Below the pieces are notes generated by a model. The model was not told where the DNA came from, did not search any database, and was given only the letters and a program-made list of their open reading frames with translations. The translations under genes were made by a program, and so were the position numbers. Below are positions 1-40,701 of a DNA stretch of 40,701 bases, one piece after another. This DNA is from a virus. The number at the start of each line of letters is the position of its first letter. The first letter of the stretch is position 1. The stretch is taken from IMG/VR virus record IMGVR_UViG_3300005515_000259, positions 1 through 40,701 of that record. One strand, written 5' to 3'.

Positions 1-8
1 CGAAACAA

Positions 9-33
9 GCCACCGGTCTCCGGTGGCTTTTTT
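9..33 (+). terminator. Intrinsic terminator downstream of rimO
   Basis: An eight-base-pair perfect stem (GCCACCGG with CCGGTGGC, loop TCT) is followed by six T on the plus strand. It would end a plus-strand gene lying left of the window. On the minus strand the trailing sequence has only a weak T tract, so it could also serve the converging rimO gene, but less efficiently. Confidence 0.75.
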
Positions 34-53
34 CTTGTCTGTACGAATCCGCA

Positions 54-1463
54 TCAAACAGGCAGCGCAATCAGGTCGTGACCTTCCGCGCCCACGATTC
101 GCGCGCGCGTGAACTCACCGACCTTGAGCGTCTTGCTGATCTTCTCTGGCGGCAGCAGACGAACCGTGCCATCGATCTCCGGCGCATCGGCATAGGTACG
201 CCCCACTCCGCCCTTCCGGCCCATGGCGGGCGCCGAGTCGACCAGCACCTGCATCGTCGAACCGATGCGCTTTTGCAGCTTGGCAATCGACACGGCTTCT
301 GCCACCTCCATGAAGCGCGCTCTGCGCGCCTCACGCTCAGGCTCCGGCAGCATGCCAGGAATGTCGTTGGCAGTTGCACCTTCGACGGGACTGTAGGCAA
401 AGCAACCGGCGCGATCGATTTCGGCCTCACGGATGAAATCGAGCAGATGCTCGAATTCCTGCTCCGTCTCACCAGGAAAGCCGGCAATGAAGGTGCTACG
501 AATCACGAGCTCGGGGCACACCTCGCGCCAACGTGCCAGACGCTCGAGGTTCTTCTCGCCACTGGCCGGGCGCTTCATACGCTTCAACACGTCGGGATGA
601 CTGTGTTGCAACGGCACGTCGAGGTAAGGCAGCACCAAACCGCTCGCCATGAGCGGAATGACTTCGTCGACGCTTGGATAGGGATACACATAGTGCAGGC
701 GAACCCATGCTCCATAGGGCTCGGCGATCTCACCCAGCGTCCGAACCAGTTCGAGCATGCGGGTCTTGACGGGCTTGCCATCCCAAAACCCGGTTCGGTA
801 CTTCACGTCGACACCGTAGGCCGAGGTGTCCTGACTGATCACGAGCAGCTCTTTCACCCCACCTTCGAACAGCGCCTTCGCCTCGCTCAGCACGTCGCCG
901 ACGGGCCGCGACACGAGGTCGCCGCGCATCGACGGAATGATGCAGAACGTACAACGGTGGTTGCAGCCTTCACTGATCTTCAGGTACGCATAGTGGCGCG
1001 GCGTCAGCTTGAGGCCGGCAACGCCAAAGGTGTTCGGCACCAGGTCGACAAACGGATCGTGCGGCTTGGGCAGATTGGCATGCACAGCATCCATGACCTC
1101 CTGCGTGGCATGCGGACCGGTCACGGCCAGCACACTCGGATGCATTTGACGCACCAGGTTGCCGCCCTGGTCGCCCGTCTTGGCACCCAGGCAGCCAGTG
1201 ACGATCACGCGACCGTTCTCGGCCAGCGCTTCGCCGATGGTGTCCAGGCTTTCCTTCACGGCATCGTCGATGAAGCCGCAGGTGTTGACGATCACCAGGT
1301 CGGCGCCTTCGAAGGTCTTGGCAGTTTGATAACCCTCTGCGCTCAGCTGGGTCAGGATCAATTCGGAATCTGTCAGGGCCTTGGGGCACCCAAGCGATAC
1401 CATTCCTATACTCGGCACGCGCGCCGCCTTCGGCGCTTCAACTGTCGTCATCGGGGTATCCAT
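54..1463 (-). CDS. rimO: Ribosomal protein S12 methylthiotransferase RimO, chimeric with a phage-supplied N-terminus
   Basis: RimO is a radical-SAM enzyme that methylthiolates an aspartate of ribosomal protein S12. The 469-residue protein has the UPF0004 domain with cysteines C26, C62 and C91, the radical-SAM motif CNHRCTFC at C167/C171/C174, and a C-terminal TRAM-like part. Residues 1-25 come from the prophage; the displaced native start lies at 40297-40386. The codons before C26 (TCG CTT GGG) differ from the native AGC CTG GGC but encode the same SLG. ATG at 1463 was chosen because it shares one base with the integrase start. A second ATG four codons in is possible, and the frame stays open to 1544. 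No strong Shine-Dalgarno is seen; TATAAA at 1481-1476 is a weak -10 candidate. Confidence 0.93.
1386..1388. other. attL crossover core (TGC on the rimO strand)
   Basis: Read on the minus strand, phage DNA ends at GTATCGCTTGGGTGC and host rimO continues with CCCAAGGCCCTG. At attR the same alignment reads GTGAGCCTGGGCTGC then GCGAGCGAT. The longest identity between the junctions is TGC, the codon of C26, flanked by mismatches on both sides. A short core of this kind is normal for serine integrases. The adjoining GG dinucleotide is the alternative crossover point. Confidence 0.8.
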
Positions 1464-3076
1464 TGTCAGGTCTTGTTTATAGCTACAGCCGGTTTTCCGA
1501 CCCGCGCCAGGCCGGTGGCCACAGCTTAGAGCGTCAGGCAGCATACGCAGCTCGCTGGGCTGCAGAGCATGGACTGAGGCTGGACGAATCGTTGACGCTA
1601 AGGGACGAGGGCCTCTCGGCCTACCACCAGAAGCACGTCAAATCCGGGGCGCTGGGCGTCTTTCTGGCCGCCGTCGAAAGCGGCAAAGTGCCGCCGGGTT
1701 CGGTGCTGGTCGTCGAGGGACTGGACCGCCTGTCACGCGCGGAGCCGATCCAGGCGCAGGCCCAGCTGGCGCAGATTGTAAATGCCGGCATCACGGTGGT
1801 GACCGCGAGCGACGGAAAGGCCTACAGCAGGGAACGGCTCAAAGCCAATCCCATGGACCTCGTGTACTCGCTGCTGGTGATGATTCGCGCCCACGAAGAG
1901 TCCGACACAAAAAGCAAGCGCGTCACGGCCAGCATCGTGCGGCATTGCCAGGGTTGGCTTGCCGGTACCTATCGCGGCCTGATTCGCAACGGCAAAGATC
2001 CCGTCTGGGTGCGTCTCGTCGACGGCAAGTGGGAGCTCATTCCCGAGCGCGTCGAGGCTGTGCTCGCCGGCGTCGACCTGTATAGACGTGGGTACAGCGC
2101 AACGCGCATCATTGCCGAACTGACCAGGCGCGAGCTGTCGCTGACCGGGCGCGGCCCCCAGGCGCTGCAGATCTACCGATTGATCCGACAACGCGCCCTC
2201 GTGGGGGAGAAAGAGCTCGACGTTGCTGGCGAGCAATTCCGCTTGCCGGGCTACTACCCAGCCCTGCTGACCGAGTCCGACTGGAGCGATCTGCAGACTC
2301 TCGCCGCCGGCCGCGGCCGCCGCGCGGCCAAGGGCGCCGTCCCACACATCGTCACCGGGATGAAGATCACGGTCTGCGGCTATTGCGGCCGCGCCCTGGT
2401 GGGTCAAAACATCGGCACGCGCGGACGCAGGCCGGATGGCGGCATTCACGATGGCCACCGCCGGCTCCACTGCACCAGCTACAGCCACGGGGGTTGTCCG
2501 GTTCCCGGCTCGTGCTCGGTTGCGCCGATCGAGCGCGCCCTCATGGCCTATTGCTCCGATATGTTGAATTTGCAGGCGCTCTACGGTGGCGATCGCGCCG
2601 AAGTGCCGCGTGCAAGGCTGGCCAGCGCTCGCGCTCGAGCTGCTGACCTGGCCAGCAAACTCGAACGGCTGACCGACGCGATGCTCGAGGCGGCCAACGA
2701 TGGCGCCACGCCGGCGACATTCACCAAGCGTGCGCGTGCATTGGAAGCCGAGCAGGTGGTCGCCATGGCCGACCTCGCCGCGGCAGAACGGGAGCTGGCT
2801 TCGGTGGCGCGTACCGATCTACAGGGCGTCGACGAGATGTGGGGCAAGCTCGCCGCCGGCGTTGAAGCTCAGGACGTGGATGCGCGCATCCAGGCCCGCC
2901 AACTGGTTGCCGATACTTTCGAACGGATCGTGGTCTATCGCCGCGGCGTGCGCCCGGAGGACACGCCGGCCGGTGCCATGGACCTCATGCTGCTTGCCAA
3001 GGGCGGCGCCGGCCGACTGCTTCGGATCGACAACCAGGGCGGATGGGTAGCAGCCGAGGCACTGGCGAACAGCTAG
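1463..3076 (+). CDS. int: Large serine recombinase (phage integrase)
   Basis: This 537-residue protein carries out attP x attB recombination. The N-terminal resolvase-type domain has the YSRFS motif with the likely catalytic Ser12 and the arginine motif GLDRLSR near residue 86. A recombinase domain follows, then a zinc ribbon with CGYCG near residue 304 and further cysteines to about 350, and a long helical C-terminal part. The start is TTG at 1463 with GGGG at 1453-1456 as ribosome-binding site; no ATG fits the fold better. The TTG shares base 1463 with the ATG of rimO on the other strand, so the two genes diverge from overlapping starts and each promoter must lie in the other's coding sequence. 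The gene is 75 bp from attL, the usual place for an integrase. Confidence 0.95.
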
Positions 3077-3083
3077 CGAAACA

Positions 3084-3099
3084 CTGTATGCTTTTACAG
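3084..3099. promoter_or_regulatory. LexA (SOS) box
   Basis: The sequence CTGTATGCTTTTACAG fits the CTGT-N8-ACAG LexA consensus exactly. With flanks it is a seven-base inverted repeat (CACTGTA and TACAGTG, 3082-3101). It overlaps TATGCT (3087-3092), a usable -10 element. It sits between the integrase stop and the GTG start of the next gene, so LexA binding would block that promoter. Seen directly; regulation is inferred from the family consensus. Confidence 0.8.
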
Positions 3100-3413
3100 T
3101 GCTCTGTGTCGTTTACGTTCTCCGCCGCAAAGGCGAAAGGCTACCCGTCGAGGAAGTCCGGGCGCGCCCGCACGTGGGCTGGCTGACGGTCGACCGCGAC
3201 GTGCGGGTGTACTACCCGCAGGAGGCAGCCCGGCTATTTCGCAGCGAGACAGACCAGGTCGACTTAATAGAGCCGATGGTGCACCCGCGGGCCAGGATTA
3301 AGAAGGGCTGCATTCTGCTACGCGGGTCAGAGGACGTCCGCAGCAGTGTCACGAACGCGCAAGCGTGGTGGTGTGTGCCAGGTCCACTGGACGACCGGAC
3401 CGAAGGCCGCTAA
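3099..3413 (+). CDS. Small protein under a LexA box; candidate induction factor
   Basis: The 104-residue protein is not recognised. It is basic at the N-terminus (YVLRRKGERLPVEEVR), then carries VGWLTVDRDVRVYYPQEAA and ends in a polar tail; no membrane segment is visible. The start is GTG at 3099, inside the LexA box; no upstream ATG is in frame and no Shine-Dalgarno can exist there. If the -10 is TATGCT at 3087-3092, the transcript would begin at or beside this GTG and be leaderless. SOS control and its place next to the integrase suggest a role in prophage induction, for example an antirepressor or a recombination directionality factor. This function is inference only. Confidence 0.65.
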   Translation: MLCVVYVLRRKGERLPVEEVRARPHVGWLTVDRDVRVYYPQEAARLFRSETDQVDLIEPMVHPRARIKKGCILLRGSEDVRSSVTNAQAWWCVPGPLDDRTEGR

Positions 3414-3447
3414 TTAAGCACGGCTCGGGTAGCGGTACGATGCACCG

Positions 3448-3690
3448 ATGACCGAAAACGAAGATGACGACCCAGTCGGTGAGGCGCCGCCTCCCCGCGA
3501 CCCCGTGGCAGTTTTCACGCGCCTGGCGGTGAAGCACGGTCTGATTCGCGACGGCGACAAGCTGGACCAGAACGTCGTGGACTTCGCGACAAGCATCGTC
3601 GACGTGTGCGCGTCGATCGGCGACGCCTACGGCGACAGCGAGGCTGGAGGCAACGCCGGCGAGCACATTCGAGCCGAACTCTACGGTTGA
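3448..3690 (+). CDS. Small acidic protein of unknown function
   Basis: The 80-residue protein begins with an acidic, proline-containing tail (MTENEDDDPVGEAPPPRDP) followed by a helical part (VAVFTRLAVKHGLIRDGDK and VVDFATSIVDVCASIGDAY). I do not recognise the family. It follows the LexA-controlled gene by 34 bp on the same strand and ends 14 bp before a strong two-way terminator, so the two genes may be co-transcribed. Small proteins beside serine integrases are sometimes directionality factors, but nothing in the sequence proves this. Confidence 0.55.
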   Translation: MTENEDDDPVGEAPPPRDPVAVFTRLAVKHGLIRDGDKLDQNVVDFATSIVDVCASIGDAYGDSEAGGNAGEHIRAELYG

Positions 3691-3698
3691 GCAGACGC

Positions 3699-3735
3699 AA
3701 AAAAGGCCCCCAGCGCCGAAGCGCTGGGGGCCTTT
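3699..3735. terminator. Bidirectional terminator between the integrase genes and the late region
   Basis: A perfect 12-bp stem (GGCCCCCAGCGC with its complement, loop CGAA) spans 3705-3732. Six A on its left give a T6 tract for leftward transcripts, and TTT follows on the right for rightward ones. It closes both the plus-strand integrase cluster and the whole leftward late transcript ending at Rz. Confidence 0.9.
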
Positions 3736-3736
3736 G

Positions 3737-4303
3737 TCATTTCGTCGGTGCAGCCATCTGCACCAGGTCGACGAACTCTACGGCGGTGCCGAGATCGATG
3801 ACGTCGAGTTGAGCTGCTGACGCCAGGTCTGCATATTCCGCTGTGCACGTAGCGAATAGTCCTCTTGCGACTTCAGCCGCTCGCCGGCTTGCCGCAAGCT
3901 CGCCGGCGTCGGCGGCGGAGCTGGGCAGGAAACCAGCTCTGGCGATGGCATTGAGCCGCTCGACATCGAGCCGCACGCTGCCAGCAAGGGCACGATTGCC
4001 AGCAGCGACAGGCTGAGCAGCCGCTTTGCGTTTCTGATTTGCATTTTCGATCTCCGCGGCCGTGGCCGCCTGTAGATGTTCGAACTTTCGGAAGTTGCTG
4101 TTCGCCTCGAGCGCGACCTTTGCGCGCTCCAGGTCGACCTTGGCAACCTTCGTCTGCAGCGCCTGCAGGTCGTTGCGGGCGCTGTCGCGCTGGTGGCCTA
4201 CCCAGCAGCCATGCATCGCCATTGCGGCTACCAGAGAGGCCCACAGCCAACCTGGCAGCAGGCCGAACAGAGCGGCCAAGGCCTTAAGGGTCGAGCCGAT
4301 CAT
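3737..4303 (-). CDS. Rz: Inner-membrane spanin subunit (Rz-like)
   Basis: The 188-residue protein has one N-terminal membrane segment (LPGWLWASLVAAMAMHG), then a long charged helical region (near residues 40-100) that would cross the periplasm. This is the Rz design: an inner-membrane spanin that pairs with a lipoprotein to fuse inner and outer membranes at the end of lysis. ATG at 4303 was chosen over 4336 because AGGAG lies eight bases upstream and it forms an ATGA overlap with the small gene before it. The rz1 frame is nested inside it. Confidence 0.8.
   Translation of the reverse strand: MIGSTLKALAALFGLLPGWLWASLVAAMAMHGCWVGHQRDSARNDLQALQTKVAKVDLERAKVALEANSNFRKFEHLQAATAAEIENANQKRKAAAQPVAAGNRALAGSVRLDVERLNAIARAGFLPSSAADAGELAASRRAAEVARGLFATCTAEYADLASAAQLDVIDLGTAVEFVDLVQMAAPTK
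3778..4044 (-). CDS. Rz1: Outer-membrane spanin lipoprotein (Rz1-like), nested inside Rz
   Basis: An 88-residue frame lies wholly inside Rz in another reading frame. From MQIRNAKRLLSLSLL it has a signal peptide ending in the lipobox LLAACGS, with the lipidated Cys near residue 24. The mature part starts with a proline-rich stretch (CPAPPPTP) and ends in a short charged helix. These are the hallmarks of Rz1, the outer-membrane partner of Rz. ATG at 4044 was chosen because it starts the signal peptide. Confidence 0.85.
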   Translation of the reverse strand: MQIRNAKRLLSLSLLAIVPLLAACGSMSSGSMPSPELVSCPAPPPTPASLRQAGERLKSQEDYSLRAQRNMQTWRQQLNSTSSISAPP

Positions 4304-4389
4304 TTCGCCACTCCTGGCAGCGTCGAGACCATCCAAACGAGCAGGTAGACGCCGGCGATAACGACCAGCAGGTCAAAGCCGCGGTTCAT
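4300..4389 (-). CDS. 29-residue single-span membrane peptide in the lysis cassette
   Basis: A very short frame encodes MNRGFDLL followed by a hydrophobic span (VVIAGVYLLVWMV) and STLPGVAK. It overlaps the endolysin stop and the Rz start by ATGA on both sides and has a good ribosome-binding site (GAGGAG, eight bases before the ATG), so it is very likely translated. It could be a small holin, a pinholin-like or antiholin peptide, or a spanin accessory. The function is not known; the evidence for translation is stronger than for any role. Confidence 0.6.
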   Translation of the reverse strand: MNRGFDLLVVIAGVYLLVWMVSTLPGVAK

Positions 4390-5024
4390 TGCAGCGCTCC
4401 TCGTGCCTTGCCGACGATCGCGTCGACCTCGGCGAGGCCAAAGCTTCCGCCATTGACGACCTTGCGCACCTTGCGCGTGTCGCCCAGGATCTGGTCGGGC
4501 ACCTTGCCCTCCCACCAGTCGATCGCGAACTCGAGCGCGAAATGTCGCTGCTCGGCCAGCTCGGGCAGCTGCAGCAGATCCTGCCCGCTGCGCTCGCCCT
4601 GCCACCGGTAACCATCCTTGAAGGTCAGCATGATCAAGCCGCGGCCTGGATACCGCGCGCCATCGCCACTGCCCTCCGGGCCGTTGCCGCCGCGGCCGCC
4701 GTAGCAGGCCTCGAAGAACTTGCGCTCGTTAAACGCGAGCTCGTCGGCACGCGGCACCAGCGATCGCCAGCGACTGCCAGGCACGCTCGCATTGCCCAGC
4801 TCGCGAATGCGCTTGGCGCTGTAGTTGCCGGACTCCTTGAGCTTCGTGAGCATCTGGCTCTCAACCAGGACGGTCGGCAGGAAGTCGAGCAGGTCGACGT
4901 CGCCCTTGCTGAACGTCGTCTCGTGGATCGTGTCGGCGAACACGAAGGACCAGGCGATGGCCACGTCGCCGGCGACGCCACAGGCACGCAGGATGCGCAC
5001 CCAGTCGCTAGCGGTGCGCTTCAT
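4386..5024 (-). CDS. Endolysin, glycoside hydrolase family 19 (chitinase-like muramidase)
   Basis: The 212-residue protein resembles phage GH19 lysozymes that cut the glycan strands of peptidoglycan. Visible signs are the active-site block TVLVESQMLTKLKESGNYSA with candidate catalytic Glu55 and Glu64, and the conserved YGGRGGNGPEGSGDG ... YPGRGLIMLT stretch. There is no clear signal peptide, so export probably relies on a holin. ATG at 5024 was chosen because GGGAG lies eight bases upstream and it overlaps the preceding stop as ATGA; the frame is open to 5069. Confidence 0.9.
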   Translation of the reverse strand: MKRTASDWVRILRACGVAGDVAIAWSFVFADTIHETTFSKGDVDLLDFLPTVLVESQMLTKLKESGNYSAKRIRELGNASVPGSRWRSLVPRADELAFNERKFFEACYGGRGGNGPEGSGDGARYPGRGLIMLTFKDGYRWQGERSGQDLLQLPELAEQRHFALEFAIDWWEGKVPDQILGDTRKVRKVVNGGSFGLAEVDAIVGKARGALQ

Positions 5025-5314
5025 TCGAGTGCTCCCTTGACGGTCTCGGGTGGCTGGCCGTTCTTCCAAAGGTGCCGCGTTGCAAACACGTTCACCAGGA
5101 TGCCGCCGATGCCGGCGGCGTCATTCCAGTCGAACGACCCACCGCGCCAGATCTGCAGGACGGTGCCCAGTGCGTACATCGCAAACAGCGCGTAGAGCAC
5201 GAACCAGACGGCACGGGTGCGGGTACTGCGCATCAGGTCGATGCGGCACACACACGCGAGCAGGACGACCAGGCAGGCCGCCATGCCGGCGTAACGAAGT
5301 AGGTTGTCCATCAT
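5021..5314 (-). CDS. Small membrane protein with three predicted spans, holin candidate
   Basis: The 97-residue protein has three hydrophobic segments (YAGMAACLVVLLACV, AVWFVLYALFAMYALGTVL and DAAGIGGILVNVFA) and a short polar C-terminus. It lies directly before the endolysin, overlapping its start by ATGA. Size and position suit a holin or antiholin. Two ATG codons are adjacent (5314 and 5311): the first overlaps the preceding stop, the second is better spaced from GGAGG. I do not assign a family. Confidence 0.7.
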   Translation of the reverse strand: MMDNLLRYAGMAACLVVLLACVCRIDLMRSTRTRAVWFVLYALFAMYALGTVLQIWRGGSFDWNDAAGIGGILVNVFATRHLWKNGQPPETVKGALE

Positions 5315-5664
5315 TGGCCTCCCAATTTGTCAATGCGCTGCAGAGTGCTGGCCAGCAACGCAGACATCACGCGGTGCGCGCCGAAGCCGACGACCATGCT
5401 GAGCACGATCAACAATGCCCGCGACTCGCTCGTCAGCAACGACACGCCGGCGGTGCCCACTGCGGCACCAATGCACGTCGACAGCGAGACGTAGATCACG
5501 GAGCGCACGCGCCCCATGCGTTCGGTGTTGAGGAAAAGCGCCCAGAGGGCGCCGACCATCGCCCAGATGAGCGAGTAGTAGTCGACGCCAAGCAATGACA
5601 TCGCGACGCCGGAAAGGCCGATCACGATCGCTTTGACGCCGGAGGTAGCGGGTTCGGGTGGCAA
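5311..5664 (-). CDS. Putative holin with three to four membrane spans
   Basis: The 117-residue protein is dominated by hydrophobic segments (AIVIGLSGVAMSLLGV, YSLIWAMVGALWALFL, VIYVSLSTCIGAAVGTAGVSLL and ALLIVLSMVVGFGA). It is the first gene of the lysis cassette, so a role in permeabilising the inner membrane is likely. The start chosen is TTG at 5664, since AGGAG lies six bases upstream; the frame is open to 5853, but that part covers a terminator and is low-complexity. It follows the terminator at 5676-5702 immediately. Confidence 0.7.
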   Translation of the reverse strand: MPPEPATSGVKAIVIGLSGVAMSLLGVDYYSLIWAMVGALWALFLNTERMGRVRSVIYVSLSTCIGAAVGTAGVSLLTSESRALLIVLSMVVGFGAHRVMSALLASTLQRIDKLGGQ

Positions 5665-5675
5665 GACAGCTCCTG

Positions 5676-5702
5676 AAAAAAGAAAACCCGCCGAAGCGGG
5701 TT
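5676..5702 (-). terminator. Intrinsic terminator before the lysis cassette
   Basis: On the minus strand a seven-base stem AACCCGC with GCGGGTT and loop TTCG is followed by TTCTTTTTT. It lies between a tail-region membrane gene and the holin. Without readthrough it would cut lysis genes off from the late promoter. Confidence 0.85.
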
Positions 5703-5723
5703 GATGAGTGAGATCGGAGCCAT

Positions 5724-6077
5724 TCAGCCGGTGTGGATGCCGGCTGGGTCGATGTTGTCGAGCAGCATGGTCCGTATTCGCACGGCCAGCGCCTGCCGCT
5801 TGGGGTCGTCGACGGCGGCCGACAGACGCGTGAGCCGTGCCGAGACGGTCCACTCCCGCGGTCGCTCGCGGAAGATGACTGACGCGGTGATGAGGTTCAC
5901 CACCAGATCAAGCACCAGGCCGACTGCCAACACGATGTAGCCCAGCACCATGGTCCAGCCGGTGAGCTGGCCAGCGTCGCGGACCATCTTCAAGCGCATG
6001 ACCGCGACGTAGAACACCCAGAGCAGCACGGGCGCGAAGATCGCGATCGCGATCAGTTGCAGCGCGAGGCCGATCAC
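5724..6077 (-). CDS. Small membrane protein with two spans
   Basis: The 117-residue protein starts with a hydrophobic segment (LALQLIAIAIFAPVLLWVFYVAV), has a second one (WTMVLGYIVLAVGLVLDLVVNLITA) and a charged C-terminal third. The start is GTG at 6077, overlapping the preceding stop as GTGA; the ribosome-binding site is weak, so translation is probably coupled. It lies between the fibre genes and the lysis cassette. A role in lysis timing or superinfection control is possible but not shown. Confidence 0.65.
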   Translation of the reverse strand: MIGLALQLIAIAIFAPVLLWVFYVAVMRLKMVRDAGQLTGWTMVLGYIVLAVGLVLDLVVNLITASVIFRERPREWTVSARLTRLSAAVDDPKRQALAVRIRTMLLDNIDPAGIHTG

Positions 6078-6505
6078 AGCGCGGCCGCCTGGATGAAAAG
6101 GGCATCGAGGGCAGGAGCATCGAGTTGCAGCGCCGCTGCCATCGTTTGCATGAAAGGCGAATTCCGGTCGACCGTCGCCGCGTACTCCCACTCGATCTGC
6201 GCTGCCTCCTTCTGCGGAGTTGGCAAGGCCGCAATCGCCGAGCTCACCGCGCTGAGCTTCCCGGCAGCGAGCAGTGCGAGCCGCGCTTGGCGCATGGTGA
6301 CCGCCCGAACCACTGGTTGCGGCTCCGGCTCGGGCTCGGGACCAGTAAAGCTGCCGCGTTTCGCATCGTATGCGTCGCCAATGCTGGCGGACTCGGAGGC
6401 CACGGCATCTTGACCTTCTGGCGGTTGCCACGTTTCGCTGTCGCCCGTCCATTCGACGACGTTCACTACGGTCGAGGTGGATTTTTTGATGATTACGTAT
6501 CGCAT
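6074..6505 (-). CDS. Probable tail fibre assembly protein
   Basis: The 143-residue protein begins with a beta-rich head (MRYVIIKKSTSTVVNVVEW), has a proline-glutamate linker (GPEPEPEPQP) near residue 55 and a helical C-terminal half (MRQARLALLAAGKLSAVSSAIAALP). The C-terminal pattern, starting from TMRQARLAL, is common in small proteins placed after tail fibres that help the fibre fold or attach. It follows the fibre gene by nine bases. Confidence 0.65.
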   Translation of the reverse strand: MRYVIIKKSTSTVVNVVEWTGDSETWQPPEGQDAVASESASIGDAYDAKRGSFTGPEPEPEPQPVVRAVTMRQARLALLAAGKLSAVSSAIAALPTPQKEAAQIEWEYAATVDRNSPFMQTMAAALQLDAPALDALFIQAAAL

Positions 6506-6514
6506 GGTGATGCC

Positions 6515-7315
6515 TCAATAACGGATGTTGATCTGACCGCGTGCGCCGGGGGCGCCGTTGGTGACAGAGTTCGAGCCGGGACCGCCGCCGCCGCCGCCAG
6601 GGATTCCGCCCGAGCCGGCAATGCCGATGGAGCCGGTGCCGCCGCCGCCGCTCATCGGGGCACTACCACCGGAAGCTCCGAGGCCTGTACTCCCTGCACC
6701 CAAGCCGCCGCCGCCGCCTACTCCCGTCAGGTTGATGAGGCCGCCGCTCCCGGTGCCGCCGCTTCCTCCTACCCCGCCACCATTTGGTGTACCTCCGGCA
6801 CCGCCCGTTGCAGACAGCACGCCGAAGGTTGTCGTGCCGCCACCGCCACCATTGGCACCGCCGATTGCAGCCGCGCCAGCTGCACCGACAGTGCATGAGA
6901 TGACTTGGCCAGGCGTTACTGCAATGAGGCCACGCGCGTACCCGCCGCCGCCGCCCCCTCCCGCGCTGCCGTTGTTGATGGAACCGATACCACCAGAGCC
7001 GCCGCCCCCACCCCACACTTCGACGTCGAGCAGATACACGTCCGCCGGCACGGTGAAACTGCCGCTAGCGATCACCACCGACAGACGTGGAGCGCACAGT
7101 TTGCGGATGGCCGCGCCAAGCTGCGTCAGCACCGCGCCATTGAGCGCGATGCCCTGGCCTTCGATGATGTTGCACAGCTCCTCCTGGATGTTGTCAAAAA
7201 GGCCCGCCTCGAGGTCGGTGGCGGGGATGCCGCCGACCACATCGCCATCCGTGTAGCCGTCCTTGCCGGCGCCGAATTTGTTCAACACGCGTGTGGCGGT
7301 CGAGATACGTTTCAT
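6515..7315 (-). CDS. Glycine-rich tail fibre / receptor-binding tip
   Basis: The 266-residue protein has an N-terminal attachment part (to about residue 95, including LFDNIQEELCNIIEGQGIALNG) and a beta-strand region around FTVPADVYLLDVEVWGG. Over 150 residues that are nearly half glycine follow, in repeated runs such as GGGGGGGYARG and GGAGGTPNGGGVGGSGG. Such runs can fold as bundles of polyglycine II helices, as in the gp38-type adhesin of phage S16. The start has AGGAG six bases upstream. It lies after the gp48-like gene, the usual place for host recognition proteins. Confidence 0.8.
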   Translation of the reverse strand: MKRISTATRVLNKFGAGKDGYTDGDVVGGIPATDLEAGLFDNIQEELCNIIEGQGIALNGAVLTQLGAAIRKLCAPRLSVVIASGSFTVPADVYLLDVEVWGGGGGSGGIGSINNGSAGGGGGGGYARGLIAVTPGQVISCTVGAAGAAAIGGANGGGGGTTTFGVLSATGGAGGTPNGGGVGGSGGTGSGGLINLTGVGGGGGLGAGSTGLGASGGSAPMSGGGGTGSIGIAGSGGIPGGGGGGPGSNSVTNGAPGARGQINIRY

Positions 7316-7337
7316 TTAAATCTCCTGGTCAAAAAAA

Positions 7338-7937
7338 TCAAACGCCGTAAGCGACGAATAGGCGCGTGTGGGCAGGCTTGTGGATCGCCAGCAGGCACTC
7401 GAGGCCCGGGTTGCCCCAGGTGGCCAATGGGTCGTTGCACCTGCCTCGCACAGTCATCACCTTCTTGTTGGCTGCGATCGGCACGCTGACCCTCCAGCCG
7501 TAGCGCCAGCCGCCCTGATTGAGGTTGGCGTTGCACTTGCTGTTGCACTTCATCGGCCGGAACTCGGTCACCGTGATGCCGGGATAGCCGAGGGCCGCAA
7601 GGAAAGACGAAAAAAAAGCGGCCGATTGGCCGCCCTGGTAGGTGAGACGTGCGACGACCCGTCGCCGCCTCTCCGCCGTTGATTTGGGTGGGTCCAGGCA
7701 TGGGTCCGGCAAACCGACGACGCGCTCGAAGTCGGCGAGCAGCTCGCTCGTGGTGCGCGCGTCAGCCTCTTCGATGAGGTTCTGCGCCCGCGCATGGACA
7801 GTCTGCATGACACGACCGGCCGGCCCGAGCAGTCGGACGCTGAGGTTGTCGCCCTCCTTCGGCCAGGCCGGACCCTGCGGCAACAGACGCAGCAGCTGCC
7901 GCGTGTAGTCGTCTGCACTCGTGTTCACTACACCCAT
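7338..7937 (-). CDS. Baseplate protein, Mu gp48 / YmfQ-like
   Basis: The 199-residue protein has the typical start DDYTRQLLRLLPQGPAWP, a central helical region with the LLADFERVVGLPDP motif, and a cysteine-containing C-terminal half (MKCNSKCN, GRCNDPL, LECLLA). This family (DUF2313) forms part of the Mu-type baseplate and links it to the fibres. It overlaps the gp47-like gene by ten bases, which fits co-translation. Confidence 0.85.
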   Translation of the reverse strand: MGVVNTSADDYTRQLLRLLPQGPAWPKEGDNLSVRLLGPAGRVMQTVHARAQNLIEEADARTTSELLADFERVVGLPDPCLDPPKSTAERRRRVVARLTYQGGQSAAFFSSFLAALGYPGITVTEFRPMKCNSKCNANLNQGGWRYGWRVSVPIAANKKVMTVRGRCNDPLATWGNPGLECLLAIHKPAHTRLFVAYGV

Positions 7938-8962
7938 GCGATGCTCCCGAACGTCGGCATGTGCCCGATCGCCGGCACAACGTTTGCTGCCGGTGACACC
8001 AGGATGCTGTCGGTCTCGCCGGCGGCCGTGCTGACAGCCTCGCGGATGTGCGAGATGAGCAGCGTCACGCCCGGCGCACCCTCTCGCAACAGAAGATCCT
8101 TCAGCTCGGCCGTCACGGCCGCTTTGACGGCCACGGTGGCTGGCGTCAGCGCGATTTGGAAAGCGATCGGGTCGGCGACCGGCGCGACCACAAACACCTG
8201 CGAGGTGACCGGGCGCACCCCGTCGATGTACGTCTGCACTGCGGCGACCTCACCAGCGTCCGGTATGGGCGTCGCATCGTTGTCGCGCACGAAGCGCACG
8301 ACAACCGTGCCAGCGCCCTGCTCGAGCGGCGCCACCCAGGCGCGCGTGACGCCGGGCACCTCAAGCGCCCACTGGCGGTAGTCCGTGGCGCTGCCGCCAT
8401 CGGGCGGCGTGCGGACGCGGGCCAGCAGGCGAGCGAGCAGCGAGTCTGCACTCTCAATGTCTGCACCGCCCGATATCTCGCCGGCGATCGCCTGGGTCTG
8501 CACCCCTGCGACCGGAGATACAAGCGACAGCGTCTGCCCCGCGGCCCGGTTTCCCGCCGCGCCGGCAACCGCAGCGATGACGGGCGCGACGCCGGCGACG
8601 CTGTCGGCCGTGGTGAGGTACTGCTGCCCGTCGAAGGCTTTGAGGACAGTGCCAGTCGGCACCACGGCCGCGCCGACGACCACGAACGTCACGGACTGGC
8701 CTGTGGCCTTGGCCGCGGGCTTGCGCGGCACCTGCAGCCACATGGAGGCCCACCGCTCGAGCGTGTCCTCGTCGCAGGTGTCCCAAATGATCTGGCGCGC
8801 GATCCAGTCGGCATAGCCATATAGGCCGTGCATCCCACCGGCGATGACGCGGGCGTACACCTCGGCATCGGAGCGCCGCAGCAAGCTCTCGTCGTCGACG
8901 CGGGACAGCAAGTCCTCGCGCACAGACCGGATGATCTCGGTCAAGGGCGGACGATTAAACAT
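7928..8962 (-). CDS. Baseplate J-like protein (Mu gp47)
   Basis: The 344-residue protein belongs to the baseplate wedge family (gp47/J). It has the typical N-terminus PPLTEIIRSVREDLLSRV, the stretch EVYARVIAGGMHGLYGYADWIARQ, and the conserved region PDGGSATDYRQWALEVPGVTRAWV near residue 200. It would form the wedge ring around the baseplate hub. It overlaps the genes on both sides. Confidence 0.92.
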   Translation of the reverse strand: MFNRPPLTEIIRSVREDLLSRVDDESLLRRSDAEVYARVIAGGMHGLYGYADWIARQIIWDTCDEDTLERWASMWLQVPRKPAAKATGQSVTFVVVGAAVVPTGTVLKAFDGQQYLTTADSVAGVAPVIAAVAGAAGNRAAGQTLSLVSPVAGVQTQAIAGEISGGADIESADSLLARLLARVRTPPDGGSATDYRQWALEVPGVTRAWVAPLEQGAGTVVVRFVRDNDATPIPDAGEVAAVQTYIDGVRPVTSQVFVVAPVADPIAFQIALTPATVAVKAAVTAELKDLLLREGAPGVTLLISHIREAVSTAAGETDSILVSPAANVVPAIGHMPTFGSIAWV

Positions 8963-9395
8963 TCAGGAAGCTCCAGGCATTGTTAAAGCGGATGTCGAGC
9001 CGGTCGTTGCTGCCGTGCACGATCACGCAACCGAGCGAGATCTGCGAAAGGCCGGCGCGCTCGGCTTGCACTACGACCTCGCTGGCCACGCCGTCGTCAA
9101 TCAACCAGGCAAGCGCCTCCTGCGCGTATTCCTTGGCGTGCTTGGGCGTGTGCTGCGTGATCTTGGCGCGGGCCAGCAACCAAAGGCGTGAGCCGATGCG
9201 ATCGCCTTGCACCGGCGCATAGCTGTCGCCCCACCAGCCCATGCGCTCATCGCCGGGCAGCTGGTCGTCGGGCCGGGCCCGGCCCCAGGTGAAGAGACTG
9301 ATGATCACGGCGCGTGGGAGCGGCTGGCGCATGCCCATGCCGAGCGGCGTGTCGATGCCATTGATCAGCATCGAGAGCGGTTGTTCGGGCGTCAT
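8955..9395 (-). CDS. Baseplate protein, Mu gp46 / lysozyme-wedge-like
   Basis: The 146-residue protein resembles the gp46 family of Mu-type baseplates, related to the gp25-like wedge proteins. The signature is LFTWGRARPDDQLPG followed by RMGWWGDSY and GSRLWLLARAKIT. It overlaps the gp45-like gene by ATGA and the gp47-like gene by eight bases. Confidence 0.88.
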   Translation of the reverse strand: MTPEQPLSMLINGIDTPLGMGMRQPLPRAVIISLFTWGRARPDDQLPGDERMGWWGDSYAPVQGDRIGSRLWLLARAKITQHTPKHAKEYAQEALAWLIDDGVASEVVVQAERAGLSQISLGCVIVHGSNDRLDIRFNNAWSFLNV

Positions 9396-10075
9396 GGGTT
9401 CGGGCCGGCGGTGATGCTGCCGTTTTCGTTGTGAGTGTGGCTTGAGCCGATGTTCTTGCCGTCGTGCTTGATCGTCGAGCCCGTCGAGCTTTGCGGGCTA
9501 TTCACGTACGTGAGCGCCACGCCGCTGTAGTTGATCGAGCCGCCGGTCATCGTGGCCACGGCCGCACCGATGCCGCCGGTGACGTTGCCGACCGTGAACT
9601 GCTGCGCCTGCAGCAGCTGCGTCATCTGCACCCAAGGTGTCTCGAAGCGGATGAACGTGTCAGCTTTGAAGGTGATGGACGGCGTGTCCTCGAAGATCAT
9701 CGGAAAGCCGCCGCCCTTCACGACGATGCCGTCGCGCGTGAGGTGCACACTTTGCCCCTGGTCGTCGTGGATTGCGACCTCTCCCCGCTCGAAGCCTTTC
9801 ATGCGGAATTTGCGATCGGCGACGACGAGCACCACGCCGTGCGAGCGGTCGCCGTCGAGGAAAGCGCCGATCGCCTCAGCGGTGCCCGGATTCGGATGCG
9901 ACGTGAAGCCATAGGGCTCGAAGTGCTCCATGCGGTCCTTGCTCTCGCCGTCCAACAGGCCGAGCTGCAGCGTCTGCATCTTCGTGCTGGGGTCGACTGC
10001 AGTGAGCTTGCCGCGGGCCAACATGTTCGCGACTTTCATCGCGAGCGGGCGGATGGCTTCACCAAGGCCGCTCAT
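9392..10075 (-). CDS. Tail spike / baseplate assembly protein, Mu gp45-like
   Basis: The 227-residue protein is related to gpV-type membrane-piercing spikes. After a helical start, residues 30-120 show an OB-like part (QTLQLGLLDGESKDRMEHFEPYG), and the C-terminal half has repeated beta stretches ending in GSSHTHNENGSITAGPNP. The HTHN ending is typical of the metal-binding apex of such spikes. ATG at 10075 overlaps the preceding stop as ATGA; the longer open frame upstream is out-of-frame shadow of the hub gene. Confidence 0.88.
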   Translation of the reverse strand: MSGLGEAIRPLAMKVANMLARGKLTAVDPSTKMQTLQLGLLDGESKDRMEHFEPYGFTSHPNPGTAEAIGAFLDGDRSHGVVLVVADRKFRMKGFERGEVAIHDDQGQSVHLTRDGIVVKGGGFPMIFEDTPSITFKADTFIRFETPWVQMTQLLQAQQFTVGNVTGGIGAAVATMTGGSINYSGVALTYVNSPQSSTGSTIKHDGKNIGSSHTHNENGSITAGPNP

Positions 10076-11367
10076 GGTGCCTCCAACGACAGGCCTGCGT
10101 TGCCTTTGGCGTAGCGGTCCTTGACGATCTTCACGTTCTTGCTCCCCTTGGCTTTTTGCTTCTTTTGCGCGGCGGACACGTAGCCGTCGAGCGGGCCGAC
10201 CTTCAGCTCGGCACGCTGTCCCTGTTCGTCCAGCAAGTACCTCACCTCGGCGATCAGCATGGTGGTGTCGAAGCCAACGATCGGATCGATCACGCGAACC
10301 TCCTGGTTCGACACCCAGAGCGAGCCGTCGTCCTGCCGCCAGCCGTCGACGGTATAGGTCGTCTCCAGCGCCTTCGCAGCGCGGTGAGCACGCTCGTACT
10401 TCACGCGGTCCTCGCACGAGCCCTCGTCGGCCTGGCCCGATTGCTTGATCACCAAGACGCGGCGACGCGTCACGCGGCTGTCGGTCGCGCTGGCACTGCT
10501 GCCGACCGACGAGCTCACGGCGCTTTCAACGTCTTCGCCTTCCTCGCTCTCTTCGGTTTGCTGGCTGGTGATTGACTTCTGACCTTTGCAGATGTACTCG
10601 CTGTACACCTTCTTGTAGTCGAGCGGCGCATCGCCACCACGGATGTTGCGACCCAGCTCGAGCGACGTCGAGGCCTTGCCGCCGCTGCCGGCGACCACGA
10701 ACACCAGCTCGCCCATGGCGTTGTCCGTCGCCAGACAGTGCCGCATGCGAAGCATCCGATCAATGCTCTCGAAGATGGTCTCGCCCTGCTGGATCTGGTG
10801 CGCCAGCGCGCCGCCGGTGTCGACCTCGGCTACGACCTTCACGCCGTAGGGCGCCGCCATGTCGGCCGCAATCTGCTCGAGCGAGGCGCCACGCCACTGC
10901 CCGCCGCCACCGCCCTGCGCGTTGGCCGCAACAGCGCGCGCCTTGGGTGCCGGCGCACCGCCCGTGCCGTCGATGGCCACGATGCCCAGCGCTCCCCAAC
11001 CCTTCGACTTGGGAGCACCGCCGCCTCCGCCGCCACCGCCCTTGCTGCCCTGTGTCGGACAGCAGTCGACCAGGTCGGCAGTCTTGCTGCGGCCGCGGAT
11101 GCCAACGCTGAGGGACGCCCCGTCGTACCGGATTGGCGTGCCATCGATGTAGCCGGTGGCGACGCGATCCTTCCCGATGTACACCTCGCACGCATCGCCA
11201 GGCTTTACCCGCCGCGGCACGTCGGTGGCGCCTGGCCAGCGATCGGTCACGCTGAGGTCGAAGCTGCGGGCCTGCCGCTCGATACCGGCTTCGATCCGCA
11301 CATCCTTCCAGCCACCGAACTCCACGCCATTGACCACCAGGCGGACGCGGTTGGCTTCGTCTGTCAT
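10072..11367 (-). CDS. Baseplate hub protein, Mu gpP (gp44)-like
   Basis: The 431-residue protein has the family start VRLVVNGVEFGGWKDVRIEAGIERQARSF-type pattern (beta-rich hub domain) and the conserved RGRSKTADLVDCCP near residue 95. An unusual glycine-rich insertion follows (GGGGGGGGAPKSKG and AQGGGGGQWRG, residues about 110-160). The C-terminal half has the ETTYTVDGWRQDDGSLW motif. The hub joins spike to tube and baseplate. It overlaps its neighbours by ATGA. The insertion could be a flexible loop and is not typical of the parts I recognise. Confidence 0.88.
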   Translation of the reverse strand: MTDEANRVRLVVNGVEFGGWKDVRIEAGIERQARSFDLSVTDRWPGATDVPRRVKPGDACEVYIGKDRVATGYIDGTPIRYDGASLSVGIRGRSKTADLVDCCPTQGSKGGGGGGGGAPKSKGWGALGIVAIDGTGGAPAPKARAVAANAQGGGGGQWRGASLEQIAADMAAPYGVKVVAEVDTGGALAHQIQQGETIFESIDRMLRMRHCLATDNAMGELVFVVAGSGGKASTSLELGRNIRGGDAPLDYKKVYSEYICKGQKSITSQQTEESEEGEDVESAVSSSVGSSASATDSRVTRRRVLVIKQSGQADEGSCEDRVKYERAHRAAKALETTYTVDGWRQDDGSLWVSNQEVRVIDPIVGFDTTMLIAEVRYLLDEQGQRAELKVGPLDGYVSAAQKKQKAKGSKNVKIVKDRYAKGNAGLSLEAP

Positions 11368-12713
11368 CGGGATAGCACCTGGAGAGTCTGCATGGGCACG
11401 AAGCCCGGATGGATGATCTTGTTACGCGCGGCCAGCTCGATCGCACGCCCGGCGTCCTCGTACTGGTCGTAGGCCAGCACCAGCGCCGGCGACACCTCGG
11501 TCGGCACTAGGTCGAGAACGCGCGCGCTGTCGCTCGAGCGTGCAGTGAGGTCTGCCCACACTGCGCGGCGGGCTACCTGCAGCGCTTGGTAGCTGACGTC
11601 GTCGGCAAGCAGAGACTCAGCGTCCAGGGCGGCGCAGAGGGCGCCGCGCACTGCAAGAACGTCGGCCTGAACCGTGGTGTCGATCGCGCTGCTCATACCG
11701 ACCGCCTGGGCCAGCAGTGCGCGCCGCACGAGCGCGTTGCAGGCGGCGGCATTGACCACCTGCTGCGTTCGGTTGGCCGTCGCCCCAGGCGTCGGCATTG
11801 GAGCATTGAGCACGCCTCCGGCGCCGCCGTTACCGGCGATGGTGACGATGCCGAGGATGATCGGCGTGAGCTGCGCGGCTGAGGTCGTTTGCGCCGCCGT
11901 TGCTGCGGCGATCGCGTAGGTCGGTCCCGCCGCAGCAGACCCGCGCGCCAGGCCGGCAACCACGCTGGACAGGTCAAAGACGTCCATCACCGCCTGGGCC
12001 AGTGCCAGCGGCGTCGCCAGCAGCGAGGACGCCGACACGCCCAGCAAGCCGGCGATGCCACCAGCCACGCCGCTGAGAATGCCGCCGGTGAGGCTCGAGA
12101 GGCCGCCCTGGGCGATCGATCTGAGCCCGCTGGCCCAGCCGGCCAGCGAGCTGAAGCTGCTGCCCAATGAGCCGGCCAGGCCGAAGGCGCTCGCGAAGCT
12201 GGTGCCGGCCGCATCACTCACGAACGACGGCAATCCGTCGACGCTGAACACGTCGGTGAAACTCTCGCTTGCGGCGGTGCAAAGCCCATCGGCTGCGGAC
12301 TGCGACAGCGCCGCGGTGCTGTCGGCCGCCGCCGGGAACTCCAACTCGCCAGGCTCGACAAAGCTGAAGCTGACAATCGCGTGGCCGGCGGCTGCGTCGA
12401 AGCGCACACGCATCAGGTCTTTGAGGCTGACCTCCATCGACCCGAGCCAGGGATGCACCAGGGTGCCGGCGCCCTCCTCTTCCGCCGCAGCAATCAGCGC
12501 TTGGGCGTCGGAGATGTAGTCCGGCCCGACGACAAAGGCCTCAATGGTGAACCCACGCGTCGCACGCCCGAGATCCTCCGCCCAAGGCTTGTCGCGCTGC
12601 GGGTATTCGTGCACCTGCACGCGGCGGCCCACCTCGACGCCCGCGCCGTCGACAAAGAACGGCACGCCGCGAAAGCTCGCAGGCTGCAGGTCGAGGTTCA
12701 GAAAGTCCGCCAT
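11364..12713 (-). CDS. DNA circularisation / tail protein N (Mu gp43)-like
   Basis: The 449-residue protein has the typical N-terminus (LQPASFRGVPFFVDGAG ... VHEYPQRDKPWAEDLGR) of the N protein family, a baseplate or tail protein once named for DNA circulation. The central third is alanine- and serine-rich with hydrophobic stretches. ATG at 12713 was preferred to TTG at 12719; it starts two bases after the tape measure stop. Confidence 0.87.
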   Translation of the reverse strand: MADFLNLDLQPASFRGVPFFVDGAGVEVGRRVQVHEYPQRDKPWAEDLGRATRGFTIEAFVVGPDYISDAQALIAAAEEEGAGTLVHPWLGSMEVSLKDLMRVRFDAAAGHAIVSFSFVEPGELEFPAAADSTAALSQSAADGLCTAASESFTDVFSVDGLPSFVSDAAGTSFASAFGLAGSLGSSFSSLAGWASGLRSIAQGGLSSLTGGILSGVAGGIAGLLGVSASSLLATPLALAQAVMDVFDLSSVVAGLARGSAAAGPTYAIAAATAAQTTSAAQLTPIILGIVTIAGNGGAGGVLNAPMPTPGATANRTQQVVNAAACNALVRRALLAQAVGMSSAIDTTVQADVLAVRGALCAALDAESLLADDVSYQALQVARRAVWADLTARSSDSARVLDLVPTEVSPALVLAYDQYEDAGRAIELAARNKIIHPGFVPMQTLQVLSR

Positions 12714-12715
12714 TG

Positions 12716-14467
12716 TCAAAAGCCCATGTCGTTACCGAGAGTGCGATAGCCCACGTTCGTGCTGATGGGCACGCGCGGGTTGCTTGCCTGCGCCGGCGCG
12801 ACGGTCATGCCGGGCGGCGCGTTCTTGAAGTCGATCGAAACGCTGCCTCCGACCTGCGTGGCCGGCGCGGTGAGGGGCATCGCGCTGGCCAGGCTGGCGC
12901 CAGGACCGTCCAGCCGCGGCCCGAACGCCTGGTTCGAGGCGCCGGCACCGAACTGCGCCTGTGCAGCGCTGCCCAGCGCGTTGGTGACCTTGCCGGCGGC
13001 ATTGACCACCGAGCTGACGATGCCGCCCACGTAGTCCCACACGCCCCTGAAGAACGCGACGACGGGCTCCCATACGGCCTTAACCATGTCGAGCACGCCC
13101 CAGGACTGCAGCACGCCGCCGATTAGCGCAACGCCCGCCTGTACCAGCGCCGTGAGGTTCTGCCAAAAGAGGCCCGCCCAGGCAGTGATCGCGCCCCAGT
13201 TGTTCACGATGATGCCCAGCGGCGACCACGAAAACAGAAACCGCAGCGCGTTCCAGGCGATCTCGGCGGTCGCCTTGATGCGTTCCCAGATCTGGCCAAG
13301 GAACGGGCCGACCGCGTCCCAGTTGCGGTAGATCAGGTAGGCGGCACCAGCGAGCAACGCTGCGACCAGCAGGAAGGGCCATGCAGCCAATGTCAGGGTG
13401 CCCAACGTGCCGATGAGCGGCAGCAGCGCGATGCCCAGGCGCCCGACCGCGCCGCCGATGCCGAGGATCGCCATGATGGTCTGTGCGTTCATGATCACGG
13501 CCAGGCCGATCAGCACATTGCGCAAACCTCCACACATCTCGACGAAGCGACCGATGCCGTCGAACGCCTTGCCGACGCCGGCAACGAAGGCACCCCAATC
13601 CACGGACTTGACCGCGGCGACCAGCTGCTGGACCACCTTTTTGACTTCGCTGCCGATCAGCTTCTTGTTGACGGCCGCCCATTGGATGAAGTCCTCGAGC
13701 ATCGGGCTGAGGACAGGCACCAACTCCTTGGCGATCGTCATCTGGAAGCCCTTGGTGACGAAGCTCAAATCTTTGAGCTGGTCGCCGAACTCCTTAGCGC
13801 CTTTGAGGTCGTCGTCCCCGATGACGCCCTTGAGCTTGTCGAAGCGCGCCAGGCTCCTCGCCATGCCCTCGCTGCCTTCGTTGAGCATGGGCGCCATTTC
13901 CGCCCACGACTTGCCGAACAGCGCGGTTCCGATCGCGGCCTGCTTGACCGGGTCCTTGTTCTTGACGAAAGCCTCGGAGAGCTGAGGCAGCAGGTCAGAC
14001 GCGGTGCGAATCTGGCCGTTCGCGTTTCTCAGAGGGATGTGCAGAACTTTGAGTAGCTGCACCAGGTCATCGTTCTTGCCCTTGCCGGCATTGCCTAGAT
14101 TTTTGTTCAGCTTGCCCATGGAGCCCTGCATGGACTCGATCGATACGCCGGCCTGGTCAAAGACGTACTTCATCTTCTGGTACTCGGCATTGCTCATGCC
14201 GGCCTTGACCGCACCCTTCATTACCTCTTCGCCAAGGTCGGCAAAGTCGACGACGGCTTTCTTGATGGCAGCCACGCCAAAGCCCGCGGCGATCGTCGAG
14301 AGGATGCCCAGCGGCACGCCGAACTTCGCAGTCAGCGCGTTGACCGAGCCACCGAGGTCGCCCAAGTATTTGCGCGTCGACTTGGCGACGCCCTGCACGC
14401 CTTTAAGCACGGGCGACAGATTGTCGACCGCGCTGAGAATGGCTTTGAGCGAAAAGTTGTCTGCCAT
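12716..14467 (-). CDS. Tail tape measure protein
   Basis: The 583-residue protein has the tape measure pattern: a helical N-terminus (LKAILSAVDNLSPVLKGVQG), a phage-minor-tail type region (AELKGA-like repeats of helices, VKAGMSNAEYQKMKYVFDQAG), and strongly hydrophobic segments between about residues 310 and 380 that could enter the host membrane. A helical PLGIIVNNWG repeat-like region follows. Its length predicts a short tail, roughly 85-90 nm at 1.5 angstrom per residue. It follows the chaperone genes, as in Mu. Confidence 0.9.
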   Translation of the reverse strand: MADNFSLKAILSAVDNLSPVLKGVQGVAKSTRKYLGDLGGSVNALTAKFGVPLGILSTIAAGFGVAAIKKAVVDFADLGEEVMKGAVKAGMSNAEYQKMKYVFDQAGVSIESMQGSMGKLNKNLGNAGKGKNDDLVQLLKVLHIPLRNANGQIRTASDLLPQLSEAFVKNKDPVKQAAIGTALFGKSWAEMAPMLNEGSEGMARSLARFDKLKGVIGDDDLKGAKEFGDQLKDLSFVTKGFQMTIAKELVPVLSPMLEDFIQWAAVNKKLIGSEVKKVVQQLVAAVKSVDWGAFVAGVGKAFDGIGRFVEMCGGLRNVLIGLAVIMNAQTIMAILGIGGAVGRLGIALLPLIGTLGTLTLAAWPFLLVAALLAGAAYLIYRNWDAVGPFLGQIWERIKATAEIAWNALRFLFSWSPLGIIVNNWGAITAWAGLFWQNLTALVQAGVALIGGVLQSWGVLDMVKAVWEPVVAFFRGVWDYVGGIVSSVVNAAGKVTNALGSAAQAQFGAGASNQAFGPRLDGPGASLASAMPLTAPATQVGGSVSIDFKNAPPGMTVAPAQASNPRVPISTNVGYRTLGNDMGF

Positions 14468-14478
14468 GGTGATCTCGG

Positions 14479-14921
14479 TTATGCGTTCGGGTCGCGCTGC
14501 TGTTGCACGATGCGCTCGGCCTGGCGCTCGTACAGGTCGAAGCGGTCTAGGTCGAGGCGTTCAATGGCGGCCGGGTCGACCCGCCAGAAGTGAGCGAGGT
14601 CGAAGACCCGGTCGGTCAGCTGGTCGCTTGTCCGTCCTCGCCTGCCCCGAAAAAACCCAGCACCGCCGCCTGGCACTTGCCGAAGTCGGGCAGCGAAAGC
14701 TGCTCGACGCTCGACAGCGGGATGCCAGCCAGGCGCACGATGTACTTGCCGACCGTCTTCGACTGGATCTGGATGCCGGTGTCGCCATCGCCCTGGATGA
14801 TCAGGAACGGCATGCCCAGCTCCATCTGGTCCTTTGTGATCGGGTCGCGCAGGTTGAGCTCTTCGATCTCCTCGCCGTGTGCCCGGATCGGTTTGTCGAG
14901 CTGGATGCGAAGCCCGCTCAT
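14479..14921 (-). CDS. Tail assembly chaperone, -1 frameshift fusion product (Mu gp41/gp42-like)
   Basis: The upstream chaperone frame (14616-14921) can shift by -1 at the slippery run GGGTTTTTTC (14658-14649) and continue as FFRGRRGRTSDQLTDRVF to a stop at 14479, giving about 147 residues. The downstream part has no start codon of its own with a ribosome-binding site and ends in an acidic-basic helix (LYERQAERIVQQQRDPNA). Mu and lambda-type tails make paired chaperones of this kind before the tape measure gene. The shift is inferred; the slippery sequence and frames are seen. Confidence 0.8.
14616..14921 (-). CDS. Tail assembly chaperone, short form (Mu gp41-like)
   Basis: The 101-residue protein has the E-tail-protein pattern: MSGLRIQLDKPIRAHGEEI, ELNLRDPITKDQMELG and a C-terminal helical part with LSSVEQLSLPDFGKCQAA. 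Such proteins bind the tape measure during tail assembly and do not remain in the virion. ATG at 14921 overlaps the tube stop as ATGA. It ends just after the slippery sequence, in the arrangement typical for programmed frameshifting. Confidence 0.85.
   Translation of the reverse strand: MSGLRIQLDKPIRAHGEEIEELNLRDPITKDQMELGMPFLIIQGDGDTGIQIQSKTVGKYIVRLAGIPLSSVEQLSLPDFGKCQAAVLGFFGAGEDGQATS
14649..14658 (-). other. Programmed -1 frameshift slippery sequence
   Basis: Read on the minus strand it is GGGTTTTTTC in the phase G-GGT-TTT-TTC. It contains two overlapping X-XXY-YYZ heptamers, GGGTTTT and TTTTTTC. A shift by -1 joins the chaperone to the overlapping frame ending at 14479. Confidence 0.8.
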
Positions 14922-15277
14922 TGCCACACGCCCCGGATGCCGTTGAACTCCAGCTCGATCTCGCCCTCTTCGCCCTTGGCGGCCGATTCGCTGGCCAGGA
15001 AGGCGCCCGACAGGGTGTAGACCTTGCCGTTGGCGAACTCACCGGTGCACGTGAGATCCGTGCCCGCAGCGATCTGCGCCAGAGGGAAGTCTTTCGTGAA
15101 GATCGCGGTGACCTTCAGGAACGGCACAACGGTGGATTCCTTGTACCCAGCGACGCCGCTCGAGGCGACGACGGCCTCACGCTTGCGCTCGATGATGGGC
15201 GCCTCGAGGCCGCCCTTGATTTCGATCTGCGTGCCGTCGATCTTGACGTAGCAGATGCCTGCAACACGGTTGCCCAT
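14918..15277 (-). CDS. Tail tube protein (Mu gpM-like)
   Basis: The 119-residue protein matches the Mu-type tube family in length and pattern: MGNRVAGICYVKIDGTQIEIKG at the start, the VPFLKVTAIFTKDF core, and a C-terminal beta stretch (EIELEFNGI). It would polymerise into the inner tube of the contractile tail. It follows the sheath gene after 43 bases and overlaps the chaperone by ATGA. Confidence 0.9.
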   Translation of the reverse strand: MGNRVAGICYVKIDGTQIEIKGGLEAPIIERKREAVVASSGVAGYKESTVVPFLKVTAIFTKDFPLAQIAAGTDLTCTGEFANGKVYTLSGAFLASESAAKGEEGEIELEFNGIRGVWQ

Positions 15278-15320
15278 GGTGGTGTCCTTTGAGATGGTGG
15301 AAGGTGAAACCGTGCAGACG

Positions 15321-16811
15321 TCAGTACTGCAGGCGGAACTGGTTCAGCACGGCGAAGACGCGCAGCTGGTTGACGTAGTCCGGCGTGAACAGGACATCGA
15401 TCCGGTTCGGATCGGACCCCGGCCGCTCGACGATCAGGTTGGCTGCGAACAGCGTGGCGTTTTCCACGTAGCCGTCGTATTCCATCTTTGCGTACTCGGC
15501 GATCAGCTCGCCGCGGATGACCGCCGGCGTGACGATGGCTGAGCCAGCTGCGAAGCGCGTGCCGTCGTTGGCGAGCTTGTGACGCGGGTACTTGCTCGTG
15601 ATGATCGACTTCAGGCGGCGCAGCACATAGGCCGACAGGTGAAGCACCTCGCTGTCGAGATAGGACGTGTCGGGCTGCGCGAACAGATTCTTCTGGTACG
15701 TGGTGATCGCGCGCTCGACGCGCAGCTGACCCGGCGTCACATAGCTGGTCGCCAGGCCATAGGTCAGCAGCGACTGGCGCTCGGTGAACAAGAACTTCTT
15801 GCCCGCGCGCGGCACCAGGATGTTCGTGAGCGCGCCGGTCTGCGTCGGACGGGCTGGGTCGGCATTGATGAAGACGGCGTTGCGCGCACAGTAGGCGGCC
15901 GCGTATTCATAGCCCGGGTTCGGGCAGTCGACGTCGATCGCCGCGATCGTGTGGTGCTGGTCGTTGCGCGCGCCGCCCGCAGCGATCAAGGTGCCCAGGG
16001 TACCGCGCAAAGCGGTGTAGCAGTGCCCGTAGATCTGGCGGCTCCAAGACCAGCGGCCCGTGGTGTCGTTGAGCTCGGCTGCGAACGCATCCAGGCTGGT
16101 CGTGTCGGTGTACGGGTGCGTGATGAAGTCGTACTCATCGTCGCCCATGGCCGTGATCACCGGCGTCAGCGTCGGGTTCGTCGTGCCCGCCGAGAGAGTG
16201 GCCGCGTAGGTCAGCGTGATGCCAGCTGGCAATGCCTCGCCGCCTGCCGAGCCTTGGAAGCTGTCGACGAGCGTGATGTCATTGCCGGTCAGGCCCTTCC
16301 ACTTGCAGGTGAGCGTGACGACACCGACAGCAGAGGTGGCTGTGACCGGAAGGTCTGTGGCGGCCGTGACCGCTGCGGCGATCGCAGCGGCGATCGTGGT
16401 CGGCGTGTCGGTCGTCAGCACTGCGACCTGGATGCGCTGGCCAGCAATGTAGAAATTGAGCGTGCCCGCGGCGGTCGGCGCGCCGGCGACCGTGATGGTG
16501 CCAGCGGCTGCGACGCCTGCGCCGGCGTCGGCCACTGCGATGCACCACAGCTCGCCGAAGCTGTCGTTGTCACGGTAGGCCTTGACCTGGCGCGCGAGCA
16601 TGCTGCCGCGGCCGAACAACGCGATCGCCTGGGCGACCGAAGGCACGATGTACGGCGTGTTGACAGCGGCCGAGCCCGTAGCGAGCTTCTGGCCGATGGC
16701 CAGGGCGCGGCGGATGCCGGTGCCCTGGCCATTGGCCTGGCTGTTGTCCATTTCCGCGTAGAACAGCGGAACCCGCACCTGCTGCGGGATGTTGTTGAAG
16801 GGGACGGTCAT
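15321..16811 (-). CDS. Tail sheath protein (Mu gpL-like)
   Basis: The 496-residue protein is the contractile sheath. Typical are the start VPFNNIPQQVRVPLFYAEMDNSQ-type sequence, the N-terminal ALAIGQKLATGSA and LFGRGSMLARQVKAYR stretches, a central beta-rich insertion domain (GTITVAGAPTAAGTLNFYIAG), and the C-terminal IRGELIAEYAKMEYDGYVEN and PDYVNQLRVFAV motifs. A ribosome-binding site GGAGAG lies before the ATG. It begins just after the terminator at 16829-16851. Confidence 0.94.
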   Translation of the reverse strand: MTVPFNNIPQQVRVPLFYAEMDNSQANGQGTGIRRALAIGQKLATGSAAVNTPYIVPSVAQAIALFGRGSMLARQVKAYRDNDSFGELWCIAVADAGAGVAAAGTITVAGAPTAAGTLNFYIAGQRIQVAVLTTDTPTTIAAAIAAAVTAATDLPVTATSAVGVVTLTCKWKGLTGNDITLVDSFQGSAGGEALPAGITLTYAATLSAGTTNPTLTPVITAMGDDEYDFITHPYTDTTSLDAFAAELNDTTGRWSWSRQIYGHCYTALRGTLGTLIAAGGARNDQHHTIAAIDVDCPNPGYEYAAAYCARNAVFINADPARPTQTGALTNILVPRAGKKFLFTERQSLLTYGLATSYVTPGQLRVERAITTYQKNLFAQPDTSYLDSEVLHLSAYVLRRLKSIITSKYPRHKLANDGTRFAAGSAIVTPAVIRGELIAEYAKMEYDGYVENATLFAANLIVERPGSDPNRIDVLFTPDYVNQLRVFAVLNQFRLQY

Positions 16812-16828
16812 GGTTCTCTCCGGAAATG

Positions 16829-16851
16829 AAAAAGCCCGCTAGAAGCGGGCT
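16829..16851 (-). terminator. Intrinsic terminator before the sheath gene
   Basis: Minus strand: stem GCCCGCT with AGCGGGC, loop TCT, followed by TTTTT. It lies between the gp38-like gene and the tail sheath. It would separate head from tail transcription unless transcripts read through. Confidence 0.75.
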
Positions 16852-16878
16852 GCGGGTGTGAGGGCGGCGGGTGCCGGC

Positions 16879-17097
16879 TTACTTCGACTTGACGATCGGC
16901 GCAGCGGCTGGCGCGGCGGCCTGCGCGACAACCGACGTCGGCGGGGTGTCGGCCGGGTCGACCAACTCCACGTCCTTGTCGTCGACGCGACGGTTCCAAT
17001 AGGTCGACGTCGGGTCGACTTCGCGGCCTTCGGCAGCCAGGAGGCCGCCACGTTCGATGTCGGGGACGCTGCGCCCGGCTGCTGGTTTCACAAACAT
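16879..17097 (-). CDS. Small Mu gp38-like protein (DUF2635 type)
   Basis: The 72-residue protein has the compact pattern of the DUF2635 family: MFVKPAAGRSVPDIERGG, then VPTSTYWNRRVDDKDVELVD-type sequence (seen here as DPTSTYWNRRVDDKDVEL), then an alanine-proline tail. In Mu it sits just upstream of the sheath gene L, as here. The molecular role is unknown. Confidence 0.82.
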   Translation of the reverse strand: MFVKPAAGRSVPDIERGGLLAAEGREVDPTSTYWNRRVDDKDVELVDPADTPPTSVVAQAAAPAAAPIVKSK

Positions 17098-17109
17098 GAT
17101 TCGCTCCTG

Positions 17110-17694
17110 TCAGGGTGGGTTGAGGTTGGTTGAGTGAGTCTGGAACTCGATGCGGCCATCGGGTCCGGGGTATTTCACGTTTTTGTCGGCGATCGGGTCG
17201 ACGACGTCGGCACTGGTGTGGATGGTGTTGAAATTCGGGAGCGCGTCGAGCTGCGGCTGTTCCCAGCCGTCCTCGGGGCCGATCTGCATGGCAGCGCCGA
17301 ACTCGAACTGATACCAGAGCTGTGCGCGGTGCAAGCTCTGAAGGCTGCCACCCTCGTACGTCACGCCGTTGTGCTCGAGCGTCGGCCGCCAGCCGAGCAG
17401 CGCTTTCCACACTTGGCCGCGGACCTCGTGCAAACCGGTGGCCGGCGTTTGCCCGCGTTCGTCGTCGACGTTTTCGAGGCACACAACGACAGCCCAGGTC
17501 TCGTTCAGATCCTGCCGCACGCCGTTCTGCGCGATTGCCGGGCCTGGACTGTCCTCGAGCGGGATGACGAAGGCGCACGGCGTCAGCATGGCGGTGCTCT
17601 CGTCAAGCTCCTTGAAGCGCGCGGCACCCGCCACGCGGCCCGCGAAAGCCGGCGCGAATGAGCGCAGCTGCTGGATGACCAGATTTAGATCCAT
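17110..17694 (-). CDS. Tail terminator / Mu gp37-like protein
   Basis: The 194-residue protein has the pattern of tail completion proteins: a helical start (MDLNLVIQQLRSFAPAF), beta strands around LTPCAFVIPLED, the ETWAVVVCLENVDDERGQ stretch and VRGQVWKALLGW. Such proteins cap the growing tail tube and join it to the head. It sits between the gp10-like neck gene and the gp38-like gene. Confidence 0.78.
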   Translation of the reverse strand: MDLNLVIQQLRSFAPAFAGRVAGAARFKELDESTAMLTPCAFVIPLEDSPGPAIAQNGVRQDLNETWAVVVCLENVDDERGQTPATGLHEVRGQVWKALLGWRPTLEHNGVTYEGGSLQSLHRAQLWYQFEFGAAMQIGPEDGWEQPQLDALPNFNTIHTSADVVDPIADKNVKYPGPDGRIEFQTHSTNLNPP

Positions 17695-17699
17695 GATGC

Positions 17700-18113
17700 T
17701 CAGCGTGGTTTCAGAGCGCCCTGCAGCGCGGTGCGGATAGCGTCTTTGGCAGCCGCCCGACGCGTATCAAGCGCGGACTCCATGTAGTTCGCCCGCTTCT
17801 CGATGCCACGCTTCACGGAGCCGTAGTACAGAAAGGCGGGATAGAAGACTTCCATCTCGTTGGTTTTGAACGGCGACACGCGCGCCCAAAAGCCACCCGA
17901 CGACACCTTGACCTTGATCGAGCGCATGAGCACGCCGCTCTGCCGACCGGGCATTTCGCCAGGCCCGGAAATCGCCCGCCGCGCGACCAGGCGACGCGCC
18001 ACCTTGCGGATTTCGCCGCCCTGCTGGCGGAGCACCTTCTTGATCGGCTTCTTGTCGAAGTCGATGCGCGAGTGACCGGCCAGGGTGGCGGAGACGCGGA
18101 TCGCGTCGCTCAC
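17700..18113 (-). CDS. Neck protein, HK97 gp10-like
   Basis: The 137-residue basic protein shows the sequence RARRLVARRAISGPGEMPGRQSGVLMRSI-like core typical of gp10-type head-tail joining proteins, with FYPAFLYYGSVKRGIEKRANYMESAL near the C-terminus. It is basic and partly helical. It overlaps the head-closure gene by ATGA. Confidence 0.75.
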   Translation of the reverse strand: MSDAIRVSATLAGHSRIDFDKKPIKKVLRQQGGEIRKVARRLVARRAISGPGEMPGRQSGVLMRSIKVKVSSGGFWARVSPFKTNEMEVFYPAFLYYGSVKRGIEKRANYMESALDTRRAAAKDAIRTALQGALKPR

Positions 18114-18460
18114 GTGATCGCTCCTAGCTGCTCGAGGTCGATCAGGACGAAGTCCTTGCGGCCGTTGACGTCCGTCACGCGCCGCACCCGGTAGCGCATG
18201 CCTTCATGCTCGACGACGTGCTTCCCGGTGATCGTCAGCGCATTGATCGTCGACGTGCGCCAAGTGCAGGCGCGGTGGGTCATGCCGGCTTCGATTTGCT
18301 GTGTGCCGTAGAACAGTGCAGTGCCGGCGGGATCGATGCGTGCCCAGGCGTCCTGGCCCGCATCGAAGTTCTGGTCGATTGCGAACGCGACCGATGGCGC
18401 GTCGGACCACTTGCGAATCTTCACCAGGCGGTCTAGCTCGCCCACGGTTGGGTACTTCAC
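18110..18460 (-). CDS. Head closure / head-tail adaptor protein (SPP1 gp16-like)
   Basis: The 116-residue beta-rich protein has the LDRLVKIRKW start, the AWARIDPAGTALFYGTQQIEAG centre and the GMRYRVRRVTDVNGRKDFVLIDLEQ end seen in phage head-tail stoppers. These form the ring below the portal adaptor and stop DNA leakage. It overlaps both neighbours by ATGA. Confidence 0.85.
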   Translation of the reverse strand: MKYPTVGELDRLVKIRKWSDAPSVAFAIDQNFDAGQDAWARIDPAGTALFYGTQQIEAGMTHRACTWRTSTINALTITGKHVVEHEGMRYRVRRVTDVNGRKDFVLIDLEQLGAIT

Positions 18461-18954
18461 AGCGGCAGCCTTTCGCGGTGCGGCCAGAGCATGTTCTCAA
18501 AGGCCTGGTTCCTAAAGAGCTCCACGTCGCTCTGCGCCTGGGGATTGCGGATCAAGTCCGTGATCAACAACAGCATCGCCTGCTTGACGGTGGCCGGCAG
18601 GGTTGCGGCCGTCCAACCGCACTTGATGGTCACCACCACCGGCGCGACCGCCGTCAGGGTCAGCGTCCTCCCATCCGCCACCGGCAGGGGCAGGACCGGA
18701 GCGCCCGCGGCGGTCACGGACAAGACCTCTGTCACATCGCAGGGCAACACCGCGCGGCCGCACCAAGTGCGATACGTGTACTGCAGCACCTGCTCGCCGA
18801 CCGGCAAGCCGAGAAACGCCTCGGCGTAGTCGCGTGCCGCGGCGATCGCGTCGGCCAGCTCCGCGTCGCGATCGCTGCCGGTGATCTTGCACTGCAGCTT
18901 TGCGCGAGTGAGGTCAATGACCTGCGTTGCCGGCGTGATGATCTTGGGGTTCAT
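18457..18954 (-). CDS. Head-tail connector protein (HK97 gp6-like)
   Basis: The 165-residue protein has the adaptor pattern: VIDLTRAKLQCKITGSDRD at the start, the helical DAIAAARDYAEAFLGLPVG, the beta stretch TYRTWCGRAVLPCDV, and a C-terminal helical part with TVKQAMLLLITDLIRNP. ATG at 18954 was preferred, although its ribosome-binding site is poor; the frame stays open to a TTG at 19002 that lies in a stem-loop. Confidence 0.85.
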   Translation of the reverse strand: MNPKIITPATQVIDLTRAKLQCKITGSDRDAELADAIAAARDYAEAFLGLPVGEQVLQYTYRTWCGRAVLPCDVTEVLSVTAAGAPVLPLPVADGRTLTLTAVAPVVVTIKCGWTAATLPATVKQAMLLLITDLIRNPQAQSDVELFRNQAFENMLWPHRERLPL

Positions 18955-18993
18955 GGTCTGTTCGTGGTTCACGAAACGCGAAAGCGCTTGCAG

Positions 18994-19028
18994 CTTGTGC
19001 AAGCCGACAAAGCGCCGGCTTGCACAAG
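18994..19028. repeat. 13-bp perfect inverted repeat (stem-loop)
   Basis: CTTGTGCAAGCCG at 18994-19006 pairs perfectly with CGGCTTGCACAAG at 19016-19028 across a nine-base loop. No T tract follows on either strand, so it is not a standard terminator. It lies between the small decoration-like gene and the connector gene and could act in mRNA processing or stability. Confidence 0.7.
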
Positions 19029-19056
19029 GACTCGCGCGAGCGAGCCTTGCAGGGGA

Positions 19057-19398
19057 TCAGGACTTGTTCTGGTCGAGCGCCAGCGCATAGGCGACCGCCG
19101 CCTTGTTGCTGTCGGCCAGGCCGGCGGCTTCGGCGTCCTTCAACGCCGCGGCGTCCAACTCGACGACGTCGTTTGCGTTGCCGAACGGAGAGTTCACGAG
19201 CAGGCGGGCCTTCGTGGTCTTGCCGGACTTCTTGGCTTCGGTTGCGGCATCGCCGTCGACCTTTGCAACCTTGTCGTCCAGCATGCGCTCGGCAATGTCA
19301 TCGGGCGCTTCGAACTTCTCGCCTTCGACAAAGCCGGGCTGGTTGGCGGCATATGCACCCGCTGCGATGAGCGTGAGCGCGATCAGTTTTTTTGCCAT
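19057..19398 (-). CDS. Small protein next to the capsid gene, unknown role
   Basis: The 113-residue protein starts with a beta-rich stretch that could be mistaken for a signal peptide (MAKKLIALTLIAAGAYA), then QPGFVEGEKFEAPDDIAERML, a lysine-threonine linker and a helical C-terminus (AALKDAEAAGLADSNKAAV). The PGFVEGEKFEAPDD pattern recurs in small phage proteins coded after the capsid. A decoration or accessory head role is possible. AAGGAG lies eight bases before the ATG. Confidence 0.65.
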   Translation of the reverse strand: MAKKLIALTLIAAGAYAANQPGFVEGEKFEAPDDIAERMLDDKVAKVDGDAATEAKKSGKTTKARLLVNSPFGNANDVVELDAAALKDAEAAGLADSNKAAVAYALALDQNKS

Positions 19399-19421
19399 GG
19401 GTGGACTCCTTCAAATGGGGG

Positions 19422-19455
19422 AAAAAAGAAAGGCCGTGCACGCAGGTGCACGGCC
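19422..19455 (-). terminator. Intrinsic terminator after the capsid gene
   Basis: Minus strand: a perfect ten-base stem GGCCGTGCAC with GTGCACGGCC, loop CTGC, followed by TTTCTTTTTT. It follows the major capsid gene, where a partial terminator could favour capsid mRNA over downstream genes. Confidence 0.85.
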
Positions 19456-19488
19456 CAAGGCACCTGCAAAACAGGCTGTGCGCCAGGC

Positions 19489-20721
19489 TTAGGTAGCCGG
19501 GTGCTGGTACGTCTTCACCGAGTTGACGTCCATCAGGTTCCCGCCCGCGCGTGCCCATGCGAGGAAGCCGATTTGGCCCTTCGAGACGAACGCGCTGTCG
19601 TCGAAGCGGAACATCGTCACGTCCATGGCGTCGCGGATCAGGTACTTGTGCAGGTTGCCGAAAGCCATCGACTTCGCGTTCGCACCGGCTGCCGGCGCGT
19701 CGTTGTTGATGTTCACCGGGTAGCCCAGCAGGCGGTCGGGCGTCTTCGCAGCGGCGCCCTCGTCGTAGCTCGGTGTCCAGATCGGGCGGCCCGACGTGTC
19801 CTTGATCTTGCGGACCACCCGGCGCATAGACTGCGAGAACATCCAGCCGGGCTCCACGTTCGGCAGCTCGGGCGTGCTGGGCGGGTTGTCCAGATAGGCT
19901 GCGTCGAGCGAGTCGACCAGGTCGACCAGGTCGTCGTAGGTCACCGTGGTGACCTGGCCCGTCGTGCCGACCTTGCCGACGCCGGCCGCCGTGAACAGAC
20001 CCATGGGCTGGCCCGTGCCAGTGCCAGTGGAGAAGTAGATGTTCTGCGCGCGACCGATGCGATCGCGCATGCGCTTTTGCACCATGGCCACGATGTCGAT
20101 GCTCGAGTCCTGGATCAGCTCGATCGGGATCGTGATGATCTTGGAGCCGAACTTGAAGACGTTCAGCGAGCGGGTACCGAAGGTCGGGTCGGCCGAAGTG
20201 GCGGCCACGTTCTGCGCGACGATCTCGCCGACCTCGGTGGTGCCGTCGCTGGTCGGGTAGGCCAGGTCGGCCCCGTTGGCCGTCGTGATCTGGTCGGCGA
20301 CGCGGCGCATGAAGCCATAGGCCTTCAGCAGATCGATCAGCGACGTGGCCACGAGCGGCTGCACGGTGAAGCCACCCTCCGAGCCCGTGGTCGTGCTCAT
20401 CGTGTTGCGCACCTTCTGGGCGTCTTCCTGCGACATTTCGCGGAAGCTCTTGCGCATGAAGATCTCGAGGCCTTGCTGCAGCTCGGTCTTCTTGGCGTTC
20501 GGCTCGTTGCGGATGACGTTACCGAAATCCTTGTCTGCGGCCAGGTTCAGCGCGCGCTCGTGAGCGTCGATCTGCTGCTCGACGCGCTCGGCTTCGTCGA
20601 CGACAGCGTCGAACTTGGCCTTGTCCTCGGCGGTCCAGGTCTTGGCGCCGGCGGCGGCCAGCTGGGCGTTGGCGTCTTTCTTCAGAGCGGAGAGACGCTC
20701 CCGGAGTGCTTGCATGCTCAT
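19489..20721 (-). CDS. Major capsid protein, HK97 family
   Basis: The 410-residue protein has the HK97 layout. An N-terminal coiled-coil delta domain (about residues 1-100, MSMQALRERLSALKKDANAQ) probably acts as scaffold and is cut off by the protease. The mature part begins near the TTTGSEGGFTVQPLVATSLI stretch, with an E-loop and the conserved DRLLGYPVNINNDAP near the C-terminus. AAGGAA precedes the ATG by six bases. It lies between two terminators. Confidence 0.95.
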   Translation of the reverse strand: MSMQALRERLSALKKDANAQLAAAGAKTWTAEDKAKFDAVVDEAERVEQQIDAHERALNLAADKDFGNVIRNEPNAKKTELQQGLEIFMRKSFREMSQEDAQKVRNTMSTTTGSEGGFTVQPLVATSLIDLLKAYGFMRRVADQITTANGADLAYPTSDGTTEVGEIVAQNVAATSADPTFGTRSLNVFKFGSKIITIPIELIQDSSIDIVAMVQKRMRDRIGRAQNIYFSTGTGTGQPMGLFTAAGVGKVGTTGQVTTVTYDDLVDLVDSLDAAYLDNPPSTPELPNVEPGWMFSQSMRRVVRKIKDTSGRPIWTPSYDEGAAAKTPDRLLGYPVNINNDAPAAGANAKSMAFGNLHKYLIRDAMDVTMFRFDDSAFVSKGQIGFLAWARAGGNLMDVNSVKTYQHPAT

Positions 20722-20747
20722 ATCGATTCCTTCTGGGTTGGTGAGCT

Positions 20748-20774
20748 AAAAAAAAAGCCACCCAAGTGGGTGGC
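20748..20774 (-). terminator. Intrinsic terminator between protease and capsid
   Basis: Minus strand: stem GCCACCC with GGGTGGC, loop ACTT, followed by nine T. A strong signal inside the head operon. Confidence 0.88.
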
Positions 20775-20794
20775 CGGTCGCTGAAGCGAGAGCG

Positions 20795-21532
20795 TCAGGC
20801 GATCTGTAGGACTCGCAGTCGGCGCTCGGCGTGAGCACGGTGCGCTGCGTAGTCGGGTTCGGGTTCGGGCGGCTGGCGCTGCTCGAGCAGGGCTTTCGGC
20901 GTTTTGTCGTAGGCCGTGAGGTTCCAGGTGCGGTTCTCCGCAGCGGCTTTGTCGGGCAGCGCTGCCAAGCGGTTCGCGAAGCCGTGCTCGACAGCTTCCT
21001 CGGCGCTGAACCAGGTCTCCCCGTCCATCCAGTCGACCAGTTGCTTCGCATCCAGTCCAGTGCGGCGCGCATAGTCCGCCACGATCGCCGCGTCGACCTT
21101 GTCGAGCAGGTCCGCGTTCTTGCGCATCTCGTGCTTGTTGCCCATCGCGTACGTCCACCCGTTGTGGATCATGTACATGCCGCCCTCCGAGATCTCGATC
21201 TCGTCGCACGCGTCGACCACCGTTGTGGCTGCGCTTGCGGCCAGGCCGTCGACGTGCCCGATCGTCTTGCCCTTGAACTGCTGAAGCGCTGTGCGGATCG
21301 CCCGGCCTTCAAAGACGTCGCCGCCAGGCGAATTCACGCGGACGTGCAGCGTGGTGGTGGGGTCGAGCGCGGCAACGACCGGCGCGATCTGCAGCGCCGA
21401 GACGCCCCACCAGGCGTCGATGACGTCGTAGATGTAGAGCGTCGCCTCCTCGCTGCCTTCGGCCCGCACCAGGCTGAGCGGGCGGCGTTCGTTGGCCGCG
21501 TTGTCGCGCAGCATCTGCAGAAGTTTTCTCAT
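20795..21532 (-). CDS. Prohead protease, ClpP-like serine protease
   Basis: The 245-residue protein resembles ClpP-type phage maturation proteases that cut the capsid scaffold domain. Visible motifs are VRVNSPGGDVFEG near residue 65, GLAASAATTV with catalytic Ser100, and MIHNGW with His123; a third residue may be an Asp in DLLDKVD near residue 144. The C-terminus is charged. It overlaps the portal stop by ATGA and lies before the capsid. Confidence 0.93.
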   Translation of the reverse strand: MRKLLQMLRDNAANERRPLSLVRAEGSEEATLYIYDVIDAWWGVSALQIAPVVAALDPTTTLHVRVNSPGGDVFEGRAIRTALQQFKGKTIGHVDGLAASAATTVVDACDEIEISEGGMYMIHNGWTYAMGNKHEMRKNADLLDKVDAAIVADYARRTGLDAKQLVDWMDGETWFSAEEAVEHGFANRLAALPDKAAAENRTWNLTAYDKTPKALLEQRQPPEPEPDYAAHRAHAERRLRVLQIA

Positions 21533-22884
21533 GGTGTCGTTTCCTCGGTTTCGGTGGGATCGTCGGCCGCCTTCGGGCCAGCGGCGGGCTTGTCGGGTGG
21601 GAAATACACGGTGGCTGATCGCCCGCCCTCGGGCTTCAGATTCTTCGTCTGCCGCACCTCGTCGACCGACATCCAGCCAGGCCCGGAGCCGGGGCCGCCC
21701 AGCGCCGCGCGGAAGTAGCCGGATTGCCCTTTGCTGTCGAGCGACAGGAGCGCATCGCGATCGAACTCGACGAAGTAGCGAGCGGACCGCGGGAACAGTT
21801 TGCGGTTGAGTTCCTGCTCGATTCGAACCAGGTGCGTCTCGAGGGTGTACTGCACGAAGGCCCGGCTCATCGCCTCGATGCCGCTGCCCCAGCTGGTGCT
21901 CGCGCTGGTCTCGCCGATCATGTGCGGCGGCACACCGAACGCCCTGGCGATGTCGATCACCTGGAACTTGCGGCCCTCGAGCAGCTGAGCATCCTCGGCG
22001 GTCAGGCTGAGCGTGTCGGCCTTCAAGCCCTCGGTCAGCACCAGCGGAAGCTTGTGTGCGTTATCGATGCCGCTGTACTTGGCTGCGAAAGACTCCCGCA
22101 GATCCGTAATCGTTTTCGGCTGCAGCGTCTTGTCGCTCGAGAGGACGATCGAGGGATGCGCTCCGCCGGCAAAGAACTTGCCGCTGTATTCGTCCATCGC
22201 CATCGCAGTGCCGGCGGCGTTTCGAGCTGCCCACTGGATCACACTCATGCCACGGATGCCGTCGAAGCCGAAGCCGGGGAAATGCAGCATGTCGTCCTGG
22301 TCGCAACCCCAGGTGCGAACGTCGCTGATCGAGTAGGCCAGGCGGTCGCTGTCCGCCGTGGTCACCCGTCGCGGCGCGACGGCTTCATATGGAAGCGGCA
22401 CCAACTCCTTGATTTCGCCGATGCGGTTGCGCCGGATGAAGGTGAAGCCCGACTCGCGCAACAGCATGCCGGAGACAGCGTTCTCCCAGTGGCTCGCAGC
22501 GGTGAAACGCGCCGAGGGCTGCTCGTTGAGCAGGTAGTACAACGACTCCTCCTCCAGCTGCTCCCGCTGCCGGCCAACGCCGCGGCGGTACTGCAGCAGC
22601 GGGACCGAGGCCACGCCGCCTGCGATGCGCTGCACGCACGCGAACACCGCGGATACACGCATGGCCGAAGTGGCCGTGACAGCGACTCCGGCAGACGACG
22701 TGCTCGTGCCGAACAGCTGCAGCATCGCGGGCGAGTCGCCGCTGATCACCTGCGTGCTGTCCGTGACGTCGTTTCGCACCGTTGGCGCACTGCCCATGCG
22801 GCGATCTGCGCCTGGCCGCGAACCTGCCCAGGTGGCCAGCACACGCGAGGTGTGCCGGGTCGCCTCAAGATTCAGGGTGCTCAT
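21529..22884 (-). CDS. Portal protein, HK97 family
   Basis: The 451-residue protein has the HK97 portal pattern: AMRVSAVFACVQRIAGGVASVP near residue 75, the LLNEQPSARFTAASHWE block, the FGFDGIRGMSVIQWAAR clip region and the C-terminal FGVPPHMIGETSASTSWGSG motif. It forms the dodecameric vertex ring through which DNA enters. The C-terminal tail is acidic and proline-rich. It overlaps the large terminase and protease genes by ATGA. Confidence 0.95.
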   Translation of the reverse strand: MSTLNLEATRHTSRVLATWAGSRPGADRRMGSAPTVRNDVTDSTQVISGDSPAMLQLFGTSTSSAGVAVTATSAMRVSAVFACVQRIAGGVASVPLLQYRRGVGRQREQLEEESLYYLLNEQPSARFTAASHWENAVSGMLLRESGFTFIRRNRIGEIKELVPLPYEAVAPRRVTTADSDRLAYSISDVRTWGCDQDDMLHFPGFGFDGIRGMSVIQWAARNAAGTAMAMDEYSGKFFAGGAHPSIVLSSDKTLQPKTITDLRESFAAKYSGIDNAHKLPLVLTEGLKADTLSLTAEDAQLLEGRKFQVIDIARAFGVPPHMIGETSASTSWGSGIEAMSRAFVQYTLETHLVRIEQELNRKLFPRSARYFVEFDRDALLSLDSKGQSGYFRAALGGPGSGPGWMSVDEVRQTKNLKPEGGRSATVYFPPDKPAAGPKAADDPTETEETTP

Positions 22885-24593
22885 AGTTGGACGAAGCCTT
22901 GTTCAATCGTGTTGTTTTCACGGCCAGCGATGATTCGCCCAATGCCCATGATCACCGCGACGGGACCGTCAATCTTCAGCTCCGGTCGTTCCTTGCGCGG
23001 GTAAATGTTGTCCTTCGCGTCGACGTGGCAAACCACGTTGCTGACCATCCAGGTCATAGCCGGATTCCCGTCGTGGGTGAACTTCCCGGAAAGCACCGCG
23101 GCCTCGAAAGCTTTCATGGGCTCGCTCATGTTCTGTACCGTCTGGCGGTACTCGACCATGGGCGCGCCGTCTTTCACCATGCCGTTCGCCAGCTGCTGTG
23201 CCTGCCACGGGTCGTAGGGCAGCTCCGCAACCTGCAGCGTGCAGACGTCTGCACGCAGCGCTTCTTCGATTTGCTCGAAGTCGATGACATCGCCGTCCGT
23301 GACATTGATGTGACCGCTGCGGCGCCAGCCGTCGTATTGGCTGTTGGTGCCCATCTCGACCGCGCGCTCAGGCAGCCAGAAGCGGCTCAGGAGGTAGTAG
23401 TGGTCGGCCTCTTCGTCGTAGAAGAGACGAGGCGCCGCGGCGACGTCGACCTTGCTGGCCAGGTCCAGCGGAATCCAGCACGACAGGTGCTGAACCCTCT
23501 CCAGAGAGAGCGAGAGATCCGCGCAGCGATCCCATGCCTCCATGTCCATCCAGGCACTGTCGGAGCTCACCCAGACGTTCAGGTGCTTCGTAAGGAAATT
23601 GGCTTGCGCGCTGGGCGTGTGCGTCGCCTTGCGGCACGCCGCCTGCAAGTCGTCGAGCGCGACGCTAATGCCCAGATTGGGGTTCGCTTTGCGCCAGACC
23701 GTCGAGTCGCGCCAGTCGTCCTCTGCGTCGATCGTGTAGATGATTCCGAACCAGGTCTCGTCCGCGACGGTGCCTTCCAGCACCTTGATGGTGTAGCCAC
23801 GCAGCTCATAGCAGATGCCCGCCCGGTTGCTACCGGCCGTCGTGATCGCGCTGAGCAGCGGCTGCGCACGCGCGCCGGTTGCAGAGTCCAGCACATCCCA
23901 CAGCTCGCGCTTCTTGTGCGCGTGGACCTCGTCGACCAGGCCGCCGTGGACGTTCAAGCCGTCCAGCGTCGAGCCTTCGGCATTGAGCACGTCCAGGCTG
24001 CTCGCAGTTTCTTCCACCGAGATCGCATTGGCGCCGACGTGAACGCCGAACCGGTCCATGAACCCGTCGGCGCGCAGCGACATGTTCCGCGCGACGTCAA
24101 AGACCTCGCGCGCCTGCTTGCCGGTCGTCGCGGCGTTGTAGCAGTGCGCGCCAGGCTCGCCATCGGCCGTCAGGAGGAACAGCAAGCGGCCGGCGGCGCG
24201 CGTGCTCTTGGCGTTCTTGCGCGCAATCTCCTCGTAAGAACGGCGGAAGCGCCGGCGGCGCGTCTCGCGATGCACCCAGGCGAACAGGTTGAACTCGGGG
24301 AACACCTGCCAGTCTTCAAGCACCAGCGTCGGATAGACCAGGCGGTCACCGACCAGGACGGGCTTGGCCCACTCCCCCTTGATGTGCGGCATCAGCTCGA
24401 TGAAGCGACACGCGCGACTGCCGGCGACCTCGTCGATGACATACGGGAAATCGTCCGTGTCCTGGCGCTCGAGATCGCGTAGGAACCGCCGGCACGCCAG
24501 GCGCTCGAACTTGCCTGCCACCTCGATGCCGTCGACGACGCGCCGGGCGTACGCGACGGCACGCTCGAAGTAGGACAACACAAAGCCGGTCAT
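22881..24593 (-). CDS. terL: Terminase large subunit, HK97-like
   Basis: The 570-residue packaging motor has an ATPase domain and a C-terminal nuclease domain. Typical stretches are IELMPHIKGEWAKP and DWQVFPEFNLFAWV, a Walker-A-like EEIARKNAKSTRAAG near residue 120, and the Walker B-type GGLVDEVHAHK near 216. The nuclease half includes LDLASKVDVAAAPRLF. ARKNAKST in place of a classical P-loop is usual in this family. It overlaps TerS and the portal gene by ATGA. Confidence 0.95.
   Translation of the reverse strand: MTGFVLSYFERAVAYARRVVDGIEVAGKFERLACRRFLRDLERQDTDDFPYVIDEVAGSRACRFIELMPHIKGEWAKPVLVGDRLVYPTLVLEDWQVFPEFNLFAWVHRETRRRRFRRSYEEIARKNAKSTRAAGRLLFLLTADGEPGAHCYNAATTGKQAREVFDVARNMSLRADGFMDRFGVHVGANAISVEETASSLDVLNAEGSTLDGLNVHGGLVDEVHAHKKRELWDVLDSATGARAQPLLSAITTAGSNRAGICYELRGYTIKVLEGTVADETWFGIIYTIDAEDDWRDSTVWRKANPNLGISVALDDLQAACRKATHTPSAQANFLTKHLNVWVSSDSAWMDMEAWDRCADLSLSLERVQHLSCWIPLDLASKVDVAAAPRLFYDEEADHYYLLSRFWLPERAVEMGTNSQYDGWRRSGHINVTDGDVIDFEQIEEALRADVCTLQVAELPYDPWQAQQLANGMVKDGAPMVEYRQTVQNMSEPMKAFEAAVLSGKFTHDGNPAMTWMVSNVVCHVDAKDNIYPRKERPELKIDGPVAVIMGIGRIIAGRENNTIEQGFVQL
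23237..23256. repeat. 20-bp perfect palindrome inside terL
   Basis: GCGTGCAGACGTCTGCACGC equals its own reverse complement. Its core TGCAGACGTCTGCA recurs as a second perfect palindrome at 36562-36581 in the ParB-like gene, and near-copies occur at 33668-33683 and 34513-34528. It may be a protein-binding site. Confidence 0.6.
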
Positions 24594-25108
24594 TTGAAGC
24601 TCGAGAAGCCGGCCGCCTGCACTCCACCTGCGTCGGCCGGATCGGCCTCAGGGAAAAGCGGCACCTGGGAAGTCATCGGTACGGCACGTACCCGCGCGGC
24701 GGGCGTGAGGCCGAACTCGGAACACAGGCCCTTGTACTGCTCGATCGAGCGGTTGCTGACCGCCAGCCAGGGCGACTGGATGGGGAAGTTGTTGGGGGAC
24801 TTCACGAACAGGCCAGCAGAGCCAGGCGACTGCACGGCGGCCTTCTCGATCATTTCCTCGGCGGCAACATATCGGCCCCACAGCGTGCAGAGCATCGCCA
24901 GCGCGCCGCGGTCGACCTCGGAAATCATTCCGTACTTGTCCAGCTCCTCGGTAATCCGCTTCCATTCCTTGCGCGACTCGCCCTTGAGATGGCGCGGGCA
25001 CGTGGGAATGCCCCGCTCCGGTTTGAACTCGTCCATGCGCATCGGGCGCTTGCCCGGATTGCCACGGATGAGTTTCAGATTGGTCGGAGTGGGCTTACGG
25101 CCGCGCAT
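24590..25108 (-). CDS. terS: Terminase small subunit, P27 family
   Basis: The 172-residue protein has the P27 signature MRGRKPTPTNLKLIRGNPGKRP, then PTCPRHLKGESRKEWKRI and a helical centre (ALAMLCTLWGRYVAAEEMIEK). It ends in the NNFPIQSPWLAVSNRSIEQYK and SEFGLTPAARVRA blocks. It recognises phage DNA for packaging and recruits TerL. It begins two bases after the methyltransferase stop. Confidence 0.94.
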   Translation of the reverse strand: MRGRKPTPTNLKLIRGNPGKRPMRMDEFKPERGIPTCPRHLKGESRKEWKRITEELDKYGMISEVDRGALAMLCTLWGRYVAAEEMIEKAAVQSPGSAGLFVKSPNNFPIQSPWLAVSNRSIEQYKGLCSEFGLTPAARVRAVPMTSQVPLFPEADPADAGGVQAAGFSSFK

Positions 25109-25110
25109 GG

Positions 25111-26451
25111 TCAGTCCACGAAGGGTTGATCGGTGCGGGCATGGCGTGCGCGCTGGCCGGAGTACTCCTGCCAGCGGCGCACGATCACGTCCGCGAATTT
25201 GGGGTCGAGCTCGACGATGCGAGCGCGCATGCCGAGCCGGTCAGCAGCGACCAGGGTCGAGCCGGAACCGCCACACACGTCGAGTGCAATGTCGCCAGGC
25301 AGCGCGCTGTTCTTCAGCATCTTTTCAATCAGCGCAACCGGCTTCATGGTCGGGTGCAGGTCGGAGCGTTTCGGTCGAGCCTCGAAGACGACAGAGGACA
25401 CGACCTCTTGCACTTCGGCTTCACCGGTGATGAGCAGCACCTGGTCGCCGACCGTCACCTGCCAACGGCCGTCGTCGAGCTTGACGAAGGCGCTGGCGTT
25501 GGGCGACTGCTGCAGCGTCGTCTGCTTGCGGCCCCCAAACCAGCGGTGGGCCTTGCCAGGCTTCCATCCGTACAGGATCGGCTCGTGAATCCACTGGTAG
25601 TCGGAGCGGCCCAGCACCAGAGCATCTTTGCGCCACACCAGGCAGCCGGACAACTTGAAGCCGGCGGCCTCGAAGCCGTTGCGGAAGGCGAAGCCCTCGG
25701 TGTCTGAGTGCGCGACGTACAGCGACGCGCCGGGCTTCATCGCGTCGAACATCACCTTGTGGAGGTTGACCAGGAACTCGCGAAACAGCGTCGCGGACAT
25801 GTCGTCGTTCTTGATCTTGCCCGCGGTGCCCTCGTAGGCCACGTTGTAGGGCGGATCGGTCCAGACCACGTCGGCGAGCTCGCCCTGCATCAGCGAGGCC
25901 AGCGTGCCAGCGTTTGTGGCGTCACCACACACCAGGCGATGGGCGCCCAGCACCCACACGTCGCCCGGCTTGGTAACAGGCTCGCGCACGTTGTCTGGGG
26001 CCGGCGCAGCATCGGGATCGCGGCCGTTTTCTTTCGGTGCGGAGTGGGCCGCCAACTCCTCGGTGGAGAAGCCGGTGAGGCCCAGGTCAAAGCCGAGGAC
26101 CGACAGGCTGCCCAGCTCGGACTTCAGCAGCGCGTCGTCCCAACCGGAGTTGAGCGCGATCTTGTTGTCGGCCAGCACGTACGCGCGGCGCTGAGCGTCC
26201 GACAGGCCAGCCAGCCGGATGAACGGCACGGTCTCCAGCCCGAGCACCTCGGCGGCCAGCACGCGGCCATGGCCGGCGACCAGCTCATCGCCCTCGTCGA
26301 TCAGCACCGGGTTCGTGAAGCCGAACTCGCGGATCGAGGCGACCAGCTGTGACACCTGCGCGGCGCTATGGGTCCGCGCGTTCTTGGCGTACTTCTTCAG
26401 CGCGCTGACGGCCACGCGGCCATGCTCGTATTCAACCGTGGACTTGTCCAT
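25111..26451 (-). CDS. ParB-like nuclease domain fused to a DNA methyltransferase
   Basis: The 446-residue protein has an N-terminal ParB/sulfiredoxin-type domain (residues about 10-110, SIREFGFTNPVLIDEGDELVAGHGR) and a C-terminal amino-methyltransferase of the DPPY class (DPPY at 199-202, with the SAM-binding DVCGGSGSTL near 395). Such fusions are common in phages and are thought to modify phage DNA against host restriction. An unusual beta insertion (KLDDGRWQVTVGDQVLLITG) lies near residue 325. No partner restriction gene is visible. ATG at 26451 was chosen; a TTG at 26478 is possible. Confidence 0.92.
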   Translation of the reverse strand: MDKSTVEYEHGRVAVSALKKYAKNARTHSAAQVSQLVASIREFGFTNPVLIDEGDELVAGHGRVLAAEVLGLETVPFIRLAGLSDAQRRAYVLADNKIALNSGWDDALLKSELGSLSVLGFDLGLTGFSTEELAAHSAPKENGRDPDAAPAPDNVREPVTKPGDVWVLGAHRLVCGDATNAGTLASLMQGELADVVWTDPPYNVAYEGTAGKIKNDDMSATLFREFLVNLHKVMFDAMKPGASLYVAHSDTEGFAFRNGFEAAGFKLSGCLVWRKDALVLGRSDYQWIHEPILYGWKPGKAHRWFGGRKQTTLQQSPNASAFVKLDDGRWQVTVGDQVLLITGEAEVQEVVSSVVFEARPKRSDLHPTMKPVALIEKMLKNSALPGDIALDVCGGSGSTLVAADRLGMRARIVELDPKFADVIVRRWQEYSGQRARHARTDQPFVD

Positions 26452-26580
26452 CTGCTGGGAGACCCCCCCTCCCTCCAATTTCGCGCGTGTAAAAAAAGCA
26501 TTGAGCGCACGGTCTGGCGCGCGTTCGCGTGAACTTTCACCCTCCCCCCGCCCCTGGCATTGCTCGATGCGGTCGGACGT

Positions 26581-26946
26581 TCACCGACCGAACCCACCGT
26601 CCTCGGTCGCGGTCTTCACGTCATGACAGGGCTTGCACAGCGGCTGCCAGTTCGTGCGGTCCCAGAACAGCTGCTTGTCGCCGCGATGCGGCACCTTGTG
26701 GTCGACCACGGTGGCGGCTTCCACGATGCCCTGGGCCTCGCAACGCACGCACAGCGGATGCGAAGCGAGAAAGCCGAGCCGTGCGCGCTGCCACGCGGAC
26801 GAATAGCCGCGGGCAGTAGCCGAGCCGCGGCGCGCATCGGACTCGCGGCGTTCGACGAACTTGTGGGCAGCGCATCGGCTGCTGCCGTCTCGGACCAGCA
26901 CCCCGCAACTCGGATAGGTGCAAGGGCGTGGAGCAGCGAAGGGCAT
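26581..26946 (-). CDS. HNH endonuclease
   Basis: The 121-residue protein has an N-terminal zinc-type pair (CTYPSCG ... CAAH), the GYSSAWQRARLGFLASHPLCVRC block and the HNH core VVDHKVPHRGDKQLFWDRTNWQPLC-type sequence with a final CKPCHD. HNH proteins encoded beside terminases assist DNA cleavage in HK97-type packaging. It is the first gene after the terminator at 27057-27090 and 129 bp upstream of the methyltransferase; that gap has G-rich runs and no gene. Confidence 0.93.
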   Translation of the reverse strand: MPFAAPRPCTYPSCGVLVRDGSSRCAAHKFVERRESDARRGSATARGYSSAWQRARLGFLASHPLCVRCEAQGIVEAATVVDHKVPHRGDKQLFWDRTNWQPLCKPCHDVKTATEDGGFGR

Positions 26947-27056
26947 TTATGAATCAACAGGCAGGCTGGGCCGAACCACTTAGCCACTGGCATCGCATGG
27001 AGCGTGCACACGCGGACCCTCCCGTTGATCAAAAAGTCATCTGAACAGCGGGCAAG

Positions 27057-27090
27057 AAAAAACCCGCTGCCGAGTCCTCGGGAGCGGGTT
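27057..27090 (-). terminator. Intrinsic terminator at the head of the late region
   Basis: Minus strand: outer stem AACCCGCT with AGCGGGTT, inner stem CCGAG with CTCGG, followed by a run of T. It lies between the Q-like regulator and the first packaging gene, where lambda has its late terminator. Confidence 0.85.
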
Positions 27091-27152
27091 GATATGTAGG
27101 TGCATCGCTTGGATGCCTGTCACACAGAATGCCTGAAATGTACAGAAAAGGT

Positions 27153-27560
27153 CTAAGTAGTAAAACTCTTTCTGATCGCCTCGCGCCGCGCGGCCTGTTG
27201 CTCGGCCCGCTCGCGAAACCAGACTGCGAGAACATTGTCGGCCGTGTCCAGGTGCGCCTTGACCGTTGAGACGCTGCCGCCGAACTCCAGCGCCGTTGCC
27301 TTGATGCCCATGCCGCGCGGATAGATGCACTGCAGAGTGCGGTAGATCTGCGGCCGCGGGAGCTTGAGCGTCTCGATCGCCTCGTCCGTGACGGACGCCT
27401 CGACCTCGTCGATCGGAATTCGTGCCTCGGCACGCGTCTCCCCAGGCGCATCGTTCAAGAAACTTGACTGGCTGGCGAACCCGAGGCCACCGCACGTCAT
27501 CGTCACCTTCCACAGCGCCCAGTTGTCGAGCCGCTGCTTCACCCACTCAATGCGCGCCAT
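27153..27560 (-). CDS. Putative late gene regulator (antiterminator Q-like)
   Basis: The 135-residue basic protein starts MARIEWVKQRLDNWALWK and has a central VEASVTDEAIETLK acidic part. It ends with a helix-turn-helix-like region (GMGIKATALEFGGSVSTVKAHLDTADN) and a basic tail. The pattern matches small phage proteins described as Q-type antiterminators or sigma-region-4-like regulators. Its place directly upstream of the first late terminator supports this. ATG at 27560 was chosen for its spacing to AGGG; the upstream frame belongs to the neighbour. Confidence 0.68.
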   Translation of the reverse strand: MARIEWVKQRLDNWALWKVTMTCGGLGFASQSSFLNDAPGETRAEARIPIDEVEASVTDEAIETLKLPRPQIYRTLQCIYPRGMGIKATALEFGGSVSTVKAHLDTADNVLAVWFRERAEQQAARREAIRKSFTT

Positions 27561-27834
27561 TGACATGCCCTGGTTGTTCCATGAAGGCCGCGAACGGCGA
27601 ACCGCACACGACGGCGTAGTGCTGCAGCTCGAAGACGTCGTGGTGCGGCGGGAACGGCGTGCCCAGGACGTGGCCACCCTCGATCGCATAGAACCGCCCT
27701 GGCACACCGGCCAGCGCATCACGGATGCAGGAATTCACATGGTCCCTGCCCCACTCAGCGCGCCGCTCCTCGACCCACTTCGACGTCGACGGCATTTGAG
27801 CGCGGAGGTCGACCTTCTTCGCTTGCTGGTCCAT
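27547..27834 (-). CDS. Small protein of unknown function before the Q-like gene
   Basis: The 95-residue protein has a basic helical start (MDQQAKKVDLRAQMPSTSKWVEERRAEWG) and a beta-rich C-terminal half with FYAIEGGHVLGTPFPPHHDVFELQHYAVVCG. I do not recognise it. AAAGGAC lies six bases before ATG 27834, a convincing start; the longer frame upstream runs through the intergenic region. It overlaps the next gene by 14 bases, so both are probably translated from one mRNA. Confidence 0.65.
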   Translation of the reverse strand: MDQQAKKVDLRAQMPSTSKWVEERRAEWGRDHVNSCIRDALAGVPGRFYAIEGGHVLGTPFPPHHDVFELQHYAVVCGSPFAAFMEQPGHVNGAH

Positions 27835-28227
27835 GGTTTGTCCTTTACGTCCATCCGTCCAAGAAATCTCTATAGAGAGCACACACACTTTCGAGGGCAC
27901 GCGCGCGAGTGCGTACGTGTGCACGCCTGCCGCATACGCATGCCTGCGCATTGGCACATCGATCCGCGCGGGCAATGCAGCGGCTCCGACTCACCGCTTC
28001 AGAGAAGGCGGTGCCGTAGGGCCTCCATGCAAATGCCTGGACGGATGGACGGCTCGGGCTATGTCATCGGGGCGTGCGTCGACATCCCCGCGGTCGCGCC
28101 ACACCGGGGCCGCATTGACCCCGCCGGTTCCCGGCACCCATCGCGAATCTCGCCTCCCATGGGTGGTGCAGCACGGCGCGTTTCATTCGCCAGGCTGAGC
28201 TTTTCGGCCGCGCAGGGCCATCGCTGC
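27835..28227. other. 393-bp non-coding region between primase and late regulator
   Basis: No convincing gene is seen. It holds a 12-bp perfect palindrome TCTCTATAGAGA (27867-27878) containing TATAGA, a possible -10 for the leftward regulator genes. It also holds a 13-bp inverted repeat: GTCCATCCGTCCA at 27849-27861 and its complement at 28038-28050. No T tract follows the repeat arms. This could be the promoter or operator region for the Q-like unit, or an origin-like region beside the primase. Confidence 0.45.
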
Positions 28228-30864
28228 TCAGATCGGCAAGTCATCGTCGCCTTCTGTTGAAACCGCCTGCGCTTGGCGGTGGTGGTCATCGCCAGACGCA
28301 CCAGGCGCCGGGCAGCTATCCGGTTCTTCGATCGGCGCTGGCCAGACCTTCGGTCGCGCCCAGCCATACGGCCGGACCGCCCCGCTGCCCGCGCGTTTGC
28401 GTTCCCAGCCTTGCGCCTCGAGCCAGCTGCGGATCTGGCCCTCCAGGACCGTCGTGCTCTTGCCGATATCGGTGCCCAGTGCTTTGACCAGCTGGGGCAG
28501 CGTCACGAACTTAGTCAGCTCGTTGATCAGCGTGGAATCGCCGGCTTCGCCGTTGGCGGCGCCAGCACGCGTGAGCAGGCGGAGCAGCTCGCCCTGCACG
28601 CCGGTCTCGACCAGGCGCGCCTCCTGCTCGGGTACGAAGTAGGCCTCCTCTTCCTCAAGCGTCGGCGCGAACCGCTCGCCTGCTTCATAGGCAGCAAGCG
28701 CCTCGGCGAACAGCTCGTCGCGCCACTTGACGAACCACTCGATCTTGATCGGCTGGTCGATCCACACCGGCCAGAATCGCCGGTTGCCCGTCATGTCGTA
28801 GAGGTACTGGCGCTTGTTCGTCGTGCAGCCGATCACGCACTGGCGTGGGTGGTTCTGCACATAGCGGCCATAGCTCGCGCGGTACCGGTCGCTCGCGCTT
28901 GAAAAGAACGCCTTCACCTGCTCAGAGTCGGCTTTCCGCAGGGCGCTCATTTCCGACAACTCATAGAGCCACAAGCCCTGCAGCTGGTCGAAGCCGTCCT
29001 TGTTGCCTCCGATATCGAAGTGGGTATCGGAGTAATAGGTCTTGCCCGCCATCACCTCCAGGAGCGTGCTCTTACGACGGCCGGTCAAGCCCTCGAGCAC
29101 CAGCGAGTAGTCGAACTTGCAACCCGGCTTCATGATCCGCGCCACCATGCCGATCAGCCAGAAGCGACTGACCATTTGCAGGTATTTCAGGCGCTTTGGG
29201 TTGGCAGGCTCATCGCCTCGGCCGTTGGCGAGCAGTTCGTGGTCGATGCCAAGGACGTGGATCAGCCACTTGTCCAGCCGCGGCTTGCCGTCGTGCTTCA
29301 GGCCTTTGAGGTACTCGCGAACCGGGTGGTAAGGCCGGGAGTCCGCCACGGTGTGCATCGCCTCCGTGAGGGCCGCGCGCGGTGTGCCAGGCACTTTGTA
29401 CTTCGTGCTGAGCCAGTCACCCAGGCGCAAATCGTCGTTGTCGACCACCGGGCCACCTTCGCGTCGCCAGGGCCACGGCTCGCGCGCAGTGACCTCGCCG
29501 CTCAGCTCGTTGTAGCCCAGCACCGCCTCGAGATCCGGCGCGTTGCGCAGGCACGCAATCACGGTCTTGCGCGTCATCCGCACGCTGCCAGTTTTATCGT
29601 CGACGAACATCTCCAGCCACCAGGGCAGCGCGCCATCGTCGTCCTTCTCGGGCTGCGCTTCGTCCACCGCGGCCGGCGATGCTGCCTTGGCCGGTTTCGC
29701 CGGCGGCGCTGCGACGTCTGCCGAGAGTGTCGAGGCCCTGCCGAAGAACGCCAGAATCTTCTCGAAGTCCCAACCATCGGTGGTAATCGCGTCGCCGCAA
29801 TCCCATCCGTCAGCCACTGCGCCAGGTGCTGGGATCGGCAGCAGCGACACGGCGCATTCCTGCTCGTCTCGCAGGTGAGCGCCAATCGCCAGCATGGCAG
29901 CCATGCCCGGCTGCTTCTCCACGGGCAGCAATGGCTGCGCCGCTACGGCAACCGCCAACGCAACGTCATCCGTGTACTTCGCTTTGTCGGCCTTTGGCAG
30001 CGGTAAACGCTTGGCGTCGCAGTCAGGCCACAGCAGCACCGTGCTGCCCTTGACCCACGACCAGAGCGCTTTCTGCCATGCCTTGCAGCCGCCCGGCCAG
30101 GTCACGACGCAATAGACACCGGCTGCGCCGGCATCGAGTACGGCCTGCAGCGTCTCGGCCTTCTTCTCGCCCTCAACCACAACGACCGTGCGGCCCTCGG
30201 GATGCGCGCGTCCTGGATAGAACAGCGGTCGGTTCTCGTCCCACTGGCGCCAGTTCCACTTCGCCGTGCCGTCGCGCGCGCTGATGCACCAGGTGTAGGG
30301 GAGCGTTTCCTTGCCGCCGTCGCTGGTGCGGAACCGCACCACATAGCCGAGCAAGTGCTCGCCCACCCGGTACTCGGCGACGTGCGTGATGTCTTCTCTT
30401 TGTCGGTACCCATGCCTGAAGGTGGCGGCCAGCGCGTTCGCCGGCACCGGCATCACTGTCCTCCAGCCCTCGGGCTCTCGCGCTGGCGCTGCAGGCGTCG
30501 GCGGTCGCGGCGGCGGCGGAGGCGAAGGTGGCCCACCTGGCGTCGACACGATGCCGGCGACCGACTCGAGGCCTTCCTCCCGAGCGACCTTCAGAGCTGC
30601 AGCACCGAGCTCGAGGCCGTGGATCTGGGCGTACAGGTCCAGCAGGTCACCGCCCTTCTCGCCGGTGTTGAAATCGCTCCAACGGCCGTGAGCGAGGTTG
30701 ATGGCACAGCTCGTCCCCTCGCCGCCCTCAATCGAGCCGCAGAAGTATTCGGAGCCGCGGATGACGCCGCCGGAGATCCAGGCAGGCACCAGGTCATGAG
30801 CGCGCGCCAGGAGCGCGGCTGCCAGCGCCCGGAAGTCGATGGGCGGAAGTGGAGGTCTCGACAT
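28228..30864 (-). CDS. Primase-helicase: Toprim primase part with VapE-type helicase
   Basis: The 878-residue replication protein has, in order, a primase-like N-terminus (GRWSDFNTGEKGGDLLDL near residue 60), a proline-rich linker near residue 115, a Toprim part (TVVVVEGEKKAETLQAVL) and a second linker. A VapE/D5-type ATPase with Walker A-like GLTGRRKSTLL and DIGGNKDGFDQLQGLWLYELSEM follows. Such proteins prime and unwind phage DNA at the origin. ATG at 30864 was chosen with GAGAG upstream; the frame remains open to 30921. The C-terminal 50 residues are proline- and aspartate-rich. Confidence 0.9.
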   Translation of the reverse strand: MSRPPLPPIDFRALAAALLARAHDLVPAWISGGVIRGSEYFCGSIEGGEGTSCAINLAHGRWSDFNTGEKGGDLLDLYAQIHGLELGAAALKVAREEGLESVAGIVSTPGGPPSPPPPPRPPTPAAPAREPEGWRTVMPVPANALAATFRHGYRQREDITHVAEYRVGEHLLGYVVRFRTSDGGKETLPYTWCISARDGTAKWNWRQWDENRPLFYPGRAHPEGRTVVVVEGEKKAETLQAVLDAGAAGVYCVVTWPGGCKAWQKALWSWVKGSTVLLWPDCDAKRLPLPKADKAKYTDDVALAVAVAAQPLLPVEKQPGMAAMLAIGAHLRDEQECAVSLLPIPAPGAVADGWDCGDAITTDGWDFEKILAFFGRASTLSADVAAPPAKPAKAASPAAVDEAQPEKDDDGALPWWLEMFVDDKTGSVRMTRKTVIACLRNAPDLEAVLGYNELSGEVTAREPWPWRREGGPVVDNDDLRLGDWLSTKYKVPGTPRAALTEAMHTVADSRPYHPVREYLKGLKHDGKPRLDKWLIHVLGIDHELLANGRGDEPANPKRLKYLQMVSRFWLIGMVARIMKPGCKFDYSLVLEGLTGRRKSTLLEVMAGKTYYSDTHFDIGGNKDGFDQLQGLWLYELSEMSALRKADSEQVKAFFSSASDRYRASYGRYVQNHPRQCVIGCTTNKRQYLYDMTGNRRFWPVWIDQPIKIEWFVKWRDELFAEALAAYEAGERFAPTLEEEEAYFVPEQEARLVETGVQGELLRLLTRAGAANGEAGDSTLINELTKFVTLPQLVKALGTDIGKSTTVLEGQIRSWLEAQGWERKRAGSGAVRPYGWARPKVWPAPIEEPDSCPAPGASGDDHHRQAQAVSTEGDDDLPI

Positions 30865-30872
30865 CGACGCTC

Positions 30873-31175
30873 TCAGACCACTGGCCCGCACCAGGACGAG
30901 ACAGCCGCCCGCAACGGGCACGCTTCACCGCCTGAACGCTCCTCCGGCCTGCACGGTGCGTACTCGGAAACCGGACGATTCCGGTACGGCACCCGTCGCT
31001 CGCGCACGATGCCCAGCACGTTCGCACGGCGCATGTTCCTGACCGTGTCGCGAGCCGCCGTGAACCCGACCTGCGCTTTCGTTGCCATTTCTAACAAAGT
31101 CGGCGACCGCTCAGGGGTTGTCAGCGCCAGGGCCGCATCGAGCAGGGCCTGGCGGATTTCACCGGGCGGCCTCAT
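30873..31175 (-). CDS. Small winged-helix DNA-binding protein
   Basis: The 100-residue protein has a helix-turn-helix pattern (LTTPERSPTLLEMATKAQVG-type start followed by FTAARDTVRNMRRANVLGIVRERRV) that resembles a small winged helix. It overlaps the CII-like stop by ATGA and ends eight bases before the primase-helicase start. It may regulate replication genes or load the helicase. The tail is proline- and cysteine-containing. Confidence 0.7.
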   Translation of the reverse strand: MRPPGEIRQALLDAALALTTPERSPTLLEMATKAQVGFTAARDTVRNMRRANVLGIVRERRVPYRNRPVSEYAPCRPEERSGGEACPLRAAVSSWCGPVV

Positions 31176-31570
31176 CTGGCCGCCTTGCGCGGTGCTGCGC
31201 TGCGCACCCGCTCGAGCCGACCGACCAGCGCACCGAAGGTCTCGAGCGCGCCGTCGATCCGCTGCAAGATGTCGCCGGCCTCCTCGTCCGGATCGATCGG
31301 GACCGGCTTCGCGTAGCCAGCCTCCGCCATGTAGTGCTCGGCCAGGATGTGGCAGCCCTTGTCGCGCGCCAGGCGCATGACGTAGAGCAGCTGGGACGGG
31401 CTAAGCCGCTCCGAGCGGTTCGGGTTACAGCAGTCGGCCATGTTGCGGCCGGCATAGGCAGCGGACTTGTCGGGGTACAGCAGACCGCCGACCTTCTGAT
31501 AACCACCGAGGGCCAACACCGTGGCCTTCAGCGCGTCGACGTCGTTCTCGTAGACAACCGTGGCATTCAT
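31172..31570 (-). CDS. CII-like phage regulatory protein
   Basis: The 132-residue protein resembles the P2 CII-type (CP76) regulatory family. It shows a helical start (DVDALKATVLALGGYQKVGGLLYPDKSA), the pattern CCNPNRSERLSPSQLLYVMRLARDKGCH and a basic tail. In phages of this kind it acts on establishment of lysogeny or on replication. AGGAGG lies nine bases before the ATG. It is separated from the Cro-like gene by a terminator, as cII is from cro in lambda. Confidence 0.78.
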   Translation of the reverse strand: MNATVVYENDVDALKATVLALGGYQKVGGLLYPDKSAAYAGRNMADCCNPNRSERLSPSQLLYVMRLARDKGCHILAEHYMAEAGYAKPVPIDPDEEAGDILQRIDGALETFGALVGRLERVRSAAPRKAAR

Positions 31571-31654
31571 TTATTGTTCCTCCTCGCTACGTGTGCGATC
31601 GCCCACCGACGCAGTCCGTGTTCGTCGGTAGCAGTCGGATCGCCTGTTTTGGGC

Positions 31655-31689
31655 AAAAAAAAGAGACTGCAGCCATGCCATGCAGCCTC
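31655..31689 (-). terminator. Intrinsic terminator between cro-like and cII-like genes
   Basis: Minus strand: stem GAGGCTGCA with TGCAGTCTC (one G-T pair), nine-base loop, then eight T. The position matches lambda tR1: just after cro and before cII. Confidence 0.85.
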
Positions 31690-31719
31690 AACGAACAGCG
31701 AGACACCCCAGGGGCCATC

Positions 31720-31962
31720 TCAGGCCTCGCCAGGCGTCAGCGTTGTGGGCGCGCCCGCGCCCGCCTCACCCTTTGCGCACTCGACGTGCGGCAGGAACAT
31801 CCCGACCGTCTCGACGCCAGGATTCTTGGTAGTGCCGTCTCTGATCTTCCAAAGCGTCCCGAACGGAACGCCCGAAAGACTAGCGAGGCGCTTCAAAGCT
31901 GCATGCCCAAGCGGCAGCAGCTCGCCTCTGATTGCTGCAACAGTAGGAAGGTCGGTGCTCAT
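31720..31962 (-). CDS. cro: Cro-like repressor
   Basis: The 80-residue protein has a helix-turn-helix core (LGHAALKRLASLSGVPFGTLWKIRDG) like small Cro/YdaS proteins, and an acidic tail. It is divergent from the repressor gene and driven by the leftward promoter whose -10 ends nine bases before the ATG. No Shine-Dalgarno fits in so short a leader, so the mRNA is probably leaderless or nearly so. It ends 31 bases before the tR1-like terminator. It would compete for the shared operators. Confidence 0.82.
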   Translation of the reverse strand: MSTDLPTVAAIRGELLPLGHAALKRLASLSGVPFGTLWKIRDGTTKNPGVETVGMFLPHVECAKGEAGAGAPTTLTPGEA

Positions 31963-31970
31963 GGGCGCTG

Positions 31971-31999
31971 AATCTACCGCATTCGGAATATTAAATCAA
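31971..31999 (-). promoter_or_regulatory. Leftward early promoter (PR-like) for cro
   Basis: Minus strand: -35 TTGATT (31999-31994), 17-bp spacer, -10 TAGATT (31976-31971). One operator fills the spacer and another adjoins the -35. The predicted start of transcription lies at or just before the cro ATG. Confidence 0.75.
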
Positions 32000-32035
32000 C
32001 CGCATTCGGAAGAGGCAAGCCACTACCGTATTCGG
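31977..32035. promoter_or_regulatory. Three operators between cro and the repressor
   Basis: Three copies of CCGNATTCGG occur: 31977-31986 and 32000-32009 (CCGCATTCGG) and 32026-32035 (CCGTATTCGG). The motif is a partial palindrome (CCG-n-AT-n-CGG). The first sits between -35 and -10 of the leftward promoter, the second adjoins its -35, and the third touches the ATG of the repressor, which suggests self-control. Confidence 0.82.
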
Positions 32036-32431
32036 ATGACGAAACAGGAAAGCAAGGCAGTGTTGTGGGCCAACGTTTCAACGCTGATGCGAGCGCAGTA
32101 CGGCAAGGAAAATCTGACCAGGATGGCCAAAGAGGCAGCGATCGGCCCGGCCACGGCGTCGCGAATCAAAGAGCAAAAGACAAGCGTCGGCTTGGATGTC
32201 GTGGACACCCTCGCGGCTCTTTTTAAAATCGAACCGTGGCAGCTGCTGGTGCCGCAGCTTGAGGCAGCTCAGCGAAAGACGCTGACCGCGTGGCCGTTCG
32301 CCGGGATAGATCCGGCCAGGGTCCGCGAGCTAAGCCCAGAAGCGATCGGCAAGATCGAGGCTTACATTGAGAGCAAGCTCGACGATCAAGCTTCAGAGGC
32401 GGCAGCCGCAGCAAACCGCAAGCGCGCATAG
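32036..32431 (+). CDS. CI-like repressor without a visible cleavage domain
   Basis: The 131-residue protein has an XRE-type helix-turn-helix (KENLTRMAKEAAIGPATASR and DVVDTLAALFKIEPWQLL, about residues 20-70) and a short helical C-terminus (LSPEAIGKIEAYIESKLDDQ). The S24 peptidase part of lambda-type repressors is absent, so RecA-stimulated self-cleavage is unlikely. ATG at 32036 directly follows operator three; the frame is open upstream, but those starts would run through the operators. No clear Shine-Dalgarno precedes it. It is divergent from cro and probably the lysogenic repressor. Confidence 0.83.
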   Translation: MTKQESKAVLWANVSTLMRAQYGKENLTRMAKEAAIGPATASRIKEQKTSVGLDVVDTLAALFKIEPWQLLVPQLEAAQRKTLTAWPFAGIDPARVRELSPEAIGKIEAYIESKLDDQASEAAAAANRKRA

Positions 32432-32534
32432 GTAGGCCCGCACAAATTTATCAGTTTCCAATTCGGTCGAATTCCCCCAAAAGTGTTGCTTTCGGTGATC
32501 CCCTTCCCTTTCAAACAACTGGCACTGGACCTTT

Positions 32535-32939
32535 GTGAAAAAAGTCGCGCTCATTTTTATATCGTTGCTAGTGGCCGCTGCTGCCAACGCGGGCACTCCA
32601 CAGGAGCTGGCAGCGGAGGTAATCAAGTCCACACCGATCAAGGGCGCCGCGAAGGTTGAAGCCACCGTTGCAACGGAGGCGCGCTATACCTTCTTTGTCT
32701 GGTACGCGCGAGGCGAAGGCACAGTCGCAAAGGCGCGAACAGACACACAGCGCCTGGTCCGCGCAACCCTCCAGGCGCTTGTAAAGCAGGGCGTCAAGCC
32801 AACAGAGGACTGGAAATTTATCCACGCTCACGGCGCTGAAATCTCCCAAGGCGAGACGCGTACTACCGCGCATGAGCTTGGAGACGCGTCGTATAACTTC
32901 AATACGGATCAGATCGAGTTCAAGCCACCGAAGAGGTGA
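32535..32939 (+). CDS. Secreted small protein in the immunity region
   Basis: The 134-residue protein starts with a clear signal peptide (MKKVALIFISLLVAAAANA, cut after ANA), then a mixed region (KVEATVATEARYTFFVWYARGEG) and a lysine-rich end. It is predicted to be periplasmic. The start is GTG at 32535 with GGA upstream. It lies on the repressor strand, 103 bp downstream, between the two operator clusters, the place of rex-type lysogenic genes. It may alter the lysogen's surface or exclude other phages; no family is recognised. Confidence 0.75.
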   Translation: MKKVALIFISLLVAAAANAGTPQELAAEVIKSTPIKGAAKVEATVATEARYTFFVWYARGEGTVAKARTDTQRLVRATLQALVKQGVKPTEDWKFIHAHGAEISQGETRTTAHELGDASYNFNTDQIEFKPPKR

Positions 32940-32955
32940 ACCGGACAGCAACATT

Positions 32956-32994
32956 CCGTATTCGGTTGCATTGATATTCCGAATGCGGTAGATT
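32956..32994 (+). promoter_or_regulatory. Rightward early promoter (PL-like) with two operators
   Basis: Plus strand: operator CCGTATTCGG (32956-32965), -35 TTGCAT (32966-32971), 17-bp spacer containing operator CCGAATGCGG (32979-32988), and -10 TAGATT (32989-32994). The layout repeats the cro promoter exactly: 23 bp between operators, and the same sequence from the spacer through the -10. It drives the operon starting at 33023. Confidence 0.8.
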
Positions 32995-33022
32995 TGGCCC
33001 CGTCACAACGACGGAGGCCGAA

Positions 33023-33241
33023 ATGCCGCATTCCCGACAGCCCTCGCCGGCGCACCCGCCCGGCACCTTCGCACCAGGTCACGCTATCGCCCTCGAGGCG
33101 TTAGCCCGCGCCAGGTCCGCCACGCGCCCGACGCCGAGCGTCGCGTCGCCCACCGCTACACCTGCGTTCCGCCCGGTCGACACAGCCGGCTTGAATTGGT
33201 CTGGCGCGCTCGACGAGCTGCGCAAGGCGGGTGCCCTGTGA
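33023..33241 (+). CDS. First small gene of the rightward early operon
   Basis: The 72-residue protein is rich in proline, alanine and threonine (HPPGTFAPGHAIALEALARARSATRPTPS) and ends in a short helix (LNWSGALDELRKAGAL). GGAGG lies five bases before the ATG, about 22 bases after the predicted start of transcription. I do not recognise it. Being first under the repressed promoter, it would be made early after induction. Confidence 0.65.
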   Translation: MPHSRQPSPAHPPGTFAPGHAIALEALARARSATRPTPSVASPTATPAFRPVDTAGLNWSGALDELRKAGAL

Positions 33242-33414
33242 TCAGCCGCACCACCCGCGTCTGGATGCTTACAGCCCTCCTGGTCGCCGTCTGGATGGCT
33301 GGCAACGCGGCCCTGGATGGCCGGCCTACTGAAACCGACGCAGCCCGCGCCACGGCTGCAGCGGCCCGCGACGTCGAGCGCGAGGGCGTCCAGCTCGCCG
33401 GAGGCACGCCATGA
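33238..33414 (+). CDS. Small single-span membrane protein
   Basis: The 58-residue protein has an N-terminal membrane segment (VWMLTALLVAVWMAGNAAL) and a soluble helical tail rich in alanine and glutamate (ATAAAARDVEREGVQ). The start is GTG at 33238, overlapping the stop before it as GTGA, so translation is probably coupled. It ends four bases into the next gene's start (ATGA). Function unknown. Confidence 0.62.
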   Translation: MISRTTRVWMLTALLVAVWMAGNAALDGRPTETDAARATAAAARDVEREGVQLAGGTP

Positions 33415-33662
33415 GCCGCGACCTCGACGCTCACACGATCGAACTGCTGGCAGCAACTCACGAGCGGCAGGTTCGCGACACGCAGAAGCTGTACGGACAG
33501 CGCAACGGCATCGACCAGCCCAGCTACGACGACCGCCTGCCCTTCGAGGGCTTTGTCGAAGCGGTGGGTGACTTGGCCGTCCGGGTCTTCGAGATCTTCA
33601 TCGTTGCCCTGGTGCTTTTCATGGTGATCGGCCTGACGCTCTCCGCAGCTCCCACGCCATGA
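33411..33662 (+). CDS. Small membrane-anchored protein
   Basis: The 83-residue protein has a charged helical N-terminal half (MSRDLDAHTIELLAATHERQ) and one C-terminal membrane segment (IFIVALVLFMVIGLTLS). This is a tail-anchored layout. It overlaps both neighbours by ATGA in an operon of small genes. No family recognised; two membrane proteins in a row suggests an envelope-directed role in early infection. Confidence 0.65.
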   Translation: MSRDLDAHTIELLAATHERQVRDTQKLYGQRNGIDQPSYDDRLPFEGFVEAVGDLAVRVFEIFIVALVLFMVIGLTLSAAPTP

Positions 33663-34033
33663 GCACCGTACAGACGTCTGCACCGGCGGGCGAGCCCGAT
33701 CTCTTCGGAGGCGCCGCACCGGCAGTTGAGCGGCAAGCTGAACTTGTCATCGAGGTCGAGGGCGTGCTCATGCACGCTGCCGAGGTCCGCACCAAAGTCG
33801 TCGGCGAGGACCAGCACCCGGTGCCGGTGCTTTGCCTGGACCTGCGCCCGCTCTCGGGCCTCAAGCGAACCATCCACGTCGAGCAGGTTTTTACCGAAGC
33901 GACCCGCAAGGCCGCAGAGACAAAAGCCGCGGACCTCAAGCGCGGCACGCGCGTCACTTTCATCACCGGCTTGGCCGACATGCGCACCACGTTCCCGCAC
34001 GTGCGCTCGGTGAAGGCCACCCCCTCCCATTGA
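33659..34033 (+). CDS. Beta-rich early protein, possibly OB-fold
   Basis: The 124-residue protein has alternating strands (ELVIEVEGVLMHAAEVRTKV, VPVLCLDLRP, LKRGTRVTFITGLADMR) after a flexible start. The strand order looks like an OB-fold, so single-stranded DNA binding is possible. Position in an early operon with replication-linked genes agrees, but no binding motif is proven. A palindrome-like site (33668-33683) lies within its first codons. Confidence 0.6.
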   Translation: MSTVQTSAPAGEPDLFGGAAPAVERQAELVIEVEGVLMHAAEVRTKVVGEDQHPVPVLCLDLRPLSGLKRTIHVEQVFTEATRKAAETKAADLKRGTRVTFITGLADMRTTFPHVRSVKATPSH

Positions 34034-34041
34034 AAGCCCAT

Positions 34042-34476
34042 ATGAACGACATCGCCCTTTCGGCGGGTACGCGCATCGACGCGGCCGCACTCTACCTGCA
34101 GGACATCTGCCACGGTGCATCCAAAGGCGCCGGCTGGTGGAGCGGCCAGATCGACGGCGCGACCGTGGACCTCTGCAGCGTCGCGCGCGAACGCACGCTG
34201 CTCGGCACCGCGCTAGTAGCCCAAAAGCTGTGCCTCATTCACAGCGAAGTCAGCGAGGCCATGGAAGGCGCCCGCAAGGATCAAATGGACGACAAACTGC
34301 CTCATCGCAAGATGCTCGAGGTGGAACTGGCCGACGCCTTGATCCGCATCTTTGACCTCTCTGGCGCCTTGGGCCTCGACCTCGCGGGCGCCATCGTTGA
34401 GAAGCTCGCATTCAACGCGAACCGGCCCGATCACAAGCTCGAGACGCGCCAGGCGCAGGGCGGCAAGGCTTTCTGA
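34042..34476 (+). CDS. MazG-like nucleotide pyrophosphohydrolase
   Basis: The 144-residue all-helical protein has the metal-binding pattern of MazG-type enzymes: E-x2-E in LIHSEVSEAMEGARKD, then ELADALIRIFDLSG as E-x3-D-like motif. These cleave nucleoside triphosphates to monophosphates and can sanitise or shift the nucleotide pool. Phages also use them against host alarmone-type responses. ATG at 34042 was chosen; the stop overlaps the next ATG by one base. Confidence 0.78.
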   Translation: MNDIALSAGTRIDAAALYLQDICHGASKGAGWWSGQIDGATVDLCSVARERTLLGTALVAQKLCLIHSEVSEAMEGARKDQMDDKLPHRKMLEVELADALIRIFDLSGALGLDLAGAIVEKLAFNANRPDHKLETRQAQGGKAF

Positions 34477-34844
34477 TGGCGTCTATCACCATCACCATCA
34501 GCGACCTGCCGCACGCAAACGTCTGCGTTGCGACCGACGCCGACCAGCCCGCGATCGGTCGGCCCCTCACTCCCGCCCAAGGCCTCGCCATGGAGCTGCT
34601 CGGAACCGCGTTCAAGCGTGGCGCCACGGTCGTGTACGACCCCGAGCAGGTACCGACCGTCGCCCTCGCGCTGGACCTGCTGCACGTCGAAGGGCTAGCC
34701 CACGCTGTCACGTTCGAGATCCGCAACCGTGCCCGGGTTGCCCTCGGCCGCGACAGGATCGATCGGGCGCCCGCAGGTGGCGTCGACATCGATCGCGTCC
34801 ATCGCGCGCGGCTAGGCACGCAACCGATAGAGCCGGCAGCATGA
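34476..34844 (+). CDS. Early protein of unknown function
   Basis: The 122-residue protein begins with a beta strand (MASITITISDLPHANVCVATDA), a helical centre (PAQGLAMELLGTAFKRGATVVYDPEQ) and a basic C-terminal part (IRNRARVALGRDRIDRAP). It shares one base with the MazG-like stop and overlaps the next gene by ATGA. No domain is recognised. Its start lies just before a palindrome-like site at 34513-34528. Confidence 0.6.
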   Translation: MASITITISDLPHANVCVATDADQPAIGRPLTPAQGLAMELLGTAFKRGATVVYDPEQVPTVALALDLLHVEGLAHAVTFEIRNRARVALGRDRIDRAPAGGVDIDRVHRARLGTQPIEPAA

Positions 34845-35137
34845 GCGCGCTTTACCTGCTCGTCAGTACCTTCGGGCTCGTGTTCTGCCTCGGCCTGCAG
34901 AGCCAGCTCGTGAACAATGGCCACCATGTAAGCGCGTTCCTCAACAGCCTTGCGATCGGCACCTGCAACCTGGTGCTGTTCAAGCTGGCGCCGGACGCGA
35001 GCGGCATCGAGATCGCGGCCTACCTGAGTGGCGGACCCTTCGGCATCGTCGCCAGCATGTGGGCCTACCGCCGATCGCAAGCAAGGCGAGTCGCCGCTGG
35101 GATGCGCGCCCAGGCTGACCTCGGGAGCCCACGGTGA
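34841..35137 (+). CDS. Small membrane protein
   Basis: The 98-residue protein has three hydrophobic stretches (LYLLVSTFGLVFCLGL, VSAFLNSLAIGTCNLVLF and IAAYLSGGPFGIVASMW) and a basic C-terminus (YRRSQARRVAAGMRAQ) that would stay in the cytoplasm. ATGs at 34841 and the overlaps on both sides show tight coupling. Similar small membrane proteins occur in early operons of Burkholderiales phages; the role is unknown. Confidence 0.65.
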   Translation: MSALYLLVSTFGLVFCLGLQSQLVNNGHHVSAFLNSLAIGTCNLVLFKLAPDASGIEIAAYLSGGPFGIVASMWAYRRSQARRVAAGMRAQADLGSPR

Positions 35138-35706
35138 GCGCGCGCGGCAAAGAGCCGCTCGGCACTTCGGTCGCCGGCCCGCTGACCCACTTCAGCCGCG
35201 AGACGTACAACGGAGCCGAGCTAGCGAGCATCTCGCCCAGGCCAGGCGCCTATGACGCCTACCGCTTGCCAAGCCTGTTCAACGGTCGGCAGCGCACGCC
35301 GGCGCCGATCGCCGCACCCGCTGCTGCGCCGGCGTTCACGACCAGGGCGGCGGTTGCCACCTGGGCGCCGATACCTGAGCCGGTGGTCGAAGAACCACCG
35401 CTGCGCGACCCTCCCGAGCTGCGGCGTGCCATCACCAGCACGGCGACCTACCGGCCGCGCCGCAACGGCGCGCCAGCCAGGCTCATCGCAGCGCTCAACC
35501 ACGAGGGCGGGCACCTGACTTACACGCAGATCAGCCAGCGCTTCGGCTTGGCGCGAGACGGCATCGCGGTGATCTTCGCGCGCGCCGTCGAGCACGGCCT
35601 GCTGGTCCGCCACTCGATCGGGATCGAAGCCGCCTTCTCGCTGCCCGGCTACTTGCCACGCGACAGCGACCACCCCTCAACCCCCGTATCTACATCGGCC
35701 GCATAG
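35134..35706 (+). CDS. Putative DNA-binding protein with C-terminal winged helix
   Basis: The 190-residue protein has a low-complexity alanine-proline middle (PAPIAAPAAAPAFTTRAAVA) and a C-terminal helix-turn-helix region (LIAALNHEGGHLTYTQISQR then FGLARDGIAVIFARAVEHGL). It may bind DNA as a regulator or replication accessory. The start is GTG at 35134, overlapping the previous stop. It ends 13 bases before the ParB-like gene, whose ribosome-binding site AGGAG lies in that gap. Confidence 0.62.
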   Translation: MSARGKEPLGTSVAGPLTHFSRETYNGAELASISPRPGAYDAYRLPSLFNGRQRTPAPIAAPAAAPAFTTRAAVATWAPIPEPVVEEPPLRDPPELRRAITSTATYRPRRNGAPARLIAALNHEGGHLTYTQISQRFGLARDGIAVIFARAVEHGLLVRHSIGIEAAFSLPGYLPRDSDHPSTPVSTSAA

Positions 35707-35719
35707 GCCAGGAGCAACC

Positions 35720-37903
35720 ATGTCCCTCACGGAATTCTCCCTCGACAGCGGCGCCGCAGTGGTCGACCTGCCGGAAACGGCAGGCGATCAATTCATGGTC
35801 CTTGACCTTGCCCTGGTCGTCGCAAGCAACACGAACCCGCGCACGGTGTTCAACCAGCCGCGCCTCCAGGAGCTGGCCGACAGCATCAAGGCGAGCGGCG
35901 TGCACCAGCCGGTGCTCGTGCGGCCGCTGCCGCCGAGCCGGTTGCAGGAAACCTTCGACGGCTACCGCCGCGGCGAGCGACCAGCGTACGAGCTGATCGC
36001 CGGTGAGCGACGGTACCGGGCAAGCAAGCTGGCGGGCGTCGACACCATCCCCGCGATGATTCGCCACCTGACCGACGACCAGGTGCTCGAGGTGCAGCTC
36101 ATCGAAAACCTCCAGCGCGACGACCTGCACGCGATGGAGGAAGCTGAAGGGTACGAACGCCTCTGCAAAACGACCGGCATCACGAAGGAAGAGATCGGCG
36201 ACAAGATCGGCAAGAGCCGCGGCTACGTGTACGCCCGCATCAAGCTGCTCGATCTGGGCAGTGCGGCGCGCAAAGCGTTCTACGACGGCGAGATCGACTC
36301 GAGCCGAGCGCTGGTCATTGCTCGCATCCCCAACGAAGAGCTGCAAGCCAAGGCGCTCGACATGGCGACGCGCAAGGACTACCAGGGTAGCCTGACCTTT
36401 AATTTCAAAGAGTTCGTGCGGTGGGCGCAGATGAACGTGATGCTGAAGCTCGGGGCGGCTCGATTCAAGATCACGGACGCCACCTTGGTGCCCGAAGCCG
36501 GCAGCTGCAAGACGTGCCCAAAACGCACGGGCGCCGAACCGGACATCTTCGCGGACGTCGACGATGCAGACGTCTGCATCGACCCCGCGTGCTTCCACAC
36601 GAAAGAAGCGGCGCACGAAGCCACCGTGGTCGCCCAGGCCAAGGCCAAAGGCCAGCGCATCATCCCCGAGCGCGAGGCGAAGAAGCTCTGGCAGTGGGAA
36701 GGCAGCGCGATCGAAGGCTACGTCCGCGCCGACAAGCCCGACCCGCGCGTGGGTGGCAGCAAGATGCTCAAGACCATCCTCGGTGACGACTGTCCCGAGC
36801 CGGTGCTGATGCAGAACCCGCACAAGAATGGCGAGCTGATCGAGGTGCTGCCGGCCGACAAGGTCACAAAGCTCCTCAAAGCCAGCGGGCGCATCACGTC
36901 GCACCAGGCGCGCACCGATCGCGTGATCAGCGCCGACGAAGCCAAGCGCAACGCACTGGCCAAATACGAGAAAGCATGGCGCAAGCGCGCCATCGCAGCC
37001 GTGCACGCCGCCATGGCGGAGTCGGTGCACGGCAGCGAGATCAGCGAAACAGTGTCGCGCTTGATCGCTGGCGAGCTGCTCGACGGCCTGCGCGGCGACG
37101 AGCGCCAGCACGTGTGCGAGCTGCTCGGGCTCGGCAAGATCGCCGATCGCAGCGCCATCGAGGACTACCTCAAGGGCGCGAACATGCTACAGGCCGAACA
37201 GATGATGTATCTGCTGCTCATGCAGCACGACATGCTGCAGCTGGTCAGCTACTCGACGGGCAAGGCCATGGAGCCCCTGCGCATCCTCGCGGTCGCGGCC
37301 GACTATGTCGTCGACCTCGAACCGATTAAGGCCGCTGTGCAGGCTGAGCTGCAGCCCAAACCGAAGCCAAAGGCCGAACCTCCTCCCCCTGATGTGTTGC
37401 CGGCCGGGCGTCAGAAAAAAAACGTTCGCCCGCCTGCGGCGCAAGCACCCCGCGCGAGGAAACCTACGAAGGAAGAAGTCCAACTCGACATCGCGCTCGC
37501 GTTCCAGGCACTTGATCAGGCGCCTGAAGGCGCAAGTGTCGAGGGCCACGCTGCGCCTGCGGCGCAGTACGCGGCGGACGCAGCAGTGGCCGGGAAGTCA
37601 GACCAGGCGCCTGAAGGCGCAGGGCTGAACGAAAGCGCGGCACCTGCCGCGCCGGCGCCCTCTGGTGACGGACACGAACTTGCAGCGGGTAAGGCCTCCA
37701 GCGAGATCGGCCTCGGCGTTCGAGTCAGGGTGCGGAGAACCCTGGCTGGCACAGGGGCGCCCTACACCGACAAGCAGGGGGTCGTGAGCGGCAAGGTGAT
37801 CGGCGCCGACAGGTGGCAAGTCAACTTCTCAGGGATCAGTCGAGTCGGGCGCTTCCCAAAGATTGCCGAATTCGACGCAGACGCGCTCGAGGTGGTGGCA
37901 TGA
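35720..37903 (+). CDS. Large ParB-like protein
   Basis: The 727-residue protein has the ParB N-terminal motif (ELIAGERRYRASKLAG near residue 95), the LIENLQRDDLHAMEEAEGY box, and a helix-turn-helix part near residue 155 (EIGDKIGKSRGYVYARI). A four-cysteine zinc-like element (CKTCP and CIDPACF) lies near residues 260-295. The C-terminal part is a proline-alanine linker with an 18-bp DNA repeat (37517-37534 and 37604-37621) and ends in a KOW/SH3-like domain (DKQGVVSGKVIGADRWQVNFSG). ParA is not seen. It could act in DNA organisation, replication or anti-host nuclease function. Confidence 0.85.
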   Translation: MSLTEFSLDSGAAVVDLPETAGDQFMVLDLALVVASNTNPRTVFNQPRLQELADSIKASGVHQPVLVRPLPPSRLQETFDGYRRGERPAYELIAGERRYRASKLAGVDTIPAMIRHLTDDQVLEVQLIENLQRDDLHAMEEAEGYERLCKTTGITKEEIGDKIGKSRGYVYARIKLLDLGSAARKAFYDGEIDSSRALVIARIPNEELQAKALDMATRKDYQGSLTFNFKEFVRWAQMNVMLKLGAARFKITDATLVPEAGSCKTCPKRTGAEPDIFADVDDADVCIDPACFHTKEAAHEATVVAQAKAKGQRIIPEREAKKLWQWEGSAIEGYVRADKPDPRVGGSKMLKTILGDDCPEPVLMQNPHKNGELIEVLPADKVTKLLKASGRITSHQARTDRVISADEAKRNALAKYEKAWRKRAIAAVHAAMAESVHGSEISETVSRLIAGELLDGLRGDERQHVCELLGLGKIADRSAIEDYLKGANMLQAEQMMYLLLMQHDMLQLVSYSTGKAMEPLRILAVAADYVVDLEPIKAAVQAELQPKPKPKAEPPPPDVLPAGRQKKNVRPPAAQAPRARKPTKEEVQLDIALAFQALDQAPEGASVEGHAAPAAQYAADAAVAGKSDQAPEGAGLNESAAPAAPAPSGDGHELAAGKASSEIGLGVRVRVRRTLAGTGAPYTDKQGVVSGKVIGADRWQVNFSGISRVGRFPKIAEFDADALEVVA
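36562..36581. repeat. 20-bp perfect palindrome inside the ParB-like gene
   Basis: CGATGCAGACGTCTGCATCG is its own reverse complement and shares the 14-bp core TGCAGACGTCTGCA with the palindrome at 23237-23256. It is a candidate parS-like or operator site. Confidence 0.6.
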
Positions 37904-38580
37904 AGCCAATTGCACACCCCTCCAACACCCGAGAACTGGCTGCGCCTCCCGCCTGGGACCACAGCGGCCTACCCGTCGAGCCGCTCGGCATCACCGACGA
38001 GACGATGGGCGGCGTGCCTTGCATGTGGTCGTTCTGGCGCCCCGATGCCGAAGAACTTGCGGCACTGGCGGCTGGCGGCTACGTAGTGCTCTCGGTTGTC
38101 GGCCGCACCATGCCCCCGGTGGCGGTCATGGTTGGCACAGACGGTTCAATCGAAGCTACGCCCGCGAGCCTGGAAGGATACGAGTTCGGCTTGCCTGGTC
38201 GCGACCGCGCGTTGCGCACTCCGAGGCTGGCATCCAAGGACCCGGGCCATCCGCTCGACACTGGTGAGCGTTCAGTACCTCCAAGCACGCAGCGCTACGA
38301 CGACACGCTGCTGCCATTCCTTGCCCTCATGCGTGCGGAGCTGCATGCAAATACCGCCAAAGGCGATCGCCCTGGCTGGCTTCGCATGAGCCGAGAGGTC
38401 GGCTTGCTGGAGATCTACTGGCACGCGGCAAAGCTTTCCACGGCCGTCAAACACAACAACCTCGCGCTCATTCGAGAACACGCTGCGGATGTTGCCAACA
38501 TGGCGATGATGCTCCTCGACGTGTGCGGAGGGCTTATCCAAGACACGCCCCTGCAAACTGGCGAGGCTGACGCAACATGA
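37900..38580 (+). CDS. Early protein with a C-terminal MazG-like helical domain
   Basis: The 226-residue protein has a beta-containing N-terminal half (PVEPLGITDETMGGVPCMW, EELAALAAGGYVVLSVVGR) and a helical C-terminal half. The C-terminal half (LMRAELHANTAKGDRPGWL, MSREVGLLEIYWHAAKL, IREHAADVANMAMMLLDVCG) has a helical pattern and an ADVANMAMML motif like MazG-type pyrophosphohydrolases. ATG at 37900 overlaps the ParB-like stop. The enzymatic role is inferred. Confidence 0.68.
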   Translation: MKPIAHPSNTRELAAPPAWDHSGLPVEPLGITDETMGGVPCMWSFWRPDAEELAALAAGGYVVLSVVGRTMPPVAVMVGTDGSIEATPASLEGYEFGLPGRDRALRTPRLASKDPGHPLDTGERSVPPSTQRYDDTLLPFLALMRAELHANTAKGDRPGWLRMSREVGLLEIYWHAAKLSTAVKHNNLALIREHAADVANMAMMLLDVCGGLIQDTPLQTGEADAT

Positions 38581-39071
38581 GCCACGGCCGCCCCCCGCGC
38601 AGACCGCGCTACGCGCCTCGTTCTGACGTCTTCACCAGCGTGCTCAAGCGTGCCACCAGGCACACGGCGGCTGAGATCGAGCAGTTGATGGCACCGGTCG
38701 ATCGCGCGCTCTCCGCGCTGCGCAAAGGCGTGGCCACCGAGGCTGAGTGGTACCAGCTTGGCGCGGCTATTGAGGTTAGCCAGGCAATCGAAGCCCAAGG
38801 CGTCGTGCGCGGGTTGCGCGAGCACCTCAGCAGCGCCGAACGAGCGCTGGCCGGCATCCGTGCTCGGGCAATGGACTCGGGTGAGTGGCACCCGACCGCC
38901 CTTTACTACCAGGAGCTGGACGACGTGAGCGAGGCCATTCGCTTGCACCGGTTTCAGCTCGAGCAGGTCAGCGCCGGCGAGCTGGCTAAGGCCTACCGGC
39001 GCGCCGACAACCAAGTGCACCAGGCCGGTGGAATTTTTGTGAGCATGGAACAACTGAGGATCGCAGCATGA
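38577..39071 (+). CDS. Helical early protein, unknown function
   Basis: The 164-residue protein starts with a basic, proline-arginine head (MSHGRPPRRPRYAPRSDV) and is otherwise strongly helical (TAAEIEQLMAPVDRALSALRKG, AEWYQLGAAIEVSQAIEAQG, YYQELDDVSEAIRLHRFQLEQ). The basic head suggests nucleic acid contact. It overlaps its neighbours by ATGA. I do not recognise a function. Confidence 0.65.
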   Translation: MSHGRPPRRPRYAPRSDVFTSVLKRATRHTAAEIEQLMAPVDRALSALRKGVATEAEWYQLGAAIEVSQAIEAQGVVRGLREHLSSAERALAGIRARAMDSGEWHPTALYYQELDDVSEAIRLHRFQLEQVSAGELAKAYRRADNQVHQAGGIFVSMEQLRIAA

Positions 39072-39325
39072 TCGGAACCCAGCCAGTCGGCGCACTCCGC
39101 GACGTCGTGATCAGCAAGGTATCGCATGAGGGCCTTACCGTCACGGTCGACGGCAAGCCGGCCAGGCTCGCCATCGTCACCGATGACGGCCAAGTCATCG
39201 CCAGCGGCGACCAAGTAGCCCGCGAGGCCGAAGCGGTGGCTGTTAATTCCTACCGGGAGTTCCTGCAGGGAAAAGGCTTTCTGCGGGTGCTGAGCAACCC
39301 CATTCAGCCCAAGACGCGGCGCTGA
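39068..39325 (+). CDS. Last small gene of the rightward early operon
   Basis: The 85-residue protein is beta-rich at the start (VVISKVSHEGLTVTVDGKPARLAIVTDDGQVI) and helical at the end (EAVAVNSYREFLQGKGFL). It closes the early operon; its last 22 bases overlap the end of the converging accessory gene. No family recognised and no clear terminator separates the two converging units. Confidence 0.62.
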   Translation: MIGTQPVGALRDVVISKVSHEGLTVTVDGKPARLAIVTDDGQVIASGDQVAREAEAVAVNSYREFLQGKGFLRVLSNPIQPKTRR

Positions 39326-39759
39326 GCGGAGGGACCGAGCAGTCCCTGGGTTGCGCTTGGCGCCGTCGGTGGCGCCGGCACGCCAATTTGCAACGCGTCG
39401 ATGCGCGCAAGTATTGGAACGATTTCGGGGGTGTGGAACATGGTTTGGCTGCGCTGCCAGTGCAGCAGAACCATCTTCTGTTTAGCGCCCTGCGCTCCAG
39501 GCGCGTCAACGACCTTGGATTCCCCAACAGCGCTGTAGATGAAGATCCAGTCTCCGGGTTCAAGCAGGCCGTTGCCAAACCAGAACATTGAGTCCCGGAT
39601 CGGCACGGCTCCGCCAATTTCGCCCGCCTTCGCTTGCAGTAGGACGAAGCTCGCCATGTCGACGTACTCGTCAACCCGGATGACAACGCGCTCAGCGTTC
39701 GGAATACCGCGGTCGAATACGCCCATGAGCGTGAGCTCGGTTATCGCGCCTTGCATCAT
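39304..39759 (-). CDS. Accessory beta-rich protein beside attR, unknown
   Basis: The 151-residue protein has alternating strands (ITELTLMGVFDRGIPNAERVVIRV, MASFVLLQAKAGEIGGAV, EPGDWIFIYSAVGES, KMVLLHWQRSQTMF) and a short helix near the end. No family is recognised. It overlaps the preceding membrane gene by ATGA, so the pair is one unit. It is convergent with the early operon and lies in the accessory site next to the attachment site. It is a candidate for a lysogenic-conversion or exclusion component. Confidence 0.68.
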   Translation of the reverse strand: MMQGAITELTLMGVFDRGIPNAERVVIRVDEYVDMASFVLLQAKAGEIGGAVPIRDSMFWFGNGLLEPGDWIFIYSAVGESKVVDAPGAQGAKQKMVLLHWQRSQTMFHTPEIVPILARIDALQIGVPAPPTAPSATQGLLGPSAQRRVLG

Positions 39760-40277
39760 GATTTTTTACCCGAGCGCACACCTAAAAAGCCAAAAGCCAC
39801 TAGAGCCAGGCCGGCCAGCAAAGCGAGTAGTGCCAAAGAAAACTGAGCCTTCCAGAGATCAATTGAAACTGTCACGAGCCAGGTGCCGATGACGCCCGAG
39901 AAGGCACGAACTGTTTCGAGCCGCGACTTGGTACCCAATCTCTCCTCGAGAACTTCCTTCTCGGCACTGAGCGTTGCGACCTTGTCCTTCAAAGCATCGA
40001 GGCGTCCCAACTGATTGGTGAGTTCGGCTCGTTGGACGTTGATCGTGTAATCCATCTGGCGCATATTTGCGGCGATCATCTGCGCCGCAAAATCATGTCC
40101 CATCGACCGAGGGTTCGCTGCGGCCACACCGGTCACTACTTGAGTGACGTGGGCCAACTCCAGAGGAACGCTGGGGGTCAAAACAGCAGTTAACTCACCC
40201 TGCTCTTGATGGCCTGCGGTGGCCCCGGTTGGCGAGGGCGGCACGAGGGCATCGGCATTTCCGGTCGACAGCTCCAT
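39756..40277 (-). CDS. Accessory coiled-coil protein with two membrane segments
   Basis: The 173-residue protein has a flexible N-terminus, a helical centre with a heptad-type coiled coil near residues 72-115 (RAELTNQLGRLDALKDKVATL) and two membrane segments (about 122-139 and 146-166, the second LALLALLAGLALVAFGFLGV), ending in a short basic tail. AAGG precedes the ATG by six bases. It starts 19 bases after the orphan rimO leader stop, so host rimO transcription should read into it in the lysogen. Function unknown. Confidence 0.72.
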   Translation of the reverse strand: MELSTGNADALVPPSPTGATAGHQEQGELTAVLTPSVPLELAHVTQVVTGVAAANPRSMGHDFAAQMIAANMRQMDYTINVQRAELTNQLGRLDALKDKVATLSAEKEVLEERLGTKSRLETVRAFSGVIGTWLVTVSIDLWKAQFSLALLALLAGLALVAFGFLGVRSGKKS

Positions 40278-40296
40278 ATTCGCCTTACGGTTTACG

Positions 40297-40386
40297 TTAA
40301 ATATCGCTCGCGCAGCCCAGGCTCACGAATCCGACCTTTGGGGCGGTCGGCGTGGCCGTACGTTCGGGGGAGGCAACTTCGCTCAT
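40297..40386 (-). pseudogene. rimO: Displaced native 5' end of rimO
   Basis: The frame starts at ATG 40386 with AGAGG upstream and encodes MSEVASPERTATPTAPK then VGFVSLGC, 25 codons that would join the host rimO body at 1385. After the Cys codon the phage sequence adds ASDI and a stop at 40297. This is the native start region cut off by the integration. It keeps the original promoter side and leader, next to phaR. Confidence 0.92.
40312..40314. other. attR crossover core (TGC on the rimO strand)
   Basis: Native rimO reads GTGAGCCTGGGCTGC up to this point, then phage sequence GCGAGCGATATTTAA follows. The core is shared with attL at 1386-1388. The rebuilt attB would read CTGGGC-TGC-CCCAAG and attP CTTGGG-TGC-GCGAGC on the rimO strand. 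Confidence 0.8.
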
Positions 40387-40485
40387 ATGCCTCTATTGTC
40401 CCAGCTATCAGTGACGGCCGGGCAATGATTGGAAAACCTTCGGCTACGGATGCGGTTCAGGCCTTTTCGTCCGGCTCGGTGCGGC

Positions 40486-40701
40486 TCAGGGACGCTTGAT
40501 GCCAAAGGCCCCCAGCACCTGCTCGGTATTTTTCTGCATCTGCTCCTGCATCTGAAGAAAAACGTTCTTCGACTGTTCGACGTAGCTGCCCATCAGTCCC
40601 TGCAGCATGGGCGACTGCATGCTCATGAAGCGAGCCCACATCTCCGGCGTCAGGCCTTCGGCCTTTTCAGCCAGTTGGGCTTGCACCTCGGTCATGGCCT
40701 G
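40486..40701 (-). CDS. phaR: PHA synthesis regulator PhaR-like, 3' end
   Basis: The last 71 codons of a gene that continues beyond the window. The C-terminal part (GLTPEMWARFMSMQSPMLQGLM and NVFLQMQEQMQKNTEQVLG, ending GAFGIKRP) resembles polyhydroxyalkanoate synthesis repressors of the PhaR type in Burkholderiales, which lie beside rimO. It is a DNA-binding protein that controls phasin genes; the DNA-binding part is not in the window. The stop is 99 bp before the displaced rimO start, and no terminator is seen between them. Confidence 0.75.
   Translation of the reverse strand, partial: QAMTEVQAQLAEKAEGLTPEMWARFMSMQSPMLQGLMGSYVEQSKNVFLQMQEQMQKNTEQVLGAFGIKRP

Follow-up and report, generated by a model that had tools for sequence, protein, structure and literature searches.

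The open reading frame at positions 3099–3413 of the analyzed DNA (hereafter "the window", all 40,701 nucleotides of IMG/VR virus record IMGVR_UViG_3300005515_000259) encodes, as judged by sequence profile, a member of a divergent and unnamed protein family, here termed family A, of which a LexA box is a trait. We consider it rather likely that the feature is a DNA-damage accessory cassette of a mobile element, which would be LexA-repressed, consist of two genes, be switched by the SOS response, and act most likely in the SRAP pathway. That it is an accessory DNA-damage cassette, rather than an antirepressor or a recombination directionality factor (RDF), appears quite likely. The features of this region are the following.

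1463..3076, plus strand: large serine integrase (phrog_95, E = 5e-60; Resolvase and Recombinase domains).
3084..3099, no strand assigned: LexA (SOS) box CTGTATGCTTTTACAG, with 7-base arms if the flanks are included, overlapping the GTG start (sequence; the same box, identically placed, in loci L121 and L123).
3099..3413, plus strand: family A gene, 104 amino acids, first gene of the putative SOS unit (leave-one-out profile E = 7.7e-19; alignment A3).
3448..3690, plus strand: family B gene, 80 amino acids, second gene of the putative SOS unit (71% identical to L110:5103–5336; homologues in other cassettes).
3705..3732, no strand assigned: likely bidirectional terminator, a 12-bp perfect inverted repeat with a CGAA loop and flanking A and T runs (sequence; partial tool match).

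The window covers a prophage. Host rimO, recognized by homology, occupies the left end (positions 54 to ~1466, minus strand), and the right end resembles the end of phaR, an order of genes known from Burkholderiales. The element would thus be a Burkholderiales prophage integrated beside rimO, in which the unit is flanked on one side by the integrase and on the other by convergent right-arm genes. A rimO sequence directly adjoins the integrase in the window and in 18 loci of the same integrase family (e.g. L002, L007, L012, L020, L013, and L058), which suggests that, across several groups of hosts, the 5' end of rimO is the target of this serine integrase family.

The box at 3084–3099 has the arms CACTGTA-N6-TACAGTG and is the only perfect match to CTGT-N8-ACAG in the 40.7-kb window. 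The box ends on the first letter of the GTG at 3099, in agreement with the first-pass annotation, which had described a perfect box over the start of a 104-residue gene. Given the base composition of the window, chance alone would produce the bare core 0.49 times per window, whereas the expectation with 5-base arms (CTGTA-N6-TACAG) is 0.005, and the 7-base arms did not occur in 200 dinucleotide shuffles. In L121 and L123 both the box and the start are identical to those of the window. A further LexA-box-like sequence with one mismatch, TTGTTTATAGCTACAG, lies at 1473–1488 within the start of the integrase gene and is within chance expectation.

With the window protein as sole query, no relatives were obtained from viral, genome, or phage collections. 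Family A was reached through its neighborhood, by inspecting the regions downstream of the integrase in 80 relatives of the serine integrase, several of which carry a perfect LexA box there. In L002, L007, L010, L035, L040, L057, and L084 (the last reached by protein search and not through the integrase neighborhood), the box is followed by a 155–176 amino acid protein similar to that of the window, and in all of them the final base of the box doubles as the first base of a GTG. Many more distant members came from profile searches of genomes related to a Variovorax strain, and tblastn added members on plasmids and in phage AP1. When a profile of 21 relatives was built without the window sequence, the window ORF matched it with E = 7.7e-19 among 581 window ORFs (runner-up 0.049), and we therefore regard 3099–3413 as a real gene. 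With the same profile, 2000 shuffled versions of the window protein scored at most 7 bits, compared with 63 bits for the real one. The protein also carries the G-x-L, G-x-E, and Q-x-W-W-C motifs of the family profile, and a perfect LexA box overlies the start of its gene, as is characteristic of family A.

A perfect LexA box was present upstream of 31 of the 34 tabulated family A loci, some of which are closely related and hence do not represent independent events, although they include varied phage types, Thauera and Pandoraea plasmids, and chromosomal loci. The box begins exactly 15 nt before the start codon at 16 loci, 16–17 nt before it at two and 23–27 nt before it at seven, so that at 25 loci the distance does not exceed 27 nt. 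At six loci the box lies 221–513 nt upstream, and family A is, at least in some of these, a later gene of the unit; the remaining three loci have no box. A box matched by chance, in front of an ORF that is no gene, would be compatible with the expectation for the bare core and with the lack of a Shine-Dalgarno sequence before the GTG, but the leave-one-out homology and the identical box position in 15 other loci make this extremely improbable.

Members of family A occur in prophages, on plasmids both conjugative and otherwise, at chromosomal loci, and in isolated phages, namely AP1 and, as a distant case, Aval. The homologues on plasmids of Thauera and Pandoraea carry this LexA box as well, and four of them are divergent from SRAP. 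L022 and Aval encode A-like proteins that qualify only marginally for the family, with scores of 21.9 and 11.7 bits, respectively. No family A protein matched an entry in Pfam, NCBIfam, or PADLOC, and PHROGs gives no function. Thus the earlier statement that the family is not recognized is correct for the first three collections, while 11 of the 22 aligned relatives weakly match phrog_5560 (best E = 1.5e-6), an entry with neither a function nor a link to LexA. The window protein shows no match to this entry and no significant one elsewhere in PHROGs. Two named families were considered and rejected: ImuB-C/DUF6504 (PF20114), a companion of SRAP, is not matched in Pfam by any member of alignment A3, and DUF1654 (PF07867) has neither a Pfam match nor a meaningful profile-profile probability (0.5%).

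It is very probable that the unit is controlled by LexA, as had been proposed from the window alone, and LexA would bind at the box. At the loci with the box at −15, the hexamer at −12 to −7 reads TATGCT in the window and TATATT in many others, and would occupy the position of a −10 element if transcription begins at the GTG. None of the genes in this group, including that of the window, is preceded by a Shine-Dalgarno sequence. Taken together, the fixed distance of 15 nt between box and GTG, the −10-like hexamer, and the missing Shine-Dalgarno sequence suggest a leaderless transcript; no promoter at the unit passes a consensus scan. In the proposed mechanism, LexA bound to the box, which would also cover the −10 region and the start codon, keeps the unit silent. 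Following DNA damage, RecA would make LexA cleave itself, and a probably leaderless mRNA would be produced from the GTG. The family A product would then most likely serve host and element alike in the response to DNA damage, through the pathway to which SRAP belongs, and neither the phage repressor nor the integrase would be its main target.

The ORF at 3448–3690 was absent from the first-pass account of the unit. Homologues of it, referred to as family B, occur beside family A in L110, L140/L111, and L118. In L022 and in phage Aval the neighboring gene is an A-like one, and in L072 a homologue stands alone behind a LexA box. From this distribution, 3448–3690 is best described as a second recurrent SOS-cassette family that is predicted to be co-transcribed with family A, and the hairpin at 3705–3732 likely closes the two-gene unit as a bidirectional terminator.

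The commonest neighbor of family A is SRAP (PF02586). It is found directly downstream and co-directional in L002, L007, L040, L057, and L084 (supported by Pfam and six-frame searches), divergent across the LexA box on the plasmids L133, L137, L138, and L139 (by annotation), and convergent with family A in L140; L112, L116, L117, and L118 have neighbors that are SRAP-like by their N-terminal motif only. SRAP shields abasic sites in single-stranded DNA (PMC9436759) and occurs in SOS operons with small accessory genes, also in prophages (PMC3765255). The SRAP/YedK/HMCES cassettes described there resemble the present loci in that small LexA-controlled genes adjoin SRAP on mobile elements, but family A is neither SRAP nor ImuB-C, and the window cassette contains no SRAP. 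Two further small proteins recur in this neighborhood. A gene of 62–69 amino acids (MDDEIPTDIWIYYCA...), which has no Pfam match, is divergent from family A and shares its box in L002, L007, L010, L035, L040, L057, L084, L114, and L115, and a protein with the pattern SQTDFF...YKVSPG...RWTVT.LK.G..VYSG.GPVE lies 3' of family A in L114 and L130 and 3' of family B in L072.

An accessory DNA-damage role is thus favored by the boxes at most of the relatives, the spread of the family over phages, plasmids, and chromosomal loci, the recurrent SRAP neighbor, the presence of family B in the same cassettes, and the precedent of SRAP in SOS operons (PMC3765255). Against it stand the lack of SRAP in the window, the absence of a significant SRAP enrichment among the records searched (6 of 12 phages with family A and 10 of 41 others; p = 0.15), and the lack of a consensus promoter and of a convincing fold match that would point to a biochemical activity. 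Since a shared genomic neighborhood is no proof of shared function, we put forward action of family A in the SRAP pathway only tentatively, as a possibility suggested by its neighbors. A more specific and speculative version, to which we assign a low probability, is that in Burkholderiales and their relatives family A provides mobile elements with an SOS effector, made from leaderless LexA-gated mRNAs, which together with SRAP and family B would protect single-stranded phage or plasmid DNA from damage or from host defenses that create abasic sites.

The main alternative to SRAP-pathway action is modulation of the SOS response itself, with a DinI- or PsiB-like family A product that would act on either LexA or RecA filaments. 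The occurrence of family A in SOS cassettes of mobile elements, both plasmids and phages, would fit this role, and dinI homologues hold the corresponding position in the Gifsy operons (PMC3121763). However, family A has no Pfam match to such protein families and no convincing fold match, and we regard SOS modulation as rather unlikely.

The structure prediction proposed by the first-pass annotation was uninformative for the window protein (pLDDT 48, based on 9 sequences), but succeeded for the relative in L140, which is ~31% identical to it (pLDDT 85, pTM 0.77). The predicted L140 fold consists of one strand, one helix, and five strands, and on the basis of this model the family A product would be a small beta-rich protein. 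Foldseek searches with the L140 model returned nothing convincing (best E 0.38 in PDB and 0.11 in BFVD). The top rows of VIA-align were PH/RanBD-like with a best Z of 6.2 (3.6 Å over 80 residues), a level of about 6 that the tool's own note calls common. No helix-turn-helix was predicted and no catalytic motif was recognized in the family A protein.

The suggestion that the gene encodes an antirepressor originated from the prophage repressor, which was said to have 131 residues, no visible S24 peptidase domain, and hence presumably no ability to cleave itself. The features around the repressor gene are the following.

32036..32431, plus strand: prophage repressor, 131 amino acids, helix-turn-helix only, no S24 peptidase (Pfam and six-frame scan).
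31720..31962, minus strand: presumed Cro-like ORF, 80 amino acids, divergent (ORF list; no Pfam match).
31977..32035, no strand assigned: three operator-like CCGNATTCGG repeats at 31977, 32000, and 32026, the last abutting the repressor ATG (sequence).
32956..32988, no strand assigned: two further operator-like repeats at 32956 and 32979, upstream of the rightward operon (sequence).

The description of the repressor was confirmed: its one recognizable domain is a Cro/CI-type helix-turn-helix (HTH_26, E = 3e-4, just under its cutoff). As Peptidase_S24 had no match in any of the six frames across the window, a peptidase part hidden by a frameshift, which had been named as an observation that would overturn the claim, can also be excluded. 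The operator-like repeat CCGTATTCGG at 32026–32038 directly abuts the repressor ATG, and the repressor mRNA may therefore be leaderless too.

LexA-controlled antirepressors are used by the Gifsy phages (GftA/GfoA), 186 (Tum), and N15 (AntC), and those of Gifsy lie outside the immunity region (PMC3121763). By analogy, the family A product would, after SOS induction, bind the S24-less repressor and free the lytic promoters. The window shares with these systems a small LexA-controlled gene outside the immunity region and a repressor that lacks S24 and would be unable to cleave itself, and S24 was absent from the window phage and from the first eight family A phages examined. The impression that phages with family A never carry S24 repressors (0 of 8) nevertheless dissolved with more records: an S24 protein is encoded in phage AP1, the phage contig G967, and the Pseudomonas contig G047, all with family A, and also in Aval, a distant member with family B and an arm-type integrase. 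S24 was found in 2 of 12 records with family A, to which AP1 and Aval are to be added, vs 18 of 41 without it, a comparison of records related to each other that is not significant (p = 0.10), so that the link between S24-less repressors and family A is a lean and no statistically solid association. In addition, a repressor detectably like that of the window was found in just one other family A phage, and there as a weak match. Unlike the known antirepressors, family A has no match in Pfam or NCBIfam to any named antirepressor family, and it is not confined to phages with non-self-cleaving repressors, as it occurs alongside S24 repressors in AP1 and G967, distantly in Aval, and on plasmids, which have no need to inactivate a prophage repressor. 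The evidence thus does not bear out the antirepressor role, which we consider unlikely for family A.

A variant of this explanation assigns the antirepressor function to family B and a general SOS function to family A, following the Gifsy operons, in which a dinI homologue precedes the antirepressor (PMC3121763). Both genes lie in the same operon in the window, the B-bearing phages of the window, L022, and L140 lack S24, and the LexA operon of L140 adjoins a short S24-less repressor; yet phage Aval combines family B with an S24 repressor, and Variovorax plasmids carry family B too. We consider this variant quite unlikely. The L140 repressor (129 amino acids, L140:2264–2653, plus strand) adjoins the LexA-controlled B-A operon, and its WPF-containing C-terminus resembles, by eye, that of the window repressor.

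The other role initially suggested, that of an RDF for the adjacent serine integrase which would be SOS-made so that excision follows induction, has a precedent in SprB, the RDF of the SPbeta serine integrase SprA, which has a stress-induced promoter (PMC8270828). Family A lies directly behind the integrase in the window and near it in six related phages (L002, L007, L010, L035, L040, and L057), which would suit a stress-made excision helper in a serine-integrase prophage. Unlike SprB, however, family A shows no evidence of integrase dependence. It was matched in only 8 of the 49 integrase-family records searched, the window included, and in one of them, the Pseudomonas contig G047, it lies far from the integrase. 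Other members have no such integrase next to them: those on plasmids, those at the L114 and L121 loci, and that of AP1, whose integrase lies at a distance. Moreover, LexA-boxed genes of another kind occupy the same slot behind the integrase in Pseudomonas relatives, such as DUF1654 in L050, L066, L067, L070, L071, L078, and L081, which is likewise a small gene next to the same integrase family and is unrelated to family A in sequence. An RDF role is consequently not supported and appears very unlikely. The distribution over plasmids, S24 phages, and elements with distant integrases argues against a dedicated antirepressor or RDF across the family, while for the one copy in the window phage both roles are left as rivals.

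Family A probably serves as an accessory of the damage response in general rather than as the device that wakes this prophage. The feature is of some interest for its protein family, which is unnamed and bears a regulatory signature of unusual strictness, and not for the mechanism proposed at first. LexA-gated prophage accessory genes were already known, while family A has no name, Pfam entry, or function, despite being switched alike in phages, on conjugative plasmids, and at chromosomal loci. The constant overlap between the LexA box and the start codon offers a simple rule for finding further members. Its distribution also warns that a LexA-gated gene beside an S24-less repressor is not always an antirepressor, and the route by which the window prophage is induced, if it responds to SOS at all, can now be tested gene by gene.
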